Source: Comamonadaceae bacterium
GTDB taxonomy: Bacteria > Pseudomonadota > Gammaproteobacteria > Burkholderiales > Burkholderiaceae_C
Reading direction: 5' to 3'
Assembly: GCA_947450675.1 (NCBI GenBank)
Contig: CANFWI010000010.1
Location: forward strand, 1 to 64,000
Length of the DNA: 64,000 nt
The notes beneath the pieces were generated by a model. That model was given only the letters and a program-made list of their open reading frames with translations, did not search any database and had not been told where the DNA came from. This document shows, one piece after another, positions 1-64,000 of the stretch. The position numbers and the translations under genes are program-made. How positions within the stretch are numbered: position 1 is the first letter of the stretch; each line of letters begins with the position of its first letter.

Positions 1-41
1 CGCAGCATCGCGCGTTGGCGTTTGTCGAGGTCTAGGCTCAT
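1..41 (-). CDS. Partial CDS, probable uracil-DNA glycosylase (N-terminus only)
   Basis: The ATG at position 41 opens a reading frame that runs off the window edge. Only 13 complete codons are visible, reading MSLDLDKRQRAML. This opening resembles uracil-DNA glycosylase family proteins that follow rimI in Comamonadaceae, but that is recall, not a domain match. It starts 10 bases after the rimI stop on the same strand, so it is probably the third gene of a tsaB-rimI operon. Thirteen residues are too few to prove the family. Confidence 0.45.
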   Translation of the reverse strand, partial: MSLDLDKRQRAML

Positions 42-51
42 GTTGGGGCTT

Positions 52-537
52 TCACAATGCCAGACTCATGACGATCGCGTCTTCGCGTTCGAAAGCGCTC
101 AGCGGGTAATAGTTGCGGCGCGTGCCGACATGCCGAAAACCGCAGTGTTCGTAGACTTGCCTCGCCCGCGTGTTGCTGATGCGCACCTCCAGCCACAGCC
201 ATTCGGCGCCCTGCCCGCGTGACCACAGGCACAGCGCGTCCAGCAGCAGCCGGGCAAAACCCTGGCCTTGGTACATCGGCGCCACAGTGATGTTCAGCAG
301 GTGCACTTCATCGACCCCTTTCATCGCCACAAAGTAGCCGATCAGCTCGGGCGCGTTGCCGTTCGCAGCATCGGCCAGCAGCATCTGACACGGGTAACCG
401 GCATTCAGCGAATCCGAAAAATTGCCGGACAGCCAAGGGTGGGGATAAGCGCTTTTTTCGATGCGTTCGACCTGCTGCAGCCAAGGCGTGGTCATGGCTT
501 CGAGCCGGACTTCTCGGGGCTGGAGGACGGCGTTCAT
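52..537 (-). CDS. rimI: Ribosomal protein S18-alanine N-acetyltransferase
   Basis: A 161-residue GNAT-fold acetyltransferase. RimI transfers acetyl from acetyl-CoA to the N-terminal alanine of ribosomal protein S18. The GNAT acetyl-CoA loop is visible as VAPMYQGQGFARLLLD (near residue 86-101), followed by LEVRISNTRARQVYEHCGF, which is the conserved N-x-x-A-x-x-x-Y region. Length is normal for the family. The ATG at 537 overlaps the tsaB stop by four bases (ATGA), so the two are translationally coupled. The tsaB-rimI pairing is common in proteobacteria and supports the call. Confidence 0.93.
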   Translation of the reverse strand: MNAVLQPREVRLEAMTTPWLQQVERIEKSAYPHPWLSGNFSDSLNAGYPCQMLLADAANGNAPELIGYFVAMKGVDEVHLLNITVAPMYQGQGFARLLLDALCLWSRGQGAEWLWLEVRISNTRARQVYEHCGFRHVGTRRNYYPLSAFEREDAIVMSLAL

Positions 538-1340
538 GACGGTTCAGAGCGTTCAAGCAGGGTTTGACGTTTCACTTCAGCGCGTTCGTCGGTGGTCAGC
601 GCCACTTTGTCGCGGATGTAGAGTGGCAGCGCCTGTGACGCGTCCAATGCAGCGCCCGCCGCCAGCAGGGCCGGTGCCAGCCGCAGCATCGCCGCAGCGC
701 CCGGCAGGGCGGTCAAACGGGTAAAGCCAGCCGGCAGCGCAGGCAACCTTGTGGCATAGACCTCGAACACGTTGCCGGCCAGACCATGCATGGTTTCGCT
801 GTCGGTCTCGCCAGCGGCAGGCAGCACGGTGCTCAATTGCAAAGCCTCAGGCCGAACCAAAACGCAAGGCGCCAGCGCGTGGCAAGCGCCATCGTTCAGT
901 CGAAAGTGCTGCACATACATTTCGTCCATGCGGGCGTCCAGCAGCGCGGTGATGGTTTGCGGCCATGCATTTTCAAGCGCCCATTGAAAGCGCGCTTCTT
1001 CAGCCAGCGCCAGCAGCGAGTCCACCGGCAGCACCGGCACGCCAGCACCCAAAGCGAGGCCTTGAGCCACCGCGCAGGCTGTGCGCAAGCCGGTGAAAGA
1101 ACCCGGACCACGGCCAAAGGCAATCGCATCCAACTGATCGAGCCGCAAGCCGGCGTCAGCCAGCAGTTGCAAGATGGCCGGAATCAAGGTGGCCGACGAC
1201 AGCGGGCCACCCGCACCCTCATGCAACCACTGCTGCGCGCCATCACTCACGCCGATCGACATGCGGTCGGTGCTGGTGTCAAACGCCAAAAAGCGGCCGG
1301 TGGTCGGGGTCAAGGCGGAACTGGGAACGGTCGTGGGCAT
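534..1340 (-). CDS. tsaB: tRNA t6A37 threonylcarbamoyladenosine biosynthesis protein TsaB
   Basis: A 268-residue ASKHA-fold protein. TsaB is the scaffold and partner of TsaD in the complex that places threonylcarbamoyl on A37 of ANN-decoding tRNAs. The N-terminal FLAFDTSTDRMSIGV strand and the AFGRGPGSFTGLR segment are TsaB hallmarks. The ATG at 1340 follows a short variable N-terminus. The gene is first in the operon with rimI and overlaps it by four bases. The enzyme making the threonylcarbamoyl-AMP substrate (TsaC/Sua5) is also in this window at 3954-4931, but as a separate unit. Confidence 0.93.
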   Translation of the reverse strand: MPTTVPSSALTPTTGRFLAFDTSTDRMSIGVSDGAQQWLHEGAGGPLSSATLIPAILQLLADAGLRLDQLDAIAFGRGPGSFTGLRTACAVAQGLALGAGVPVLPVDSLLALAEEARFQWALENAWPQTITALLDARMDEMYVQHFRLNDGACHALAPCVLVRPEALQLSTVLPAAGETDSETMHGLAGNVFEVYATRLPALPAGFTRLTALPGAAAMLRLAPALLAAGAALDASQALPLYIRDKVALTTDERAEVKRQTLLERSEPS

Positions 1341-1409
1341 CCACTGATTATCCGGGCAAGTCAGGGCTGCGCGCTGGCGTCGCTCGGGTCCAACCGTGAT
1401 AATTCCCCG

Positions 1410-2942
1410 ATGGCATTTTCAGCGCGCTCATCGGCACCTTTATCTTCGCTTTGTTCTTCAGCTTGTCAGCCACGCCGGTTGTTTACTGCGTTGGCTGCAG
1501 CGACCCTGCTGTGTCTGGCGGGCCCGGCCGCCTTGGCCACAGAGCCGCGCCTGCCAAAAGCCATTGCCCAAGCGCTGGCACGGGCGCAGGTGCCGGCCGG
1601 TGCGGTGAGCTTGTTGGTCGTCGACGCCAACGGTCAACGCCCGCCGCGCCTCAGCCATCGCGCCGGTGAGGCCATGAACCCGGCCTCGGTCATGAAGCTG
1701 GTCACCACCTACGCGGCGCTGGATGTGTTGGGCCCGGATTTTTTGTGGAAAACCCATGTCACGATGGACGGCAGCATTCAGAACGGTTTGCTCGACGGCA
1801 ACATGCTGGTGCGCGGCGGTGGTGACCCGAAGCTCGTCGTTGAACGACTGCAAATGTTGCTGACGCAGGTGCAAGCCAGCGGCGTGCGGGTGATTCACGG
1901 TGACATCGTGTTGGACCGCAGCGCCTTCAGTGAGACCGCGGCCAATGCGGCTGAGTTCGACGGTGAACCGCTGCGGCCCTACAACACGCAGCCCGACGCC
2001 TTGCTCATCAATTTCAAGACGCTGGTGATGACCTTCACGCCGGACTTCGCGCTGGGTCGGGCGCAGGTGCGCACCGAGCCGCCGATGGCTGGCCTGCAGA
2101 TCGACGACAGCGTGCCATTGCTGCCAGCGGCGCCGTGTGGCGACTGGCGCGGTGATTTGCGCGCCAGCGTGAACAGCCCGAGCCGCGTGCAATTTTTGGG
2201 CAGCTATGCCAGCGCCTGTGGTGAACGCGTCTGGCCCAGCGCGTATGCCGATCCGGCTAGCTTTGCCGCCCGCGCTATCGAAGGTTCTTGGAAGGTGTTG
2301 GGTGGTCTGCTGACAGGCCAAGTGCGGGATGCGACTGCGCCTGAGTTGGTGATGTTACGCAGTCGCGGCACGCTGTCGGGAAACACCTCACCGCTGCGGC
2401 TGGAGTCGCCTTCCTTGCCCTTGCTCGACATCGTTCGCGACGTCAATAAATTCTCTAACAACGTGATGGCGCAGCATCTTTTTTTGAGCCTCGGTCTGCA
2501 CGGACAACTAGGACAAACACAAGCCGGCACGTTTGACGCCGGCCGCGCCGCCACGCAAGCGTGGTGGCTGAGAACCCTGCCCGCCAGCGCGCCACCGGTG
2601 CTCGACAACGGCTCCGGCCTGAGTCGCCGCGGGCGCATCACTGCGAGCAGCTTGGCTGCTATGTTGCAGCACGCCGCAAAGAGTCCGTTGGCCGACGCGC
2701 TGGCCGACTCTTTGCCGCTGGTCGGCGTTGATGGAAGCATGCGTGAGCGCGCCAAAGCCGCCACGGGGCGTGCGCAAATCAAAACCGGTTCTTTGCGCGA
2801 TGTCAGTGCTGTCGCCGGTTATGCCCAAGGTGCCAGCGGCAGCCGCTACATCGTCATCGGCATCGTCAACCATCCGAACGCCAGCGCAGCGCGGCCAGCG
2901 TTGAACACCTTGATCGAATGGGCTGTGCAAGACCGAAAATGA
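1410..2942 (+). CDS. dacB: D-alanyl-D-alanine carboxypeptidase/endopeptidase (PBP4, peptidase S13)
   Basis: 510 residues. PBP4-type enzymes hydrolyse D-Ala-D-Ala ends and peptide cross-links of peptidoglycan in the periplasm. The penicillin-binding triad is present: SVMK (Ser93, Lys96), SNN in KFSNNVMAQH, and KTG in IKTGSLRDVSAVAGY. Residues 21-43 form a signal peptide (RRLF, then a hydrophobic stretch ending ALA). The frame is open far upstream, but the ATG at 1410 gives the shortest product that keeps a full signal peptide and lies outside tsaB. It is divergent from tsaB. Nothing is obviously broken. Confidence 0.92.
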   Translation: MAFSARSSAPLSSLCSSACQPRRLFTALAAATLLCLAGPAALATEPRLPKAIAQALARAQVPAGAVSLLVVDANGQRPPRLSHRAGEAMNPASVMKLVTTYAALDVLGPDFLWKTHVTMDGSIQNGLLDGNMLVRGGGDPKLVVERLQMLLTQVQASGVRVIHGDIVLDRSAFSETAANAAEFDGEPLRPYNTQPDALLINFKTLVMTFTPDFALGRAQVRTEPPMAGLQIDDSVPLLPAAPCGDWRGDLRASVNSPSRVQFLGSYASACGERVWPSAYADPASFAARAIEGSWKVLGGLLTGQVRDATAPELVMLRSRGTLSGNTSPLRLESPSLPLLDIVRDVNKFSNNVMAQHLFLSLGLHGQLGQTQAGTFDAGRAATQAWWLRTLPASAPPVLDNGSGLSRRGRITASSLAAMLQHAAKSPLADALADSLPLVGVDGSMRERAKAATGRAQIKTGSLRDVSAVAGYAQGASGSRYIVIGIVNHPNASAARPALNTLIEWAVQDRK

Positions 2943-2995
2943 GGTTAATTGGGACGCACTTTATGCGGCCCGATGGAGCGGCTTAAACTAATCTC

Positions 2996-3979
2996 ATGAT
3001 TCCTTTCTCAGTTCTCGACCTCGCCCCCATCGTCCAAGGCAGTGATGCCGCCGAGTCCTATCGCAACACCTTGAGCTTGGCGCAGCACGCCGAGCGTTGG
3101 GGTTACCAGCGTTACTGGCTGGCTGAACACCATGGCATGCCAGGTATTTCCAGCGCTGCCACATCGGTGCTGATGGCGCATGTGGCTGGCGGCACCAAGA
3201 GCATTCGCGTGGGCGCTGGCGGCGTCATGCTGCCGAACCATTCGCCGCTGGTGATTGCCGAACAGTTCGGCACACTCGAGTCGCTGTTTCCGGGCCGCAT
3301 TGACCTTGGCTTAGGCCGTGCACCGGGCTCAGACCAAATCACGGCGCGGGCTTTGCGCCGCAACCTGTCCTCTGACTCAGACGAGTTCCCGCAAGACGTG
3401 ATGGAGCTGATGGATTACTTTTCGGATTCGCCGCGTCAGCCTGTGCGCGCAGTCCCAGGCACCGGTCTGAATGTGCCGATGTGGATTTTGGGTTCGAGTT
3501 TGTTTGGCGCGCAGCTGGCTGCGGCGCTGGGTTTGCCCTTTGCGTTTGCCTCGCATTTCGCGCCCGCGCAAATGATGCAAGCGATTGAGATTTACCGTGC
3601 CCGCTTTCAACCGTCAGCGCGTCTGGCCAAGCCGTATGTGATGCTGGGCTTCAATGTGTTTGCCGCCGACACCGACGAAGAAGCGGCTTTGTGCGTCACC
3701 TCGCAGCAGCAGGCTTTTGTCAATCTGCGCAGTGGTCGGCCAGCTAAATTACCACCGCCTAAGGCTGACTTTTTGCAAAGCATCGGCCCGCAAGAACACG
3801 CTTTGCTGGACTCTGTGCGTCAGAGTTACGCCATCGGTTCGATCGACACCGTGCGGCGTGAAATGAACGCCTTCATTGAGCGCACGGGTGCCGATGAGTT
3901 GATGATTGCCGGCCAGATTTTTGACCACGATGCGCGCCTGCGCTCTTACGAAATCACGGCTGAACTGCAGCGCGCATAA
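2996..3979 (+). CDS. LLM-class flavin-dependent oxidoreductase (luciferase-like, YhbW type)
   Basis: 327 residues with the bacterial luciferase-like TIM-barrel signature: [19 protein letters not shown] near residue 40, [20 protein letters not shown], and [14 protein letters not shown]. These segments are typical of the MsnO8/YhbW branch, which binds reduced FMN and uses O2, or F420-like cofactors in other lineages. The substrate cannot be read from sequence. The gene follows dacB after about 50 bases. Its 3' end overlaps the convergent tsaC gene by 26 bases, a tail-to-tail overlap with no sign of damage to either gene. Confidence 0.88.
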
Positions 3980-4931
3980 GCCGGTCCCGCACGCCGTCCC
4001 ACTCGGTCGCGGCGGGCAGTGCTTCCACCCATATCTGAGTGACGCCCTGCGCATCAAACTCGCGCAGCACGGCAAAGAGTTCGTGCGCCACTTGTGACGC
4101 TTGCTGCGGCATGGCGCGGAACAGCACGGAGGCCTCGTTGATCTCTGCAATCGAGTGTGCATAGACAGCGATGCGTCGCGAAGGCTCAACCGCCGCCAAG
4201 GCCGCTTGCAATTCAGCCTTGTTCATCAAGCGCACCTTGGCGTTGGGCGCGTAGTGCGACGCCAGCGTGCCCGAAGCGCGCGGTGCGTTGGTCGCCAGCG
4301 CTTGGTTGTCGAGCACCGGCTCAGCGCAAGCGGCTTCGAGTTGCGCCCGCGTCAGCACGCCGGGGCGCAACAACACCGGCTGGCCTCGGGTGCAGTCGAC
4401 GATGGTTGATTCAATCCCCACGTCGCACGGGCCGCCGTCGAGCACAAACAAGTCATCGCCCAGTTCATCCGCCACATGCGCGGCCGTGGTCGGGCTGACG
4501 CGGCCAAAACGATTCGCACTGGGGCCGGCGACGCCGGTGCGGCAGGCTTTCAGCAGCGCTTGCGCCACCGGATGTGACGGGCAGCGCAGGCCAATCGAGT
4601 CTTGGCCACCGGCCGCCGCGGTGGCAACACCGGGCTTGCGCGGCAAGATGAGCGTCAGCGGGCCGGGCCAAAAAGCCGCGATCAACCGCGCTGCGAATGG
4701 CGGCACGCTGCTGGCGTAGTCGAGCACTTGCTGAGCTTCAGCGATGTGCACGATCAGCGGGTGGTTGGACGGCCGGCCCTTGGCGGCAAAGATCAACGCC
4801 ACTGCCGCGTCGTTGGAGGCGTCTGCGCCCAAGCCGTAGACGGTTTCTGTCGGCAGGCCGATCAGCTCGCCGCTGCGAATCAGGCGCGCGGCCTCAGCGA
4901 TCGCCGCGGGGTCGGTGCCCGAGTGAATCAT
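3954..4931 (-). CDS. tsaC: L-threonylcarbamoyladenylate synthase (Sua5/YwlC/TsaC)
   Basis: 325 residues. It makes threonylcarbamoyl-AMP from threonine, bicarbonate and ATP for tRNA t6A formation. The N-terminal YrdC domain (about 1-200) shows [14 protein letters not shown], the KGRPSNHPL motif and [13 protein letters not shown]. The remaining 120 residues are the Sua5-type C-terminal domain ([12 protein letters not shown], then RRIAVYAHS), so this is the long Sua5 form, not the short E. coli TsaC. It directly follows purK with no gap (4931/4932), consistent with a purE-purK-tsaC operon. Confidence 0.93.
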
Positions 4932-6131
4932 TCAGCGGCTTTCAAGGCCGGGCAAGCTCAGCAGCGTCGCTACTTCGCGTGCTGTGGCTTGCACGGCCGC
5001 CACGCTGGCACCGGTGATGTTCAGGTGCCCCATCTTGCGGCCGGGGCGCGCTTGCGTCTTGCCGTACAAGTGCAAATGCGTGCCCGGCAAAGCCAGCACG
5101 GCCACCCAGTCGGGCGTGCGCTCAAGGCCTTGCGCGTCAAACCAGCTGTCGCCAAGCAAGTTCAGCATGATGGCCGGCGAATGCTGGCGCGGCGTCGGCA
5201 GCGGCAAACCGGCGAGCGCGTGCACCTGCAAATCAAATTGCGAGGTGTCGCAAGCGTTCATCGTGTAGTGGCCGCTGTTGTGCGGACGCGGCGCCATTTC
5301 ATTGACGACCAGCGTGTCTTCAGCGGCATTGCCAGAGGCGCTGGCCAGCACAAAAAATTCCACACACAGCACGCCCACGTAACCGATCTGCGCGGCAATG
5401 GCTTCGGTGGCGGCGCGTGCACGCGCCGACAAGTCGGCCGGCAGGCAGCCCTCATAAGCGTGGGTTACCGCCAAAATGCCGTCGACATGCACATTGCGCT
5501 GCGGTGCAAAACTGACGATCTCACCGTTCCAGCCGCGTGCCACGATCACCGACAGTTCGGCTTTCAGGGGCAGCAATTTTTCGAGCACGCAAGGGACGTT
5601 GTTCAGGTCGCTCCAAGCTGCCGCAAGTTCGGCGGCGTTTTTCACGCGGACCTGGCCTTTACCGTCGTAGCCCATGCGTGCGGTTTTCAAAATACCGGGC
5701 AACAGCTCAGCCGATACGGCGGCAAGATCCGCTTGGGTTTCAAGAACCGCATAGGGCGCGCACGGCACGCCAGAGGCAGCGGCACAAGCGCTGAAATGGG
5801 ATTTTTCGTCGATCCGGTTTTGGGCGATCGAGACGGTGTCGGCACTCGGCGCCACCGGCCGCGTGGCGGCGAGTTGCCGCAGAGCGGCAGCCGGCACGTT
5901 TTCAAATTCGGTGGTGATGGCTGCGCAGACTGCCGCTAATTGCGTCAAGCCTTCGGTGTCGTCGTAGGCCGCTTGAATTTGGTGGTGGCTGACGCGGCCG
6001 GCTGGGCTGTTCGCATCGGCGTCGAGCACGGCGGTGAAGTAGCCGAGGCGTTGCGCTGCGTGCACAAACATGCGGCCGAGTTGGCCGCCGCCCATCACGC
6101 CGAGCGTGGCGCCAGGAAGAATGGGTTTCAT
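4932..6131 (-). CDS. purK: 5-(carboxyamino)imidazole ribonucleotide synthase
   Basis: 399-residue ATP-grasp enzyme. It converts AIR, bicarbonate and ATP to N5-CAIR in purine synthesis. [17 protein letters not shown] at the N-terminus is the PurK start signature. ATP-grasp elements follow as [35 protein letters not shown] and [14 protein letters not shown]. It overlaps purE by four bases (6128-6131, ATGA), so PurE and PurK, which act in sequence, are coupled. The purine gene purC lies apart at 15599-16507. Confidence 0.96.
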
Positions 6132-6676
6132 AGTGGTGGCAAGGTCATGGCTTCGGCCGCAGCCGTTTGCGCGACCCGAAAAGCCTGCAACTGAGTAGCC
6201 AGCGCGGGGTTCTGCAAGGCCAGCATGGCGACCGCAAAGAGCGCCGCATTGGCCGCACCTGCGTTGCCAATCGCAAAGGTCGCGACGGGAATGCCTTTGG
6301 GCATTTGCACAATGCTGTGCAGCGAATCAACGCCTTGTAAATGCTTGCTGGCGACCGGCACGCCGAGCACCGGCACGGTGGTTTTGGCCGCCAACATGCC
6401 GGGCAGATGCGCCGCACCGCCGGCACCGGCAATGATGGCTTGCAGACCGCGACCGAGGGCGGTTTCAGCGTAGTCAAACAAGGCGTCGGGCATGCGGTGT
6501 GCGGACACCACGCGGGCTTCGTAGGCGATGCCGAACTGCTGCAAGATTTGCACCGCGTGCTGCATCGTGTCCCAGTCGCTGTTGGAACCCATCACCACGC
6601 CGACTGTGACGGCGGCGCCAAGCGGGGCGGTGTGGGCTGGGGACGTGGGGCTGGCGGTCGGAGGTGTGGTGGTCAT
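6128..6676 (-). CDS. purE: N5-carboxyaminoimidazole ribonucleotide mutase
   Basis: About 182 residues. PurE moves the carboxyl group of N5-CAIR to carbon, giving CAIR. The signatures [27 protein letters not shown] and [18 protein letters not shown] are all present. The ATG at 6676 was preferred over a TTG at 6691. Either start gives a low-complexity Pro/Thr/Ala leader of about 20 residues before the catalytic core, which is common in this order. First gene of the purE-purK-tsaC operon. Confidence 0.95.
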
Positions 6677-6811
6677 GGGGTGCGTCTTCAAAGCGGGACT
6701 GCGGACCGGCGATTTTAAGCGTTGCGGCTCGGGCGTCTGTCAGCATGCTATCGTTTTGCTTTCCTTTTCAACTGTCCTCAAAGCCTCAGCGCACTTCCAG
6801 CGCCTCCAAAC

Positions 6812-7768
6812 ATGATTGATGTCACGCTCGCGAATTTTGAACAAGAAGTCATTCAGGCTTCCATGACCACACCGGTGCTGGTTGATTTTTGGGCGCCTTG
6901 GTGCGGCCCGTGCAAGTCACTCGGCCCGATTCTTGAAAAAGTAGAGATCGCTTATGAAGGTCGCTTCAAGCTGGTGAAGATTGATTCTGACCAAGAGCAA
7001 CAGCTAGGCGCCGCCTTCGGCATCAAAAGCATTCCGACCTGCATTTTGCTGATGAACGGGCAGCCGGTGGATGGTTTTACCGGCGCGCAGACCGAGGGCA
7101 AGATCAAAGAATTTCTCGACAAACACCTGGGAGATCCCGGTGAATTGGCGGCGCCGTCAGAGGCTGAGCAAGCGCAAGCCATGCTGGAGAGCGGTGACCT
7201 GCAAAGCGCGCAAGACACGTTGGCTGAAGCGCTGGCCGTCAACCCGGCCAACGACGAGGCCCGCTTCGACTACGTCAAGTTGTTGATCCGCACCGGGCAA
7301 TTGGCTACCGCTAAAAGCGCGCTGGCGCCAGCCTTGGTACAGATCCCGGTGCAGCTGCGCTTTGAGGCGCTCAAGCACTGGCTGCTGGCGATTGAATTCG
7401 TCACCACCGACCCGCGCGGTGAGTGGGACTTGCCGCAGTTTGACGCACTGATTGCGCAAAACAAACGTGATTTTGAGACCCGCTTGGCGAAAGCCCAGGT
7501 CCTCATGAGCCAAGGCGCCTGGGTGGCCGCGATGGACGAGTTGCTGGAAATCATCATGCGCGACAAGACTTGGAACGACCAAACGCCGCGCAAAACCTTC
7601 GTCGCTATTTTGGAGCTGCTGACACCGCCCAAACCGAAGCAGGCGCAAGACGCTTCCGGCAAGACCGCCGCGGGTATCGAGATCCTCGGCAAAGTGGTGG
7701 TCGAAGAAGACCCGCAGCTGGCGCTGGTGTCCACCTACCGCCGCAAGCTGAGCATGATGCTGAACTGA
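6812..7768 (+). CDS. cnoX: Thioredoxin-TPR co-chaperone (CnoX/YbbN family)
   Basis: 318 residues. An N-terminal thioredoxin fold (about 1-107) with active site WAPWCGPCK and the cis-proline loop SIPTC is followed by a C-terminal TPR-like helical region (EAEQAQAMLESGDLQSAQDTLAEAL and similar repeats). This is the CnoX/YbbN layout: chaperedoxins that protect proteins from oxidative aggregation and hand them to chaperones. E. coli CnoX has an incomplete CxxC, whereas here both cysteines are kept. The ATG at 6812 was chosen because MIDVTLANFEQEV is the normal family start; the open frame extends further upstream. It ends 9 bases before the convergent czcA-like gene. Confidence 0.88.
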   Translation: MIDVTLANFEQEVIQASMTTPVLVDFWAPWCGPCKSLGPILEKVEIAYEGRFKLVKIDSDQEQQLGAAFGIKSIPTCILLMNGQPVDGFTGAQTEGKIKEFLDKHLGDPGELAAPSEAEQAQAMLESGDLQSAQDTLAEALAVNPANDEARFDYVKLLIRTGQLATAKSALAPALVQIPVQLRFEALKHWLLAIEFVTTDPRGEWDLPQFDALIAQNKRDFETRLAKAQVLMSQGAWVAAMDELLEIIMRDKTWNDQTPRKTFVAILELLTPPKPKQAQDASGKTAAGIEILGKVVVEEDPQLALVSTYRRKLSMMLN

Positions 7769-7777
7769 AAGCTGCCA

Positions 7778-10700
7778 TCAGTCCTCAGCGTCTGCGGGCT
7801 TCGCGCCTGAGAACCAAGACACATACAGCGCCGGTAACACCACCAGCGTCAGCAGCGTGGCGGTGATCAAGCCGCCGATGATGACGATGGCCAGCGGCCG
7901 CTGCGTCTCGGAGCCAATGTCGTGTGACAAGGCCATCGGCAGCAAGCCCAACATGGCCAACATGGCCGTCATCAGCACCGTGCGCAGTCGCTGCATCGAA
8001 CCGAGTTTGACCGCGTCCAGCACGCTGTGACCGGCTTCTTGCAACTGCTGAAAGACCGACAACATGACGACGCCGTTGAGCACCGCTTGGCCTGAGAGCG
8101 CGATGAAACCAATCGCCGCCGACACCGACAGCGGGATGGAGAAAATCCACAGCGCCACAAAACCACCAATCAGCGCCAAGGGCACGTTGATCAGAATCAG
8201 CGCCGCCATCTTGAAGGATTTGAAGGCGTCGAACAGGAGCACAAAGATCAGCAGCAGCGAGATTGGCACCACCACCGACAGCCGCTGCATAGCGCGCTCT
8301 TGGTTTTCAAACTCACCCGACCAACCGACGGTGTAGCCGGGGGGCATCTTGACGTTGTCGGCGACGCGGGTTTGCATGTCTTTCACCACCGAACCCATGT
8401 CGCGGCCCTTGATGAAAATACCGATGGCCATGGTGCGCCGACCGGCTTCGCGGGCGATGTTCATGGCACCGTTGGTTTCACGAATGGTGGCCACGCTGCT
8501 CAGCTGCGCATAACCGCCGTCGGGCGTGGGAATCAGCGTTTGCGGCAGGCTGGCAATCGCACGCTTGCTTTCCGGCAGACGGACCGCCACGGCAAATTTA
8601 CGCTCACCTTCCCACAGCTGCGTGGCCGCCTTGCCGCCCAACGCGGCTTCGACCACATCTTGAATGTCCTGGACATTCAAGCCCAGCCGCGCCGCACGGT
8701 CACGGTCGATGTCGATCACCAACTGCGGCAGATCACCAAGGCGGTCAATCTCGCCGCGCTGCACGCCTTGGACTTGTTTGATCTCGCGTTGAATGGCCTC
8801 GGCCACACGGCGCAATTCATTCAAATCTTCGCCGGACACCTTGACGACGATCTGGCCCTTGATCTGTGAAATGGACTCCAGCACGTTGTCGCGAATCGGC
8901 TGCGAGAACGCCGGGTCAATGCCAGGAATCGCCCGCAGCTTGCTGTCCATTTCCTCAATCAGCTGGTCGCGTGTCAAGCCTTTGCGCCATTCTTCCTGCG
9001 GCTTCACGTCGATGAAAATCTCCGCCATGCTGAGGGTTTTAGGATCGGTGCCGTCTTCCGGTTGACCGGCTTTGGACACGGCGGTGCGCACTTCAGGCAC
9101 GGTGTTCAGGGCATTGCGCGCCATCAGCAGAATTTTGGACGCTTCCACGCTGGACACGCTGGACGGCATGTCGAAGTTGGCCCAGAAGGTGCCTTCGTTG
9201 AGCTCGGGTAAAAATTCAGAGCCGAGTCGCGAGGCCGCGCCCATGGCCAGCGCAAACACCGCCAGCGCAATCACCACCACGGTGCGGCGACGCTCCAGCG
9301 CCCATGTCAGCACGGGTTCATAGACGCGTTTGCTGCTGGCCACGACGCGGTTGTCGCCGTGTGGAATTTTTTTGCGCAGCATCCAAAAAGCCAGCAAGGG
9401 CACCAGCGTCAGCGAGAAAATCAGCGCGCCAATCAGCGCCGTGGTGACGCTCAAAGCCATCGGCTGGAAGATGCGGCCTTCATGGCGTTGCAGCGCAAAA
9501 ATCGGAATGTGCGCGGCAATGATGATCAGCATTGAGAACAGCGTCGGCCGGCCGACTTCGCTGGCGGCTTCGATGATGACGTTGCGCCGTTCGGCTTTGG
9601 TCATGCCTTCTTGTCGCTCAGACAAGCGGTGCATGATGTTTTCAATCACGATCACCGCACCGTCGACGATGATGCCGAAGTCCATCGCCCCCAGGCTCAG
9701 CAAATTGGCCGGCACGCCCATGATTTTCAGGCCGAGAAAAGTCGACAGCAAGGCCAGCGGAATGATCACCACGACGGCCAAGCTGGCGCGGATGTTGGAC
9801 AAAAACAAGTACAGCACCAGCGCCACCAGCAGCGCACCTTCGACCAGGTTTTTAAACACCGTGGTCAGGGTTTTGCTCATCAGCCAAGTGCGGTCGTAGT
9901 AGGGCAGGATCTGCACGCCCTTTGGCAGGCCGCGCGCATTGAGCTCAGCGATCTTGTCTTTGACACCCTTCAGCACGATGCTTGGGTTTTCGCCTTTGCG
10001 CATGATGACGATGCCGGTCACGACGTCGTCGTCATGGTCCTGACCGACGATGCCCAGACGCGGCACGGCGCCAATCTTGACGTCGGCGATGTCGCGAATC
10101 AGGATCGGCGTGGCGCCGCGTGCCGCCACCACAATGCGGCCGATGTCGTCAGCCGACTGCAGCAAACCAATGCCGCGAATGGCGAATTGCTGCTGGCCTT
10201 GGGCCACATAACTGCCGCCCGCATTCGAGTTGCCACGGCCCAGCGCATCCAGCAAATTCTGGAAGGTGAGTTTGTAGGCACGGAGTTTTTCAAGGTCTGG
10301 CTGGACCTCGTACTGTTTGATAAAACCGCCCATGCCGACGACGTCAGCCACGCCCGGCACTTGGCGCAGACCCCGTTCAATCACCCAATCTTGCAGCGTG
10401 CGCAGATCCGTCACGTTTTGGCCATCGCCCTTCACGCGGTAGCGCATGACTTCGCCCACCGGCGTGGCGTTCGGCGCCACGTTGACCTGTGCGCCGGCTG
10501 GCACGTCGATGGTGTTCAGCCGTTCGTTGACCTGCTGGCGAACGATGTTGACGTTGGCGGCATCGTCATAGGTGACGACGGTGTAAGACAGGCCGAACTG
10601 GGTGTGCGAGAAAACGCGGATCGAGTTGGGCAAGCCGGACAGCGCAATTTCAATCGGCAAGGTGACTTGTTTTTCAACCTCCTCGGCGGCGCGTCCGGGG

Positions 10701-10855
10701 TACAGCGCAATCACCGTGACCTGGGTGTCGGTGACGTCTGGAAAGGCTTCGACCGACAGTGTTTTGAAGGCGAAAACGCCCGCCATGACAAACAGCAGCG
10801 TGCCCAGAATGATGAACAGCGGCTGGTGCAGCGCGTAATGGATCAGGCGTTTCAT
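7778..10855 (-). CDS. czcA: Heavy-metal RND efflux pump, inner-membrane subunit (CzcA/HME family)
   Basis: 1025 residues, full length for an RND pump that exports metal ions using the proton gradient. In transmembrane helix 4 the signature DFGIIVDGAVIVIEN (Asp392, Asp398, Glu405) is visible. In Nies-type classification, DFG-x3-DGA-x3-EN marks pumps for divalent cations (Co, Zn, Cd, Ni), unlike CusA-type Cu/Ag pumps. The N-terminal helix (QPLFIILGTLLFVMAGVFAF) and the FPDVTDTQVTVIALYPGRAAEEVE porter start are also typical. It overlaps the adaptor gene by four bases and is last in the order outer-membrane protein, adaptor, pump. The exact metal is not certain. Confidence 0.93.
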   Translation of the reverse strand: MKRLIHYALHQPLFIILGTLLFVMAGVFAFKTLSVEAFPDVTDTQVTVIALYPGRAAEEVEKQVTLPIEIALSGLPNSIRVFSHTQFGLSYTVVTYDDAANVNIVRQQVNERLNTIDVPAGAQVNVAPNATPVGEVMRYRVKGDGQNVTDLRTLQDWVIERGLRQVPGVADVVGMGGFIKQYEVQPDLEKLRAYKLTFQNLLDALGRGNSNAGGSYVAQGQQQFAIRGIGLLQSADDIGRIVVAARGATPILIRDIADVKIGAVPRLGIVGQDHDDDVVTGIVIMRKGENPSIVLKGVKDKIAELNARGLPKGVQILPYYDRTWLMSKTLTTVFKNLVEGALLVALVLYLFLSNIRASLAVVVIIPLALLSTFLGLKIMGVPANLLSLGAMDFGIIVDGAVIVIENIMHRLSERQEGMTKAERRNVIIEAASEVGRPTLFSMLIIIAAHIPIFALQRHEGRIFQPMALSVTTALIGALIFSLTLVPLLAFWMLRKKIPHGDNRVVASSKRVYEPVLTWALERRRTVVVIALAVFALAMGAASRLGSEFLPELNEGTFWANFDMPSSVSSVEASKILLMARNALNTVPEVRTAVSKAGQPEDGTDPKTLSMAEIFIDVKPQEEWRKGLTRDQLIEEMDSKLRAIPGIDPAFSQPIRDNVLESISQIKGQIVVKVSGEDLNELRRVAEAIQREIKQVQGVQRGEIDRLGDLPQLVIDIDRDRAARLGLNVQDIQDVVEAALGGKAATQLWEGERKFAVAVRLPESKRAIASLPQTLIPTPDGGYAQLSSVATIRETNGAMNIAREAGRRTMAIGIFIKGRDMGSVVKDMQTRVADNVKMPPGYTVGWSGEFENQERAMQRLSVVVPISLLLIFVLLFDAFKSFKMAALILINVPLALIGGFVALWIFSIPLSVSAAIGFIALSGQAVLNGVVMLSVFQQLQEAGHSVLDAVKLGSMQRLRTVLMTAMLAMLGLLPMALSHDIGSETQRPLAIVIIGGLITATLLTLVVLPALYVSWFSGAKPADAED

Positions 10856-12069
10856 GGTTTAGCCTGTGCGTTAGATGCTGTGGCTGCCGGTGTGGGTTGT
10901 GCATCATGGGTGGCATTGCGGAACTCACGCGCCAGCAACAGCATGTTCTCGCTGACGACTTGCTCGCCTGCTGCGACGCCGCTTGACACCACGGATTCCT
11001 GCGGACCTTGGTAGCTCAGCTGCACTTCACGCGTTTCAAACACGCCGGGCTGGACCTGCACCAGCACCGTGTTTTTAGCGCCTTGCAGCGCGACGGCGCG
11101 GGAAGGCACGACCACACCCGGGCCGATGTTGCGCTGAATCCGGGCGGTTGCCAGCATCTCTGCTTTGAGCAAGCGCGCTGGGTTTGCCACCAGACCCCGG
11201 ACTTTGATGGTGCGGGTGATCGGGTCGATGTAGTCAGCGGCAGCGGTGACGCGGCCTTCAAATTTTTGACCCGGCAGCGTCGGGACGATCAGCTCAAATG
11301 TGGCGCCAAGACGCAGCGTAGCGACTTCGGATTCACGCGCATCAATCTGTACCCATAGCGTGGTCGGGTCGGTCACCACAAACAGTGGCGGCACACCGAC
11401 GCCGGACTGGTCTGGCCTGACTTCTTGGCCCGGGTTGAGGTTGCGTTCAACCACCACGCCTTTGATGCTGGCGCTGATGGCCAGTGACTGGTTGACGCTG
11501 CCGCCTTCGTGGCCGCCATACATCCGGGTGCGGGCGTCGGCGCGCTGAACTTCAGCCAGCGAGCGGGCGGCATCGGCCTCGGCTTGGTCGAGGTCTTTGC
11601 GTGCGACGATGCCTGCGTCAAAGAGCTCGCGTTGGCGTTGCAAGGCGTTGCCGCTCAAGCGCGCATCGGCGCGCGCTTTGGCAGTGTCGGCCTGGGCCAT
11701 GCCGAAGTCGGGCGAGGCCAGTTGCGCCAACACCGAACCCGCGCTCACGGCCTGACCGACGTCGGCCTGAATCGCACTCACGCGGCCGGCGAAGGCGGGA
11801 TAAATGCGTTGCGTGTGTTCTTCGTTCCAGATCATGCGCGCCGGCAGGTCAACCGTGATGGTTTGCGCTGGCGTGGCGCTGACCAGACCGATCAGGGCCA
11901 GTTGCGGGTGGTTGGGCGCAAAGCGCAGTTGTTCGCCCTGCAGGATCGGCGGCGGGGCTTTGGCTGGAGGCTCAACGGCCTCTTGGCAACCGGCCAAGAC
12001 GAGCAGGCCAATGAGCAGGCTGGCGCGGAGAGTTGAGGTGCTGAGTGTTTTCACGACGGGGAGTTGCAT
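10852..12069 (-). CDS. Heavy-metal RND efflux periplasmic adaptor (CzcB/CusB family lipoprotein)
   Basis: About 405 residues. The membrane-fusion protein of the tripartite pump bridges the RND subunit and the outer-membrane channel. The N-terminus carries a lipobox (LLVLAGCQ), so it is probably a lipoprotein. The barrel-sandwich segment (RVSAIQADVGQAVSAGSVLAQL), a coiled-coil hairpin (about 130-190) and a beta-barrel (RVTAAADYIDPITRTIKVRG) follow in order. I chose the ATG at 12069 over a TTG at 12078. The start lies 30 bases after the outer-membrane gene stop and the end overlaps the pump gene, giving one operon. Confidence 0.9.
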   Translation of the reverse strand: MQLPVVKTLSTSTLRASLLIGLLVLAGCQEAVEPPAKAPPPILQGEQLRFAPNHPQLALIGLVSATPAQTITVDLPARMIWNEEHTQRIYPAFAGRVSAIQADVGQAVSAGSVLAQLASPDFGMAQADTAKARADARLSGNALQRQRELFDAGIVARKDLDQAEADAARSLAEVQRADARTRMYGGHEGGSVNQSLAISASIKGVVVERNLNPGQEVRPDQSGVGVPPLFVVTDPTTLWVQIDARESEVATLRLGATFELIVPTLPGQKFEGRVTAAADYIDPITRTIKVRGLVANPARLLKAEMLATARIQRNIGPGVVVPSRAVALQGAKNTVLVQVQPGVFETREVQLSYQGPQESVVSSGVAAGEQVVSENMLLLAREFRNATHDAQPTPAATASNAQAKP

Positions 12070-12099
12070 CAAGGTCAATCAGAAAGAAGGCTTCAAAAT

Positions 12100-13401
12100 T
12101 CAGAGAGCGGGTGCCGCGCTGCGCAGCTGCCAAGCGGCCAAGCTGCGGGCGTGGTCGGCGCGGGTGCTGACGTCTTCCAGCAGGGCGGCGCGCAAGGTGC
12201 GGCGTGCGTCCAGCAGGTCGGTCAGCGACAAAGCGCCCTTGCTGTAAGCCAGCTCGGCCATGCTGGCGACTTGGCGGGCCCGCGGCACGATGGTGTTTTG
12301 GTAAGTCAGCGCCCGCTGCGACGCGGCCAATAGTTCTTGCTGAAGGCGGCTGATGTCGAGCGCTGCCGACAGGCGCGTTTTGTCGAGCAGGTCTTGCGCT
12401 TGCGCTAACTGGGCGGTGGCGCGGCCCAACTCACCTTGGTAGCCGTAATTGCCAAACAGGCCGGCCAGTGGCATCTGCACCCGAAATTCCAGCAGCCGAT
12501 TCGAGGTGCCCGGATAGTGGTCGAACGATGTCCCAAGGGTCAGGTCGTTCTTGCGCAAGGCTTCGGCGCTTTCCAGCACGGCCTGTGCGGCCTCGGTGCG
12601 CCGGATGGCGGCGCGCACATCGGGCCGGGCTTCGAGTTGCGGTTCGGGCAGCGCGGGCAGTGCCAAGGCTGGCGCGGGCCACGTTGCCTCGGCCGCCAAC
12701 GCGCCTGACAAACGCGTCACTTGCTTCAGCATCAACTCGGCGCGGACACGATCGGCTCGCGCCGCCAGCAGATCTGCGTTGGCGCGTTCGGCTTCGATGT
12801 CGCTGCGGGCGGCGTCTTGTTGCGACAGATCGCCCGCGCTCAAGCGACGCTGCGCAGTGCTGGCCAATTGATTGGCGCTGATCGCGATGGCTTGCACCTG
12901 CGTGATGCGTTCCTGCGCGGCCAGCAGGTCGTAATAAGCGCCGACCGCTGTCAGCTGCTGCTGGACCAAGGCGTCGTCGAGATCGGCTTGGGCTGCCTCG
13001 GCGGCTCGTTGCGCGCTGCGGGTGCGGAGTTCGCGTTTGTTGCCACGCTCCCACGTCCAGTCGATGCCAATCGATTTGTCGATGCGCTTGTCGTTCAAGG
13101 CGTTGCCGGCACCGACACCGTTTTGCAGATCGATGGAGGCGGTCTTCGCTGTCAAGGTCGGTGTGGGCGCGCGGTCAGCGCTCAGCACATCGGCGCGGGC
13201 GGCGTCGAAGGCGCGTTGGGTCAACGACACATCGAGGTTGTTGCGGGCAGCTTGCAAAGCTTGCGCCAGCGATACCGCGATCGGCTGTGTCCGTGCAACC
13301 GATGCCAGCGGCGCCGGTGCGACCTCTGTCGCCGGGGCTTGTGCCCAGACGGGCACGGCCAGCGCCACGCTTGTACAAAAAAACCAGTGTTGTATGCTCA
13401 T
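12100..13401 (-). CDS. TolC-family outer-membrane efflux protein (CzcC-like)
   Basis: 433 residues with an N-terminal signal peptide (FFCTSVALAVPVWAQA). Two repeated TolC-type helical regions are seen: the first around QALQAARNNLDVSLTQRAFDAARADV, the second around RPDVRAAIRRTEAAQAVLESAEA. This is the trimeric outer-membrane exit duct of the metal efflux complex. It is the promoter-proximal gene of the efflux operon and is divergent from the response regulator gene, with 88 bases between them holding both promoters. It has no predicted metal-specific feature of its own. Confidence 0.88.
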   Translation of the reverse strand: MSIQHWFFCTSVALAVPVWAQAPATEVAPAPLASVARTQPIAVSLAQALQAARNNLDVSLTQRAFDAARADVLSADRAPTPTLTAKTASIDLQNGVGAGNALNDKRIDKSIGIDWTWERGNKRELRTRSAQRAAEAAQADLDDALVQQQLTAVGAYYDLLAAQERITQVQAIAISANQLASTAQRRLSAGDLSQQDAARSDIEAERANADLLAARADRVRAELMLKQVTRLSGALAAEATWPAPALALPALPEPQLEARPDVRAAIRRTEAAQAVLESAEALRKNDLTLGTSFDHYPGTSNRLLEFRVQMPLAGLFGNYGYQGELGRATAQLAQAQDLLDKTRLSAALDISRLQQELLAASQRALTYQNTIVPRARQVASMAELAYSKGALSLTDLLDARRTLRAALLEDVSTRADHARSLAAWQLRSAAPAL

Positions 13402-13489
13402 CTACCGTTTATCTCACCGACATGCTGACCAGAACCTGACCGATGTTGTTGGTATTACCGCTAATAGCCTAAGCCGAGGCCTGCCACTG

Positions 13490-14179
13490 ATGCGAATTCT
13501 CTTGGTTGAAGACGATGCTGTGTTGCGTTCGTTGATGTTGCGCAGCCTGTGCGAAGCCGGCCATCGGGTGAGCGAAGCCAGCACGCTCGAAGAGGCCAGC
13601 CATTGGTGGCGCGTACAGCCTTTTGACGCCGTGCTGCTGGACCTGAATGTGCCCTTGACCAGCCACGAGCGCAGCGGATTGGGCAATGGCTTGTCGGTGC
13701 TGCGCGAAGCGCGCGCCCGCGGCGACCGTACGCCCGTCTTGGTGTTGACGGCCCGTGACCGCACCGAAGAACGGATTGCTGGGCTCGACGCCGGCGCGGA
13801 TGACTACCTGGGGAAACCGTTTGACCTGAACGAGGTCGAAGCCCGGCTGCGCGCCTTGGTGCGGCGCGCGCAAGGGGTCGAAGATCGGGTCGAGTTGGGT
13901 CAACTGAGGCTCGACCGCAAGGCCAGACGCTTCATGCTGGCGGGTGAAACGTGGGACTTGCCAGCGCGCGAATTCGAAGTCTTGTGGGAGTTGTTGACGC
14001 CGCCCGGCCGAGTGGTCAGCAAGCGACACCTTGCCGACAAACTCTCAGAGACCGACACCGCCTTGGGCGACAACGCGTTGGAGGCTTTCATCTCCCGGTT
14101 GCGCAAAAAATTGCTCGGCTCTGGGGTCGGCATACGCACTTTGCGCGGTTTGGGTTACGTGCTGGAAGAGTCCACTTGA
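13490..14179 (+). CDS. OmpR-family response regulator of the metal efflux operon
   Basis: 229 residues. A receiver domain (Asp8/Asp9, phospho-acceptor Asp51 in AVLLDLNVP, Lys109 in YLGKPF) is followed by a winged-helix DNA-binding domain (EFEVLWELLTPPGRVVSKRHL, then ISRLRKKLL). The start MRILLVEDDA at 13490 is the canonical receiver start, although the frame is open upstream. After Pro55 the beta3-alpha3 loop is longer than usual (LTSHERSGLGNG before LSVL), about eight extra residues next to the phosphorylation site. It is divergent from the efflux operon, which it probably activates, and its stop overlaps the kinase start. Confidence 0.9.
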   Translation: MRILLVEDDAVLRSLMLRSLCEAGHRVSEASTLEEASHWWRVQPFDAVLLDLNVPLTSHERSGLGNGLSVLREARARGDRTPVLVLTARDRTEERIAGLDAGADDYLGKPFDLNEVEARLRALVRRAQGVEDRVELGQLRLDRKARRFMLAGETWDLPAREFEVLWELLTPPGRVVSKRHLADKLSETDTALGDNALEAFISRLRKKLLGSGVGIRTLRGLGYVLEEST

Positions 14180-15570
14180 GCCGCCCCCGGACGTCGCTGC
14201 GGACCCGCTTGGCACAAAACGTTTTGGTGCCGCTGGTGATCACGTGGGCGGCAGGCACGGCGGTGACTTTGGCGATGGCCAGCCACTTCGCCGGCGAGGC
14301 CTTTGACCGCGCTTTGCTCGACGATGCCTATGCTTTGGCGGCGCATGTGCGACCGAGTCCGGTCGGCTTGCCGCGGCTGAATCTGTCGATCGAGGACTTG
14401 GGCACCTTGCTGTTTGACCAAAGCGAATCCATGTTTTTTGCCGTCTATGACGACGAAGGCCATTTCGTCGGCGGCCATGCCGGCTTGCATCCACCGGCGT
14501 TGCCCGCCAACGTGTCCTCGCAATTTTCAAACATTGTTTACTTGGGTCGGGAGATGCGCAGCGTCAGCTTGCGGCGCACTGACCCTGTGGCGATTGAAGT
14601 GGTCATGGCGCAGACCTCCGCCTCGCGCAGTCGACTGTTGCAGCGATTGCTGACCTACTCGGCCATTCCACAAGCTTTGCTGCTGGGGTTTTTGGCGTGG
14701 TGGTTGCGCCGAAGCATCGGGCGCGACCTCGGACCCTTGGCGGCTTTGCAGCAGGCGTTGGGCCGGCGTGATGCCAGCGACCTCAGACCCATGCCCGACG
14801 ATGTGACGAACAGCGGCAGCTCTCGCGATGTCGAAAATCTGCGCCTAGAACTGAATTCTTTGCTGCTGCGGCTGAGTCGGAGCATTGAAGCGCAGCGCGA
14901 ATTTGCGGGCAACGTGGCGCACGAGCTGCGCACGCCGCTGGCCGGCATTCGAGCGCAAGCCGGTTATGCGCTGGCGCAACTATCGCCAGCGGTCTGGCAT
15001 GAGCAACTGCTGGGGATTGCCGAAGGCGAGCAGCGCGCCAGCCACTTGGTCGAGCAGTTGCTGGCGTTGGCGCGTGCTGACGAAGGCCGCGCGGCCTTGC
15101 AATTGCAGCCCTTGCAGCTCGATGAATTGGTGCGCGACGTGGTCTTGCGCTTCATGCCCAAGGCCGACGCGGTTGGCGTAGATCTGGGTGCCGAAGGGCT
15201 AGAGTTGCCGGTGAGCGTGCTGGGTGACGTCGCCTTGGTCGAAGGTATCTTGGGCAATCTGCTGGACAACGCGCTGCGTTACGCCATCGGCCCAGACGCC
15301 CGTGTCACCGTCAGCTTGGCGGTGGAGGATGGGCAGGCGGTGCTGCGGGTGGTCGACAACGGCCCGGGCATGGTTGCGAAGGACATGTTGTTCTGGGGCG
15401 AACGCTGGGTCTTGGGTGAGGCCGGACAGCGCTTGGGCGAAGGCTTTGGACTCGGCTTGTCGATCGTGCGTCGTTATGCCGAACTGCTGGGCGCAGACTT
15501 CAGCTTGTCACCGGGCGCAGACGGTCGTGGTGTCTGCGCCAGCTTGCGCTTTGAGTCGCCCGAGGCCTGA
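14176..15570 (+). CDS. Sensor histidine kinase of the metal efflux operon
   Basis: About 464 residues starting at a TTG that overlaps the regulator stop (TTGA). A first transmembrane segment (about 16-36), a periplasmic region (about 37-155), a second segment (about 162-178), a HAMP-like linker, and a HisKA domain with NVAHELRTPLAGIRAQ (His249) are in order. The ATPase domain has GNLLDNALRYA, DNGPGM and GFGLGLSIV. The ATP lid (MLFWGERWVLGEAGQRLGEG) is unlike the usual F-x-R-F-Y-R form. A GTG at about 14227 is an alternative start but would truncate the first membrane segment. It probably senses periplasmic metal. Confidence 0.88.
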   Translation: MSRPRTSLRTRLAQNVLVPLVITWAAGTAVTLAMASHFAGEAFDRALLDDAYALAAHVRPSPVGLPRLNLSIEDLGTLLFDQSESMFFAVYDDEGHFVGGHAGLHPPALPANVSSQFSNIVYLGREMRSVSLRRTDPVAIEVVMAQTSASRSRLLQRLLTYSAIPQALLLGFLAWWLRRSIGRDLGPLAALQQALGRRDASDLRPMPDDVTNSGSSRDVENLRLELNSLLLRLSRSIEAQREFAGNVAHELRTPLAGIRAQAGYALAQLSPAVWHEQLLGIAEGEQRASHLVEQLLALARADEGRAALQLQPLQLDELVRDVVLRFMPKADAVGVDLGAEGLELPVSVLGDVALVEGILGNLLDNALRYAIGPDARVTVSLAVEDGQAVLRVVDNGPGMVAKDMLFWGERWVLGEAGQRLGEGFGLGLSIVRRYAELLGADFSLSPGADGRGVCASLRFESPEA

Positions 15571-15598
15571 CGCGGGCAGTGCGTCAACGGCGAGCTTT

Positions 15599-16507
15599 TC
15601 AGCTCGTCAAACGGGCCAAGGCTTCTTCGTATTTTGCGGCGGTCTTCAGCGCCACGTCCGGCGGCAGATGCGGTGCCGGTGGTGTCTTGTCCCAAGGCTT
15701 GCCGTTGATGCGCACGGCTTCCAGCCAGTCGCGCACAAACTGCTTGTCGTAGCTGGGCGGATTTTGGCCGGCAGTGAAAGCTTGCTCGTACCCTTCGATC
15801 GGCCAGTAGCGTGAAGAGTCAGGCGTCAACACCTCGTCCATCAGCGTCAGCGTGCCTTGTTCGTCGAGACCAAATTCAAACTTGGTGTCGGCAATGATGA
15901 TGCCTTTGGTCAGCGCAAAAGCGGCTGCCGTTTGGTAGATCTCGATGCTGAGTTTTTTGATTTGCGCGGCGAGTTCGGGGCCGACGATGGATTCGACCTG
16001 CGCGTAGCTGATGTTCTCGTCATGCTCGCCGGCTTCGGCTTTGGCCGCCGGCGTGAAGATCGGTTCAGGCAGCTTGCTGGCGTTTTTTAAACCGGCGGGC
16101 AAGGGCACACCGCAGACCGACTGCGTGGCCTGGTATTCCTGCCAGCCACTGCCGGCCAAGTAGCCGCGAACCACGGCTTCAACCGGAATCGGCTTCAGGC
16201 GCTTGACCAACATCGAGCGCTTGGTGACCTGCGGCAGTTCAGCCGCGGTGACAACGCTTTCAGGGGCGTCGCCGGTCAGGTGGTTCGGGCAGATGTGGCC
16301 GAGCTTGTCGAACCAGAACAAAGCCATTTGCGTCAGCAGCGCGCCCTTGCCAGGAATTGGCTCACCCAAAATCACGTCGAAAGCACTGAGCCGGTCGCTG
16401 GCCACCATCAGCAGGCGGTCTTGGCCGACAGCATAGTTGTCGCGCACTTTGCCGCGGGCCAGCAGGGGCAGGGAAGTCAGGGTGGAGGTGTGAAGCGCTT
16501 GGGTCAT
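15599..16507 (-). CDS. purC: Phosphoribosylaminoimidazole-succinocarboxamide synthase
   Basis: 302 residues. It joins CAIR and aspartate with ATP to form [36 protein letters not shown] at the start and [33 protein letters not shown] later (both shortened here to the key idea: K-V-R-D, S-D-R-x-S-A-F-D and D-E-V-x-T-P-D-S-x-R-Y-W) are PurC signatures. Length suits the long beta-proteobacterial form. It lies downstream of fba across a strong terminator, so it likely has its own promoter in the 98-base gap, or is expressed by readthrough. Confidence 0.96.
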
Positions 16508-16520
16508 GGCGTGCCGGTCA

Positions 16521-16556
16521 AAAATAAAAAAAGCCCGCCAATCCCAGCGGGCTTTT
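16521..16556 (-). terminator. Rho-independent terminator after fba
   Basis: On the minus strand, an 8-bp GC-rich stem (AAGCCCGC against GCGGGCTT, 16531-16538 and 16547-16554) is followed by a run of T residues with one A. It sits 50 bases past the fba stop and just ahead of purC. Confidence 0.88.
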
Positions 16557-16605
16557 GATTATCCCAGTTCCGCGCAGCGGTTCTGGGAGTGCGCTGCATC
16601 AGTGC

Positions 16606-17670
16606 TCAGCGAACGACTTGCGCCAACTCGCCCGTGGCGTATTTGGCCGCCACGACCGACAGGCTGTCGCCTTTGATCTTGCTGGCTTGGCCTTCACAAC
16701 CGAACTCGATGTAGCGCTGTTTACACAAGGCTTTGGCAGCTGCCGTGGCTGGCTTGAGCCATTCACGGGGGTCAAATTTAGATGGATTTTCAGCCATGAA
16801 TTTGCGCACAGCGGCGGTCATGGCTAGACGAATATCGGTGTCGATGTTGATCTTGCGCACGCCGAACTGAATGGCTTTTTGAATTTCTTCCACCGGCACG
16901 CCGTAGGTTTCTTTCATGTCGCCGCCGTACTGGCGAATGATCGCCAGCAGGTCTTGCGGCACGCTCGACGAGCCGTGCATGACCAAATGCGTGTTGGGAA
17001 TGCGGCGGTGAATTTCTTTGATCAATTCAATCGCCAGAATGTCGCCGGTGGGCTTGCGCGTGAACTTGTAAGCGCCGTGGCTGGTGCCGATGGCAATTGC
17101 CAGTGCGTCGAGCTGGGTGCGTTTGACGAAGTCAGCGGCTTGCTCAGGGTCGGTCAGCAATTGCGCGTGGGTCATCACGGCGTCGGTGCCGTGGCCGTCT
17201 TCTTTGTCGCCTTGCATGGTTTCCAGGCTGCCGAGACAACCGAGTTCACCCTCAACAGAAACGCCGGTGGCGTGGGCCATTTCAACGACTTTGCGGGTGA
17301 CTTCGACGTTGTACTCGTAGTCGGCGATGGTCTTGCCATCGGCCATCAGCGAGCCGTCCATCATGACCGAGCTGAAGCCCAAGTTGATGGCGCCGCGGCA
17401 GACGTCAGGGCTCTGGCCGTGGTCTTGGTGCATGACGACAGGAATGTGCGGATAGCTTTCAACTGCGGCTTGAATCAGGTGCTTGAGAAAACCTTCGCCG
17501 GCGTATTTGCGGGCGCCTGCGCTGGCTTGCATGATGACGGGTGCATTGACCTCGTCCGCGGCCTGCATGATGGCTTGCACTTGTTCAAGGTTGTTGACGT
17601 TGAACGCGGGGATGCCGTAGGTGTTGGCTGCTGCGTGGTCGAGCAGTTCGCGCATAGAGACGAGAGCCAT
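16606..17670 (-). CDS. fba: Fructose-bisphosphate aldolase, class II (Calvin-cycle subtype)
   Basis: 354 residues. It reversibly splits fructose-1,6-bisphosphate to DHAP and glyceraldehyde-3-phosphate. Zinc-binding and catalytic elements are visible in [22 protein letters not shown] and [14 protein letters not shown]; the [13 protein letters not shown] and VMHGSSSVP segments bind phosphate. The long form with [27 protein letters not shown] (start) matches the Fba subfamily used in beta-proteobacteria for glycolysis and the Calvin cycle. No Rubisco is in the window, so nothing implies autotrophy. The pyk gene is 381 bases upstream on the same strand. Confidence 0.96.
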
Positions 17671-17800
17671 GGATTTAATCCCTTGAACTTTGTTGAATGG
17701 GTTGGTAACTCAGAGGTCAGCAGCAGATTTTACCTGCCGACTTTGCGCTTCTTGGCCAGACCGTGGCGAGATACCGCGCTTTAGGTCTATTCGGCTCTGG

Positions 17801-18006
17801 CGTGGATGAGGTGCTGCGGCGGTCGCCTCATACTGGGGTACCAGAAATCGGCAGCCGCCGCAGCACCTCATCGACGCAACCGTGGTGCGCCTGAAGTGTT
17901 GAATGCACCGCACGCTAAAAATGTCGCTATCAAGGGCGAGTGGGTTGGGCGGGTGGCCGATTTCTGGTACCCCAGTATGAGGACGCCGGCCCAACCCACT
18001 CACCCG
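17801..18006. repeat. Two hairpins sharing an inverted 27-bp loop core (pyk-fba intergenic)
   Basis: This is the main content of the 381-base gene-free stretch 17671-18051. Hairpin A has perfect 18-bp arms at 17805-17822 and 17855-17872. Hairpin B has perfect 13-bp arms at 17938-17950 and 17989-18001. Each is extended by 3 bp beyond one mismatch. The arms of A and B are unrelated. Their loops both carry the same 27-bp core, at 17826-17852 and, exactly reverse-complemented, at 17956-17982. The core itself contains CTGG-GGTA-CCAG, a small nested hairpin. The rest of the stretch (17671-17800, 17873-17937) shows no gene I can support; the fba promoter must lie there or upstream. No other copy of the core was seen in the window. 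Confidence 0.85.
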
Positions 18007-18051
18007 CCAACACCAAACCAAGACCGCAACAGCACCCGAATCCGACCAGCC

Positions 18052-19485
18052 TCAAGCCACCCGACAAATCTTCAGCATGTTCGTGCCACCCGGCGCACCC
18101 ATCGGCTCGCCGCACGTGATCGCGTAGACGTCACCGCTCTCCACAATTTGACGGCGCTGCAAATGCGCTTCCGCCTGGGCCAGCGCAGAGTCGCGGTCAA
18201 CGATGGTGTCCATCAGCAAAGGCCGCACATTCCGGTAAAGCGCCATCTTGCGCTGCGTTGCCAAGCGTGGCGTGAGCGCATAAATCGGCACACGAATGTC
18301 GTGCCGGCTCATCCACAAAGCCGTTGAACCGCTGTCGGTCAACGCGACGATCGCCTTGGCACCCAAGTGATGCGCCGTGAACAACGCGCCCATCGCAATC
18401 GATTGGTCAATGCGGCCAAACGTCTTGCCGGTGAAGTCGGCCTCCAGCTCGCGGTACTCGGCTTTTTCAGCTTCCACGCAAATCTTCGCCATCTCCTCAA
18501 CCGTCTCCAGCGGATAGCGGCCGACTGCAGTTTCGGCGCTCAACATCACCGCGTCGGTGCCGTCCAGCACGGCGTTGGCCACATCGCTGACCTCAGCGCG
18601 GGTCGGCACCGGATTCAGGATCATGCTTTCCATCATCTGCGTCGCCGTGATGACCAATTTATCGGCGGCACGGGCCATCTTGATCATGCGTTTTTGCAAG
18701 GCCGGTACAACGGCATTGCCGACCTCAATTGCCAAGTCACCGCGGGCCACCATGATGCCGTCGCTGACGCGCAAGATTTCATCCAGATTCGGAATCGCTT
18801 CAGCGCGCTCGATCTTGGCGATCAGCCCCGGCTTGTGTTTGTAAGGCGCGGCCGCCACGTTGCACAGTTGGCGCGCCATTTCCATGTCGGTGGCGTTTTT
18901 CGGAAAGCTCACCGCCACGTAGTCGGCCTGAAAACTCATGGCCGTTTTGATGTCGTCCATGTCCTTGCTGGTCAGCGCGGGTGCTGTCAGGCCGCCGCCT
19001 TGTTTGTTGATGCCTTTGTTGTTGGACAGCTCACCGCCGACCTTGACGCGGGTCTGAATTTCTTCACCCCGCACCGCGTCCACAGTCAGCACAATCAAGC
19101 CGTCATTCAGCAGCAGCACGTCGCCGGCTTTCAGGTCGCGCGGCAGTTCTTTGTAGTCAAGTCCCACGCCCTTGATGTCACCGGGTTCCGTGCGCGAAGC
19201 GTCCAGCACGAATTTTTCACCGGGCACCAGCAGCACCTTGCCTTCAGCAAACTTGCCGACCCGAATTTTCGGGCCCTGCAGGTCGGCCATGATGGCGACT
19301 TCGCGGCCGACGCGTTGCGCGGCTTCACGCACCAGCGCGGCAGTTTTGATGTGGTCTTCCGCCTTGCCGTGGCTGAAGTTCATGCGCACCACGTTGACCC
19401 CCGCGGCAATCATTTTTTCAAGCATGGCTGGGTCGCTGGAAGCGGGCCCGAGGGTGACGACTATTTTGGTGGCGCGGCTGGGCAT
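18052..19485 (-). CDS. pyk: Pyruvate kinase
   Basis: 477 residues. It transfers phosphate from phosphoenolpyruvate to ADP. TKIVVTLGPASSD at the start, NVVRMNFSHG, the catalytic Lys/Mg site region LIAKIERAEAIPNLDEI and MVARGDLAIEVG, and ITATQMMESMILNPVPTRAEV are all present. The ATG at 19485 was chosen because MPSRATKIV is the normal start and CGGAGA sits eight bases before it; a longer frame to 19521 adds 12 unlikely residues. It is divergent from the desaturase gene. Confidence 0.96.
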   Translation of the reverse strand: MPSRATKIVVTLGPASSDPAMLEKMIAAGVNVVRMNFSHGKAEDHIKTAALVREAAQRVGREVAIMADLQGPKIRVGKFAEGKVLLVPGEKFVLDASRTEPGDIKGVGLDYKELPRDLKAGDVLLLNDGLIVLTVDAVRGEEIQTRVKVGGELSNNKGINKQGGGLTAPALTSKDMDDIKTAMSFQADYVAVSFPKNATDMEMARQLCNVAAAPYKHKPGLIAKIERAEAIPNLDEILRVSDGIMVARGDLAIEVGNAVVPALQKRMIKMARAADKLVITATQMMESMILNPVPTRAEVSDVANAVLDGTDAVMLSAETAVGRYPLETVEEMAKICVEAEKAEYRELEADFTGKTFGRIDQSIAMGALFTAHHLGAKAIVALTDSGSTALWMSRHDIRVPIYALTPRLATQRKMALYRNVRPLLMDTIVDRDSALAQAEAHLQRRQIVESGDVYAITCGEPMGAPGGTNMLKICRVA

Positions 19486-19563
19486 GGGCTTGTCTCCGTG
19501 TAGTTTTGTTTGCATTCTCACATGAAGAAGTGACAGCGTCGATACACAGCATTTGCCGTCTGC

Positions 19564-19577
19564 TTGATCTGCATCAG
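19564..19577. promoter_or_regulatory. FNR/Anr-like box upstream of the desaturase
   Basis: The sequence TTGAT-CTGC-ATCAG matches the FNR/Anr consensus TTGAT-N4-ATCAA at nine of ten positions. It lies 32 bases before the desaturase start and 79 bases upstream of pyk on the other strand. Either gene could be the target. The site is predicted by eye only. Confidence 0.45.
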
Positions 19578-19608
19578 AACCTCGGCAGATAGCCCGTCTT
19601 AGGATGCG

Positions 19609-20793
19609 ATGTCAACTTTTAAATACATGTCTATGTCTGCATTGCCACTTTCGCACTTGGCTTCGGAGCTTCCCGAAGCCGACACGCTTCACACGCCTGA
19701 ATCCATCACGCATCAACTCAACACGCCGATCCCGGCGCACGAACCCTTGCCGCACCGTAAAACCCTGCGCACGTGGTTGATCCCACTGTCAACCCGCACC
19801 ACGCTGTGGGCGCTGGTGCTCTTGGCGTTTGATTACGCCTTGCTGCTGACAGCTTTGGCTGGCACGGTTTGGCTGGCGGCTGGTTGGGCCAAGTTGTTGT
19901 CTGGGCTGGCCGCCGGTTTTGTCACCGGCCGGCTGTTTGTGATTGGACATGATGCTTGCCACCAAAGCCTGACGCCGCACCGCAGACTCAACAAATGGCT
20001 GGGCCGTTTGGCCTTTTTGCCCTCGCTCACGCCCTACAGTTTGTGGGACATCGGGCACAACGTGATCCACCACGGTTACACCAATTTGAAGGGTGTTGAT
20101 TTTGTTTGGGCGCCGCTGACGCCGGCTGAATACGCCGCGCTCACGCCCTTCGCGCGATTCAAAGAGCGCCTGTACCGCAGTGGCTGGGCGCCGGGTCTGT
20201 ACTACATGACCGAGATCTGGTGGAAGCGCATGTTCTTTCCGAACCACCAAGCGATGCCAACGCGCCGCCCGATTTTCTTCAAAGACTGTTGGCTGGTGTC
20301 GGCTTTTGCACTGGTGTGGGCTGCTGCACTGGCGGCTGCGGCAGTGGTTACTGTGCAACCGATCTTGCCTGTGTTGTTGGCCGGTTGGGTGCTGCCATTT
20401 TTGTTCTGGAACGCCATGATCGGCTTCGTGGTCTTTGTGCACCACACCCACAGACAAGTGCGCTGGCATGAAGAAAAATCTGCTTGGACACGCTCACAGC
20501 CTTTTGTCTCGACCACCGTGCACCTGACCTTCCGATTTGGCATCGGCGCGGTCTTGCACCACATCATGGAACACACGGCACACCACGTCGACATGAGCAT
20601 TCCGCTGTACCGACTCAAAGACGCGCAGTCCAAACTCGAACACATGCTGCCCGAGCGCATCATCGTGCAGCCGTTTTCATGGCGCTGGTATTTTCAGACC
20701 GCCCGTCAGTGCAAGCTGTACGACTTCAAGCGCAATGACTGGACGGATTTTGAGGGTCGGGCGGCGGGGGCTTCAGCGCTGCCAGCGGGCTGA
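19609..20793 (+). CDS. Membrane fatty acid desaturase
   Basis: 394 residues. This di-iron membrane enzyme uses O2 to put a double bond in acyl chains. Three histidine boxes are seen: HDACH (about 119), HNVIHHG (about 150) and HHIMEHTAHH (about 320), the usual HxxxH / HxxHH / HxxHH set. Hydrophobic segments lie at about 65-115 and 225-275. The arrangement resembles delta-12-type bacterial desaturases, but regiospecificity cannot be read. The ATG at 19609 follows AGGA closely; internal ATGs at 19627 and 19633 are possible. It sits between pyk and pgk, an unusual place for a lipid gene. Confidence 0.88.
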   Translation: MSTFKYMSMSALPLSHLASELPEADTLHTPESITHQLNTPIPAHEPLPHRKTLRTWLIPLSTRTTLWALVLLAFDYALLLTALAGTVWLAAGWAKLLSGLAAGFVTGRLFVIGHDACHQSLTPHRRLNKWLGRLAFLPSLTPYSLWDIGHNVIHHGYTNLKGVDFVWAPLTPAEYAALTPFARFKERLYRSGWAPGLYYMTEIWWKRMFFPNHQAMPTRRPIFFKDCWLVSAFALVWAAALAAAAVVTVQPILPVLLAGWVLPFLFWNAMIGFVVFVHHTHRQVRWHEEKSAWTRSQPFVSTTVHLTFRFGIGAVLHHIMEHTAHHVDMSIPLYRLKDAQSKLEHMLPERIIVQPFSWRWYFQTARQCKLYDFKRNDWTDFEGRAAGASALPAG

Positions 20794-20835
20794 GATCGGA
20801 GGGCCGCGCAGGGCTGCCATAGGGCTATGCGCCAG

Positions 20836-21108
20836 TCAGGCCGCGACACCTTTTGCTTCAATCGAGGGCTGTCCGGCCAGCAATCCCGCAACAGAGATGT
20901 CCTCATCTACCTGCGGCCAGTGAATACCTTCCCCATCGCCCAACAATTCGTAATTGGCACGCTCGTCGCTTGACGCATGAGCCAATCGAGGAAACCAGGC
21001 AATCGGCACCGACAACGTTCGCCCGTCAGTCAGCGAGACGCGCAGTTCGTCGTCTGAACAAACGATAGTCATTGCTTTGGGTTGAACTTTAAACATGAAA
21101 GAACTCAT
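20836..21108 (-). CDS. DUF2442 family protein
   Basis: 90 residues. It matches the DUF2442 pattern: CSDDELRVSLTDGRTLSVPIAWFPRLAHAS, with the ending IHWPQVDEDISVAGLLAG (both shortened to D-G-R-x-L-x-V-P and W-P-x-x-D-E-D-I-S). The ATG at 21108 is preceded by GGAGG six bases away and lies inside the 3' end of the upstream DUF4160 gene, so translation is probably coupled. Such pairs occur as small two-gene modules across bacteria and have been listed as putative toxin-antitoxin-like units. No biochemical role is established that I can cite. Confidence 0.85.
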   Translation of the reverse strand: MSSFMFKVQPKAMTIVCSDDELRVSLTDGRTLSVPIAWFPRLAHASSDERANYELLGDGEGIHWPQVDEDISVAGLLAGQPSIEAKGVAA

Positions 21109-21325
21109 TCCAAGCCTCCACAAAAGTTGATTGATTAACTTCGACCAAGGTCAGCAGTTTGCTCAAATCCTGCGGCGAAAACCCGGTGCTCCGGGCGAGT
21201 GACACCGGCTTGAGCCAGAATTTTGCCAGCATCCGGTCTTGTTGAGCGTGAATGTGGTGCGGCTCGCCATTCTCATTGGCGTAAAAGAAGAATCGGTATG
21301 GACCGATGCGAAGGACGGTAGGCAT
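21089..21325 (-). CDS. DUF4160 family protein
   Basis: 78 residues: MPTVLRIGPYRFFFYANE at the start and PHHIHAQQDRMLAKFWL are the DUF4160 signature (a conserved R-F-x-F-Y-S/A-N-E and H-H-x-H). It is the first gene of the DUF4160-DUF2442 pair; the partner start lies 20 bases inside its end. The pair is inserted between pgk and the desaturase/pyk segment. The base composition is visibly less GC-rich than the flanking glycolytic genes, which fits an acquired accessory module. The function is unknown. Confidence 0.85.
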   Translation of the reverse strand: MPTVLRIGPYRFFFYANENGEPHHIHAQQDRMLAKFWLKPVSLARSTGFSPQDLSKLLTLVEVNQSTFVEAWNEFFHV

Positions 21326-21344
21326 AGTAGATTGAGTATGGCGG

Positions 21345-21357
21345 AATCTTTGAGATT
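21345..21357. promoter_or_regulatory. Short palindrome upstream of the DUF4160-DUF2442 pair
   Basis: AATCT-TTG-AGATT is a perfect 5-bp inverted repeat 20 bases upstream of the DUF4160 start. It could be an operator for autoregulation, as in many toxin-antitoxin modules, but it is short enough to occur by chance. Confidence 0.3.
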
Positions 21358-21377
21358 TTCAATCAATGCCTGTTTGC

Positions 21378-22571
21378 CTACCCCGCTGCGCGCTTTTCCA
21401 AAATCTCAAACGCCGGCAAAGTCTTGCCTTCCAGCACTTCCAGAAAAGCACCGCCGCCGGTGGAGATGTAGTCGACTTGTTTCTCAATGCCGTACTTGGC
21501 AATCGCGGCCAGGGTGTCGCCACCGCCGGCGATCGAGAAACCGCTGCTGTCGGCCACCGCGCGTGCAATGCCTTCGGTGCCATGGGAAAAAGCCTCGAAC
21601 TCGAAGACGCCGACCGGGCCGTTCCAGACGATGGTGCCGGCGGCTTTCAGTTGCGCGGCCAGGCGAGCGGTGGTGTCTGGGCCAATGTCCAAAATCAGGT
21701 CGTCGTCGGCCACATCGGTCGCGGCTTTGATGGTCGCCGGTGCGTCCGCTGCAAAGGTTTTGGCGGTCACCACGTCGGTCGGAATCGGCACTTCAGCGCC
21801 GCGCGCTTTCATGGCCACGATAACGGCTTTGGCGTCGTCCAGCAGGTCGGCTTCAGCCAAGCTTTTGCCAATCTTCAAACCAGCCGCCAGCATGAAGGTG
21901 TTGGCAATGCCGCCGCCCACAATCAGTTGGTCGACGTTGTTGGCCAGGGCTTTCAAAATGGTCAGCTTGGTGGAGACTTTGCTGCCCGCGACGATGGCCA
22001 CCAGTGGCCGGCGCGGATTCGACAGCGCCTTGGCAATCGCGTCCATTTCAGCGGCCAGCAAGGGGCCGGCGGAGGCGATCTTGGCGTATTGGGCGATGCC
22101 GTAGGTCGAGGCTTCGGCGCGGTGAGCCGTGCCAAAAGCGTCGTGTACAAAAATGTCACACAGCGCCGCCATTTTTCGGGCCAAGGCCTCGTCATTTTTC
22201 TTTTCGCCACGGTTCACACGGCAGTTTTCCAGCATGACGATCTGGCCGGCTTTGACGTCGACGCCATCGATCCAGTCGGAGACCAGCGGGATCTCGCGCT
22301 GCATAAGTTCACCCAAGCGCTGAGCCACGGGTGCCAGTGAATCGGCGGCTTTGAATTCACCTTCGGTCGGCCGGCCCAGGTGGGATGTGACCATCACGGC
22401 GGCACCGGCGTCCAGCGCCATCTGCAGGCACGGGATGGAGGCGCGAATGCGCGTGTCTTCGGTGATGCTGCCCTTGTCGTCTTGCGGCACGTTCAGGTCG
22501 GCACGGATAAAAACACGCTTGCCAGCCACTTGGCCGTTGGCGCACAAATCAGAAAAACGGATGAAATTCAT
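21378..22571 (-). CDS. pgk: Phosphoglycerate kinase
   Basis: 397 residues. It converts 1,3-bisphosphoglycerate and ADP to 3-phosphoglycerate and [28 protein letters not shown], the nucleotide-binding [11 protein letters not shown] and the C-terminal [19 protein letters not shown] are diagnostic. The ATG at 22571 gives MNFIRFSDL, the normal start; the frame reaches 22595 with eight additional unlikely residues. It is read in the same direction as pyk and fba but is separated from them by the desaturase and the DUF pair. Confidence 0.96.
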
Positions 22572-22649
22572 GGGCTCGCTTTGTAGTAACTTCAAAAGTG
22601 GGCGTCAGTGCTTCAGCAGCAGCGCCAGCGGGATAAATTGTAAAGACGG

Positions 22650-22985
22650 CTACCAACCGAGCCCGACGTGCAGCGGCAAGTACACCGCCATGCCGGCGAT
22701 GATGGTGCCAATCATGCTGCGCTTCCAGTAAAAACAGGCCAAGCCAACCGCCACCGCAAAGAGGCGGGCATCTTGCCAAGTGCTGATCAAATGGCCTTGC
22801 GTCGTCACCATCTCAGGCACGATCACCGCAGCCAACGCGGCGATGGGCGCGTAGTGCAGCCCGCGTTGCAGCCAGCCGGGCATCGGCCAAGGCTGGCTCG
22901 ACAAAAAGAAGAAGCAACGCGTGATGAGCGTCAGCAGTGCCATGCCGACGATGGTGACAACCGTCCAAAGATCGGTCTGGTTCAT
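22650..22985 (-). CDS. azlD: AzlD family small membrane protein, branched-chain amino acid export
   Basis: 111 residues with four hydrophobic segments. AzlD is the small partner of AzlC in an exporter of branched-chain amino acids and analogues. TLITRCFFFLSSQPWPMPGWLQRGLHYAPIAALAAVIVPEM (here noted only as R-C-x-F and L-x-Y-x-P-x-A-A-L) is the family core. It overlaps azlC by four bases and follows it in the operon. The end lies about 80 bases before pgk. Confidence 0.9.
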   Translation of the reverse strand: MNQTDLWTVVTIVGMALLTLITRCFFFLSSQPWPMPGWLQRGLHYAPIAALAAVIVPEMVTTQGHLISTWQDARLFAVAVGLACFYWKRSMIGTIIAGMAVYLPLHVGLGW

Positions 22986-23728
22986 GGCTTGTTTTTCGGC
23001 ATGTTGGGCTTGATGGCGTGCGCTTCTAAAAAAGGCTTTTCAAGCAGCAGACAAACCGCCACGGCCAGCAGAATGGCCACAATGATGTTGAGCTTGAGCG
23101 GCAAGCCATAAGTGACCACGGCCACACTGCCCGCGACGGCTGCAGCCAGCACCCGCAAGCGGGTGGTGGCCAGCGAACTCATGATGCCCAGCAAGGCCAG
23201 AATGCCGGCGAAGCCCAAACCCCAACTGACCGGGATGGAGTTTGCAAGTGCGATGCCCAGCAGACTGGCCGCCATCCAGTTGACCCAACCCAGCGCGCTG
23301 TTGCCCGCTAGATAGGCTTCTTGGGCGCGCTTGCCCGCAGCGTCATCTGCCGGGTGCGGAAAGCGCTTGGTGAACTGCACATAGGTCGGGTCGGTCGTGA
23401 AATAACCACTGACCAAACGGCGCCAGAAAGGCTGGTGCATCACGTAGCTCCGCAGATGGACGCTGAAAACCATGAAGCGCAAGTTCACGCACAAGGCGGT
23501 GGCCAGCACCACCCACATCGGTGCGCCGGCAATGATCAATGGCAGCGCGGCCAGTTGCGAGCTGCCGGCAAACACCAGCAAGCCCATCATCAAGACTTCA
23601 ACCAAGCTCAAACCCGACTTGATCATCGCCACGCCGGTCATCAAACCCCATGCCGCCATGCCCGGCGCCACCGCCAGCATGTCGCGCACACCGATGCGAA
23701 ATTCCGGGTGTTTGTAGATGGCGGTCAT
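22982..23728 (-). CDS. azlC: AzlC family branched-chain amino acid exporter, large subunit
   Basis: 248 residues with multiple membrane segments. The AzlC core is visible in [31 protein letters not shown] and [13 protein letters not shown], a set found in YgaZ/AzlC proteins. It overlaps fmt (23725-23728) and azlD (22982-22985) by four bases each, so fmt-azlC-azlD look translationally coupled. Coupling of an amino-acid exporter with the formyltransferase gene is probably only positional. Confidence 0.91.
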
Positions 23729-24711
23729 GCCGCGGCGATCGCGGGTGCGCTGCTGAAGCGCTGGCCGGGCTGGATCTCAAAACCGCGCAAGAAATCTGCG
23801 GCCTCCAGCGGCTTGCCGCCGGCTTTTTGCAGTCGGCTGACGCGCAACACGCCGCCCACTGCCGCGATGTCGACGCCCTCTGCGCTGGCCGCTAAAACCT
23901 CGCCGGCAACTGCATGGCTGGGCGGCAGCACATCCGTCAGGACTTCAGCGCGCCAGAACTTGATGGTCTCGCCATTCAGTGCGCTACAGGCCACCGGAAA
24001 CGGGTTGAAGGCGCGGATGCGGCGCTCCAGTGTGAGGACGGGCTGGGTCCAGTCGAGTGCGGCTTCGCGTTTGTCAATTTTGTGAGCGTAGCTGATGCCT
24101 TCAGTCGGTTGCGGTACGGCGTGAAAGCCGTCGTGCGCCGCGAGTTCAAGCGCTTGAACAATCATCCGGCCACCGAGTTCGGCGAGCTGGTCGTGCAGGG
24201 TGTCGGTGCTGTCGTGCGGGCCGATCGGCAGCGTTTTCATCAGCAACATGTCGCCGGTGTCGAGGCCGGCATCCATCTGCATGATGGTCACGCCGGTCTT
24301 GCGGTCACCGGCTTCAATCGCACGGTGAATCGGCGCGGCACCACGCCAGCGCGGCAAGATGGAGCCGTGAATGTTCAAGCAACCGAGTCGCGGCATGTCG
24401 AGCACCCACTGCGGCAAGATCAAACCGTAAGCGGCGACCACCATCACATCGGCTTGGGCCGCTTCAATGGCGGCGCGTGCGGCTGCGGCGTCTTCCGGGT
24501 ATTTGCCGTCCAAGCGCAGACTGCGTGGCTGGGCGACGGGAATTTGATGGCTGACGGCCCATTGCTTGACGGCCGAGGCCTGCAGCTTCATGCCGCGACC
24601 GGCGGGCCGGTCGGGTTGCGTCAGCACCAGCGCGATCTCAAAGCCGGCCGTGTGCAGTTGTTCCAAAGCCACTCGGGCGAAGTCAGGGGTACCGGCAAAA
24701 ATGACGCGCAT
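23725..24711 (-). CDS. fmt: Methionyl-tRNA formyltransferase
   Basis: 328 residues. It formylates initiator Met-tRNA using 10-formyl-THF. [19 protein letters not shown] opens the formyltransferase domain, [22 protein letters not shown] carries the catalytic Asn-His (N-x-H) and the loop, and [11 protein letters not shown] follows. The C-terminal OB-like domain (from about 205) recognises tRNA. Gene order def-fmt on the minus strand, with dprA divergent, is the standard proteobacterial arrangement. Confidence 0.96.
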
Positions 24712-24747
24712 GTATTGATTCTAGATGTGCACCTCAGACGGAGTGAG

Positions 24748-25269
24748 TTAACGCTCCCCGTCGCGCTCGTCGTCTTTCTTTTGCTTGATGAGTTTGGTCT
24801 TGATGCGGTTGCGCTTGAGCGGCGACAAATACTCGACAAACACCTTGCCGATCAAGTGGTCCATTTCATGCTGAATGCAAACAGCCAACATGCCCTCGAC
24901 CGCCAGCGTTTGCATCTTGCCATCCAAGTCGAGGGCATTCACTTTGATGGAAGTCGAGCGCACGACGCCATCGTAAATGCCGGGCACTGACAGGCAGCCT
25001 TCTTCGCCAAGCCGGGTTTCTTCGCTGGCCCAGATGATCTCAGGGTTGATCAGCACCATCGGCTCGTCGTGCTTTTCGCTGACGTCAATCACCACCAGCC
25101 GCTCATGCACGTCGACTTGTGACGCTGCCAGGCCAATACCCGCCGCCTCGTACATGGTTTCAAACATGTCGCTCACCAGCAGTTTGATGCGGGCGTCCAC
25201 TGCGCCCACGGGCTTGGCCACGGTGTGCAGGCGTGAATCGGGGTAACGAAGAATGGTCAGTTGGGTCAT
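24748..25269 (-). CDS. def: Peptide deformylase
   Basis: 173 residues. This metalloenzyme removes the N-formyl group from nascent proteins. All three motifs are there: [11 protein letters not shown] (motif 1), [14 protein letters not shown] (motif 2 with the metal-ligand Cys) and [20 protein letters not shown] (motif 3, H-E-x-x-H). It is first in the def-fmt-azlC-azlD series and is divergent from dprA. Confidence 0.96.
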
Positions 25270-25410
25270 CGGAAGAGGCGCCAGATAAAAAACGAAAAGA
25301 AGCGTCTATTTTCGGTCAGTTTGTTCAACCCGTCGCGGTCAGGTTGAATTGCTGATTAAGTTCCAATAAGATGACAATCTTGCACTTTTTATTTAAAAGA
25401 TGAGGCTTTT

Positions 25411-25458
25411 ATGATGATTTTTGGGTCTCGGCAGCTTCGCGGCAAGGTCATCGCATGA
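25411..25458 (+). CDS. Possible 15-codon leader ORF coupled to dprA
   Basis: An ATG at 25411, with GAGG six bases before it, opens a frame reading MMIFGSRQLRGKVIA and stopping at 25458. Its TGA overlaps the dprA ATG (ATGA), the geometry of translational coupling. The preceding stretch 25300-25410 is AT-rich and could carry the dprA promoter. It may be a leader peptide, or just a chance frame. Confidence 0.35.
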   Translation: MMIFGSRQLRGKVIA

Positions 25459-26615
25459 GCCCGCCGGAAGCGCTGCGCACGACGGAGATGGGTGAACTGC
25501 AAGCTTGGTTGCGGCTGTTGCTGACGCCCGGCGTTGGCAATGAAACCGCCCGTCAGTTGCTGACTGCTTTCGGTTCAGCGCCTGCGATTTTTGAGCAAAC
25601 TGCGGCCGCTTTGCGTGAAAACGGTTCTGCGCGTCTGGTGCAGGCGATCCAGACAGAGCCCGAAGACCTCAAAGGTCAACTGGCGAGCACGCTGGCTTGG
25701 CTGGCCGACGGCGAAGATCGGTGCGTCGTCACCTTGGGTGACGCGCATTACCCAGGGGCTTTGCTCAACATCCCCGACCCGCCGTTGCTGTTGTTCATGC
25801 TCGGCAGTTTGGTACCCCAAGCCGACACTCACGTGACCTTGGAGACGCTGAATTGCTTGGCGATGGTGGGCAGCCGAAATCCGACGCCACAAGGCGAAAT
25901 CAATGCGCGCCAATTCGCCCAAACGTTCGGAGAGGCCGGCTGGTGCGTGGTGTCGGGCATGGCGCTCGGGGTCGATGGCGCAGCGCACGATGGCGTGTTG
26001 ATGGGTGGCGGTTACACGGTCGCCGTGGTGGGCACCGGACTGGACCGGGTCTACCCAAAAAAGCACTTGAATCTGGCTCACCGGATCGCCGAACGCGGCT
26101 TGATCATCAGCGAATTCCCCTTGGGCACACCACCGTTAACGGCTAATTTTCCGCGTCGAAACCGCATCATTTCCGGTCTGAGCCACGGCACGCTGGTGAT
26201 TGAGGCGGCCTTAAAGTCGGGCTCGCTCATCACCGCACGGCTCGCCGCAGAACAAGGCAAAGAGGTGTTCGCCATTCCCGGCTCCATCCATTCGCCGCAA
26301 TCACGCGGTTGCCACCTGTTGATCAAACAAGGCGCCAAGTTGGTTGAGTCAGCGCAAGACGTCTTGGAGGAGTTGCGGATGCCACTGTCATTTGCCGCCG
26401 TTGAAACCGCTGCCGCAGCTACAGTCGACGACATGACGCCGACAGAACACCTCTTACTCAAGGCCTTGGGGTTTGACGCCGCCAGCCTTGACACGCTGCA
26501 AGCCCGCACCGGTTGGCCTACCGCCCAACTGCAAGCCCAGCTGCTGGAGCTGGAACTCAGTGGTGAAGTGGCACGTCTGCCTGGGGGCTTGTTTGTGCGC
26601 ATCGCCAGCGCCTGA
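25455..26615 (+). CDS. dprA: DNA-processing protein DprA
   Basis: 386 residues. DprA loads RecA on incoming single-stranded DNA during natural transformation. The Rossmann-like domain is clear: AMVGSRNPTPQGEINARQFA, VSGMALGVDGAAHDGVL and VVGTGLDRVYPKKH, then FPRRNRIISGLSHGTLVIEAALKSGSLITARLAAEQGKEVFAIPGS (only the F-P-x-R-N-R-I-I-S-G-L motif is quoted as key). An N-terminal SAM-like domain (about 10-80) and a C-terminal DML1-like winged helix (about 325-380) flank it. Length is typical of beta-proteobacteria. Confidence 0.95.
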   Translation: MSPPEALRTTEMGELQAWLRLLLTPGVGNETARQLLTAFGSAPAIFEQTAAALRENGSARLVQAIQTEPEDLKGQLASTLAWLADGEDRCVVTLGDAHYPGALLNIPDPPLLLFMLGSLVPQADTHVTLETLNCLAMVGSRNPTPQGEINARQFAQTFGEAGWCVVSGMALGVDGAAHDGVLMGGGYTVAVVGTGLDRVYPKKHLNLAHRIAERGLIISEFPLGTPPLTANFPRRNRIISGLSHGTLVIEAALKSGSLITARLAAEQGKEVFAIPGSIHSPQSRGCHLLIKQGAKLVESAQDVLEELRMPLSFAAVETAAAATVDDMTPTEHLLLKALGFDAASLDTLQARTGWPTAQLQAQLLELELSGEVARLPGGLFVRIASA

Positions 26616-26683
26616 CCCTGCTGACCACCAGACCTCAGCGTTGAGCTGTAAAGCCGCCGCCAACTGCGTTATATTGGCAGCAT

Positions 26684-27193
26684 ATGTTTGAAGTTTTGGT
26701 CTACGTTTACGAGAATTATTGGCAGGGTGATGCCTGCCCGGAACCCCGCCAGCTGGGTCGCAAGCTCACGGCCGCTGGTTTTGAGCCTGAGGAAATTGAG
26801 GCGGCGCTGTCTTGGCTCAGCGGGCTGCACGTGGCGGCTCACAACACCCGCGTTGGCGGCGTCAGTGATGAAGACATCGGTGTCTTGCCAGAACGCCCCG
26901 TGCTCATGCAGGCGCAGTCCCCGGACAGCTTGCGCGTTTACTCAGTCGCCGAGCAAGATCATCTGGGTGCTGAGGCCTTGGGCTTTGTGTGCTTTCTGGA
27001 ATCCGCCGGTGTCTTGCCACCGACCATGCGCGAAATCGTCATGGACCGGGCCATGGCAGCACCGGGCTTCCCACTTGACCTTGACGACCTGAAAATCATC
27101 GTGTTGATGGTTTACTGGAGCGTCGGCGAAGAGCCTGACGCACTGGTGCTGGACGAGCTCTGCGACGACACCGACTTTCGGTTGGCGCACTGA
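26684..27193 (+). CDS. smg: Smg/DUF494 family protein
   Basis: 169 residues. It matches Smg, the DUF494 protein normally found after dprA: MFEVLVYVYENYW at the N-terminus, RQLGRKLTAAGFEPEEIEAALSWL (cited by its L-x-x-A-G-F-x-x-x-E-I core) and the C-terminal LKIIVLMVYWSVGEEPDALVLDEL region. The acidic, helical protein has no experimentally proven role known to me. It lies 68 bases after dprA and ends at a shared bidirectional terminator. Confidence 0.93.
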   Translation: MFEVLVYVYENYWQGDACPEPRQLGRKLTAAGFEPEEIEAALSWLSGLHVAAHNTRVGGVSDEDIGVLPERPVLMQAQSPDSLRVYSVAEQDHLGAEALGFVCFLESAGVLPPTMREIVMDRAMAAPGFPLDLDDLKIIVLMVYWSVGEEPDALVLDELCDDTDFRLAH

Positions 27194-27216
27194 AAACTGC
27201 ACGTTACTGTGCAACG

Positions 27217-27244
27217 AAAAAGCCGCAGTGATGCGGCTTTTTTT
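27217..27244. terminator. Bidirectional terminator between smg and secF
   Basis: An 11-bp stem AAAAAGCCGCA / TGCGGCTTTTT (27217-27227, 27232-27242) with a GTGA loop has T-tracts on both strands, so it can end both the dprA-smg and yajC-secDF transcripts, which converge here. Confidence 0.92.
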
Positions 27245-27263
27245 GTGAGCGAAGCGTGTCTCC

Positions 27264-28223
27264 TCAGACCGTCGCGCCAGCGTTTGGATCGTTCGGGTCT
27301 TCGTCTTTTTTGCTGCCGCTGCCCGGTTTGACCAAGTCTTCACGCTTGATGCCCAGCCACATGGCGATGGCCGCAGCGACAAACACCGACGAGTAAATGC
27401 CGAACAAGATGCCGATGGTCAGCGCCAGCGCAAAGTAATGCAGCGTCGGGCCGCCAAACACCAACATCGACAACACCATCATCTGGGTTGATCCGTGCGT
27501 GATGATGGTGCGGCTGATGGTCGAGGTGATCGCGTTGTCGATGATTTCGCGGGTTTCCATTTTTCGGTAGCGCCGGAAATTCTCGCGAATCCGGTCAAAG
27601 ATCACCACAGATTCATTGACCGAGTAGCCCAGCACGGCCAGCACGGCGGCCAGCACCGCCAGCGAAAATTCCCACTGAAAGAAAGCAAAAAAGCCGAGGA
27701 TGATGACGACGTCGTGCAAGTTGGCGATGATGGCCGCGACCGCGTACTTCCACTCAAAGCGAATCGCCAAATAAATCATGATGCCGAAGACCACCATGGC
27801 GAGGGCTTTGAGGCCGTCTTGTGCCAGCTCTTTGCCGACCTGTGGACCGACAAATTCGCTGCGCCGCAACACCACCTGCGCATCTTGTGCTGTCAACGCC
27901 GTCATGACGCTCGCGCTTTGTTGGGCTGTGCTCACGCCTTCTTGCGCCGGCAGGCGAATCATCACGTCACTGGCGGTGCCAAAGGTTTGCACCTGCACAT
28001 CGGCAAAGCCCAGGCCAGCCACGGTGCTGCGCACCTTGCCAACGTCAGCCGCTTGTGTGTAGCCCACTTCCATGACGGTGCCGCCGGTGAATTCCACCGA
28101 CAAATGCAGTCCACGCGAAAACAAGAAAAACACCGCCAACACAAAGGTTGCGAAGGAAATGATGTTGAAAACCAGGGCATTCCGCATGAACGGAATGTCT
28201 TTGTGGATTTTGAAAAACTCCAT
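27264..28223 (-). CDS. secF: Protein translocase subunit SecF
   Basis: 319 residues, six transmembrane segments with a large first periplasmic loop. SecF works with SecD to pull translocated proteins using the proton motive force. LSVEFTGGTVMEV (start of the loop), LGYSVNESVVIFDRIRENFR and the R-T-x-x-T motif around TSTISRTIITHGST mark the family. It follows secD after 27 bases. The cytoplasmic tail is rich in charged residues. Confidence 0.95.
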   Translation of the reverse strand: MEFFKIHKDIPFMRNALVFNIISFATFVLAVFFLFSRGLHLSVEFTGGTVMEVGYTQAADVGKVRSTVAGLGFADVQVQTFGTASDVMIRLPAQEGVSTAQQSASVMTALTAQDAQVVLRRSEFVGPQVGKELAQDGLKALAMVVFGIMIYLAIRFEWKYAVAAIIANLHDVVIILGFFAFFQWEFSLAVLAAVLAVLGYSVNESVVIFDRIRENFRRYRKMETREIIDNAITSTISRTIITHGSTQMMVLSMLVFGGPTLHYFALALTIGILFGIYSSVFVAAAIAMWLGIKREDLVKPGSGSKKDEDPNDPNAGATV

Positions 28224-28250
28224 GGGGGGCTCTTTTCTGTCGGGTCTGTG

Positions 28251-30158
28251 TCAGTGGGCTGAAGGCAGCGACTTGCGGGCTGGCTTGTCGCCGGCCGCAG
28301 CCTCAGGCGCAGCGCGCCAAATGGTGCCGATGGAAATACTTTTGAGTTTTTTCTGCCGTCCGTACCAAAGGTTCACCAAGCCGCGTGAGAAGAACACGGC
28401 GGAGAACATGCTGGTCAGAATGCCGATGCAATGCACCACCGCAAAGCCGCGCACCGGGCCCGAGCCAAAGGCCAGCAAAGCCAGGCCGGCGATCAACGTG
28501 GTGATGTTCGAGTCAAAAATAGTCGCCCACGCGCGGTCATAGCCGACTTGAATCGCCGCTTGTGGCGAGGCACCGCCGCGCAGTTCCTCTCGCACACGCT
28601 CGTTGATCAGCACGTTCGAGTCAATCGCCATACCCAGTGCCAGCGCCATGGCGGCCATGCCGGGCAAGGTCAGGGTGGCTTGCAGCATCGACAGCACGGC
28701 GATCAGCAGCAACAAATTGACCGCCAGCGCCAGCCCTGAGAACAGGCCAAACAACATGTAGTACGTCGCCATGAAAGCGACGATCACAAGGAAACCCCAG
28801 ATCACGCTGCTGAAGCCTTTTGAAATGTTCTCGGCGCCCAAGCTGGGGCCGATGGTGCGCTCTTCGATGATGTCCATCGGCGCGGCCAAGGAGCCGGCGC
28901 GCAGCAGCAGGGCCAAGTCGTTGGCTTCAGTGACTGTCATGGAACCGGAAATTTGGAAGCGGTTACCGAGCTCACTTTGAATCACCGGCGCGGTCAACAC
29001 CTCGCCACGGCCTTTTTCAAACAGCACGATGGCCATGCGTTTCTTGACGTTTTCGCGGCTGGTGTCGCGCATGATGCGGCCGCCTTTAGCGTCCACGGTC
29101 AGGTCGACCTTGGGCTGCTGGCTTTGCGATTCAAAACCGGGTTGGGCGTCGGTCAGGCTTTCACCGGTCAGGATGACCTGCTTTTTCACAATCACTGCGC
29201 GGCCATCACGGCCAGCAAAACGCTCGGAGCCAAACGGCACGGCGCCGCTGCCACTTTCGGCGGCGCGGCCTTCGGCGCTTTCGTCGACCAAGCGCATTTC
29301 CAGCGTGGCGGTGCGGCCCAGAATGTCTTTGGCCTTGGCGGTGTCTTGCACGCCGGGCAACTGCACGACGATGCGGTCGAGACCCTGCTGTTGAATCACC
29401 GGTTCGGCCACGCCGAGTTCATTGATTCGGTTGTGCAGGGTGACGATGTTTTGCTTGAGCGCTTGCTCTTGCACGCGGCGGGCGGCTTCAGGCCGGATGC
29501 TGGCGACGAGCTTGAATTCGCTGCCTTCAGGCACGGTGCTGGTCTGCAGGTCGGCAAACTGGTCTTGAATCAGCCCATTGGCGGCGTTGATGGTGGCTTG
29601 GTCGCGGACCCGGATTTCAATGCTTTGGCCATTGCGGCTGATGCCGCCGTGGCGGATGTTTTTCTCGCGCATCGTCAGGCGAAGGTCGCCAGCAAAGGAC
29701 TCGGCTTTTTTCGTCAACGCGGCCTGCATGTCGACTTGCAGCATGAAGTGCACGCCACCGCGCAAGTCCAGGCCCAAGTACATCGGCCGTGCACCGAGCG
29801 CCGTCAACCAGGCGGGTGAGCGCGACAACAAATTCAGGGCGACCACATAGGTCGGGTCGGCTGGGTCGGGGATCAGCACTTTTTCAATCGCGTCCTTGGC
29901 CTTGAGTTGGCTGTCGGTGGCGCTGAAACGGGCCCGCACCGAGGTGCCGTCAAGGCTGACTTGACCGGCCTCAAGGCCCGCATCCTTGAGCACTTGCTCG
30001 ACCCGCGCGACCGTGGCGCTGTCTAGCTTCACAGCCGTTTTCAGGCTGGAGACCTGAACCGCTGGCGCTTCGCCAAAAAAGTTGGGCAGCGTGTACAGCG
30101 CTGCAATCAGCAAGGCGATCACGATGACCGCGTACTTCCAGACCGGGTAACGATTCAT
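28251..30158 (-). CDS. secD: Protein translocase subunit SecD
   Basis: 635 residues. SecD has an N-terminal membrane anchor (KYAVIVIALLIAALYTLPNFFG), a long periplasmic region with LGLDLRGGVHFMLQVD, and five C-terminal transmembrane segments including GMAAMALALGMAIDSNVLINERVREE. It is the larger half of the SecDF motor. The gene sits between yajC and secF in the usual order. Between it and yajC there is a GC-rich hairpin (30203-30228). Confidence 0.96.
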   Translation of the reverse strand: MNRYPVWKYAVIVIALLIAALYTLPNFFGEAPAVQVSSLKTAVKLDSATVARVEQVLKDAGLEAGQVSLDGTSVRARFSATDSQLKAKDAIEKVLIPDPADPTYVVALNLLSRSPAWLTALGARPMYLGLDLRGGVHFMLQVDMQAALTKKAESFAGDLRLTMREKNIRHGGISRNGQSIEIRVRDQATINAANGLIQDQFADLQTSTVPEGSEFKLVASIRPEAARRVQEQALKQNIVTLHNRINELGVAEPVIQQQGLDRIVVQLPGVQDTAKAKDILGRTATLEMRLVDESAEGRAAESGSGAVPFGSERFAGRDGRAVIVKKQVILTGESLTDAQPGFESQSQQPKVDLTVDAKGGRIMRDTSRENVKKRMAIVLFEKGRGEVLTAPVIQSELGNRFQISGSMTVTEANDLALLLRAGSLAAPMDIIEERTIGPSLGAENISKGFSSVIWGFLVIVAFMATYYMLFGLFSGLALAVNLLLLIAVLSMLQATLTLPGMAAMALALGMAIDSNVLINERVREELRGGASPQAAIQVGYDRAWATIFDSNITTLIAGLALLAFGSGPVRGFAVVHCIGILTSMFSAVFFSRGLVNLWYGRQKKLKSISIGTIWRAAPEAAAGDKPARKSLPSAH

Positions 30159-30202
30159 GGGGTGGTTTTCAGAAGGTCTAAAGGCCAGAGCTGGCGCGGG
30201 TA

Positions 30203-30228
30203 AAACGCCCCTCGCGTGGGGGGCGTTT
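30203..30228 (-). terminator. Hairpin between yajC and secD, weak terminator-like
   Basis: A 9-bp stem AAACGCCCC / GGGGCGTTT (30203-30211, 30220-30228) lies 9 bases past the yajC stop, read on the minus strand. Only four T residues follow, so it may lower, not end, transcription into secDF, or stabilise the yajC RNA. Confidence 0.55.
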
Positions 30229-30236
30229 CAGAGAGA

Positions 30237-30569
30237 TTACTTGAGCGTGCCTTTTGGCAGCACTTGGACAACGGCACTGCGTTGCACTTGGACTTCAACG
30301 CCAGAGGAAATTTCGAGGCTCATGTAGCCGTCGCTCAGCTGGGTGACCTTGCCGAGCAAGCCGCCGGCGGTGGCGACTTCGTCGCCCTTGGCCAGCGCGT
30401 CAATCATGGCACGGTGCTCTTTTTGCTTTTTCATCTGCGGGCGGATCATGACGAAATACAACACCACAAACATCAGCACCAGTGGCAGCATGCTCGTCAG
30501 CGAAGACATCATGCCGCCAGCGTCGGCAGCAGCAGGGGCGGTCTGGGCAAAAGCGGAAGAAATAAACAC
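30237..30569 (-). CDS. yajC: Preprotein translocase subunit YajC
   Basis: About 110 residues. YajC is the small single-span partner of SecDF. The membrane segment is SMLPLVLMFVVLYFVMI followed by RPQMKKQKEH, the classic YajC motif, then the LAKGDEVATAGGLLGKV beta region. I chose the GTG at 30569 (product start VFISSAFAQ) because GGAG lies seven bases before it; a TTG at 30584 would add five residues. First gene of the yajC-secD-secF operon. Confidence 0.92.
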   Translation of the reverse strand: MFISSAFAQTAPAAADAGGMMSSLTSMLPLVLMFVVLYFVMIRPQMKKQKEHRAMIDALAKGDEVATAGGLLGKVTQLSDGYMSLEISSGVEVQVQRSAVVQVLPKGTLK

Positions 30570-30719
30570 GGGCAAACTCCACAAAGGTGAATAAAAGACT
30601 CAAGTAGCGGTCGGGCACCCAGGCCCGCCAGCCGCGGCTCAAAGAAGCGATCGATTGTATGCGGGAGACCCGGCAGCTCATGGGCGGCTGGCAGACCACC
30701 CCGTAGGGCTATTTCAGCC

Positions 30720-31643
30720 TCAAAGATTGAGCATCAGCTTGAGGTTTTGCACGGCGGCTCCAGAGGCCCCCTTGCCGAGGTTGTCGAGCCGGGCAATCAG
30801 CACGGCGTGGCGGTGCTCTTCATTGCCAAACACGCGCAACTCCATCTTGTTGGTGTTGCTCAGGGCCGTGGCGTCGAGCTTGCCGGACTCGGTGGCGGGC
30901 TCGACCGTGACCCACTCGCTGCCGGCGTAGTGCGCAGCCAGTGTTTCTTCCAGCTTAGCGGCCGTCGGCCGGCCTGGCAGCAAGTCCAGGTGCAGCGGCA
31001 GTTGCACCAGCATGCCTTGGCGGAAGTTGCCAACTGAAGGGATGAAGATCGGGCGGCGCGTCAGGCCGGTGTAGCAGGTGATCTCGGCCAGATGCTTGTG
31101 CGCCAAGCCGAGTCCGTAGACCTCAAACAAGGGCGCTGTGCCGGCTTCGTACTCTTCGATCATGCTGCGGCCGCCGCCTGAGTAGCCGCTGACGGCTGGC
31201 AACGCCAGCGGAAAGTCTTTGGACAGCAGTCCAGCGTCCACCAAGGGGCGAATCAGCGCGATGGCGCCGGTGGCGTAGCAGCCGGGGTTAGAGACGCGGG
31301 TGGCTGACTGAACGGCGGCTTTTTGGCCGGCGGTGAGCTCTGGAAAGCCAAAGACCCAGCCAGCAGCGGTGCGGTGCGCGGTCGACGCGTCAATGATCTT
31401 CGGGCCCGGCTGGCCGGTGCGCAGGGCCAGCGCGTCGATCAATGCGACCGACTCGCGCGCTGCGTCATCGTGCAGGCACAAAATGACCACATCGACGCCG
31501 GCCATCAGCGCGGCCTTGGCGTCAATGTCTTTGCGCAGCTCGGGCGCAATGCTGATGAGCTCGATGTCGGGCATCGACTGCAGGCGTTCGCGGATTTGCA
31601 GGCCAGTGGTGCCAGCTTCACCATCTATAAAGACCTTGGCCAT
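30720..31643 (-). CDS. argC: N-acetyl-gamma-glutamyl-phosphate reductase (type 2)
   Basis: 307 residues. It reduces N-acetylglutamyl phosphate to the semialdehyde in arginine synthesis. [19 protein letters not shown] is the NADP-binding start of the short ArgC type. The catalytic Cys lies in [15 protein letters not shown], and [18 protein letters not shown] is the substrate loop. Length is that of type 2 enzymes (about 310) not type 1 (about 345). It stands alone, 150 bases upstream of the yajC start and read in the same direction. Confidence 0.94.
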
Positions 31644-31826
31644 GGAGATTCCTCAAAAAACAGGGTGTAAGTTACGCGCAATTATGGTGCGTTGCAGCAT
31701 GATACAGTTGTTGGTTGTTGAGTCCAGCACCCGCTGAAGCCACATTTTTGAGGATGCGCACCAAACCTGCACATCTCATCAGGTCATGCGGCGGGCCCCC
31801 CTTCACTGATTCCTGGAAGTTATTTC

Positions 31827-32993
<1,167 letters not shown>

Positions 32994-33011
32994 AGCCGAA
33001 GGAAAAACACC

Positions 33012-33905
33012 ATGTCGATCTACATCAATAAAGACACCAAAGTCATCACCCAAGGTATCACCGGCAAGACCGGTCAGTTCCACACGCGCATGTGCCGCGA
33101 GTACGCGAACGGCCGCAATGCCTTCGTGGCGGGTGTGAACCCGAAGAAAGCCGGTGAAGATTTCGAAGGCATCCCGATTTACGCCAACGTGTCTGAGGCC
33201 GCCAACGCCACCGGCGCCACGGTGTCGGTGATTTACGTGCCGCCTGCAGGCGCTGCTGCTGCCATCTGGGAAGCGGTTGAAGCCAACCTCGATCTGGCCA
33301 TTTGCATCACCGAAGGCATCCCTGTCCGTGACATGCTCGAAGTGCGCAACCGCATGAAAGCCAAAGAAGCTGCTGGCGGCAAACGCACGCTGCTGCTCGG
33401 CCCTAACTGCCCCGGTCTGATCACGCCTGACGAGATCAAGATCGGCATCATGCCCGGTCACATCCACCGCAAGGGTCGCATTGGTGTGGTTTCCCGCTCC
33501 GGCACCTTGACTTACGAAGCCGTCGCTCAGTTGACCGAAATCGGTCTGGGCCAGTCCAGCGCCGTCGGCATTGGTGGCGACCCGATCAATGGCTTGAAGC
33601 ACATCGACGTGATGCGCGCTTTCAATGACGACCCGGACACCGACGCCGTCATCATGATTGGCGAAATTGGCGGCCCAGACGAAGCCGAAGCGGCTTTGTG
33701 GTGCAAGGCCAACATGAAGAAGCCTATCGTCGGCTTCATCGCTGGCGTGACGGCTCCGGCCGGCAAGCGCATGGGTCACGCGGGTGCGTTGATCTCTGGC
33801 GGTGCCGACACGGCAGATGCCAAGCTGGCGATCATGGAAGCCTGCGGCTTCACGGTCACGCGCAACCCATCCGAGATGGCCAAGCTACTGAAGGCCTTGC
33901 TCTGA
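33012..33905 (+). CDS. sucD: Succinyl-CoA synthetase subunit alpha
   Basis: 297 residues. It binds CoA through its N-terminal Rossmann fold (QGITGKTGQFHTRMC) and carries the phosphorylated His in the GHAGALISGGADTADAK segment; the conserved GPNCPGLITPDEIKIGIMPG lies mid-protein. It begins 18 bases after sucC and ends at a strong terminator, so sucCD is a two-gene operon. Confidence 0.97.
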   Translation: MSIYINKDTKVITQGITGKTGQFHTRMCREYANGRNAFVAGVNPKKAGEDFEGIPIYANVSEAANATGATVSVIYVPPAGAAAAIWEAVEANLDLAICITEGIPVRDMLEVRNRMKAKEAAGGKRTLLLGPNCPGLITPDEIKIGIMPGHIHRKGRIGVVSRSGTLTYEAVAQLTEIGLGQSSAVGIGGDPINGLKHIDVMRAFNDDPDTDAVIMIGEIGGPDEAEAALWCKANMKKPIVGFIAGVTAPAGKRMGHAGALISGGADTADAKLAIMEACGFTVTRNPSEMAKLLKALL

Positions 33906-33935
33906 GTTGAATCTTTGAGCATCGCGTCAAGCGAC

Positions 33936-33969
33936 AAAAAAACGGGCCTCATGGCCCGTTTTTTTTTGC
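33936..33969 (+). terminator. Rho-independent terminator of sucCD
   Basis: A 13-bp stem AAAAAAACGGGCC / GGCCCGTTTTTTT (33936-33948, 33953-33965) with a TCAT loop and additional T residues lies 30 bases past the sucD stop. Confidence 0.93.
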
Positions 33970-34040
33970 GCGTCTGGTTTGAGGTAAGCAGTAATACGGA
34001 CGGGGTGTCGTCCTGCGCCGTCTTACACTCTTTGGACAAC

Positions 34041-34066
34041 AAAAAGAGCGCGGTCAGCGCTTTTTT
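34041..34066 (+). promoter_or_regulatory. Terminator-like hairpin in the terC leader
   Basis: AAAAGAGCGC / GCGCTTTTTT pairs over ten positions (one G-T) around a GGTCA loop, and the right arm is itself a T-run. It lies 25 bases upstream of the first terC start. It could be an attenuator. The stretch 33970-34040 ahead of it does not show the GGGGAGTA or GTCAA signatures of the yybP-ykoY riboswitch. Confidence 0.45.
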
Positions 34067-34090
34067 AAATGGAACACAACGGAGCACGCC

Positions 34091-34792
34091 ATGTTTTTTG
34101 GATTAGACCTCGCCTCACCTATTTTCTGGAGCGCCTTTGGCTCCATCTTGCTCGCCAACATTGTGTTGTCTGGCGACAACGCTGTGGTGATCGCCATGGC
34201 CGCCCGCACGCTGCAGCCATCGCAACGCGGTAAAGCCATTTTTTGGGGCAGTGCCGCCGCCATCGTCATGCGGATTGTGCTGACCATCGTCGCCATTCAG
34301 TTGCTGACCCTGCCTTTCCTCAAACTCATTGGCGCCGTGTTGCTGGTCTACATCGGCGTGGACCTGCTGCGCGGTGAAGAGGACGGCGACGGCGACGGCA
34401 AGGAAATCAATGGCATGATGGCGGCCATTCGCACGATCTTGATTGCCGACTTGGTCATGAGCCTTGACAACGTGTTGGCGGTGGCCGCCGCAGCCAAAGG
34501 CGATGTGCCGCTGCTGGTGCTCGGTCTGTTGGTCAGCATTCCGCTGATTATTTTTGGCGCGACGCTGTTGACCAAGGTCATGGAGCGCTTTCCGATCATC
34601 ATCACCATCGGTGCGGCATTGCTCGGCTTCCTGGCCGGCGAAATGTTGTTGACCGACCCGGCAGTGACCACCTACCTGGGCGTGATGAGCGAGCACTCTG
34701 TCACGATCGCCGGCATTGTCGGCGCGCTGTTGGTCGTGGGTCTGGGCAAGTGGTTGAGCAACTCACACACAGAAAACGACGCTGCCGCCTGA
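34091..34792 (+). CDS. TerC family membrane protein (metal export/homeostasis), copy 1
   Basis: 233 residues, about seven transmembrane segments. The TerC core is visible twice: LANIVLSGDNAVVIAMAAR (with the conserved Asp-Asn) and IADLVMSLDNVLAVAAAAKG. Members include Alx and MeeY/MeeF-type manganese exporters that protect or metallate exported proteins. The acidic cytoplasmic loop (EEDGDGDGKE, about 96-105) is typical. The paralogue at 56373-57101 is preceded by a manganese riboswitch; this one is not. The start ATG at 34091 follows GGAG closely. Confidence 0.9.
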   Translation: MFFGLDLASPIFWSAFGSILLANIVLSGDNAVVIAMAARTLQPSQRGKAIFWGSAAAIVMRIVLTIVAIQLLTLPFLKLIGAVLLVYIGVDLLRGEEDGDGDGKEINGMMAAIRTILIADLVMSLDNVLAVAAAAKGDVPLLVLGLLVSIPLIIFGATLLTKVMERFPIIITIGAALLGFLAGEMLLTDPAVTTYLGVMSEHSVTIAGIVGALLVVGLGKWLSNSHTENDAAA

Positions 34793-34817
34793 TTTTTTCT
34801 GCAGCTTGAACCCATCC

Positions 34818-34841
34818 AAAGCACGGCCCAGGCCGTGCTTT
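34818..34841 (+). terminator. Terminator after terC copy 1
   Basis: AAAGCACGG / CCGTGCTTT forms a 9-bp stem with a six-base loop, 25 bases past the terC stop. The T-run is short (CTTTGTTC), so strength is uncertain. Confidence 0.7.
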
Positions 34842-34927
34842 GTTCGTTGATGGTCGATACTCCTCCCTCTGAGAATTCAAAGCTGCTAAAAAGCAGGCTC
34901 CCCCATCATCACCAACGGAGGTTTTCC

Positions 34928-35404
34928 ATGAATCGTGTTCTGCCAAAAAATGCCAAAGGTTTCACTTTGATCGAGCTGATGATCGTGATTGCTATCATCG
35001 GTATCTTGGCTGCCGTGGCTTTGCCGCGCTACCAGGACTACACGGTGCGGGCCAAGGTCTCTGAAGTGCTGTTGGCCGCTACCCCGGCGAAGGTCGCGGT
35101 GACTGAGAGCGTGCAGGCCAACAATGTCATGCCGGCAACTGCCAGCTTGACGGTGGAGAGCCAGACGTCACCTTATGTCGCTAGCGTCTCCTATAAACGG
35201 GATGATGGCAATACCTCCGTCGGCACCATCACCGTCACGACTACAGCTTCCGATCAACCGGCCACCGGCGACCCGCGCATCAGCGGAAAAACATTGACCC
35301 TGACCGGAACCTTCACCCCAGCCACCGGGCAACTCACTTGGGTCTGCGCTGCCGGTCCAACTGACCCTATCGACGCCAAATACCTCCCAGCCAGCTGCAA
35401 ATAA
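34928..35404 (+). CDS. pilA: Type IV major pilin (PilA-like)
   Basis: 158 residues. The leader [11 protein letters not shown] is followed by the prepilin cleavage motif G-FTLIEL, with Glu5 of the mature protein, and the hydrophobic helix [16 protein letters not shown]. Two cysteines near the C-terminus (WVCAAG and PASCK) form the D-loop. The ATG at 34928 follows GGAGG seven bases away. Mature product of about 147 residues fits type IVa pilins used for twitching, attachment and DNA uptake; dprA in the same window fits competence. The next gene starts two bases after its stop. Confidence 0.93.
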
Positions 35405-35406
35405 GC

Positions 35407-37020
35407 GTGAACGGCAGCCGTACTGCCCTGCTGCTGCCTTTTCCTTCGCGCCCCGTGTCGCCTTCAAACCCACCTGCGCCTGACCGGCTCGCCGGCGCGC
35501 TGGCCATTTGCCTGATCCTGCCGTGGTTGAACGGCTTCACCGCCGGGCCGACGCCGAATATGTGGCCTTGGCTGGTGTCGGCAGTTTGCGGCGTGTTGCT
35601 CGTTCTGGTCGTGCTGAGAAGTGGCCGCGTCACCCCTCGGCTGCTGGCGGCCACTTGGTTGGCTGCGGCGCTCATCAGCAGTGTGATGGCCTTGCTGCAG
35701 TACTTGGGTGCGGCGTCTGCGTTGGCGCCGTGGCTCAGCCCAACCTTGCCCGGCGAAGCCTTTGCCAACCTGCGTCAGCGCAACCAGTTCGCCACGCTCA
35801 CCAGCATCGGTTTGGTGGCGTTGTTGGCGTCTGTGGCCATGCGAAAAACGTCAACGGCCGCCATAGAGCCTACCGAATCGCTTCATCAACGCTTGAATCT
35901 GTCGCTGCCTGTCTGGGCCTACGCCAGTGCGTTTCTGCTGGCCTTGGGCAATGCCGCCAGCAGTTCCCGCACCGGCTTGTTGCAGTGGGGTTTGGTGTTG
36001 GCTTTGGCGCTGTGGTGGCACCGCTCAAGCCGTCGGCCAGTGGCTGTTCTGGCGGTGTGGGCGCTGCTCATGTATGGCGCTGCCGTAGCCGTGTTGCCTC
36101 GACTTCTCAATCTGGTGACCGGCATCAGCAGCAATGGTTTGTGGGGCCGCCTTGCAGACACCGGTGGCGACAGCCGGCGCGTGCTGTGGGACAACGTGCT
36201 GACGCTGATCGCGCAAAAACCGTGGTTCGGTTGGGGCTGGGGCGAGCTGGACTACGCGCATTTCATCACCGCTTACCCGGGCGCGCGTTTCACCGACATT
36301 TTGGGCAATGCGCACAACTTGCCGATGCATGTTGCGGTGGAGCTGGGCATTCCGTTGGCGTTGCTGATGTGCCTTGGTTTGGCGTGGGCCGTGCAACGTG
36401 CCGCACCATGGCGCGACACCGACCCCGCGCGGCAAATGGCTTGGGCCGTGCTGGCGGTGATCGGTGTGCACAGCCTGTTGGAATACCCGCTTTGGTATGG
36501 CCCGTTTCAGTTGGCGCTGTTGTGTTGCGTGGCGTGCTTGTGGCAAACGCGGCCGCTCCGGCGCATCCAGCCCATGCCGCCGCAACGTCCGCGGATTCGG
36601 CAAACCGCTGTGGCCGCTGCGGTCAGCGCGCTGCTGGCCTTGGCTTACGTCGGCTTTGACTACGCCCGCGTGACGCAGTTGTATGTGCCGTTCGCCAAAC
36701 GCTGGCCGGCCTACCAGCAAGACACGCGGGCCAAAGTGCAAGACTCGTGGTTGTTTGCGCCGCAAGTTCGATTTGCAACGCTGCTCACGACAGAGGTCAC
36801 GCCCAGCAACGCGTCCGCCACACAGGCTTTGGCGCTGAGCGTGTTGCATTATTCGCCGGAGGCCAAGGTGGTGGAAAAACTCATCACCAGCGCCTTGCTG
36901 GCGGGTCAGCGCGCAGACGCCGAGTTTTATCTGGCGCGTTTTCGTTGGGCTTATCCGCAGGACTACGCGGCTTGGCTCGAGTCCCACCCCGACTTGCTCG
37001 GCGCTGCGTCCACGTTCTGA
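35407..37020 (+). CDS. O-oligosaccharyltransferase, PglL/Wzy family, probably for the pilin
   Basis: 537 residues with about 11 hydrophobic segments. Two landmarks fit the PglL family: RQRNQFATLTSIG (about 122, PglL_A region) and FTDILGNAHNLPMHVAVELGIP (about 297, Wzy_C loop with the conserved His). A periplasmic C-terminal tail follows after about 430. Such enzymes transfer lipid-linked glycans to pilin Ser/Thr residues. The start GTG at 35407 is two bases past the pilA stop, so the two form one operon. Its last 58 bases overlap the convergent GGDEF-EAL gene. Sugar and target site are unknown. Confidence 0.82.
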   Translation: MNGSRTALLLPFPSRPVSPSNPPAPDRLAGALAICLILPWLNGFTAGPTPNMWPWLVSAVCGVLLVLVVLRSGRVTPRLLAATWLAAALISSVMALLQYLGAASALAPWLSPTLPGEAFANLRQRNQFATLTSIGLVALLASVAMRKTSTAAIEPTESLHQRLNLSLPVWAYASAFLLALGNAASSSRTGLLQWGLVLALALWWHRSSRRPVAVLAVWALLMYGAAVAVLPRLLNLVTGISSNGLWGRLADTGGDSRRVLWDNVLTLIAQKPWFGWGWGELDYAHFITAYPGARFTDILGNAHNLPMHVAVELGIPLALLMCLGLAWAVQRAAPWRDTDPARQMAWAVLAVIGVHSLLEYPLWYGPFQLALLCCVACLWQTRPLRRIQPMPPQRPRIRQTAVAAAVSALLALAYVGFDYARVTQLYVPFAKRWPAYQQDTRAKVQDSWLFAPQVRFATLLTTEVTPSNASATQALALSVLHYSPEAKVVEKLITSALLAGQRADAEFYLARFRWAYPQDYAAWLESHPDLLGAASTF

Positions 37021-40016
37021 CCTTCGGTTTGCGCCAGCGGGTCAGCTTTGTCGGCCTCTAAGCGCGTGCGCCAGTGACCTTCACTGGGTGTGTTGAGCGG
37101 CGTTTCCCAGTGCAAGCGGCGTTCATCTCGCAGCATCAGGGCGCAGTCAAAGGCAGATTGCGGCTGGGAAAAATAAAACCCCTGGATCTCGTCGCAAGCC
37201 CGGTCGCGCAGCATGTCGAGTTGCTCGGTGGTCTCGACACCCTCGGCCACCACTTTGAGTTTCAAGCTGTGCGCCAAACTGATGATGGCCCAAGTGATGG
37301 CGGCATCGTCGGAATCTGGGCTCAAGTCGCGGATAAAGGTGCGGTCGATCTTCAGCGTGTCCAGCGGAAAACGTTTGAGGTAAGACAGGCTGGAGTAGCC
37401 AGTCCCAAAATCATCAATCGACAAGCTCAAACCGTAAGACCGGAAGCGTTCCAGCAGCGCGGCGGTCATGTCAGGGTTGCGCATCAAACTCGACTCTGTG
37501 ATTTCAAACTCCAGCAGCGTGGGGTCGACGCCGGTGTTGAGGAGCACGGCCTGCACTTGCGCGTCGAGGCTGGGGGCTGAGAACTGACGCGGCGAAAAAT
37601 TGATGGAAACACGCGGCACGCGCAGGCCGTCGGCTTGCCAGCGGATGATTTGCTCCGCCACGCGGTTCAGCACCCATTCTCCGACGGTGACTATCATCCC
37701 AGTGTCTTCCAGCAGGGGAATAAATTCGGTCGGGCTGATCACGCCGCGCTCAGGATGTTGCCAGCGCAGCAAGGCCTCAAAGCCGCAAATTTGCCCGTCC
37801 AGCAAATCCACTTTGGGCTGGTAGAGCAAGAAAAACTCTTCTCGCGCCAAGGCGCCGCGCAGCAAGGCGTCGAAATCGAGCCGCTGTGTTTCGTCGGCGT
37901 TCATGTCGTCGCTGAAAAAGTGGAAGTCGTTGCGGCCAGCTTGTTTGGCGCTGTACATGGCGCGGTCGGCGCTGCGCACCAAGGCGGCGGGGTCAGAGCC
38001 GTTGTCCGGGTAGATGGCCGCGCCCATGCTGCCCGTGACGTAGGCTTCATGGCCGTTCAAGTCAAAGGGTTCTGCCAGCTGGGCCAAGATTTTTCGTCCC
38101 ACCAATTCGGCATCCATGCTGTGTTCCAAGCCGGGCAACAGGATGGCGAACTCGTCACCTGCCAACCGGGCCACCGTGTCCCCGGCACGCAGGCAAGACG
38201 TCATGCGGCGTGCCGCTTGCACCAACAGCAGGTCGCCGGCGGGGTGTCCGAGGCTGTCGTTGACTTGCTTGAAGCGGTCCAAGTCGAGGTAAATCAAGGC
38301 CAAGCGCGTGCCTTGCCGCTGCGCCACTTTCAGTGCCAGTTGCAGCCGGTCCAGCAACAAGCTGCGGTTCGGCAAGCCGGTCAGGCTGTCGAATTGAGCC
38401 AAATAAACCAGTTGCTCGCGCGCTCGGGTTTTTTCCATCGCCACGGTCAAGATATTGACCATGTTTTTGAGGAAGTTGTGGTCAGCCTCGGAGAAATACC
38501 GTCCCTCTTTGGATGCGACAGCCAAAGTCAGTCTATATTTTGCCGAATCAACCGAATCAACCGAATCAACCGAATCAACCGAATCAACCGAATCAACCGA
38601 ATCAACCGAATCAACCGAATGCACTTGCGCGTCGCTGAGCTGGTTCTCCGCCAACATCGCCGGCGCCAACCGCAGCGTGGTGCGGGTCAGACCGCTTTCA
38701 TTTTCACTCACCGCTAGCCGCATGTCACGGCCCAGCCACTCATTGGCCCAGCCCGTACCTGCCAATAGGTAGGGTGCGCTGCGTTCCGGGGTTTGCACCA
38801 GCAAGGCTGAATGGCTGGCGTGCAGGCTCTTTCTGGCGGCTTCGACGATTTGATTGATCAGGCCGTTGAAGTCTTGATCCGTCAGCGCTTTCTGGCCCAA
38901 TTCAGCGAGTAAATTTTGCCGTCGAACTTCGCCGAGCAGATCGCTTTCGGATTTTTTTTGCGCGCTGATGTCGATGTCAATGCAGATGAATTTTTCAATC
39001 TGTGCGGCCGCGTCAAAAATCGGCACGATGCTGCGCTGGTGCCAATAGCGCTGGCCTTGCGCGTTGTGAATCTGCACCTCCCCGTGCCAGATCTGCGGCG
39101 TCGGTTGCCAGCCGCCGACATCGGCGAAGTCGTAGGAGCCGATGTCTTGCAAGCGCCGGCCCAGCAAAACGGTGCGCGGCAGACCGATCGCCGCAACGAA
39201 GCTCTCGTTGGCATCGGTCAGCCGGCCTTCGGTGTCGAGTTCACAGACGATGGTGGCTTCGTCCATGGCTTTTTTGTGCTGGATCAGCGTGTCCATCAAG
39301 ACGTCGATGCGCTGACCAAACTGCGCCCGCAAGCTGCCGGCCGTGCGGTTGATAACGGCAATCGCCTGCCGGATCTCCAGCGGTGCATCGTTTGACAAGC
39401 CAGCCTGCGCATTGAGCACACCAGCCAGCACATCGGCTTCATAAGCCTGCAGATGGTCGAAATTGCCCAGCCAACGCCGCAGCATGTAGCGCATGATCAC
39501 CAGACCCATGGCCAGGCCGAGCAGCACAAAGGCCGTCATGCTGAGCGTTAACCGCCATTGCTGGTTGGCGATGGTCTTGGCGTCAAAGCGCAGCGTCAGT
39601 TGGCCATATTCGCGGCCACCAACACTCACCGCATGGTGGACGTCGGGCAGGCGAGAACTCACTCGGGCAAAGAGCCAGTCGGGGGCATCAAGAACCGACA
39701 CCTCCAGCGTTTGGATCAAGCCGCCTTGTTTGTCTTGGTAGATGGCTTCGGCCAGCGGCGAGTTGGGGACGATGGCGGCGAGGGTGCGTTGAATCGTGTC
39801 GAAGTCACCGATGACGGCGCTGCTGGACAGCGTTGGCATGGACAAAGCAAGCATTTTTTCGACGATTTGCGCATCTTCTTCGATGAGCTTTTGGAACCGC
39901 TTCTCCATCAACAGACCAAAGCCGGTCAAGGAAAACACCAAAATAGACACGGCGTAAATCAAGAAAACGCGAGAAGCCAAAGACTCAGGCGCTTTCCAGC
40001 GAAATAAACGCTTCAC
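36963..40016 (-). CDS. Membrane-bound GGDEF-EAL protein with PAS and GAF domains
   Basis: 1017 residues, GTG start. In order: membrane segment (about 16-36), periplasmic domain (about 38-156), second segment (about 157-178), PAS (about 245-355), GAF (about 365-530), GGDEF (from about 537) and EAL (from about 735). The GGDEF motif reads AGDEF (about 619), with an RxxD inhibitory site (RAGD) five residues before it. The EAL domain reads EALLRW, with later DDFGTGYSSL and KIDRTFI. Both activities could be live, so it may make or break c-di-GMP. The GAF loop holds eight VDS repeats. The gene follows the PhnD-like gene after 53 bases. Confidence 0.9.
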   Translation of the reverse strand: MKRLFRWKAPESLASRVFLIYAVSILVFSLTGFGLLMEKRFQKLIEEDAQIVEKMLALSMPTLSSSAVIGDFDTIQRTLAAIVPNSPLAEAIYQDKQGGLIQTLEVSVLDAPDWLFARVSSRLPDVHHAVSVGGREYGQLTLRFDAKTIANQQWRLTLSMTAFVLLGLAMGLVIMRYMLRRWLGNFDHLQAYEADVLAGVLNAQAGLSNDAPLEIRQAIAVINRTAGSLRAQFGQRIDVLMDTLIQHKKAMDEATIVCELDTEGRLTDANESFVAAIGLPRTVLLGRRLQDIGSYDFADVGGWQPTPQIWHGEVQIHNAQGQRYWHQRSIVPIFDAAAQIEKFICIDIDISAQKKSESDLLGEVRRQNLLAELGQKALTDQDFNGLINQIVEAARKSLHASHSALLVQTPERSAPYLLAGTGWANEWLGRDMRLAVSENESGLTRTTLRLAPAMLAENQLSDAQVHSVDSVDSVDSVDSVDSVDSVDSVDSAKYRLTLAVASKEGRYFSEADHNFLKNMVNILTVAMEKTRAREQLVYLAQFDSLTGLPNRSLLLDRLQLALKVAQRQGTRLALIYLDLDRFKQVNDSLGHPAGDLLLVQAARRMTSCLRAGDTVARLAGDEFAILLPGLEHSMDAELVGRKILAQLAEPFDLNGHEAYVTGSMGAAIYPDNGSDPAALVRSADRAMYSAKQAGRNDFHFFSDDMNADETQRLDFDALLRGALAREEFFLLYQPKVDLLDGQICGFEALLRWQHPERGVISPTEFIPLLEDTGMIVTVGEWVLNRVAEQIIRWQADGLRVPRVSINFSPRQFSAPSLDAQVQAVLLNTGVDPTLLEFEITESSLMRNPDMTAALLERFRSYGLSLSIDDFGTGYSSLSYLKRFPLDTLKIDRTFIRDLSPDSDDAAITWAIISLAHSLKLKVVAEGVETTEQLDMLRDRACDEIQGFYFSQPQSAFDCALMLRDERRLHWETPLNTPSEGHWRTRLEADKADPLAQTEGQNVDAAPSKSGWDSSQAA
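38543..38620 (-). repeat. In-frame 9-bp tandem repeat (VDS) in the GGDEF-EAL gene
   Basis: Eight perfect copies of CCGAATCAA run from 38543 to 38614 on the plus strand, with a partial copy to 38620. On the coding strand each unit reads Val-Asp-Ser, giving eight VDS triads at about residues 468-491, after a VHS triad that looks like a diverged copy. The unit length is a multiple of three, so copy-number change would alter the loop length but not the frame. Confidence 0.97.
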
Positions 40017-40069
40017 GGGTGATCCAATCGGTACGTGCTCATGGTTGAGAGCGGGTTCTGCGGCGGCTG

Positions 40070-40963
40070 TTAGCGCAAGCTGACCGGCGCTCGGCGGTAA
40101 AAGTCGCGGTAGGCGGCGTAGTCGGCGTCGCTGGCCGCCACAAAAGAGACGGGATTTTTAGACTGAACGGCATTCGCGGCAGCCTCCAGCACGCGTTTTC
40201 CTGCCGGGTCTTGGCTCATGCCGATAAACGCTTTGGCGACGGCCTGGGCCTTGCCTGTCGGTACCTTGGGCGATGCCATCAGCGCCAAGTCGTTGAACGG
40301 CGGGGAGCTCCACAGTGCCCGGAACTTGCGATTTTCTCGGACGGCGTACTCCGCCACCAGCTGCGAGTTGGAGCCCGTCGCGTCAGCTCTGCCCGCCAGC
40401 ATTTGACTGAATGCAGCGTCAATATTGCCGGCAAAGACCGTGGTGGTGTTGATTTTTTTCTCGATCAATTCTGCAAAGGGAACTTTGTAGGCGACCAAGG
40501 CCTCGGCGCCGGGGTAAGACACCGTCTTGCCTTCTAGGTCCGCCAAGGTTTTGATGGGCGAAATGGCGCGAACCACAATTTGTCCCTGCAAGGCCGGCGC
40601 ATTGCGCCTGGCAAAAACCTTCCAGCCCAACTTCGCCCGGTCGGGGCTGAACAGGTGGTTGGTGAAGGCAAAGTCAGACTCTCCGGCGACGACGAGCGCG
40701 GTTGTTTCTGCCGAGGTGCGACCGACCCGCAAGCTCAGACGTACGCCACTTTTGTCGGACACGTAGTCGAGGATCGGGTTCCAGTAGGTCGCCAACAGGT
40801 CTAAGTTGTATTGGTTGACCGGCGAAAAATAGTAGCCGGGCTCGTTGCTCACCGTGGCTGGCAGGGACGGTGGCGTTTGCACTTGCACTTGCGCTTGCGC
40901 GGTGATGGCGGCAGCCCAGAAGAGGCTCAAAACCAACACAACTGACCGATGTTTGATGGGCAT
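40070..40963 (-). CDS. PhnD-like phosphate/phosphonate-type periplasmic binding protein
   Basis: 297 residues with a signal peptide (VVLVLSLFWAAAITAQAQ). The fold follows PhnD-type binding proteins: YFSPVNQYNLDLLATYWNPILDYVSDKSG early, then VVAGESDFAFTNHLF, ISPIKTLADLEGKTVSYPG and AFSQMLAGRADATGSNS (shown here by the family logic of Y-W-x-P, S-D-F-A and D-L-x-G-K). No ABC permease or ATPase is next to it. Instead it lies directly before the GGDEF-EAL gene on the same strand, as in sensor pairs where a binding protein signals through the periplasmic domain of a c-di-GMP enzyme. Confidence 0.82.
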   Translation of the reverse strand: MPIKHRSVVLVLSLFWAAAITAQAQVQVQTPPSLPATVSNEPGYYFSPVNQYNLDLLATYWNPILDYVSDKSGVRLSLRVGRTSAETTALVVAGESDFAFTNHLFSPDRAKLGWKVFARRNAPALQGQIVVRAISPIKTLADLEGKTVSYPGAEALVAYKVPFAELIEKKINTTTVFAGNIDAAFSQMLAGRADATGSNSQLVAEYAVRENRKFRALWSSPPFNDLALMASPKVPTGKAQAVAKAFIGMSQDPAGKRVLEAAANAVQSKNPVSFVAASDADYAAYRDFYRRAPVSLR

Positions 40964-41014
40964 GAGGATGAGTCCATTGACAAATCAATACAATAGCAAG
41001 AAGTGTAACGATAT

Positions 41015-41036
41015 ATTTTAATTGAATGATTAAAAT
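41015..41036. promoter_or_regulatory. AT-rich palindrome in the divergent promoter region
   Basis: ATTTTAAT-TGAATG-ATTAAAAT is a perfect 8-bp inverted repeat in the 117-base gap between the PhnD-like gene and the hybrid kinase gene. The gap is far more AT-rich than its surroundings and also holds the direct repeat GGTCAAA at 41043 and 41052 (approximate). It could be an operator shared by the two divergent units. Confidence 0.45.
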
Positions 41037-41080
41037 GAAATTGGTCAAATCGGTCAAAAGCATTTCACTCCGTTGTTTCT

Positions 41081-42640
41081 ATGCCTCTTGTGTCCATCGT
41101 GATGCTTGACCGACGCCATCAGCAGAAACGAGGGGCTGCTGGTTTGCCGGCCCAAAACACTTGGATGCCCTATGTCTGGGCGATCTTGTGCGTCGCAGCT
41201 GTCTTGGCGCTGCGTGTGTTGTATGCGCCTGTTTTTGGCAATCGTGGGGTCTTGCTGTTGTTCGCCTTGCCGGTGGTGGTGTTGGCCATGTACCACGGCG
41301 CGGGCCCTGCGCTGCTGGCAACAGTCCTTGGCACGGTTGTGAGTGCTTACTTTCTTGGGGTCCAGTGGACGCAAAGCATCGACCAAGCCCAGCAATCGCA
41401 AATCGTGCTGTTTTTGGGGGTCTGCCTGACGATCAGCTGGCTGGGCGGCCAGCTCAAGGCGACCCAGGCGGAATTGGCTGCGTTGGCCTTCCGGGACGCG
41501 CAGCGCAAAGATGTTTTTTTAGCCATGCTCGGTCATGAGTTGCGCAACCCGCTGGCGGGCATCAGCTCGGCTGCCCAGTTGTTGACGCATGCAGCGATGG
41601 ACCCGCACAGCGTGCCAGAAACCGCCCACATCATCACCCGTCAGGTGGCCCACATGACGCACCTGATCAATGACCTGCTCGACGTCTCGCGTGTCACGCG
41701 CGGGCAAGTGGTGATTGAGAAAGCCCCAGTTGACTTGATCGAGGTGATGCACACCGCCGTTGAACAGGTGAGCGCGTTGGTCGAAGCCCGCCAGCACCGC
41801 TTGGTTTTGGACTTGCCCAGCGCGCCGGTGTGGGTGCTGGGCGACAACACCCGCTTGGTGCAGGTGGTCAGCAATTTGCTGGTGAATGCGGCCCGTTACA
41901 CGCCCTTGCACGGTGTGTTGACTTTGAGGCTGTCGGCGATGACAGACCAAGCACACGTCGCGGTGCAAGACAACGGCGTGGGCATTGCGCCAGAACTGGC
42001 GGCCCATGTGTTTGAATTTTTTGTGCAAGCCAAGCGCAGCACAGACGGGGTCATGGGCGGGCTCGGCTTGGGGCTGTCCTTGGTCAAGAGCATGGTCGAA
42101 GCGCATGGCGGCAAGGTCAGTGTGCACAGCGCTGGCTTGGGCCATGGCAGCACATTCAGCTTGAGCTTGCCGCTGTTTGCTGCGGCCAAGTTCAGCTTAA
42201 CGCCCGCCGTGGAGCCGGTGAAGCCGCCGCAAGCCGCCGCCCCCCAAACGCTGGACATTTTGGTGGTCGACGACAACCGGGATGCTGCGCAACCGCTGGC
42301 CATGTTGCTGCAGTTCGACGGTCATCGGGTGAGTGTGGCCCACAGCGCACAAGAGGCTTTGCAGCAGGCCGAACAGAGTCGGTTTGACGTGGCTATTTTG
42401 GATATTGGCTTGCCCGACATGAGCGGCTACACCTTGGCACGCCGCATCCGGGACATGCCGCAACACGCGGACACCACCTTGATTGCGCTCACCGGTTATG
42501 GCACAGAGACGGACAAAGCGCGGGCGCTTGACGCTGGCTTTAACCAGCACTTGGTCAAGCCGATTGACGACGCCCAGTTGTCAGCGGCGCTCAAGCTCGC
42601 CACACAACACGCCACACATTCACTCACCAAGACTGCCTGA
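41081..42640 (+). CDS. Hybrid histidine kinase with C-terminal receiver
   Basis: 519 residues. N-terminal DUF4118-like membrane region (about 32-120, three to four segments), HisKA with AMLGHELRNPLAGI (His152), an ATPase domain (SNLLVNAARYT, DNGVGIAPEL, GGLGLGLSLVKSM) and a receiver domain (VVDDNRD, phospho-acceptor Asp441 in AILDIGLPDMSGY, Lys in LVKPID). There is no HPt domain and no DNA-binding domain, so the output partner is elsewhere. Its stop is two bases before the HlyD-like gene, so it is the first gene of the putative exopolysaccharide operon and probably controls it. Confidence 0.9.
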   Translation: MPLVSIVMLDRRHQQKRGAAGLPAQNTWMPYVWAILCVAAVLALRVLYAPVFGNRGVLLLFALPVVVLAMYHGAGPALLATVLGTVVSAYFLGVQWTQSIDQAQQSQIVLFLGVCLTISWLGGQLKATQAELAALAFRDAQRKDVFLAMLGHELRNPLAGISSAAQLLTHAAMDPHSVPETAHIITRQVAHMTHLINDLLDVSRVTRGQVVIEKAPVDLIEVMHTAVEQVSALVEARQHRLVLDLPSAPVWVLGDNTRLVQVVSNLLVNAARYTPLHGVLTLRLSAMTDQAHVAVQDNGVGIAPELAAHVFEFFVQAKRSTDGVMGGLGLGLSLVKSMVEAHGGKVSVHSAGLGHGSTFSLSLPLFAAAKFSLTPAVEPVKPPQAAAPQTLDILVVDDNRDAAQPLAMLLQFDGHRVSVAHSAQEALQQAEQSRFDVAILDIGLPDMSGYTLARRIRDMPQHADTTLIALTGYGTETDKARALDAGFNQHLVKPIDDAQLSAALKLATQHATHSLTKTA

Positions 42641-42642
42641 CC

Positions 42643-43761
42643 ATGCTCCGTAAATCCTTGATCGTCGCTCTCTTTCTCGCCCTCGGACTGATTTTGGTAC
42701 CGCGGCTGTTCAACCGCTACCCGTCGCAGGCGATGGTCAACGCGCCGATGGTGGAACTGCGCTCGCCGGTCGAGGCGGTGGTCTTGAAAATCAACAGCAG
42801 CGCGACCGGTCTGTTTGAAGACAGCCCGCAAACCGTCGTCACCCTCAAAACGCGTCTGTCTGACCAACTGCTGGCCTTGCGTGGCCAAGAGTTGATGCTG
42901 AAAAAACGGGCCGGCAGTTTTGTCGATGATGAGAAACAACGCCTGCAACTTGAGCTCGTGGCGCGGCAAGGGGACTTGCGCCGGGCTGACCTGGACTTGG
43001 CCAGCGACAGCCGTGAATTCAAGCGGCAGCAAGACTTGACCGACCGGGGTTTCATCAGCTCGGCGCAATTGGACATCGTCAAGCTGCGCAGCGAAAGCAC
43101 GAAGGTAGCGCGCGACATCGCCATCGCCAACGCCAGCCGGGCTAAAAACAACCTGACCGCGCTGACGCAAAACGGTTTTGTCGGTGAGCGTGCCGGCAGC
43201 ACTGACGTCAGTGCCACGCAGCAAAAACTGGACGAAGTCCGCTTGCGCATCAGTGAGCTGGAGTTTTGGACCAGCAGCTTGCAGCCAGCCGGCATGGCTG
43301 GAGCGCAGCCGCTGGCCGGTGTTCGCACGCCTGGCCAAGGCTTGCTGATGGGGCCGTTTGTCACTGAAGGGGCTTTTTTGGCGCCCGGTGATTTGATCGC
43401 GCATTACGTCTTGTGCAGCCAGTCCTTCGTTGACTTGAGCGTGCCCGTGAGTGACTTGAAAGACTACCGCGTCGGCGAGCCCATCGCCTTTCGGGTGGCC
43501 GGTGAATGGAACTTTTACGGCGGCAAGATCAGCCGTATTTACCCGGTCTATGGCAGCAGCCCCAAGCAGTCGCTGGCAGTGAAATCAGACGGCCGCGACT
43601 TGGACAACAACGCCCGCGTCTGGGTCGAGCCCGATGCGGCGTTTGCGGCGCGCATCAAGCGTGAATCCAACTGCATGTCGGGCCAAAAGGTGCACGCCCA
43701 ATTGCCCCACGGGTCTGAGTGGATGATGCGCTCGGCCAGCTTTTTAGCCGATGTTTTCTGA
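42643..43761 (+). CDS. HlyD-type periplasmic adaptor of the polysaccharide locus
   Basis: 372 residues. An N-terminal signal anchor (SLIVALFLALGLILVPRLF), a barrel-sandwich entry (APMVELRSPVEAVVLKINSS), a coiled-coil region (about 70-185, rich in R/L/E/Q/K) and a return to a beta domain (LAPGDLIAHYVLCSQSFVDLSVPVSDLKDYRVG, noted by its start) resemble HlyD/Alg44 adaptors. In alginate and similar systems an adaptor of this kind links the synthase to the outer-membrane export route. It overlaps the glycosyltransferase gene by 11 bases. It carries no PilZ domain; that is on the glycosyltransferase. Confidence 0.82.
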   Translation: MLRKSLIVALFLALGLILVPRLFNRYPSQAMVNAPMVELRSPVEAVVLKINSSATGLFEDSPQTVVTLKTRLSDQLLALRGQELMLKKRAGSFVDDEKQRLQLELVARQGDLRRADLDLASDSREFKRQQDLTDRGFISSAQLDIVKLRSESTKVARDIAIANASRAKNNLTALTQNGFVGERAGSTDVSATQQKLDEVRLRISELEFWTSSLQPAGMAGAQPLAGVRTPGQGLLMGPFVTEGAFLAPGDLIAHYVLCSQSFVDLSVPVSDLKDYRVGEPIAFRVAGEWNFYGGKISRIYPVYGSSPKQSLAVKSDGRDLDNNARVWVEPDAAFAARIKRESNCMSGQKVHAQLPHGSEWMMRSASFLADVF

Positions 43762-45748
43762 AGTCTGGAACCTGATCGCGCTGTGCGCGGTACTGGCGCT
43801 GGGCGCCTGGGGTTTGTCGACCCTCAGCCCGCAGGACGCCAGCACCCGCTGTCTGGTGTGTTGGGGCGTGCTGGGCGCCAACAGTTTTTATCTGTTGTGG
43901 CGCTTCACGTTCACGCTGCCGCAAAGTTTGGCGCCTGAGACTTGGCTGGCCTGGGCGTACCTGGTGATCGAGACCTTGGCGTTGCTGGAGTCCGGTGTTT
44001 TTTGGGTCAGCCTGAGCCGCACACTGGAGCGCACGACGCCCGTGGCACCACTGGCGCTGGCAACGGCCAGCCTGCCAAGCAAGGCCAAAGAGCCCAGCGT
44101 TGAAATATGGATTCCGACCTACCGCGAGCCATTCGAGGTGCTCGAAAAGTCCGTGCTCGCGGCCAAGGCGGTCGAGTATCCAAACCTGCGCGTCAAGGTG
44201 TTGGACGACGGCAACCGCGCATGGCTGGAGGAATGCTGTCGGGTCTGGCAGGTCGATTACGTGACCCGACCGGAGCATTCGCACGCCAAGGCCGGCAACT
44301 TGAACCATTCGTTGGCGCTGACCACGGCTGACTTCATCGTCACCATGGACGCCGACTTTGCCGCTCACCGTGATTTTGTGCGCGCCACCTTGCCCTTTTT
44401 TGCCGACCCGCGCTTGGCCGTGCTGCAGACGCCGCAAACTTTTTACAACCCCGACATGGTTCAGCAAAACCTGGGTTTGGGTGGTGGCGTGGCGGACGAG
44501 CAAGCGCTGTTTTTTCGGGAAATTCAGCCAGCACGTGACGCCTGGGGCTGTGCTTTTTACTGCGGTTCTTGCGCTATGTTGCGGACCGAGGCGATACGCG
44601 ATATCGGTGGTTTTCCGACCGAGAGCATCACCGAAGACCTGCTGACCACACTCAAGCTACTGGGCAAAAACTGGAAGACGCAGTACCTGAACCGGCAGCT
44701 GTCGGTGGGGCTGGCGGCTGAGTCGATAGACGCCTTTTTCATCCAGCGTGACCGCTGGTGCAAGGGGGCGATTGAAGTCATGTTTTTACCCGATGGGCCG
44801 TTGCACAATCCGGCGCTCACGCTGATGCAACGGCTCTTGTTCATGCCGTTTTATTGGCTGATCAACCCGTTTTTTAATCTGGCGATGATGCTGGCGCCGG
44901 TGGTTTGCCTGCTGACCGGTTTGAACGTCATCTGGATTGCGCAAACGTCGGATGTTTACATGTTGGTGTTGCCCACGGCGCTGGTCAACTTGTTCAGCTT
45001 GACCTGGATCAGCAGGGGTCGCTTTAGCCCGGTCATCTCGACGGTTGTGTCGATGGTGATGGCGGTGCGCATGGCCCGTTCGGCACTGGCGGGATTGTTC
45101 CGGGTGGGCAGCACGGTGTTCAAAGTGACGCCCAAGGGCACGCAGATCAGCGCGTCATCAGACCGCTTGATGTTTCGGATTATTTTGGGCCTCACGCTGT
45201 TGACGCTGGTGGCGATTGTTCATGCGGGTTGGGTCAGCCAGCAGGTCGGCGCTGCAGATCTGGCGACACCTTGGTTGATTTTTTTAGGCGTTTTTAATTT
45301 GCTGCATTTCCTGGTCGCGTTGGTCTTGGTCAAAGACCGCCCGCGCCTGCGGTCGGAGGAGCGCTTTCAGATTGACGCGACGCTCAAGCTCAGCTCTTAT
45401 GAGCCGAAAGACAGCCGCCAACCGCTGACGCCTTACCAAGTGCACGCTGTGCAGGTGGTTGACATGAGTGCCAACGGCCTGAAGTTTGTGTGGCGCAGTT
45501 CGCTGCCGATTCCCGAAACCCTGTCGCTGGACATCGCCGGCGTGGCCATTGGTTTGCGCTTGCAGCGGCAAAGCAAGCAAGACGGTGTGGTGGTCGCCGT
45601 GGCGCACATCTTGGCCGAAAGCCCCGCCCAGCGCGAAGCCTTGATCCAGTTTTTGTTCTCGGGACGGTTTGACCCGGTGGTGCAGTCCAAGCCGGGCTGG
45701 ATGGGGGCGTTGAGAAAGACGGCACGGGCCGTGATGAGTGCCTCTTGA
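43751..45748 (+). CDS. Cellulose-synthase-like family 2 glycosyltransferase with PilZ domain
   Basis: 665 residues. Membrane segments flank a GT2 domain with every processive-synthase motif: LDDG (151-154), MDADF (199-203), TED (294-296) and QRDRW (332-336). A membrane bundle follows (about 355-520). The C-terminus is a PilZ domain: RSEER (534-538) fits RxxxR and DMSANG (571-576) fits DxSxxG, so it should bind c-di-GMP. This is the BcsA arrangement, but there is no BcsB, BcsZ or BcsC gene here. The partner is the overlapping HlyD-like protein, more like Alg8/Alg44. The polymer is unknown. Confidence 0.9.
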   Translation: MFSEVWNLIALCAVLALGAWGLSTLSPQDASTRCLVCWGVLGANSFYLLWRFTFTLPQSLAPETWLAWAYLVIETLALLESGVFWVSLSRTLERTTPVAPLALATASLPSKAKEPSVEIWIPTYREPFEVLEKSVLAAKAVEYPNLRVKVLDDGNRAWLEECCRVWQVDYVTRPEHSHAKAGNLNHSLALTTADFIVTMDADFAAHRDFVRATLPFFADPRLAVLQTPQTFYNPDMVQQNLGLGGGVADEQALFFREIQPARDAWGCAFYCGSCAMLRTEAIRDIGGFPTESITEDLLTTLKLLGKNWKTQYLNRQLSVGLAAESIDAFFIQRDRWCKGAIEVMFLPDGPLHNPALTLMQRLLFMPFYWLINPFFNLAMMLAPVVCLLTGLNVIWIAQTSDVYMLVLPTALVNLFSLTWISRGRFSPVISTVVSMVMAVRMARSALAGLFRVGSTVFKVTPKGTQISASSDRLMFRIILGLTLLTLVAIVHAGWVSQQVGAADLATPWLIFLGVFNLLHFLVALVLVKDRPRLRSEERFQIDATLKLSSYEPKDSRQPLTPYQVHAVQVVDMSANGLKFVWRSSLPIPETLSLDIAGVAIGLRLQRQSKQDGVVVAVAHILAESPAQREALIQFLFSGRFDPVVQSKPGWMGALRKTARAVMSAS

Positions 45749-45788
45749 CGCGCGATCAAGAGAGCTTGAATAAAAGCAGGGACACGGT

Positions 45789-46616
45789 ATGAATAAGATT
45801 TTGGGTGACTACATCAACCTCACGGCGAGTGACAGCTTTGAGTTCCCCGCCTATGTCGCCAGCCCGCTCGAACCGGCTCGGGCGGCCGTGGTGATCTTGC
45901 AGGAAATGGACCAACGCCTGCACGGCGAATCGAGTCATGCAAGCGGTCGGAAAGAGCGGGTCCAGCCGGAGCGTTTCAAAGTTGCAGCGCTGTGGCGCGC
46001 TGTCGCTGAAAAATACGCGGCACTCGGTTATCTGGCGATTGTGCCGTCGACTTACAACCGCGGTGTCTACGGTGCTGACTTCAGTTACCGGCACGAATTC
46101 AACGGCTCTACCCGCGGCTGGCATCTCGTCAGACCGGTGGAGCCGTTGCCGACCGACAAAGTCATGTTTGACGTTCAAGCGGCGATTGATCACGGGCGGC
46201 TCAACACCTCGACCGGTGGCGTTGCCTTGGTGGGCTATTGCTGGGGCGGCCTGCTCGCCTGGCGCGCTGCCAGCACCCTAGACAGCGTGACCGTGGCCGT
46301 CAGTTACTACGGCGGTGGGATGACCCTCGGGGAAGATGCCCAGCGCCAGCCAAGGTGCCCGATGTTGGCGCATTTTCCGCGTGACAAGCGCTGGATGTCA
46401 GAGGCCGGTGTGGCCCAGTTCATGGCGCAGCAACCAACCGTCCAGTCCTACCTGTATGACGCTCGCTACGGTTTCAATGTCGTGCGGCGCCAAGCCCACG
46501 ACGCCCAAGCGGCACGCCTGTCGAAGGAACGCACACTGGCGTTTTTAAATGAACATCTGATGGCGCTGCCGGTGTATGAACCGGCTACAGTGATGGCTCT
46601 GCCCTTGTCCTTGTGA
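45789..46616 (+). CDS. Dienelactone hydrolase family protein
   Basis: 275 residues. The alpha/beta-hydrolase core has the dienelactone hydrolase nucleophile elbow GYCWGG (Cys151), VVILQEM near the N-terminus and a late catalytic His candidate in RRQAHDAQAARLS. A segment of about 25 residues after Met40 (RLHGESSHASGRKERVQPERF, quoted in part) is longer than in typical family members. It follows the glycosyltransferase by 40 bases on the same strand, so co-transcription is possible. Substrate is unknown; acyl-ester removal from a polymer would be speculation. Confidence 0.85.
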   Translation: MNKILGDYINLTASDSFEFPAYVASPLEPARAAVVILQEMDQRLHGESSHASGRKERVQPERFKVAALWRAVAEKYAALGYLAIVPSTYNRGVYGADFSYRHEFNGSTRGWHLVRPVEPLPTDKVMFDVQAAIDHGRLNTSTGGVALVGYCWGGLLAWRAASTLDSVTVAVSYYGGGMTLGEDAQRQPRCPMLAHFPRDKRWMSEAGVAQFMAQQPTVQSYLYDARYGFNVVRRQAHDAQAARLSKERTLAFLNEHLMALPVYEPATVMALPLSL

Positions 46617-46662
46617 TGGGGCGGATGATGGCGACTCGTTCATGAATAACAAAGGAGACAAG

Positions 46663-47697
46663 ATGAAAAATATCGCAGCCATGGTGGTGCTGGTGGCCGC
46701 CGCGCTCGGCTTGGGCGGGTGTGCTGCACCCAGCGCTCAAAATAGGACAGACGGCCCACTGAGCATTGCCAAGCAAGGCAGCTTTTTTGTCGGTGGCCGG
46801 AACATCAGTTCCAACAATTTGTCTTTGCTGCCGGCCTATGCGCCGGCGGGAACCATTGCGGTTGAGCAGATGTATGTGCGTTACCAAGTGCCGGTTGACG
46901 CGCAGCGTCGTCCGCTGGTGTTTATTCACGGCTGTTGCCTGACCGGCAAAACGTGGGAGTCGACGCCAGACGGCCGCATGGGCTGGGACGAGTTGTTTGT
47001 CCGAAGTGGCTTCCCGACGTACGTGATTGACCAAGTCTCGCGCGGCCGATCTGCGGCCGACCCGTCGGCCATCGTTCAGGTGAAGGCGGGCAAGGCCGGG
47101 CCGGAGGCTTTGCCGCAAATTTTTGGTGCTGCGCAAGAAGGGGCTTGGGCCATCTTTCGCTTCGGCCCGAAGTACCCAGAGGTTTTCCCGGGCATGCAGT
47201 TTCCGCTGGAAGCGCAGGCTGAGTTTTGGAAGCAAATGGTGCCGGATTGGCTGAACGCGCTGCCGACCCCCAACCCGACGGTTCCGGCGCTGTCGGAGCT
47301 GGCGCAGAAGTTGAACGGCGCGGTCTTGGTCAGCCATTCCCAATCGGGTATTTTCCCCTTTCAAACGGCTGCCCTAGACACGCGTGGCATTGCGGGGATT
47401 GTCTCCATTGAGCCCGGCGCGTGCCCTGCCGCCAGCGGCGACTTGAAGCCCTACCTTGGCATGCCGATCTTGGTGTTGTGGGGTGACTTTGTGGACCAAG
47501 CGCCGCGCTGGGCACCGCGTTTGAAAGCCTGCCGTGAGTTCGTGGCGGCGACCAATCAAGCTGGCGGCAAAGCCGAGATGGTGGTCTTGGCGGATGTCGG
47601 TTTGCCGGGCGCCTCGCACATGCTGATGCAGGACAAACACAGCCTGAAGATTGGGGCTTGGCTGGCAGGCTGGTTGGACAAGAATATCCGCCCTTGA
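46663..47697 (+). CDS. Alpha/beta-hydrolase lipoprotein
   Basis: 344 residues. The signal peptide ends in a lipobox (LGLGGCAAP), so it is probably anchored in the outer or inner membrane. FIHGCCLTGKTWES is the oxyanion-hole region, VSHSQSGIF holds the predicted nucleophile Ser (SHSQS in place of GxSxG), WGDFVDQAPRW is a likely acid loop, and PGASHMLMQDKHS the His. The ATG at 46663 follows AAAGGAG; an upstream ATG at 46642 is less likely because it would extend the signal peptide. An esterase or lipase-like role is plausible; the substrate is unknown. Confidence 0.82.
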   Translation: MKNIAAMVVLVAAALGLGGCAAPSAQNRTDGPLSIAKQGSFFVGGRNISSNNLSLLPAYAPAGTIAVEQMYVRYQVPVDAQRRPLVFIHGCCLTGKTWESTPDGRMGWDELFVRSGFPTYVIDQVSRGRSAADPSAIVQVKAGKAGPEALPQIFGAAQEGAWAIFRFGPKYPEVFPGMQFPLEAQAEFWKQMVPDWLNALPTPNPTVPALSELAQKLNGAVLVSHSQSGIFPFQTAALDTRGIAGIVSIEPGACPAASGDLKPYLGMPILVLWGDFVDQAPRWAPRLKACREFVAATNQAGGKAEMVVLADVGLPGASHMLMQDKHSLKIGAWLAGWLDKNIRP

Positions 47698-47769
47698 GCT
47701 TGAGCGGCTGGGGCCGCGCTGCCTCCGGTGTATAAACCTGTCCGAGCATCAACACTAGGAGACAGGCTT

Positions 47770-48345
47770 ATGTCAGATCACGGATTTCATGTGCATGGGC
47801 CCCATGACCACGAAGTGGAGCACGTTGCGCAACATGGCGGCGATAACTTCACGTCCAGGCTGGCGGTTTTAACCGCTGTTTTGTCGACCGTCGGCGCTAT
47901 TTTTGGTTACCTTGGCGGGCATTCACAAAATGCCGCGCTGCTGTACAAAAATGAAGCCTCGATTGTCAAAACGGCGGCCTCGAACCAGTGGAATTACTAC
48001 CAAGCCAAAAGCAACAAGCAAAACTTGGCTGAGCTCTCAGTGGTCTTGACGACCGGCGAAGCGCAGCAAAAATTCAAGCAGGCGGTTGACCGTTACCAGC
48101 TTGAAAAAGCCGAGATCAAAACGCAGGCTGAAAAGCTCGAAGCGGAAGTCGACACGGCCAACAAGAACAGCGAAATGGAAATGCACGTGCACGAGCGTTG
48201 GGCGATGGCCACGACCTTGCTGCAAATCGCGATTGCCTTGGCCGCCATCACCTTGTTGACCCGCAAGCGTTGGATGTTGTTTGGTGTTTTTGGCGCGACG
48301 GGTTTGGGCTTGGTGGCCGGCGCGCTGGGCTTTCTGCATCTCTGA
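47770..48345 (+). CDS. DUF4337 family membrane protein
   Basis: 191 residues. Histidine-rich start (HGFHVHGPHDHEVEH), one membrane segment (about 29-50), a long helical stretch (about 55-140: NEASIVKTAASNQWNYYQAKSNKQ and similar, truncated here) and a C-terminal pair of membrane segments (about 146-190). The NQWxYYQAKS element is the DUF4337 mark. No function is known. The ATG at 47770 follows AGGAGAC; the frame reaches further upstream. The histidines could bind metal, which is only a guess. Confidence 0.82.
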   Translation: MSDHGFHVHGPHDHEVEHVAQHGGDNFTSRLAVLTAVLSTVGAIFGYLGGHSQNAALLYKNEASIVKTAASNQWNYYQAKSNKQNLAELSVVLTTGEAQQKFKQAVDRYQLEKAEIKTQAEKLEAEVDTANKNSEMEMHVHERWAMATTLLQIAIALAAITLLTRKRWMLFGVFGATGLGLVAGALGFLHL

Positions 48346-48360
48346 CATCACTGCGCGTTG

Positions 48361-49458
48361 ATGCTCTGGCGAAAGGCGTTTTGTGGCGGGGTGCTGGGGC
48401 TTGCACTCAGCTTGGCGGGGCTGGCGGCACAGGCTGAACCGCGCTGTCGGATTGCCTTTGATGTCGGCTCGTCTGGTGTTCGGGTGGGTGCTTCCAACAG
48501 CGCTGCGCAGGCGCAGGTGGACATCGACTACCTGACGCCGTTGTGGGCTGGCCGCGGACTTGAAGACACCGTGGTGCCCACAGCGGCGGCGCTGAACAAG
48601 TTGCCGATTGACGCGGGCTTGTCAGCGCAATGTGATCGCGTCGCCGGGACGTTCTCCGCTTGGCGCTTGGCTTGGCAGCAGTCTGCGGGCGACACGGCGG
48701 CGCTGATGGCGCGCTTGCAGGCAGAAACCCGTGTTGCCGTGCTGGTGTTGCCGCAGTCGGTCGAAGGCGCTTACGCCTATGCCTCCGCGCGGCAAGCGCT
48801 GGGCAGCAGACTGACGACCAGCCATGTGCTCGACATCGGTGGCGGCAGCTTGCAAATAGCCGGCGAGCGAACCACCTATGGCCAAGCGCTGGGCCAAAAG
48901 TCATGGCATCAACGCTTGTGCACGACCTTGCGCCAATCCGCAGTGGCGTCGTGCGAGTTGCAACCGATGTCTGCGGCTGATCTTCAGACTGCCCGACGTT
49001 TGCTGGACGAGCAGTTCAGCGACATGGCCGCCACGCTGGGGCCGCGGACGACGTTGACGGCGATCAGTCGGCCCGTCACACGGGGTGTGGCGCCGGCCGT
49101 GCATCTGTTGGTGGCAGGAAAAACAGAACCGCTGGACCCGTTGTCAGCGCAAGACATCAGCAACGCGATCCAGCAAATGGCCGGGCTGAGCGGCGGCGAC
49201 ATGGCCGCGCGGCTGGCCACACCTTCAAGCTACGCCACGTATTTGCTGTCAGACATGCTGCTGCTGGAGGGACTCTTGCGGGCGACCGGCGGGACCCACA
49301 TTCAGGTCATCGAAGGCACCTTGAGCATCTTGCCCGCTTTGCTGTCTGACGACATCGCCTTTCAGTGGAGCGCCCATTACGCCTGCTACCTAGAGCGCTT
49401 CAAGGCGTCGGGCCCCAACGCCTACTTCAGCGACCCGGCCACTTGCCCGTCACCTTGA
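48361..49458 (+). CDS. Ppx/GppA-like phosphatase with signal peptide
   Basis: 365 residues. The mature part begins like exopolyphosphatase/GppA proteins: CRIAFDVGSSGVRVGAS (about 29-45) is the phosphate-1 loop, VEGAYAYASARQAL the catalytic-Glu helix, and HVLDIGGGSLQIAGE the phosphate-2 loop. Preceding it is a clear signal peptide (WRKAFCGGVLGLALSLAGLAAQAEP), so the protein should be periplasmic, unlike the cytoplasmic Ppx and GppA enzymes. ATP and pppGpp are not expected there; polyphosphate or another phosphoanhydride might be. Only the N-terminal domain pair is present, without the HD domain of long Ppx forms. Ends 16 bases before the convergent MFS gene. Confidence 0.75.
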   Translation: MLWRKAFCGGVLGLALSLAGLAAQAEPRCRIAFDVGSSGVRVGASNSAAQAQVDIDYLTPLWAGRGLEDTVVPTAAALNKLPIDAGLSAQCDRVAGTFSAWRLAWQQSAGDTAALMARLQAETRVAVLVLPQSVEGAYAYASARQALGSRLTTSHVLDIGGGSLQIAGERTTYGQALGQKSWHQRLCTTLRQSAVASCELQPMSAADLQTARRLLDEQFSDMAATLGPRTTLTAISRPVTRGVAPAVHLLVAGKTEPLDPLSAQDISNAIQQMAGLSGGDMAARLATPSSYATYLLSDMLLLEGLLRATGGTHIQVIEGTLSILPALLSDDIAFQWSAHYACYLERFKASGPNAYFSDPATCPSP

Positions 49459-49474
49459 GGGCGCAGCGCCGAAT

Positions 49475-50860
49475 TCAGCGCAGCCCAGCACCTTCTTGGG
49501 GGTCCAACTTGAAGAATGAAAAAAGCGACAGCAGGTTGATCAACCCAACCACGACAAAGGCCGGTGAAAAGTCTTCGGCATGAAGGTGGACCGCATCACC
49601 GCCATGCCACCAAGATGCCGCACTGACCAAGGTAGCGCCGAGAACCACGCCAAAACTCAGTGAGAGTTGTTGGGCCATGGCCGACAGGGTCGTGGCGTGG
49701 CTCATGCGGACGTTGGGGACATCCGAAAATCCCAAAGTCGTCATCGTCACCATGGCGAGCGAATTGATCAAGCCGCCGAACATCATCACGCAGAACATCA
49801 GCAGATGGGAGGTCGTTGGTTTGAACAGGCCATAACTCATGTAAGCCGCGCTGGTCAGCACGGTCGCGCTGATCAACAACTGGCGAAAGCCAAAATCGTG
49901 AATCGCCCGCTTCATGACGGCGCGTGTACCCAGCGCACCCAAGGCGGTGGCCACCGTCAACGCGCCCGATGTCAGCGGCGACAGGCCAAAGCCGATTTGC
50001 AGCATCAGCGGCAACAAAAAGGGTGACGCACCAATGGCAATCCGCAGCGGCGTGCCGCCAATGACGTTCGTCCGGTAGGTTTGAAAGCGCAGGATGTCCA
50101 GGTCAATGATGGGGTCCTGCTGCCGGCGAGCGTGCCCATAGTAGCGCCAGAGCGCCAATGAACCCATGCCCACCGCCAACCAAGACACCCAGCCGGGTGC
50201 CAGGGCCTTGCCGGCAATTTCCAGCGCGCCCAGCAGCGCCGTCAGGCCGGTCGCCAGCAGCACAAAGCCGGTGGTGTCGAACGGCACCGGTGCCGTGGAC
50301 TCGTGCGTGTCCTTGACAAACGTCATGGCCAGCAAGATGGCCAACAGGCCGAAGGGGATGTTGATGAGAAAAATCCAGCGCCAAGAGGTCATCGAGACAA
50401 TGGCGCCGCCAAACAGTGGCCCGACCATACGTCCAATCACCGGCGGCACGGTGAACCAGACCATGGCCGACACGATTTCCGCAGGGGGCACGGCGCGCAG
50501 CAAAATCAAACGCCCGACCGGCACCATCATGGCGCCGCCCAAGCCTTGCAGCACCCTGAAAATCACCAGCTCAGGCAGGGAGTTGGCGACGCCGCACAAA
50601 GCCGAACCCAGCGCAAAGAAGGCAATCGCCAGACAAAAAATGCGCTTGGCACCGAAGCGGTCGGCGAGCCAGCCGCTGATCGGGATGAACACCGCCAAAC
50701 TCAACAAATAGGAGGTGATGGCCAGGTTCAAGTGAAGCGGCGGCACCTGCAAAGACTCGGCGATGCTGGGCAAGGCCGTGGCCATGACCGAGGTGTCGAG
50801 GTTTTGCAGAAAAAGTGGGCTGGCCACAATGAGAGGGACTAATCTGCTGCGTGACACCAT
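49475..50860 (-). CDS. MFS exporter, DHA2 (EmrB/QacA) family
   Basis: 461 residues with about 14 hydrophobic segments. Typical DHA2 marks are the start LFLQNLDTSVMATALPSIAESL, the motif A region GWLADRFGAKRIF, and the motif C-like stretch LFGGAIVSMTSWRWIFLINIPFG (quoted in part). These proteins export drugs or other toxic compounds by proton antiport. There is no EmrA partner next to it. It lies between a Ppx-like gene (convergent) and katG (upstream, same strand), with a long hairpin in the gap. Confidence 0.88.
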   Translation of the reverse strand: MVSRSRLVPLIVASPLFLQNLDTSVMATALPSIAESLQVPPLHLNLAITSYLLSLAVFIPISGWLADRFGAKRIFCLAIAFFALGSALCGVANSLPELVIFRVLQGLGGAMMVPVGRLILLRAVPPAEIVSAMVWFTVPPVIGRMVGPLFGGAIVSMTSWRWIFLINIPFGLLAILLAMTFVKDTHESTAPVPFDTTGFVLLATGLTALLGALEIAGKALAPGWVSWLAVGMGSLALWRYYGHARRQQDPIIDLDILRFQTYRTNVIGGTPLRIAIGASPFLLPLMLQIGFGLSPLTSGALTVATALGALGTRAVMKRAIHDFGFRQLLISATVLTSAAYMSYGLFKPTTSHLLMFCVMMFGGLINSLAMVTMTTLGFSDVPNVRMSHATTLSAMAQQLSLSFGVVLGATLVSAASWWHGGDAVHLHAEDFSPAFVVVGLINLLSLFSFFKLDPQEGAGLR

Positions 50861-50885
50861 CCGAGCATTCTAGGGCGGCTGAACG

Positions 50886-50938
50886 CACACAGCCTCTGCG
50901 TTGCGCCGAGTGAACCCGGGCTGCGCAGAGGCTGTGTG
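50886..50938. terminator. Long 15-bp stem-loop between katG and the MFS gene
   Basis: Perfect 15-bp arms CACACAGCCTCTGCG and its complement (50886-50900, 50924-50938) enclose 23 bases. It lies 35 bases past the katG stop on the minus strand and 26 bases before the MFS start. No clear T-run follows, so it may be an RNA stabiliser, not a standard terminator. Confidence 0.65.
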
Positions 50939-50972
50939 TTTCAGGCCCGTGAAGGCCTCTGACTTAAAAAAA

Positions 50973-53162
<2,190 letters not shown>

Positions 53163-53280
53163 CTAGGGTTATTAACAATTTAGTACCCTGCCAGTTTAAG
53201 ACGCAGCCGACGATCTATCCATTAAGTTTTCTTCATGGTCGCGATAGTTCCGCGTTCGAAAATGATTCCATTGTCAGCAC

Positions 53281-53769
53281 TCACTTCTCAGCAATGAACG
53301 TCCCCGACTTGCCGCCATGCTTTTCCAGCAGCTTCACATCGGTGATGGTCATGCCCCGGTCCACGGCTTTACACATGTCGTAGATGGTCAGCAGGGCAAG
53401 TTGGACGGCGGTCAGGGCTTCCATTTCGACACCGGTTTGGCCGACGGTTTCAACGGCGGCGCTGCAAAGAATGCTGTGGCTTTCTTCGTCCGCATTGAAC
53501 TCGACCGCGACCCGCGTCAGGGCGAGTGGATGGCAGAGCGGAATCAGGTCGCTGGTTTTTTTGGCCGCCATGATGCCGGCGATGCGGGCGATGCCGAGCA
53601 CGTCGCCCTTTTTGGCCGTGCCTTGCAAAATGATGGCCAAGGTGGCCGGATGCATGATGATGCGGCCTTGCGCCACCGCTATCCGGTGGGTGCTGGCTTT
53701 GGCGGCGACGTCGACCATGTGGGCTTGGCCTTGGGCATCGAAATGGGTCAGTGCAGAGCTTGTCGTCAT
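53281..53769 (-). CDS. moaC: Cyclic pyranopterin monophosphate synthase
   Basis: 162 residues. MoaC acts after MoaA to make cPMP, the first stable molybdopterin precursor. [18 protein letters not shown] at the start, [13 protein letters not shown] (catalytic core), [23 protein letters not shown] (quoted in part) and [11 protein letters not shown] are diagnostic. The ATG at 53769 was chosen; the open frame has an additional upstream ATG (53802) that would add 11 residues outside the fold. No other moa gene is near. Confidence 0.95.
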
Positions 53770-53891
53770 GTTGTTTTCCAGAAGCGAGATAAGTACCATC
53801 ATAAGAGCGAAGCTTTACGCGTTGTTCATGTTCCCCGCGATGAACGCGGCTACCATGACGAGCTGGCTTCTTGGCCAATAACCACCAGGAC

Positions 53892-55529
53892 ATGAGCGAC
53901 TTGCCTTCCCCCAATTGCGCGACAACGATTCCTAGCGCCCGTGTTTTGTCACGGGGCTGGCTGAGTCGCGTCGGCTTGGCCTGCTGGTTGATGTTGGCCG
54001 CAGGCAGTGTCTCGCAGGCCCAGTTGGCGTTGCCTTCTGTGCGGGCCAGCCAGTTGCCGTCCTTGGGCGACGGCTCCGAGTTCCCGGCTGCCAGCGAGCG
54101 TCGCTTGGGCGATCGCATTGCCTTGAGTATTTTTCGCGACCCTGATTACATTGACGATCCGGTGTTGGGTGACTATGTCCAAGGCATCTGGCAGCCCTTG
54201 ATGGACGCCGCCCGGGCGCGTGGCGAGTTGAGCGATGAACTCGAAGAGCGCTTTGCTTGGACCTTGATGCTGGTGCGCGACCGCACGGTCAATGCCTTTG
54301 CGTTACCCGGCGGTTATCTCGGCATTCACACCGGTTTGATCGCGGCGGTCAGCAGTGCCGACGAGCTGGCCGCCGTCATGGGCCACGAGCTCAGCCATGT
54401 GACACAGCGGCATATTTCGCGTCTCATGACACAACAACAGCGGCAAATGCCGTGGGTCATTGGGGCGATGATCTTGGGTGCGTTGGCGGCGAGTAAAAGC
54501 CCCGAGGCGGCCAACGTTGCGATTGTCGGAGGCCAGGCTTTAGCGGCTCAGGGGCAGCTGAATTTTTCGCGCGACATGGAGCGAGAGGCCGATCGGGTGG
54601 GCTTTGGCGTCATGGTTGACGCGGGTTTTGACGCCGGTGGTGTGGGCAGCATGTTTGAAAAACTGCAGCAGGCGTCGCGCTTGAATGACAACGGATCGTT
54701 TCCATATCTGCGCTCGCACCCGTTGACGACGCAGCGTATTGCGGAGGCGCGGGCACGCATCCAGACGGCTCCGCCGCACCCCTTCAGCGCTGCACCGGGA
54801 CATGCGCAACTGCACGGCATGATGTCGGCGCGTGCGCGTGTGCTCGGCGATCCTGGGGTGGACGCACTTCGGCTGATGGTGACCGAGGCGCAACGTGCGC
54901 TGTCTGCCGCAGCGCCGGCGGGTGCGTTGACTCAGGTGCTTGCCACCCAGCTGTATGGCGGTGCTTTCGCGGCCAATCGCTTGCGAGAGTACGCGGTCGC
55001 GCACGCTTTGGCCACGCGGCTGAAAACCTTGGCGTCAGCGGTGCCGGGCGCGGCCAGCGCGGCAGACTTGCTGCTGATCGAGCTTGACTTTGCGGCTGGA
55101 AAAATAGCAGAAGCCGCTGCCGAGTCGCGTTTTTCCATGGCGAGCAGTCGGGCGCAAATAGTGGTGCAGGCGCGCGTCTTGTTGGCGGCGGGGCGTGCGG
55201 CAGAAGTCTCCGACAAATTACAGATTTGGGTGGTCTCGCATCCGAAAGATGCACTGGCTTGGCAATTGCTCTCCGAGGCTTGGGGGCGGCAAAATCAGCT
55301 CACGCGCTCGGTTCGGGCCGAAGCCGAGAGTCGGGTGGCACAGCTTGATTACCCGGCGGCGCTGGACCGCCTGAAGGCGGCGCAAGAATTGATGCGCAGT
55401 GGTCGCGATGGGAGTGGGCCCAACACGCACATCGAGGGGTCGATCATCGACACCCGGACGCGCCAAGTGGCCGCGTTAATCCGGGAACAGGCGCTTGAGG
55501 ACAAACTCGATCGCAAGCTGCAGCCCTGA
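53892..55529 (+). CDS. Periplasmic M48 metalloprotease with TPR-like tail (BepA/YfgC type)
   Basis: 545 residues. A signal peptide (about 21-45, ending SVSQAQ) leads into an M48 domain with the zinc motif HELSH (about 170) and the downstream Glu in READRVGFGVM. The C-terminal half (about 300-540) is helical with repeated A-L-rich motifs, TPR-like. This is the BepA/YfgC layout, proteases that quality-control outer-membrane proteins. The ATG at 53892 follows AGGA; a TTG at 53871 is an alternative. Its 3' end overlaps the convergent holin-like gene by 54 bases. Confidence 0.88.
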   Translation: MSDLPSPNCATTIPSARVLSRGWLSRVGLACWLMLAAGSVSQAQLALPSVRASQLPSLGDGSEFPAASERRLGDRIALSIFRDPDYIDDPVLGDYVQGIWQPLMDAARARGELSDELEERFAWTLMLVRDRTVNAFALPGGYLGIHTGLIAAVSSADELAAVMGHELSHVTQRHISRLMTQQQRQMPWVIGAMILGALAASKSPEAANVAIVGGQALAAQGQLNFSRDMEREADRVGFGVMVDAGFDAGGVGSMFEKLQQASRLNDNGSFPYLRSHPLTTQRIAEARARIQTAPPHPFSAAPGHAQLHGMMSARARVLGDPGVDALRLMVTEAQRALSAAAPAGALTQVLATQLYGGAFAANRLREYAVAHALATRLKTLASAVPGAASAADLLLIELDFAAGKIAEAAAESRFSMASSRAQIVVQARVLLAAGRAAEVSDKLQIWVVSHPKDALAWQLLSEAWGRQNQLTRSVRAEAESRVAQLDYPAALDRLKAAQELMRSGRDGSGPNTHIEGSIIDTRTRQVAALIREQALEDKLDRKLQP

Positions 55530-55826
55530 ATACAGCAGCGAACCGACCAACGCAGCGCCGAAACCGCGCACGTCGAGGCCGCTCAGCAAGCTGGCCGCGG
55601 CCCAGAACATCAATGCGTTGATGACAAACAAGAACAGACCGAGTGTGATCACCGTGACCGGCAGCGTCAGCAAAATCAGAATCGGCCGAACCACCATGTT
55701 GAGCGCGCCCAGCACGGCGGCCGCCAGCAACGCCGCGGTGAAGCTGGTCACCACCACGCCTGAATAAAGATAAGCCACAGCCAACAAGGCGGTGGCGCTC
55801 AAAAGCCAATTGAAAATGAGTTTCAT
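55476..55826 (-). CDS. Phage-holin-like family membrane protein (Phage_holin_4_2 type)
   Basis: 116 residues with four hydrophobic segments: FNWLLSATALLAVAYLY at the start, AALLAAAVLGALNMVVRPIL, LPVTVITLGLFLFVINALMF, and a final segment in the C-terminal third. The LNxxVRPILxxLTLPxTxxTLGLFxxxINAxMF pattern is that of the widespread YvlD-type chromosomal holin-like family, which is named for a distant phage resemblance and is not a phage remnant. The ATG at 55826 is preferred over an upstream frame that adds 25 unlikely residues. Function unknown. Confidence 0.85.
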   Translation of the reverse strand: MKLIFNWLLSATALLAVAYLYSGVVVTSFTAALLAAAVLGALNMVVRPILILLTLPVTVITLGLFLFVINALMFWAAASLLSGLDVRGFGAALVGSLLYSGLQLAIEFVLKRLFPD

Positions 55827-55866
55827 GGCCAAAGAATACCAGCGCCAAGCGGCGCTGGTTGACTCA

Positions 55867-56316
55867 TCAGTCGGTAGCGACCAGCAAGCCGGCACTGGCA
55901 ACCGCGGCGAAATAGCCTATCGCGCCTTGATGCTCTTGTGCTTGCATTGGCGTGACGGGTTGCAGGTCTTCACCAAATTTAGGCCGGCGCGCATCCAATA
56001 TGCGCGCTTGGCCATGCTGCTTGATGAGGGATTCCGTCTGGTCTGTGAGATCGGCTTTGGCCATGTAGGTGTGAGCTTCATCGCCGTTTTTCACCAACAA
56101 GGGGAAGAGCTGAGCAAAGACTTTCTCGGCCCACTTGGTACGCCAACTGTCACGCGAGCTGCGGGCCAACCATTTGCTCACACGGTGGGTCATGCGCGGT
56201 GGGCAAGCGACCACCAGCCAGCGGGTTGTCACCCCTGAACCCATGCCTTGCAGCATGGGTTGCAGAAGCTGCTGGCCGTACGCGGCGTCGTCAACGTAAA
56301 CAATGATGTTGTCCAT
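55867..56316 (-). CDS. Conserved hypothetical protein next to terC
   Basis: 149 residues, no family I can name. It opens IIVYVDDAAYGQQLLQPML, which resembles the start of universal-stress-protein folds (V-x-V-D-D at a beta1-loop), and has WLVVACPPRMTHRVSKW, where a second strand would be. A basic patch (RSSRDSWRTKWAEK) and the ARILDARRPKFG element follow. The last 17 residues are hydrophobic (IGYFAAVASAGLLVA). The next upstream gene on the same strand is terC, 56 bases away, so the two may form an operon. No function is proposed. Confidence 0.7.
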   Translation of the reverse strand: MDNIIVYVDDAAYGQQLLQPMLQGMGSGVTTRWLVVACPPRMTHRVSKWLARSSRDSWRTKWAEKVFAQLFPLLVKNGDEAHTYMAKADLTDQTESLIKQHGQARILDARRPKFGEDLQPVTPMQAQEHQGAIGYFAAVASAGLLVATD

Positions 56317-56372
56317 GAATGTCTCCTTGCGTTGTCGTGGTTGAAAAACAGAAATACCCCTGCGTTAAGGCC

Positions 56373-57101
56373 TCACTGCGCGGCGATGTTGGCGTCCTGG
56401 CTCGAACGGTTGCGACGACCAGCCCACCAGCCAAAGCCCAAAACACCCGCGATAGCGATGGCATAGGTCGTCCATTTCGCTGCCAAATGAACCATGTCAG
56501 CAGAGGCGAAGTCTTTGGCGGTGCCGTAGATCGGGGCCAGCAGTTGTTCGCCGACGATCATGTTGGCTGCGGTGAAGGCCAGCACGGCAGCGCCGATCTT
56601 GATGATGACCGGGAAGCGTTCCACCAGTTTGAGCACCATGGTGCTGCCGTAAACGACGATGGGCACGCTGATCAGCAAACCTATGATGACGAGATCAAAA
56701 GCGCCTTTGGCAGCCCCGGCCACGCCGAGCACGTTGTCAACGCCCATCAGGGCATCGGCCACCACAATGGTTTTCATGGCGCCCCAGAAGGTGGTCGCCG
56801 CAGGACCGTCATGCTCTTTGTTGCCGTCTTCAGACAGCAATTTGTAGGCGATCCAGATCAGGCCGAGGCCGCCCACCAGCATGAGTCCGGGGATTTGCAG
56901 CAGCCAAACGACGCCGAGGGTCATGACCGAACGAACCGCAATGGCGCCAAACGCGCCCCACATGATGGCTTTTTTCTGCAAGTGCGCCGGCAAATTGCGG
57001 GCCGCCAGCGCAATGACGATGGCGTTGTCTCCAGCCAGGACCAAGTCAATCAGGATGATGGCCATCAAGGCCGTCCACCAAGGTGTCGAAAATAATTCCA
57101 C
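56373..57101 (-). CDS. TerC family membrane protein (manganese export), copy 2
   Basis: 242 residues. The two TerC repeats read IDLVLAGDNAIVIALAAR and VADALMGVDNVLGVAGAAKG. Between them lies an acidic loop (SEDGNKEHDG). I chose the GTG at 57101, with GGAG seven bases before it and a product starting VELFSTPWW; a GTG at 57125 is the alternative. A yybP-ykoY manganese riboswitch and a promoter lie upstream, so expression is very probably switched on by Mn2+. That makes Mn2+ export the most likely role. Confidence 0.92.
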   Translation of the reverse strand: MELFSTPWWTALMAIILIDLVLAGDNAIVIALAARNLPAHLQKKAIMWGAFGAIAVRSVMTLGVVWLLQIPGLMLVGGLGLIWIAYKLLSEDGNKEHDGPAATTFWGAMKTIVVADALMGVDNVLGVAGAAKGAFDLVIIGLLISVPIVVYGSTMVLKLVERFPVIIKIGAAVLAFTAANMIVGEQLLAPIYGTAKDFASADMVHLAAKWTTYAIAIAGVLGFGWWAGRRNRSSQDANIAAQ

Positions 57102-57237
57102 GTTCAAACTCCAAAAAAATAGCACATGACCATCGGCAAGATGGCCTCCAATGAAACCTGAGTGGGGGGATGAAACGCATGGTGCAAACGGAGCTGTAAG
57201 GGGCCGTTTGTGATGACGCTTCGATCAAACCTGCACA

Positions 57238-57402
57238 GGTTCCAATCGAAGGTCTGGCTCGACTTTGCAATGACTGCAAGGCCCAACAAGCCGGAAGTGT
57301 GAACTTCGTATTGACGACTTATTGTTACGCTTTACTGTGCAGTTGGACACCTTGGAGGGTGCATGGGACAACACAGTAAAACGAGGGAGTTACTCCCCTT
57401 CG
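57238..57402 (-). promoter_or_regulatory. yybP-ykoY manganese riboswitch upstream of terC copy 2
   Basis: Read on the minus strand, the leader shows the three conserved pieces of RF00080-type motifs in order: GAAGGGGAGTAACTCCC (57384-57400, the L1 GGGGAGTA), GTCGTCAATACGA (57306-57318, the L3 GTCAA), and GAGCCAGACCTTCG (57248-57261). The pairing elements around them match the family logic. About 135 bases separate the aptamer end from the terC start. A short hairpin (57128-57146), then T8 just before the ribosome binding site, may be part of the expression platform. The remaining bases 57102-57237 show no gene. Confidence 0.88.
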
Positions 57403-57409
57403 GTGAGCT

Positions 57410-57438
57410 ATTTAACACTAAAAATAGATTCCGTGCAA
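57410..57438 (-). promoter_or_regulatory. Sigma-70-type promoter for the riboswitch-terC transcript
   Basis: On the minus strand, TTGCAC (57433-57438) and TTAAAT (57410-57415) are separated by exactly 17 bases. The predicted start falls near 57403, at the 5' edge of the riboswitch. The sequence 57439-57537 shows nothing else besides the upstream region of the DUF3717 gene. Confidence 0.7.
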
Positions 57439-57537
57439 TTTGAAATTGGCATTCAGGGTAAATATCGCGGCCTTTTGGCATCTCGTCGATAATTGATTTT
57501 CTGCCCTTGGGCCTTCACTTTTTTGACTTCTGCATCC

Positions 57538-57945
57538 ATGCCCGGCATCCACATCACAGACATTGAAGCGGCCATTAACTATTGGCGTGAGCGCTCGCCT
57601 TCCCCCGATGGCGTGACGCTGGCACCCGAGTTGCGCGCGCTTGCTGAGGTCTATGCCTTGCTGGTTTTTTACCATGAGGAAGAGGCCGACGAAGCCAGTT
57701 TTCCACCGAAGGCGCTGGCCGCTTGGCTGACTTGGTACGAGACGACGGCAGACACGCCCTGCATTGCCATCTGCTCGACCAGCCAAGGCGACGAGATGTG
57801 CAAGGGTTGCGGCCGTACTTTCGAAGAGGTGCAGCATTGGCCCGCCATGACGCCGGGCGAAAAGCGCGACACCTGGCGGCGCATCACGCTGGAAAGCAGC
57901 TCTTGGCGCTTTGGCCGTTATGCTGATCGCGCGCTAGAAAAATAA
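57538..57945 (+). CDS. DUF3717-DUF1289 fusion protein
   Basis: 135 residues. The N-terminal 60 residues have the DUF3717 start ITDIEAAINYWRER and acidic helices. The C-terminal part has PCIAICSTSQGDEMCKGCGRTFEEVQHW, the DUF1289 pattern of four cysteines that probably binds metal or an Fe-S centre (P-C-x-x-x-C, then C-x-x-C). The ATG at 57538 was chosen for the MPGIHITDIE start; an upstream frame exists. Function is not known to me. The gene is convergent with purB across a shared terminator. Confidence 0.85.
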   Translation: MPGIHITDIEAAINYWRERSPSPDGVTLAPELRALAEVYALLVFYHEEEADEASFPPKALAAWLTWYETTADTPCIAICSTSQGDEMCKGCGRTFEEVQHWPAMTPGEKRDTWRRITLESSSWRFGRYADRALEK

Positions 57946-57970
57946 AAAAAAGGCGGCCGATCAGGCCGCC
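57943..57970 (-). terminator. Terminator of purB
   Basis: A 7-bp GGCGGCC/GGCCGCC stem (57952-57958, 57964-57970) with a five-base loop is followed on the minus strand by eight T residues. It lies 22 bases past the purB stop. Confidence 0.88.
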
Positions 57971-57992
57971 GATAACGATTGTTAAAAGCGTT

Positions 57993-59405
57993 TTAAACCC
58001 GGCGCGCCAGTTCGGCCGCCATGCCGATATAGCTGGCCGGTGTCATGGCCAGCAATCGTTGCTTTTCAGGCGCTGGAATCTCCAAGGACTGGATCAACTC
58101 ATGCAGGGCCGCCGCCGTGACGGTTTTGCCACGCGTGACTTCCTTGAGTTTTTCGTAAGCGCCTTGCACGCCGTAACGGCGCATGACGGTCTGGATCGGC
58201 TCGGCCAGCACTTCCCACGATGAATTCAGGTCGTCGTCCAAGGCTTCGCTGTTGAGCTCTAACTTGTTCAGGCCGGCGTTCAAGGAGGTGTAGGCCAGTA
58301 CGGCGTAACCAAAAGCCACGCCCATGTTACGCAGCACGGTGGAGTCGGTCAGGTCACGTTGCCAGCGGCTGATCGGCAGCTTTTCGCTGAGGTGGCGCAG
58401 CACGGCGTTGGCCAAGCCCAAGTTGCCTTCGGCGTTTTCAAAGTCAATCGGGTTGACTTTGTGCGGCATGGTGGAAGAACCGATCTCGCCGGCTTTGAGG
58501 CGCTGCTTGAAGTAGCCGACGCTGACATAGCCCCAAACGTCACGTGAGAAGTCGATCAAGATGGTGTTGCTGCGGGCGACCGCGTCAAACAATTCGGCCA
58601 TGTAGTCATGCGGCTCGATCTGGATGCTGTAGGGCTGAAAGGTCAGCCCCAAGCCCCAAGCCTCTTGGTTGGCGCCCGCCGTACCGGTCACGGGCTCAGG
58701 CGTCTCAACCACTTTGCGGCTGAAAGCTTCCCAGTCAAAGTCTGGCCAAGCGGCCAAATGCGCGTTGTAGTTGCCAACCGCGCCATTCATCTTGGCCATG
58801 ATTTTGACGGCGGCGATTTTGTCGCGGGCTTGCATCAGGCGTACCACGACGTTGGCGATTTCTTTGCCGACGGTGGTCGGGCTGGCGGTCTGGCCATGCG
58901 TGCGGCTGAGCATCGATTGGTCAGCGTAGCGGTGCGCCATCTCGCGCATTTGGGCAATCAGTTTGTCGAGCGCGGGCAGCAAAACCAGTTCGCGGCTGCT
59001 TTTCAGCTGCAGCGCGTGGCTGGTGTTGTTGATGTCCTCGCTGGTGCAGGCGAAGTGTACAAATTCGGCGACCGCCAGCAGCTCAGGCCGCGCATCGAAT
59101 TTCGACTTGATCCAGTACTCCACGGCCTTGACGTCGTGGTTGGTGACTTTCTCGATGTCCTTGATGGCCAGCGCGTCAGCTTCTGAGAAGTTGGTCACAA
59201 GGGCGATTAGGTAAGAGCGTGCGCCCAGGCTCAGCGGCTTGAATTCAGCGAAGCCGGCGTCCGACAGCGCGACGAACCACGCCACCTCGACTTGCACGCG
59301 GCGGTGCATATAGCCTTGCTCCGACATGAGCGGGCGAAGCTGTTCTAGTTTGGAGGCGTAACGGCCGTCCAGCGGCGAGAGGGCATTGATGGTGGAAAAA
59401 CTCAT
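57993..59405 (-). CDS. purB: Adenylosuccinate lyase
   Basis: 470 residues. It performs two purine steps, splitting SAICAR and adenylosuccinate with release of fumarate. INALSPLDGRYASKLEQLRPLMSEQGYM (quoted by S-P-L-D-G-R-Y), AEFVHFACTSEDINN, SRTHGQTASPTTVGKE and the signature GSSTMPHKVNPIDFENAEGN all fit. Full length. The ATG at 59405 begins directly before the fold. It stands alone, 130 bases from the divergent GST gene. Confidence 0.97.
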   Translation of the reverse strand: MSFSTINALSPLDGRYASKLEQLRPLMSEQGYMHRRVQVEVAWFVALSDAGFAEFKPLSLGARSYLIALVTNFSEADALAIKDIEKVTNHDVKAVEYWIKSKFDARPELLAVAEFVHFACTSEDINNTSHALQLKSSRELVLLPALDKLIAQMREMAHRYADQSMLSRTHGQTASPTTVGKEIANVVVRLMQARDKIAAVKIMAKMNGAVGNYNAHLAAWPDFDWEAFSRKVVETPEPVTGTAGANQEAWGLGLTFQPYSIQIEPHDYMAELFDAVARSNTILIDFSRDVWGYVSVGYFKQRLKAGEIGSSTMPHKVNPIDFENAEGNLGLANAVLRHLSEKLPISRWQRDLTDSTVLRNMGVAFGYAVLAYTSLNAGLNKLELNSEALDDDLNSSWEVLAEPIQTVMRRYGVQGAYEKLKEVTRGKTVTAAALHELIQSLEIPAPEKQRLLAMTPASYIGMAAELARRV

Positions 59406-59534
59406 GGCGCAATTGTAGACATCAGGCGTGGCGCTGATGCAAAGGACTTGCGTGCCTTTGTCTGGGGCTGCTCAGAGGGACTGGCTTAGTCGATAGAATG
59501 CACCACAAAGACTCACGACAGATTGCACAAAAAC

Positions 59535-60149
59535 ATGAAACTCATCGGATCAATGGCCAGCCCTTATGTGCGCAAAGTGCGCATCGTCATGGCTGAGAAA
59601 AAACTGGACTATCAGTTCATCTTGGAAAACGTTTGGGCCGCAGACACGACCATGCCGGAGTCGAATCCGCTGGGCAAGGTGCCGTGTTTGGTGATGGAAG
59701 GCGGCGAAGCCGTTTTTGATTCGCGCGTGATCGTTGAGTACTTGGACACCCTGTCGCCAGTCGGCAAGCTGATTCCGATGCAAGGCCGCGAGCGGGCTGA
59801 AGTCAAAACTTGGGAAGCGCTGGCCGACGGCTTGCTGGACGCCGCCATTCTGGCGCGTCTGGAAGCCAGCTGGGACGGTCGCACGGAAGGTCAACGCAGC
59901 CAAGCTTGGATCGACCGTCAAATGGGCAAAATCGATGCCGTGCTGCAAGCCATGAGCTCCGGCCTGGGCGACAAGCTTTTTTGCAGCGGTGTGCATTTCA
60001 GTTTGTCTGATGTGGCGGCGGGCTGCGCGCTGGGCTATCTGGACTTACGCTTCAATCACATTGATTGGCGTGCGCGTCATCCCAACTTGGCTCGCCTGCA
60101 AGAAAAGCTGGTGCAGCGCAGCAGCTTCATTGAAACCAAGCCGGGCTGA
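59535..60149 (+). CDS. Glutathione S-transferase family protein
   Basis: 204 residues. The N-terminal thioredoxin-like domain reads MKLIGSMASPYVRKVRIVMAEK, with NPLGKVPCLV and VFDSRVIVEYLD, the typical GST cis-Pro and G-site motifs. The C-terminal helical domain (about 88-204) includes FCSGVHFSLSDVAAGCAL, the conserved N-capping box (S-x-x-D). Substrate unknown. The ATG at 59535 is preferred to a start at 59523 because MKLIGS is the usual GST opening. The gene ends five bases before the convergent NTF2-like gene. Confidence 0.9.
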   Translation: MKLIGSMASPYVRKVRIVMAEKKLDYQFILENVWAADTTMPESNPLGKVPCLVMEGGEAVFDSRVIVEYLDTLSPVGKLIPMQGRERAEVKTWEALADGLLDAAILARLEASWDGRTEGQRSQAWIDRQMGKIDAVLQAMSSGLGDKLFCSGVHFSLSDVAAGCALGYLDLRFNHIDWRARHPNLARLQEKLVQRSSFIETKPG

Positions 60150-60154
60150 TCGGT

Positions 60155-60625
60155 TTATTGATTCGCCCGGCGCTTCAGCCAGCGCATCAAGCTGCCGATG
60201 ACCGGCAGCTTTTCATAGAGCTCTTCAGCCGCATCCCAGTAGTCGCGGTGTGAGGCGATCAAGCCCTCGGCGTTGAGTTGCAGGTGGGAGCCACCGCGCA
60301 CGGTTTGCCAGACCTCCGGGCTGAAGCGCTTGAAGCGAAAGACGAAATTCCAGGTCAAAAAGCACTGTGCACCGTCGACCAATTGGCCGGTGACCACAAA
60401 GTGCGGCTGATCCAGCGCCACATACATGTGGCTGAAAATGCGCTGCACTTCAGTCAGTCCGTGCACCTCGTTGAACGGATCTTTGAACCAAGCTTCTCTG
60501 GTGTAGAACTCACCCATGCGTGCCACGTCGTCAGGCTGCAAGGCCTCAAAAAAATCCACAATGCGGGCCACGGCCAAGCGTTCGGCGGATGGTTGAAGCG
60601 AAGTGTCGGCGGCGCTAGGTGTCAT
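60155..60625 (-). CDS. NTF2-like (SnoaL-type) protein of the cfa-linked operon
   Basis: 156 residues. A cone-shaped NTF2 fold is suggested by VARIVDFFEALQPDDVARMGEFYTREAWFKDPFNEVHG (cited by F-x-x-L-x-P and F-K-D-P-F), with WNFVFRFKRFSPEVW and SHLQLNAEGLIASHRDYWDA. It is the last gene of the operon ending here and overlaps the SDR gene by four bases (60622-60625). In related clusters this member is annotated as nuclear transport factor 2-like protein. No catalytic activity is proven. The ATG at 60625 excludes 35 spurious upstream residues. Confidence 0.85.
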   Translation of the reverse strand: MTPSAADTSLQPSAERLAVARIVDFFEALQPDDVARMGEFYTREAWFKDPFNEVHGLTEVQRIFSHMYVALDQPHFVVTGQLVDGAQCFLTWNFVFRFKRFSPEVWQTVRGGSHLQLNAEGLIASHRDYWDAAEELYEKLPVIGSLMRWLKRRANQ

Positions 60626-61428
60626 GGGTTCAGGCTGGTGTTTTTGGCGGCTCCGGCTTCGCTTTTGACGAGGCGGCTGGTGATGGCGAAATAGGCAGCA
60701 TAGGGCAAGATGCGCAGCGTTTTCATCCACAGCGTGAAGCGTTTGGGAAAATCAATTTCAAAGGCACCTTGGCGCCAGCCGGCGAGGATGGCCGTCGCCG
60801 CTTCGGCTGTCGTCATCAAGCCGGGCATCGGGAAGTCATTGTTGGCGGTTGCCGGCGTTTGGACAAAACCTGGGTTGATGACACTCACACCAATACCGCT
60901 GGTCTTCAGGTCAATGTACAGCGCTTCGGCCAAGTTGATCAGCGCCGCTTTTGTCGGGCCGTAGGCCAGGCTTTTCGGCAAACCGCGGTAACCGGCGACG
61001 CTGCTGACAATGCTGATGTGGCCGGCGTGGCGCTGCAAAAAATGCGGCAGCATGGCGTCCAGCACATACAGCACGCCGAGGTAATTGACTTGCTGGTGTT
61101 TGAGCATTTCGCTCAGGTCAAAGTCGTCCGCCCGCACGGGCTTGTAGTAGCCAGCGCAGTACATCAACAGATCGACCGGGCCAGCTTGCTGCACAGTGTG
61201 TGCAGCTGCTTTGACGGCGACTGGGTCGGACGCGTCCAGCGGAACCGCCACAGCGCCGGGGTGGGCCTCGACGAAGCTGGCGAGCGCGGCGGCATTGCGG
61301 GCGGACACAAAGACGCGTGCGCCGGCGGCATGCAAGGCTGCCGCCGTGGCTTCGCCAATGCCGCTGGAGGCGCCGACGAGCCAGACGGATTTGCCATGCC
61401 AGTCGGTGAAAGGGGAATTAAAACTCAT
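60622..61428 (-). CDS. Short-chain dehydrogenase/reductase (SDR)
   Basis: 268 residues. The NAD(P) loop is VWLVGASSGIGEATAAAL, with DASDP and YCAGYYK at the next positions, then VSSVAGYRGLPKSLAYGPTKAAL with the catalytic Ser, Tyr and Lys (S-x13-Y-x3-K). A C-terminal basic tail of about 40 residues follows. It sits in the cfa-linked operon between the DUF3833 lipoprotein and the NTF2-like protein and overlaps the latter by four bases. A role in lipid modification is inferred from neighbours only. Confidence 0.88.
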   Translation of the reverse strand: MSFNSPFTDWHGKSVWLVGASSGIGEATAAALHAAGARVFVSARNAAALASFVEAHPGAVAVPLDASDPVAVKAAAHTVQQAGPVDLLMYCAGYYKPVRADDFDLSEMLKHQQVNYLGVLYVLDAMLPHFLQRHAGHISIVSSVAGYRGLPKSLAYGPTKAALINLAEALYIDLKTSGIGVSVINPGFVQTPATANNDFPMPGLMTTAEAATAILAGWRQGAFEIDFPKRFTLWMKTLRILPYAAYFAITSRLVKSEAGAAKNTSLNP

Positions 61429-61456
61429 GGCGCTTGCTTTGTGCGTCGTGCTGGAT

Positions 61457-62005
61457 TCAGCGCTTAGTGAAGGACAGCGTGACGTCGCCCAGATGAACGC
61501 CGAACTTGCTCATGGCGGCTTTGTTGAGCATCACTTTGTCCGTCATCAGGTACATCCAGTCGTCAAATTGAACCTCGATCGTGCGGCCGTCGACGGGCAG
61601 ATTGAGCGTGTAGCCCCAACGAAAGGCATTGCCGCTTTCTTGGCCGTTGGCCTCGCCCAACACATCCCCGGCGGTGCCGGTGTAGTGACCATCTGGTTGA
61701 CGTTTGAGCGTCCAGACCCGGCGGTCTGTGGTGCCGTCCGAGTAGGTGAAGGCTTCGTCGAGCACGCCGACTTCCTGGCCGGGCGGGCCTTGCCAAGAGC
61801 AGGTCATGACAACGGTGAAGCGCTTCACGACTTTGCCGGAGCGGTCGGTGAAGATGCCGTAGGCGTCAAGCGTGCCGTTGAAATACTGGCGCAAGTCAAG
61901 TACCGGTTTTTCTTGGGCGTAATCTTTCAGTTGCGGGCCGGCACAACCGGCCAAACCGATGCCTGCGGCGACCACCAAGGCGGTGAGGAGCAAACGTTTT
62001 TTCAT
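61457..62005 (-). CDS. DUF3833 family lipoprotein
   Basis: 182 residues. The signal peptide ends in a lipobox (GIGLAGCAG). The mature part has YFNGTLDAYGIFTDRSGKVVKRF and DEAFTYSDGTTDRRVW, with WGYTLNLPVDG near the end, in line with DUF3833. Such lipoproteins are found next to cfa and SDR genes in many proteobacteria. No biochemical role is known to me. It overlaps the MFS gene by four bases (62002-62005) and is followed by the SDR gene after 28 bases. Confidence 0.87.
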   Translation of the reverse strand: MKKRLLLTALVVAAGIGLAGCAGPQLKDYAQEKPVLDLRQYFNGTLDAYGIFTDRSGKVVKRFTVVMTCSWQGPPGQEVGVLDEAFTYSDGTTDRRVWTLKRQPDGHYTGTAGDVLGEANGQESGNAFRWGYTLNLPVDGRTIEVQFDDWMYLMTDKVMLNKAAMSKFGVHLGDVTLSFTKR

Positions 62006-63315
62006 AAACTACTTTCAACAGAATGAGGTCGGATCACCAACAGGTACAAGGCGCCCGCGGCCAGCGCTTTAAGCACACAAGGCAGCACGCAGTACGCCAC
62101 CACCAGCGCGTTCAGGGCCGCGGCATCACGCACGCCGGGGGCATAACCAAAGAGGTCTAGCAGGGGCAAAGCCAGCCCAGCAGCCAAGGCTAAATTGAGC
62201 TTGGTGGCGAAGCTCCACCAGCCAAAGTAAGCACCTGTTCCGGGGTCCGCCGCGTCAGTGGGTTGGCCAGAGGATGCTGGCGCGCGGCTGCTCTGGATCA
62301 GGCCCGCCAGCAAGGCGCTGGGCAGCGCCAAGTCAGCGCCCAGGGCGACACCCGAGAGCGCACAGATCAGTGCGAAGGCCAGCATCTGCCCATCGCCGAC
62401 TTGACTGGCCCAGACAAAGACGCTCATGGCGAGCACCATACCGACCAGCCAGCTGCGCGCTAAGCCGATGCGTTTGACGACGGCCAGCCACAGCGGAATT
62501 GACAGCGCGGCACACAAGAAGTAACTGCCGAGAAACAGCGGTTCAAAACTCGCCGGCGCAGCGAGCTTGTCTTGAATGAAAAACAAAACCAGGGTCGCCG
62601 GTATGGCGCTGGCGATGCCATTCAGCATGAACACCGCCAGCAGCCGCCGAAAGCCGGCTTGGCGAAAGGGTTGCCAGACGGACGTTGGCACTGAGGGTGT
62701 TGTCGACGCGGCGTGCGGTTTAAGCGTCACCGGACGCACAGAGCGCTGCCAGCCCCACCAGCCCAACACCAGGGCGACACAAAAGACCGCGGTGGTGACG
62801 GGCAAACCCAGCAGCACCGGTAACACGGATGCCGTCACGACACCGAGCAATCCCAAGCCTTCGCGCCACGCGACGATGCGGCTGCGCTGCGCTTCGTTGC
62901 CGCCCAGCATGGCGGCCCACGATTGGTGCGCCACGCTCAAGGCGCTGTAGCCGGCGTAAGTCAGCATCAACATGGCGGTGGCCCAGATCACCAGCGCACC
63001 GGGCTCGCTCACCAACGGGAAAAAGAGCAGCGCAAAGCCAATCGCCAACACCAGCGCCGCCGCTGCGCCCAAGGTCAAGACGGCAGCGGTCGAGCGTGCA
63101 AAGAGTCGGTCTGTCAGTCGGCCCAAAGCCGGGTCAATGAAAGCATCAAAAAGCCGCGCACCCAACAGCACCGCGCCGAGTGTGGCCAAGGAAATGCCAA
63201 ACTCACGCGCGTAGTGGTTGGGCAAAATCACATACAGCGGCAACGCCGCAAAGGCCAGCGGAAAGCCCATCAGCCCGTAGGCCAAACCGTTGCGCGAACC
63301 GAAGGCGGAGTTCAA
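62002..63315 (-). CDS. MFS transporter of the cfa-linked operon
   Basis: 437 residues, about 12 hydrophobic segments. The pattern fits the GPH/MelB-like sugar:cation branch: FAALPLYVILPNHYAREFGISLATLGAVLLGARLFDAFIDPALGRLTDRLFARS (cited by L-P-x-Y-x-x-x-x-Y and R-x-x-D-A-x-x-D-P). The start is a TTG at 63315 overlapping the upstream stop (TTGA), with GGAGGAG nine bases before it. Substrate unknown; lipid-linked context suggests a role in the same pathway. Confidence 0.85.
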   Translation of the reverse strand: MNSAFGSRNGLAYGLMGFPLAFAALPLYVILPNHYAREFGISLATLGAVLLGARLFDAFIDPALGRLTDRLFARSTAAVLTLGAAAALVLAIGFALLFFPLVSEPGALVIWATAMLMLTYAGYSALSVAHQSWAAMLGGNEAQRSRIVAWREGLGLLGVVTASVLPVLLGLPVTTAVFCVALVLGWWGWQRSVRPVTLKPHAASTTPSVPTSVWQPFRQAGFRRLLAVFMLNGIASAIPATLVLFFIQDKLAAPASFEPLFLGSYFLCAALSIPLWLAVVKRIGLARSWLVGMVLAMSVFVWASQVGDGQMLAFALICALSGVALGADLALPSALLAGLIQSSRAPASSGQPTDAADPGTGAYFGWWSFATKLNLALAAGLALPLLDLFGYAPGVRDAAALNALVVAYCVLPCVLKALAAGALYLLVIRPHSVESSL

Positions 63316-63881
63316 GAGCCGGCTCCTCCGACGAGTGCGGTGCGCATGGCGGGTTCAGATGTCTTGGGCGACAGCCAGATGCCAAAAAACAGCTTGGAGA
63401 ATTCAGCGTCAAGAATGTCACCGCCGGCTTTGCCGTTGACCCAGAAGCTGGCGCCAACGCCGGGGCGGTGCACGCCCATGATGCGGTCACCGACTTTCAC
63501 ATCGGGAAAAACACGCTGCATGTCGAGGCTCCATTGCCGTGCTTGTGCATCCGAGACAGTGGCGCTGCGGCGCATCTCTTTGATCGAGCGCTCTGCAATG
63601 TCGACGGCGTCAAAGGCGCGCAGATAAGCCAGCTCTAAGGCCAGCGGCTGGCTGGCGTAGCGGTCTGCGTTGAAGCCCGGTGCAGCCCACAGCTGCGCGT
63701 CATAAATCTTGAAACCCCAGACGGTGAGACGCGATTGCCCCAGCAGCTGGGCTTGCGGCAGCAGCGCTTTGAATTCCGCTCGTGTGTCAGCTGCAACGGC
63801 TGATGGCGTTGCCGCCGCTGCGGGTGTTTGCGCGTGCGCTGCAAAGCTGAAGGTGCTGGCGGCGATGACGCCAGCCAGCAC
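63312..63881 (-). CDS. Chalcone-isomerase-like periplasmic protein
   Basis: About 189 residues from a GTG at 63881. A signal peptide (GVIAASTFSFAAHAQT) precedes the chalcone-isomerase-like domain: GQSRLTVWGFKIYDAQLWA and LELAYLRAFDAVDIAERSIKEM, then FWVNGKAGGDILDAEFSKLFFGIWLS (in part). In bacteria this domain has no chalcone-isomerase activity; its role near cfa genes is unproven. An ATG at 63974 is also in frame but would overlap cfa by 85 bases. The start is therefore uncertain. Confidence 0.78.
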   Translation of the reverse strand: MLAGVIAASTFSFAAHAQTPAAAATPSAVAADTRAEFKALLPQAQLLGQSRLTVWGFKIYDAQLWAAPGFNADRYASQPLALELAYLRAFDAVDIAERSIKEMRRSATVSDAQARQWSLDMQRVFPDVKVGDRIMGVHRPGVGASFWVNGKAGGDILDAEFSKLFFGIWLSPKTSEPAMRTALVGGAGS

Positions 63882-63889
63882 ACCGTGCT

Positions 63890-64000
63890 TCAGCGTTTGC
63901 GCAGCGTGTACTGCACCACGTCGGTGTTGGCCTCTTGAAAGGCCGCTTCGCAGTAAGCCAGATAGAACTCCCATATGCGCATGAACCTTTTGTCAAACCC
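63890..64000 (-). CDS. cfa: C-terminal end of cyclopropane-fatty-acyl-phospholipid synthase (partial)
   Basis: The last 36 codons before the stop at 63890 read GFDKRFMRIWEFYLAYCEAAF, then a QYTLRKR end. The F-D-x-R-F-x-R-x-W-x-F-Y-L-x-Y-C-E-A-A-F pattern is the invariant C-terminus of CFA synthases. The enzyme adds a methylene from SAM across a lipid double bond. The rest of the gene lies outside the window. It is the most upstream visible gene of the lipid operon. Confidence 0.88.
   Translation of the reverse strand, partial: GFDKRFMRIWEFYLAYCEAAFQEANTDVVQYTLRKR

Follow-up and report, generated by a model that had tools for sequence, protein, structure and literature searches.

The locus between pyk and fba

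The window, i.e. the whole 64-kb stretch of DNA that was analysed, contains two hairpins in the gap between the genes for pyruvate kinase (pyk) and class II fructose-bisphosphate aldolase (fba), Table 1. No sign of a role of the element for either gene was seen.

Table 1. Features of the pyk-fba locus (positions in the window)
Feature	Start	End	Strand	Remarks
Class II fructose-bisphosphate aldolase gene (fba)	16606	17670	-	PF01116, E 4.7e-97; downstream neighbour, outside the element
Hairpin A	17801	17876	+	Stem register of 27 positions (outer arm 17801-17827, inner arm 17850-17876), 5x5 internal loop, CTGG/CCAG mini-stem, GGTA loop; from folding and family register
Core of hairpin A	17826	17852	+	27 bp
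Spacer between hairpins A and B	17877	17931		Small third stem, 8 pairs, about 17882-17911
Hairpin B	17932	18007	-	Same design as A in opposite orientation, arms different; from folding and register
Core of hairpin B	17956	17982	-	Exact reverse complement of core A
Pyruvate kinase gene (pyk)	18052	19521	-	PF00224, E 2.4e-114; upstream neighbour, outside the element

An earlier note on this DNA had described two hairpins with inverted 27-bp cores, and this was confirmed: both fold and the cores match exactly. RNA folding gave minimum free energies of -64.1 (z -10.65) and -60.0 (z -10.16) kcal/mol for the two strands of hairpin A and -52.4 (z -6.26) and -50.4 (z -6.02) kcal/mol for those of hairpin B, and none of 200 shuffles folded as well. 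The minimum free energy of the spacer was -11.0 (RNA folding without a shuffle comparison). In both hairpins the RNA fold shows a symmetric 5x5 internal loop and then, towards the tip, the CTGG/CCAG mini-stem. The 'loop' is thus partly structured, and on the plus strand of hairpin A the GGTA tetraloop caps this mini-stem. The arm lengths of 18 bp and 13 bp quoted earlier reflect correct pairing but are too short, the family register being 27 positions. Hairpin A is paired out to the final register position; the last two positions of hairpin B are unpaired and its stem foot, from sequence and fold, is at 17934/18005. At up to three mismatches the two cores are the sole matches in the window, and 100 shuffles gave none. 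A covariance model scored 78.2 bits at 17807-17870 and 78.3 bits at 17938-18001 on the minus strand, both hairpins being among the copies from which the model was built.

Dispersal, arrangement and persistence of the copies

The window pair belongs to a dispersed repeat family that is probably mobile. An exact 21-mer scan of public genomes gave at least 117 loci. The titles of 80 of those listed name Comamonadaceae genera, Comamonadaceae, Burkholderiales or a beta-proteobacterium, and the other 37 listed are titled in the same way apart from two labelled as a Singulisphaera MAG. Within the host family the core pattern was matched in 36 of 399 genomes and 19 of 141 genera, a count that includes background (4 hits, in 4 genomes, for a reversed control pattern) and several carriers with two-mismatch matches only. 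An order-level survey with the covariance model matched 4 of 300 genomes, all in the host family, using stricter filters that lose weak matches; 276 non-matching genomes are not itemised. In a set of 61 genomes the 12 that matched were all congeneric with the window, and the 24 belonging to other families had no match. The genome of the window itself holds three pairs, two of them found by the core pattern at up to three mismatches and the third by the covariance model. This third pair (G000:C22:13403-13673, loci L341 and L342) has a divergent core, CCCG-AGTA-CGAC, which is identical at both ends. The earlier note had held that a mobile core would fail if the core were unique to this locus; uniqueness is rejected by the repeats in this genome, by the 21-mer loci and by the carriers in the family.

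Copy number ranged from 2 to 61 cores across 15 core-carrying genomes. In the 61-core genome (G085; G163 has the same contig coordinates) 24 elements were aligned and the spacer was 132 in 19 of them. These elements share a common unit of about 240 bp within mostly different flanks, five sharing part of their flanks, and in a self-comparison of the genome many copies had one limit of the element at almost the same base. A separate repeat of ~49 bp (L229:1497-1545, G163) lies ~90 bp beyond one element and recurs at several other sites in this genome.

No description of the core family was recognised in literature searches on this element or its neighbours, and the family is undescribed in the literature searched. 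An origin from a plasmid or phage was rejected: blastn with the 213-bp pair gave just five plasmid hits and one phage hit with coverage of at most 16% and E values of 0.2 to 0.7, a 30-nt query had no match in plasmids and no exact 24-mer was present in viral contigs.

The loci listed contain 192 distinct copies. The earlier note had asked whether copies always occupy a hairpin loop with new arms and always come in inverted pairs. The core does occupy the tip of a hairpin, and the arms are new. Among the matches listed, the majority are in inverted pairs, 121 of the 192 facing a partner no more than 450 bp away when six mismatches are allowed (7 outward and 8 direct partners), but 'always' fails since 71 have none; four of these 71 lie near a locus edge and the covariance model adds a facing partner, as read by eye, for five of the 71 (L025, L041, L042, L063 and L093). 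Core differences within pairs were 0.78 versus 1.52 (45 pairs, 0 of 1000 shuffles), a comparison confounded by lineage. At seven loci with wide-spaced or clustered hairpins (L010, L015, L028, L036, L047, L056 and L110) the genes between the ends were inspected and three ORFs were scanned against Pfam. No transposase was recognised by eye, and thus no autonomous copy with its own transposase between the ends. At L028:5499-7425 facing core hairpins enclose genes for a BglII-type restriction endonuclease and a DNA methylase, and the left hairpin resembles a hybrid of two outer arms. At L036:2997-4139 a BrnA antitoxin gene is enclosed, adjoining an apparent uvrA (named by eye), and L110 is apparently the same neighbourhood with other genes between the hairpins.

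One presence/absence site was found. Between the same two genes, apparently convergent as judged by longest ORFs, one genome (G179) has 349 bp including a pair and another (G283) has 6 bp. The missing 349 bp extend 35-40 bp past each stem. At this single site, which may reflect either gain or loss, a target duplication could not be made out. In two further genomes (G770 and G359) a pair lies beside the same right-hand gene and the left-hand neighbour could not be aligned.

Between pyk and fba a pair is also present in three relatives (G083, G076 and G065); a single hairpin is found in G005, and apparent remnants of a deletion are seen in G027 and G077. At the locus of rpmG, which we take to be the L33 gene, there are pairs in G009, G077, G076, G005 and G018. 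G027 has one hairpin there, a hybrid, and the core is absent from those more distant relatives that were examined. Read by eye, the conserved pair is flanked by two terminator-like hairpins. Pairs at loci shared across relatives make the window copy older than those species, and it would seem to be an old copy kept by vertical descent. Most other copies look old too, because several species share them at corresponding loci, where they are decaying. The arms drift at orthologous loci, with one-sided changes commoner than paired ones: over all sequence pairs, single changes left 121 mismatches, 39 G.U and 20 Watson-Crick pairs, and double changes 29 mismatches, 3 G.U and 59 Watson-Crick pairs. 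At two loci (L320/L325 and L315/L323) the orthologous pairs differ by a spacer segment of ~85 bp.

Hairpin design and strand asymmetry

The hairpins, ~76 nt in size, have a common design consisting of a sequence-free stem of ~27 bp, a constant 5x5 internal loop, a 4-bp mini-stem and an NGTA loop. Covariation in the stem was measured on 44 hairpins aligned gap-free on the core, hand-picked from a diverse list plus others with chance-looking rows omitted. Pairing was found in 88.3% of cells against 55.0% when shuffled, double changes numbered 345 against 109 when shuffled and all 21 stem pairs had changes on both sides. Sliding the register by one base cut pairing to 41-43%. On the measure 'further pair types', 18 of 500 shuffles equalled the observed value or did better.

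Among 164 non-redundant hairpins lacking the RAYT repeat, the Watson-Crick paired fraction was 0.99 at pair 2, 0.60 and 0.34 at pairs 3 and 4, 0.71-0.98 over pairs 5-28 and 0.45 at pair 29. Pairing fell from 0.84 at pair 28 to 0.47 at pair 29 in 64 arm clusters, which include RAYT-repeat copies, and from 0.77 at k=28 to 0.38 at k=29 in 13 wider clusters. This drop after pair 28 indicates a stem close to 27 bp in copies with unlike arms. Individual stem ends are scattered, 150 of the 164 lying between 26 and 32, for which chance extension can be part of the explanation. The mini-stem varies by double substitution (CTGG/CCAG, GTGG/CCAC, CGGG/CCCG and, in one place, CCGG/CCGG) and the unpaired bases of the tip are kept. 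At both ends of one pair (L345, G359) the mini-stem is replaced by ATG/CAT.

The idea in the earlier note of a mobile core holds as far as a dispersed repeat at hairpin tips, mostly in facing pairs, is concerned. However, insertion of a bare core into pre-existing local palindromes, one of its options, is unsupported; the arms look like parts of the element because their length is nearly fixed and because the whole unit, with outer flanks, is absent from one relative.

The two strands of the hairpin are not equivalent. The strand reading 5'-GATTTCTGGTAC[CT]CCAG[TC]ATGAGG-3', termed here the active strand, has at its tip the internal loop GATTT/YATGA, the 4-bp mini-stem and a TACN loop. Isolated non-Watson-Crick stem pairs on this strand in 171 non-redundant hairpins were G.U in 215 cases versus A.C in 17, G.A in 59 versus C.U in 6 and G.G in 17 versus C.C in 1. 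The direction of the bias was the same in pair members, in solos, in the 61-core genome and for cores on either strand of the locus; the RAYT-repeat subset of nine hairpins gave 6 versus 1 only. Since the copies are not independent, cluster counts were also made. G-type non-pairs exceeded C-type in 46 of 64 clusters and were fewer in 1, with 17 ties (p 7e-13). Counting once per cluster at every stem position gave a milder bias, with G.U 186 versus A.C 43, G.A 62 versus C.U 12 and G.G 22 versus C.C 7. The active strand also folds better than its complement, in 156 of the 171 hairpins with RNA parameters and in 140 with DNA parameters.

Changes polarised by the cluster consensus were C>T 37 versus G>A 11 and A>G 13 versus T>C 1; the latter rejects cytosine deamination alone as the source of the bias. 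Nor should the asymmetry arise from a bias in how one chromosome strand is replicated or transcribed, because facing pairs carry both orientations. We read the bias as the mark of a constraint acting on one folded single strand. The active strand points outward at both ends of a facing pair, so that on either strand it is the hairpin nearer the 3' end that is active.

Interpretation and alternatives

With modest confidence we favour reading the window pair as an old copy, passed on by vertical descent, of a non-autonomous mobile element that resembles a REPIN and has its ends recognised in the form of single-stranded hairpins. We infer that single-stranded DNA rather than RNA is the substrate, that an enzyme acts on it and that it is cut. 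A hairpin-binding, strand-specific HUH enzyme (TnpA-like) would recognise the folded single strand at each end. It would read the almost invariant tip on the active strand, and the sequence-free stem of ~27 bp may serve as a spacer or ruler to a cut near the stem foot. The functional hairpin would be the 3'-proximal one on either strand of a facing pair. More tentatively, and with a good chance of being wrong, the family may be a new class of mobile palindrome in which a protein reads the invariant tip, the stem sets the cut distance and the hairpin at the 3' end alone is functional.

Several findings count against a mobile DNA element. Many carriers hold just one or two pairs, the arms of the two window copies are not all paired to the last position and no transposase tied to the pair form was found among the loci examined. 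The missing target duplication at the presence/absence site and the apparent age of most copies weigh in the same direction. The 43 A.C pairs beside 186 G.U in the milder count are also unfavourable, and a G.U over A.C bias is expected of an RNA hairpin as well.

The end hairpins of IS200/IS605 elements are shorter than the core hairpins. They are similar in being single-stranded hairpins that are recognised, as PMC8266576 describes it, through the loop and unpaired or mismatched bases, and differ in that the core copies examined have no transposase gene visible between their ends and these ends are inverted. Strand specificity of this kind is also described for TnpAREP, which binds single-stranded REP and not its complement (PMC8266576). 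Integron attC sites act as a folded single strand, are strand-specific and vary in sequence with pairing preserved, much like the core hairpins. The conserved boxes of attC are near the foot, whereas column conservation in the core hairpins lies at the tip and not the foot.

The rival that we take most seriously, although we consider it improbable, is a dispersed structured RNA element in which the active strand works as RNA (e.g. as a protein-bound hairpin) and has spread passively. The roughly twelvefold excess of isolated G.U over A.C on one strand fits this, as does an A.G/G.A tandem adjoining the tip, which replaces two Watson-Crick pairs in about 65 of the 171 hairpins; such tandems occur in many RNA motifs. 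However, the excess of G.A over C.U and of G.G over C.C is similar in strength to that of G.U over A.C, and G.A and G.G enrichment would fit the mismatch stability of single-stranded DNA better than that of RNA. The rpmG pair sits between two terminator-like hairpins and, of 32 solos between co-directional genes as judged by our own ORF calls, 22 have the active strand antisense. Because of these three observations we lean to DNA as more probable than RNA. Searches of Rfam 15 also speak against an RNA: seven loci gave no match at gathering score, and an E-value search of the window at 17000-18700 gave 12 low hits, all below gathering scores.

Proper membership of a RAYT system, as a REPIN or TIRYT MITE moved by a resident RAYT, seems distinctly less probable. 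Like REPINs and BIMEs with their RAYT, the copies are short, intergenic, non-autonomous inverted hairpin pairs, two inverted hairpins being dispersed and forming a population in G085. They differ in that the tip and not the foot is conserved, the stem is free in sequence and nearly fixed in length and no PF01797 gene lies beside any core copy examined. The genome of the window has one PF01797 gene, of 233 aa. The co-occurrence of a RAYT gene with the core, put forward earlier as a check, turned out to be uninformative: PF01797, which also covers IS200-type genes, is near family-wide, being present in 25 of the 26 genomes with a core and in 22 of the 26 without. A core was present at none of 28 PF01797 loci at up to six mismatches in fetched flanks of at most ~1.5 kb, some clipped by contig ends, and none of these loci therefore has its gene flanked by the core hairpin. 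Linkage of the core to RAYT, when tested, did not discriminate. One genome (G206) has core hits and no PF01797 hit, in a fragmented assembly of 95% completeness.

The REP palindromes of PMC3733652 are given there as 20-40 bp with an unpaired GTAG or CGTC tag at one hairpin end. No such tag was seen in the 164 hairpins, in which 0.28 bits was the ceiling for every column flanking the stem on either side (k 29-49), a measure that would miss a tag at a shifting distance. The element works like a REPIN. We keep it apart from the tagged REP families on account of three tested features that it lacks: the tag, the size and the linkage to RAYT.

TIRYT elements have GGGGWSAS terminal repeats according to PMC3733652. 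In favour of a link, 26 of the 192 copies, among the matches listed, are centred in palindromes that carry GGGGTCAGA on either side. In G086 and G087, the two genomes in which this was compared, the repeat AATTGGGGTCAGATCAACATTAATTT also stands upstream of the RAYT-like gene, with an inverted copy downstream at one or no mismatch, so that it bounds the gene. Similar palindromes exist without the core, one example being a RAYT-type palindrome at L021:4058 with outer repeats like those of core-bearing copies. Core hairpins can therefore be carried within RAYT-type palindromes. Such a repeat is lacking, however, from the window pair and from the majority of copies, the match to the terminal repeats of a resident RAYT having been checked in those two genomes. 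The Beta-proteobacterial repeat element (BRE) is described as repeated, mostly intergenic and about 90 bp long, reported in Polaromonas, Rhodoferax and Acidovorax among others and abundant in Bordetella (PMC3110155). It differs, compared by description and not by sequence, in that several BREs at one locus lie in tandem (PMC3110155).

Sites for site-specific recombination, bordering an invertible segment or a cassette, are a very unlikely explanation. The cores are identical and inverted, and the restriction-modification system at L028 and the BrnA gene at L036 do lie between facing hairpins, but such cargo is seen in these two cases only. The spacer is not inverted at L314/L326 or L319/L324, where pair regions align end to end between species, and recombination within the cores would break the pairing of the arms. 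A bidirectional terminator or mRNA-end structure for the neighbouring genes is more doubtful still. The position is intergenic, and by our own ORF calls solos are convergent in 21 cases versus divergent in 9 (background 40 versus 53), a weak preference. However, pairs have none (7 convergent, 6 divergent and 39 co-directional), the active strand is followed on average by A-rich sequence and not by the T run of an intrinsic terminator, the genes at rpmG seem to own separate terminators and termination needs no invariant tip. An ordinary terminator pair is accordingly thought unlikely, and arms and core are not conserved together as one, which the earlier note had named as the other finding that would overturn a mobile core. 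Neutral palindromes matched by template switching, with a tip recognised by nothing, are scarcely credible: template switching can correct quasi-palindromes and the arms drift and collapse at orthologous loci, but the tip keeps its unpaired bases while the mini-stem changes by pairs, and the strand bias and near-fixed stem length would be unexpected.

The reading that we prefer is thus a mobile element recognised through single-stranded hairpins. In this family the tip of the hairpin is conserved along with the length of its stem but not the sequence of the stem, and only one strand seems to matter. Because there are copies with unrelated arms, genome sequence by itself is enough to reveal that a folded nucleic acid is under strand-specific constraint. 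The copies within RAYT-type palindromes suggest that such palindromes can apparently carry a second hairpin family inside. The mechanism would combine strand-specific recognition of the tip with a stem ruler. If the tip is the recognition site, the family would be a natural experiment on a hairpin enzyme that measures distance without sequence and would give a handle for finding such a single-strand hairpin enzyme.
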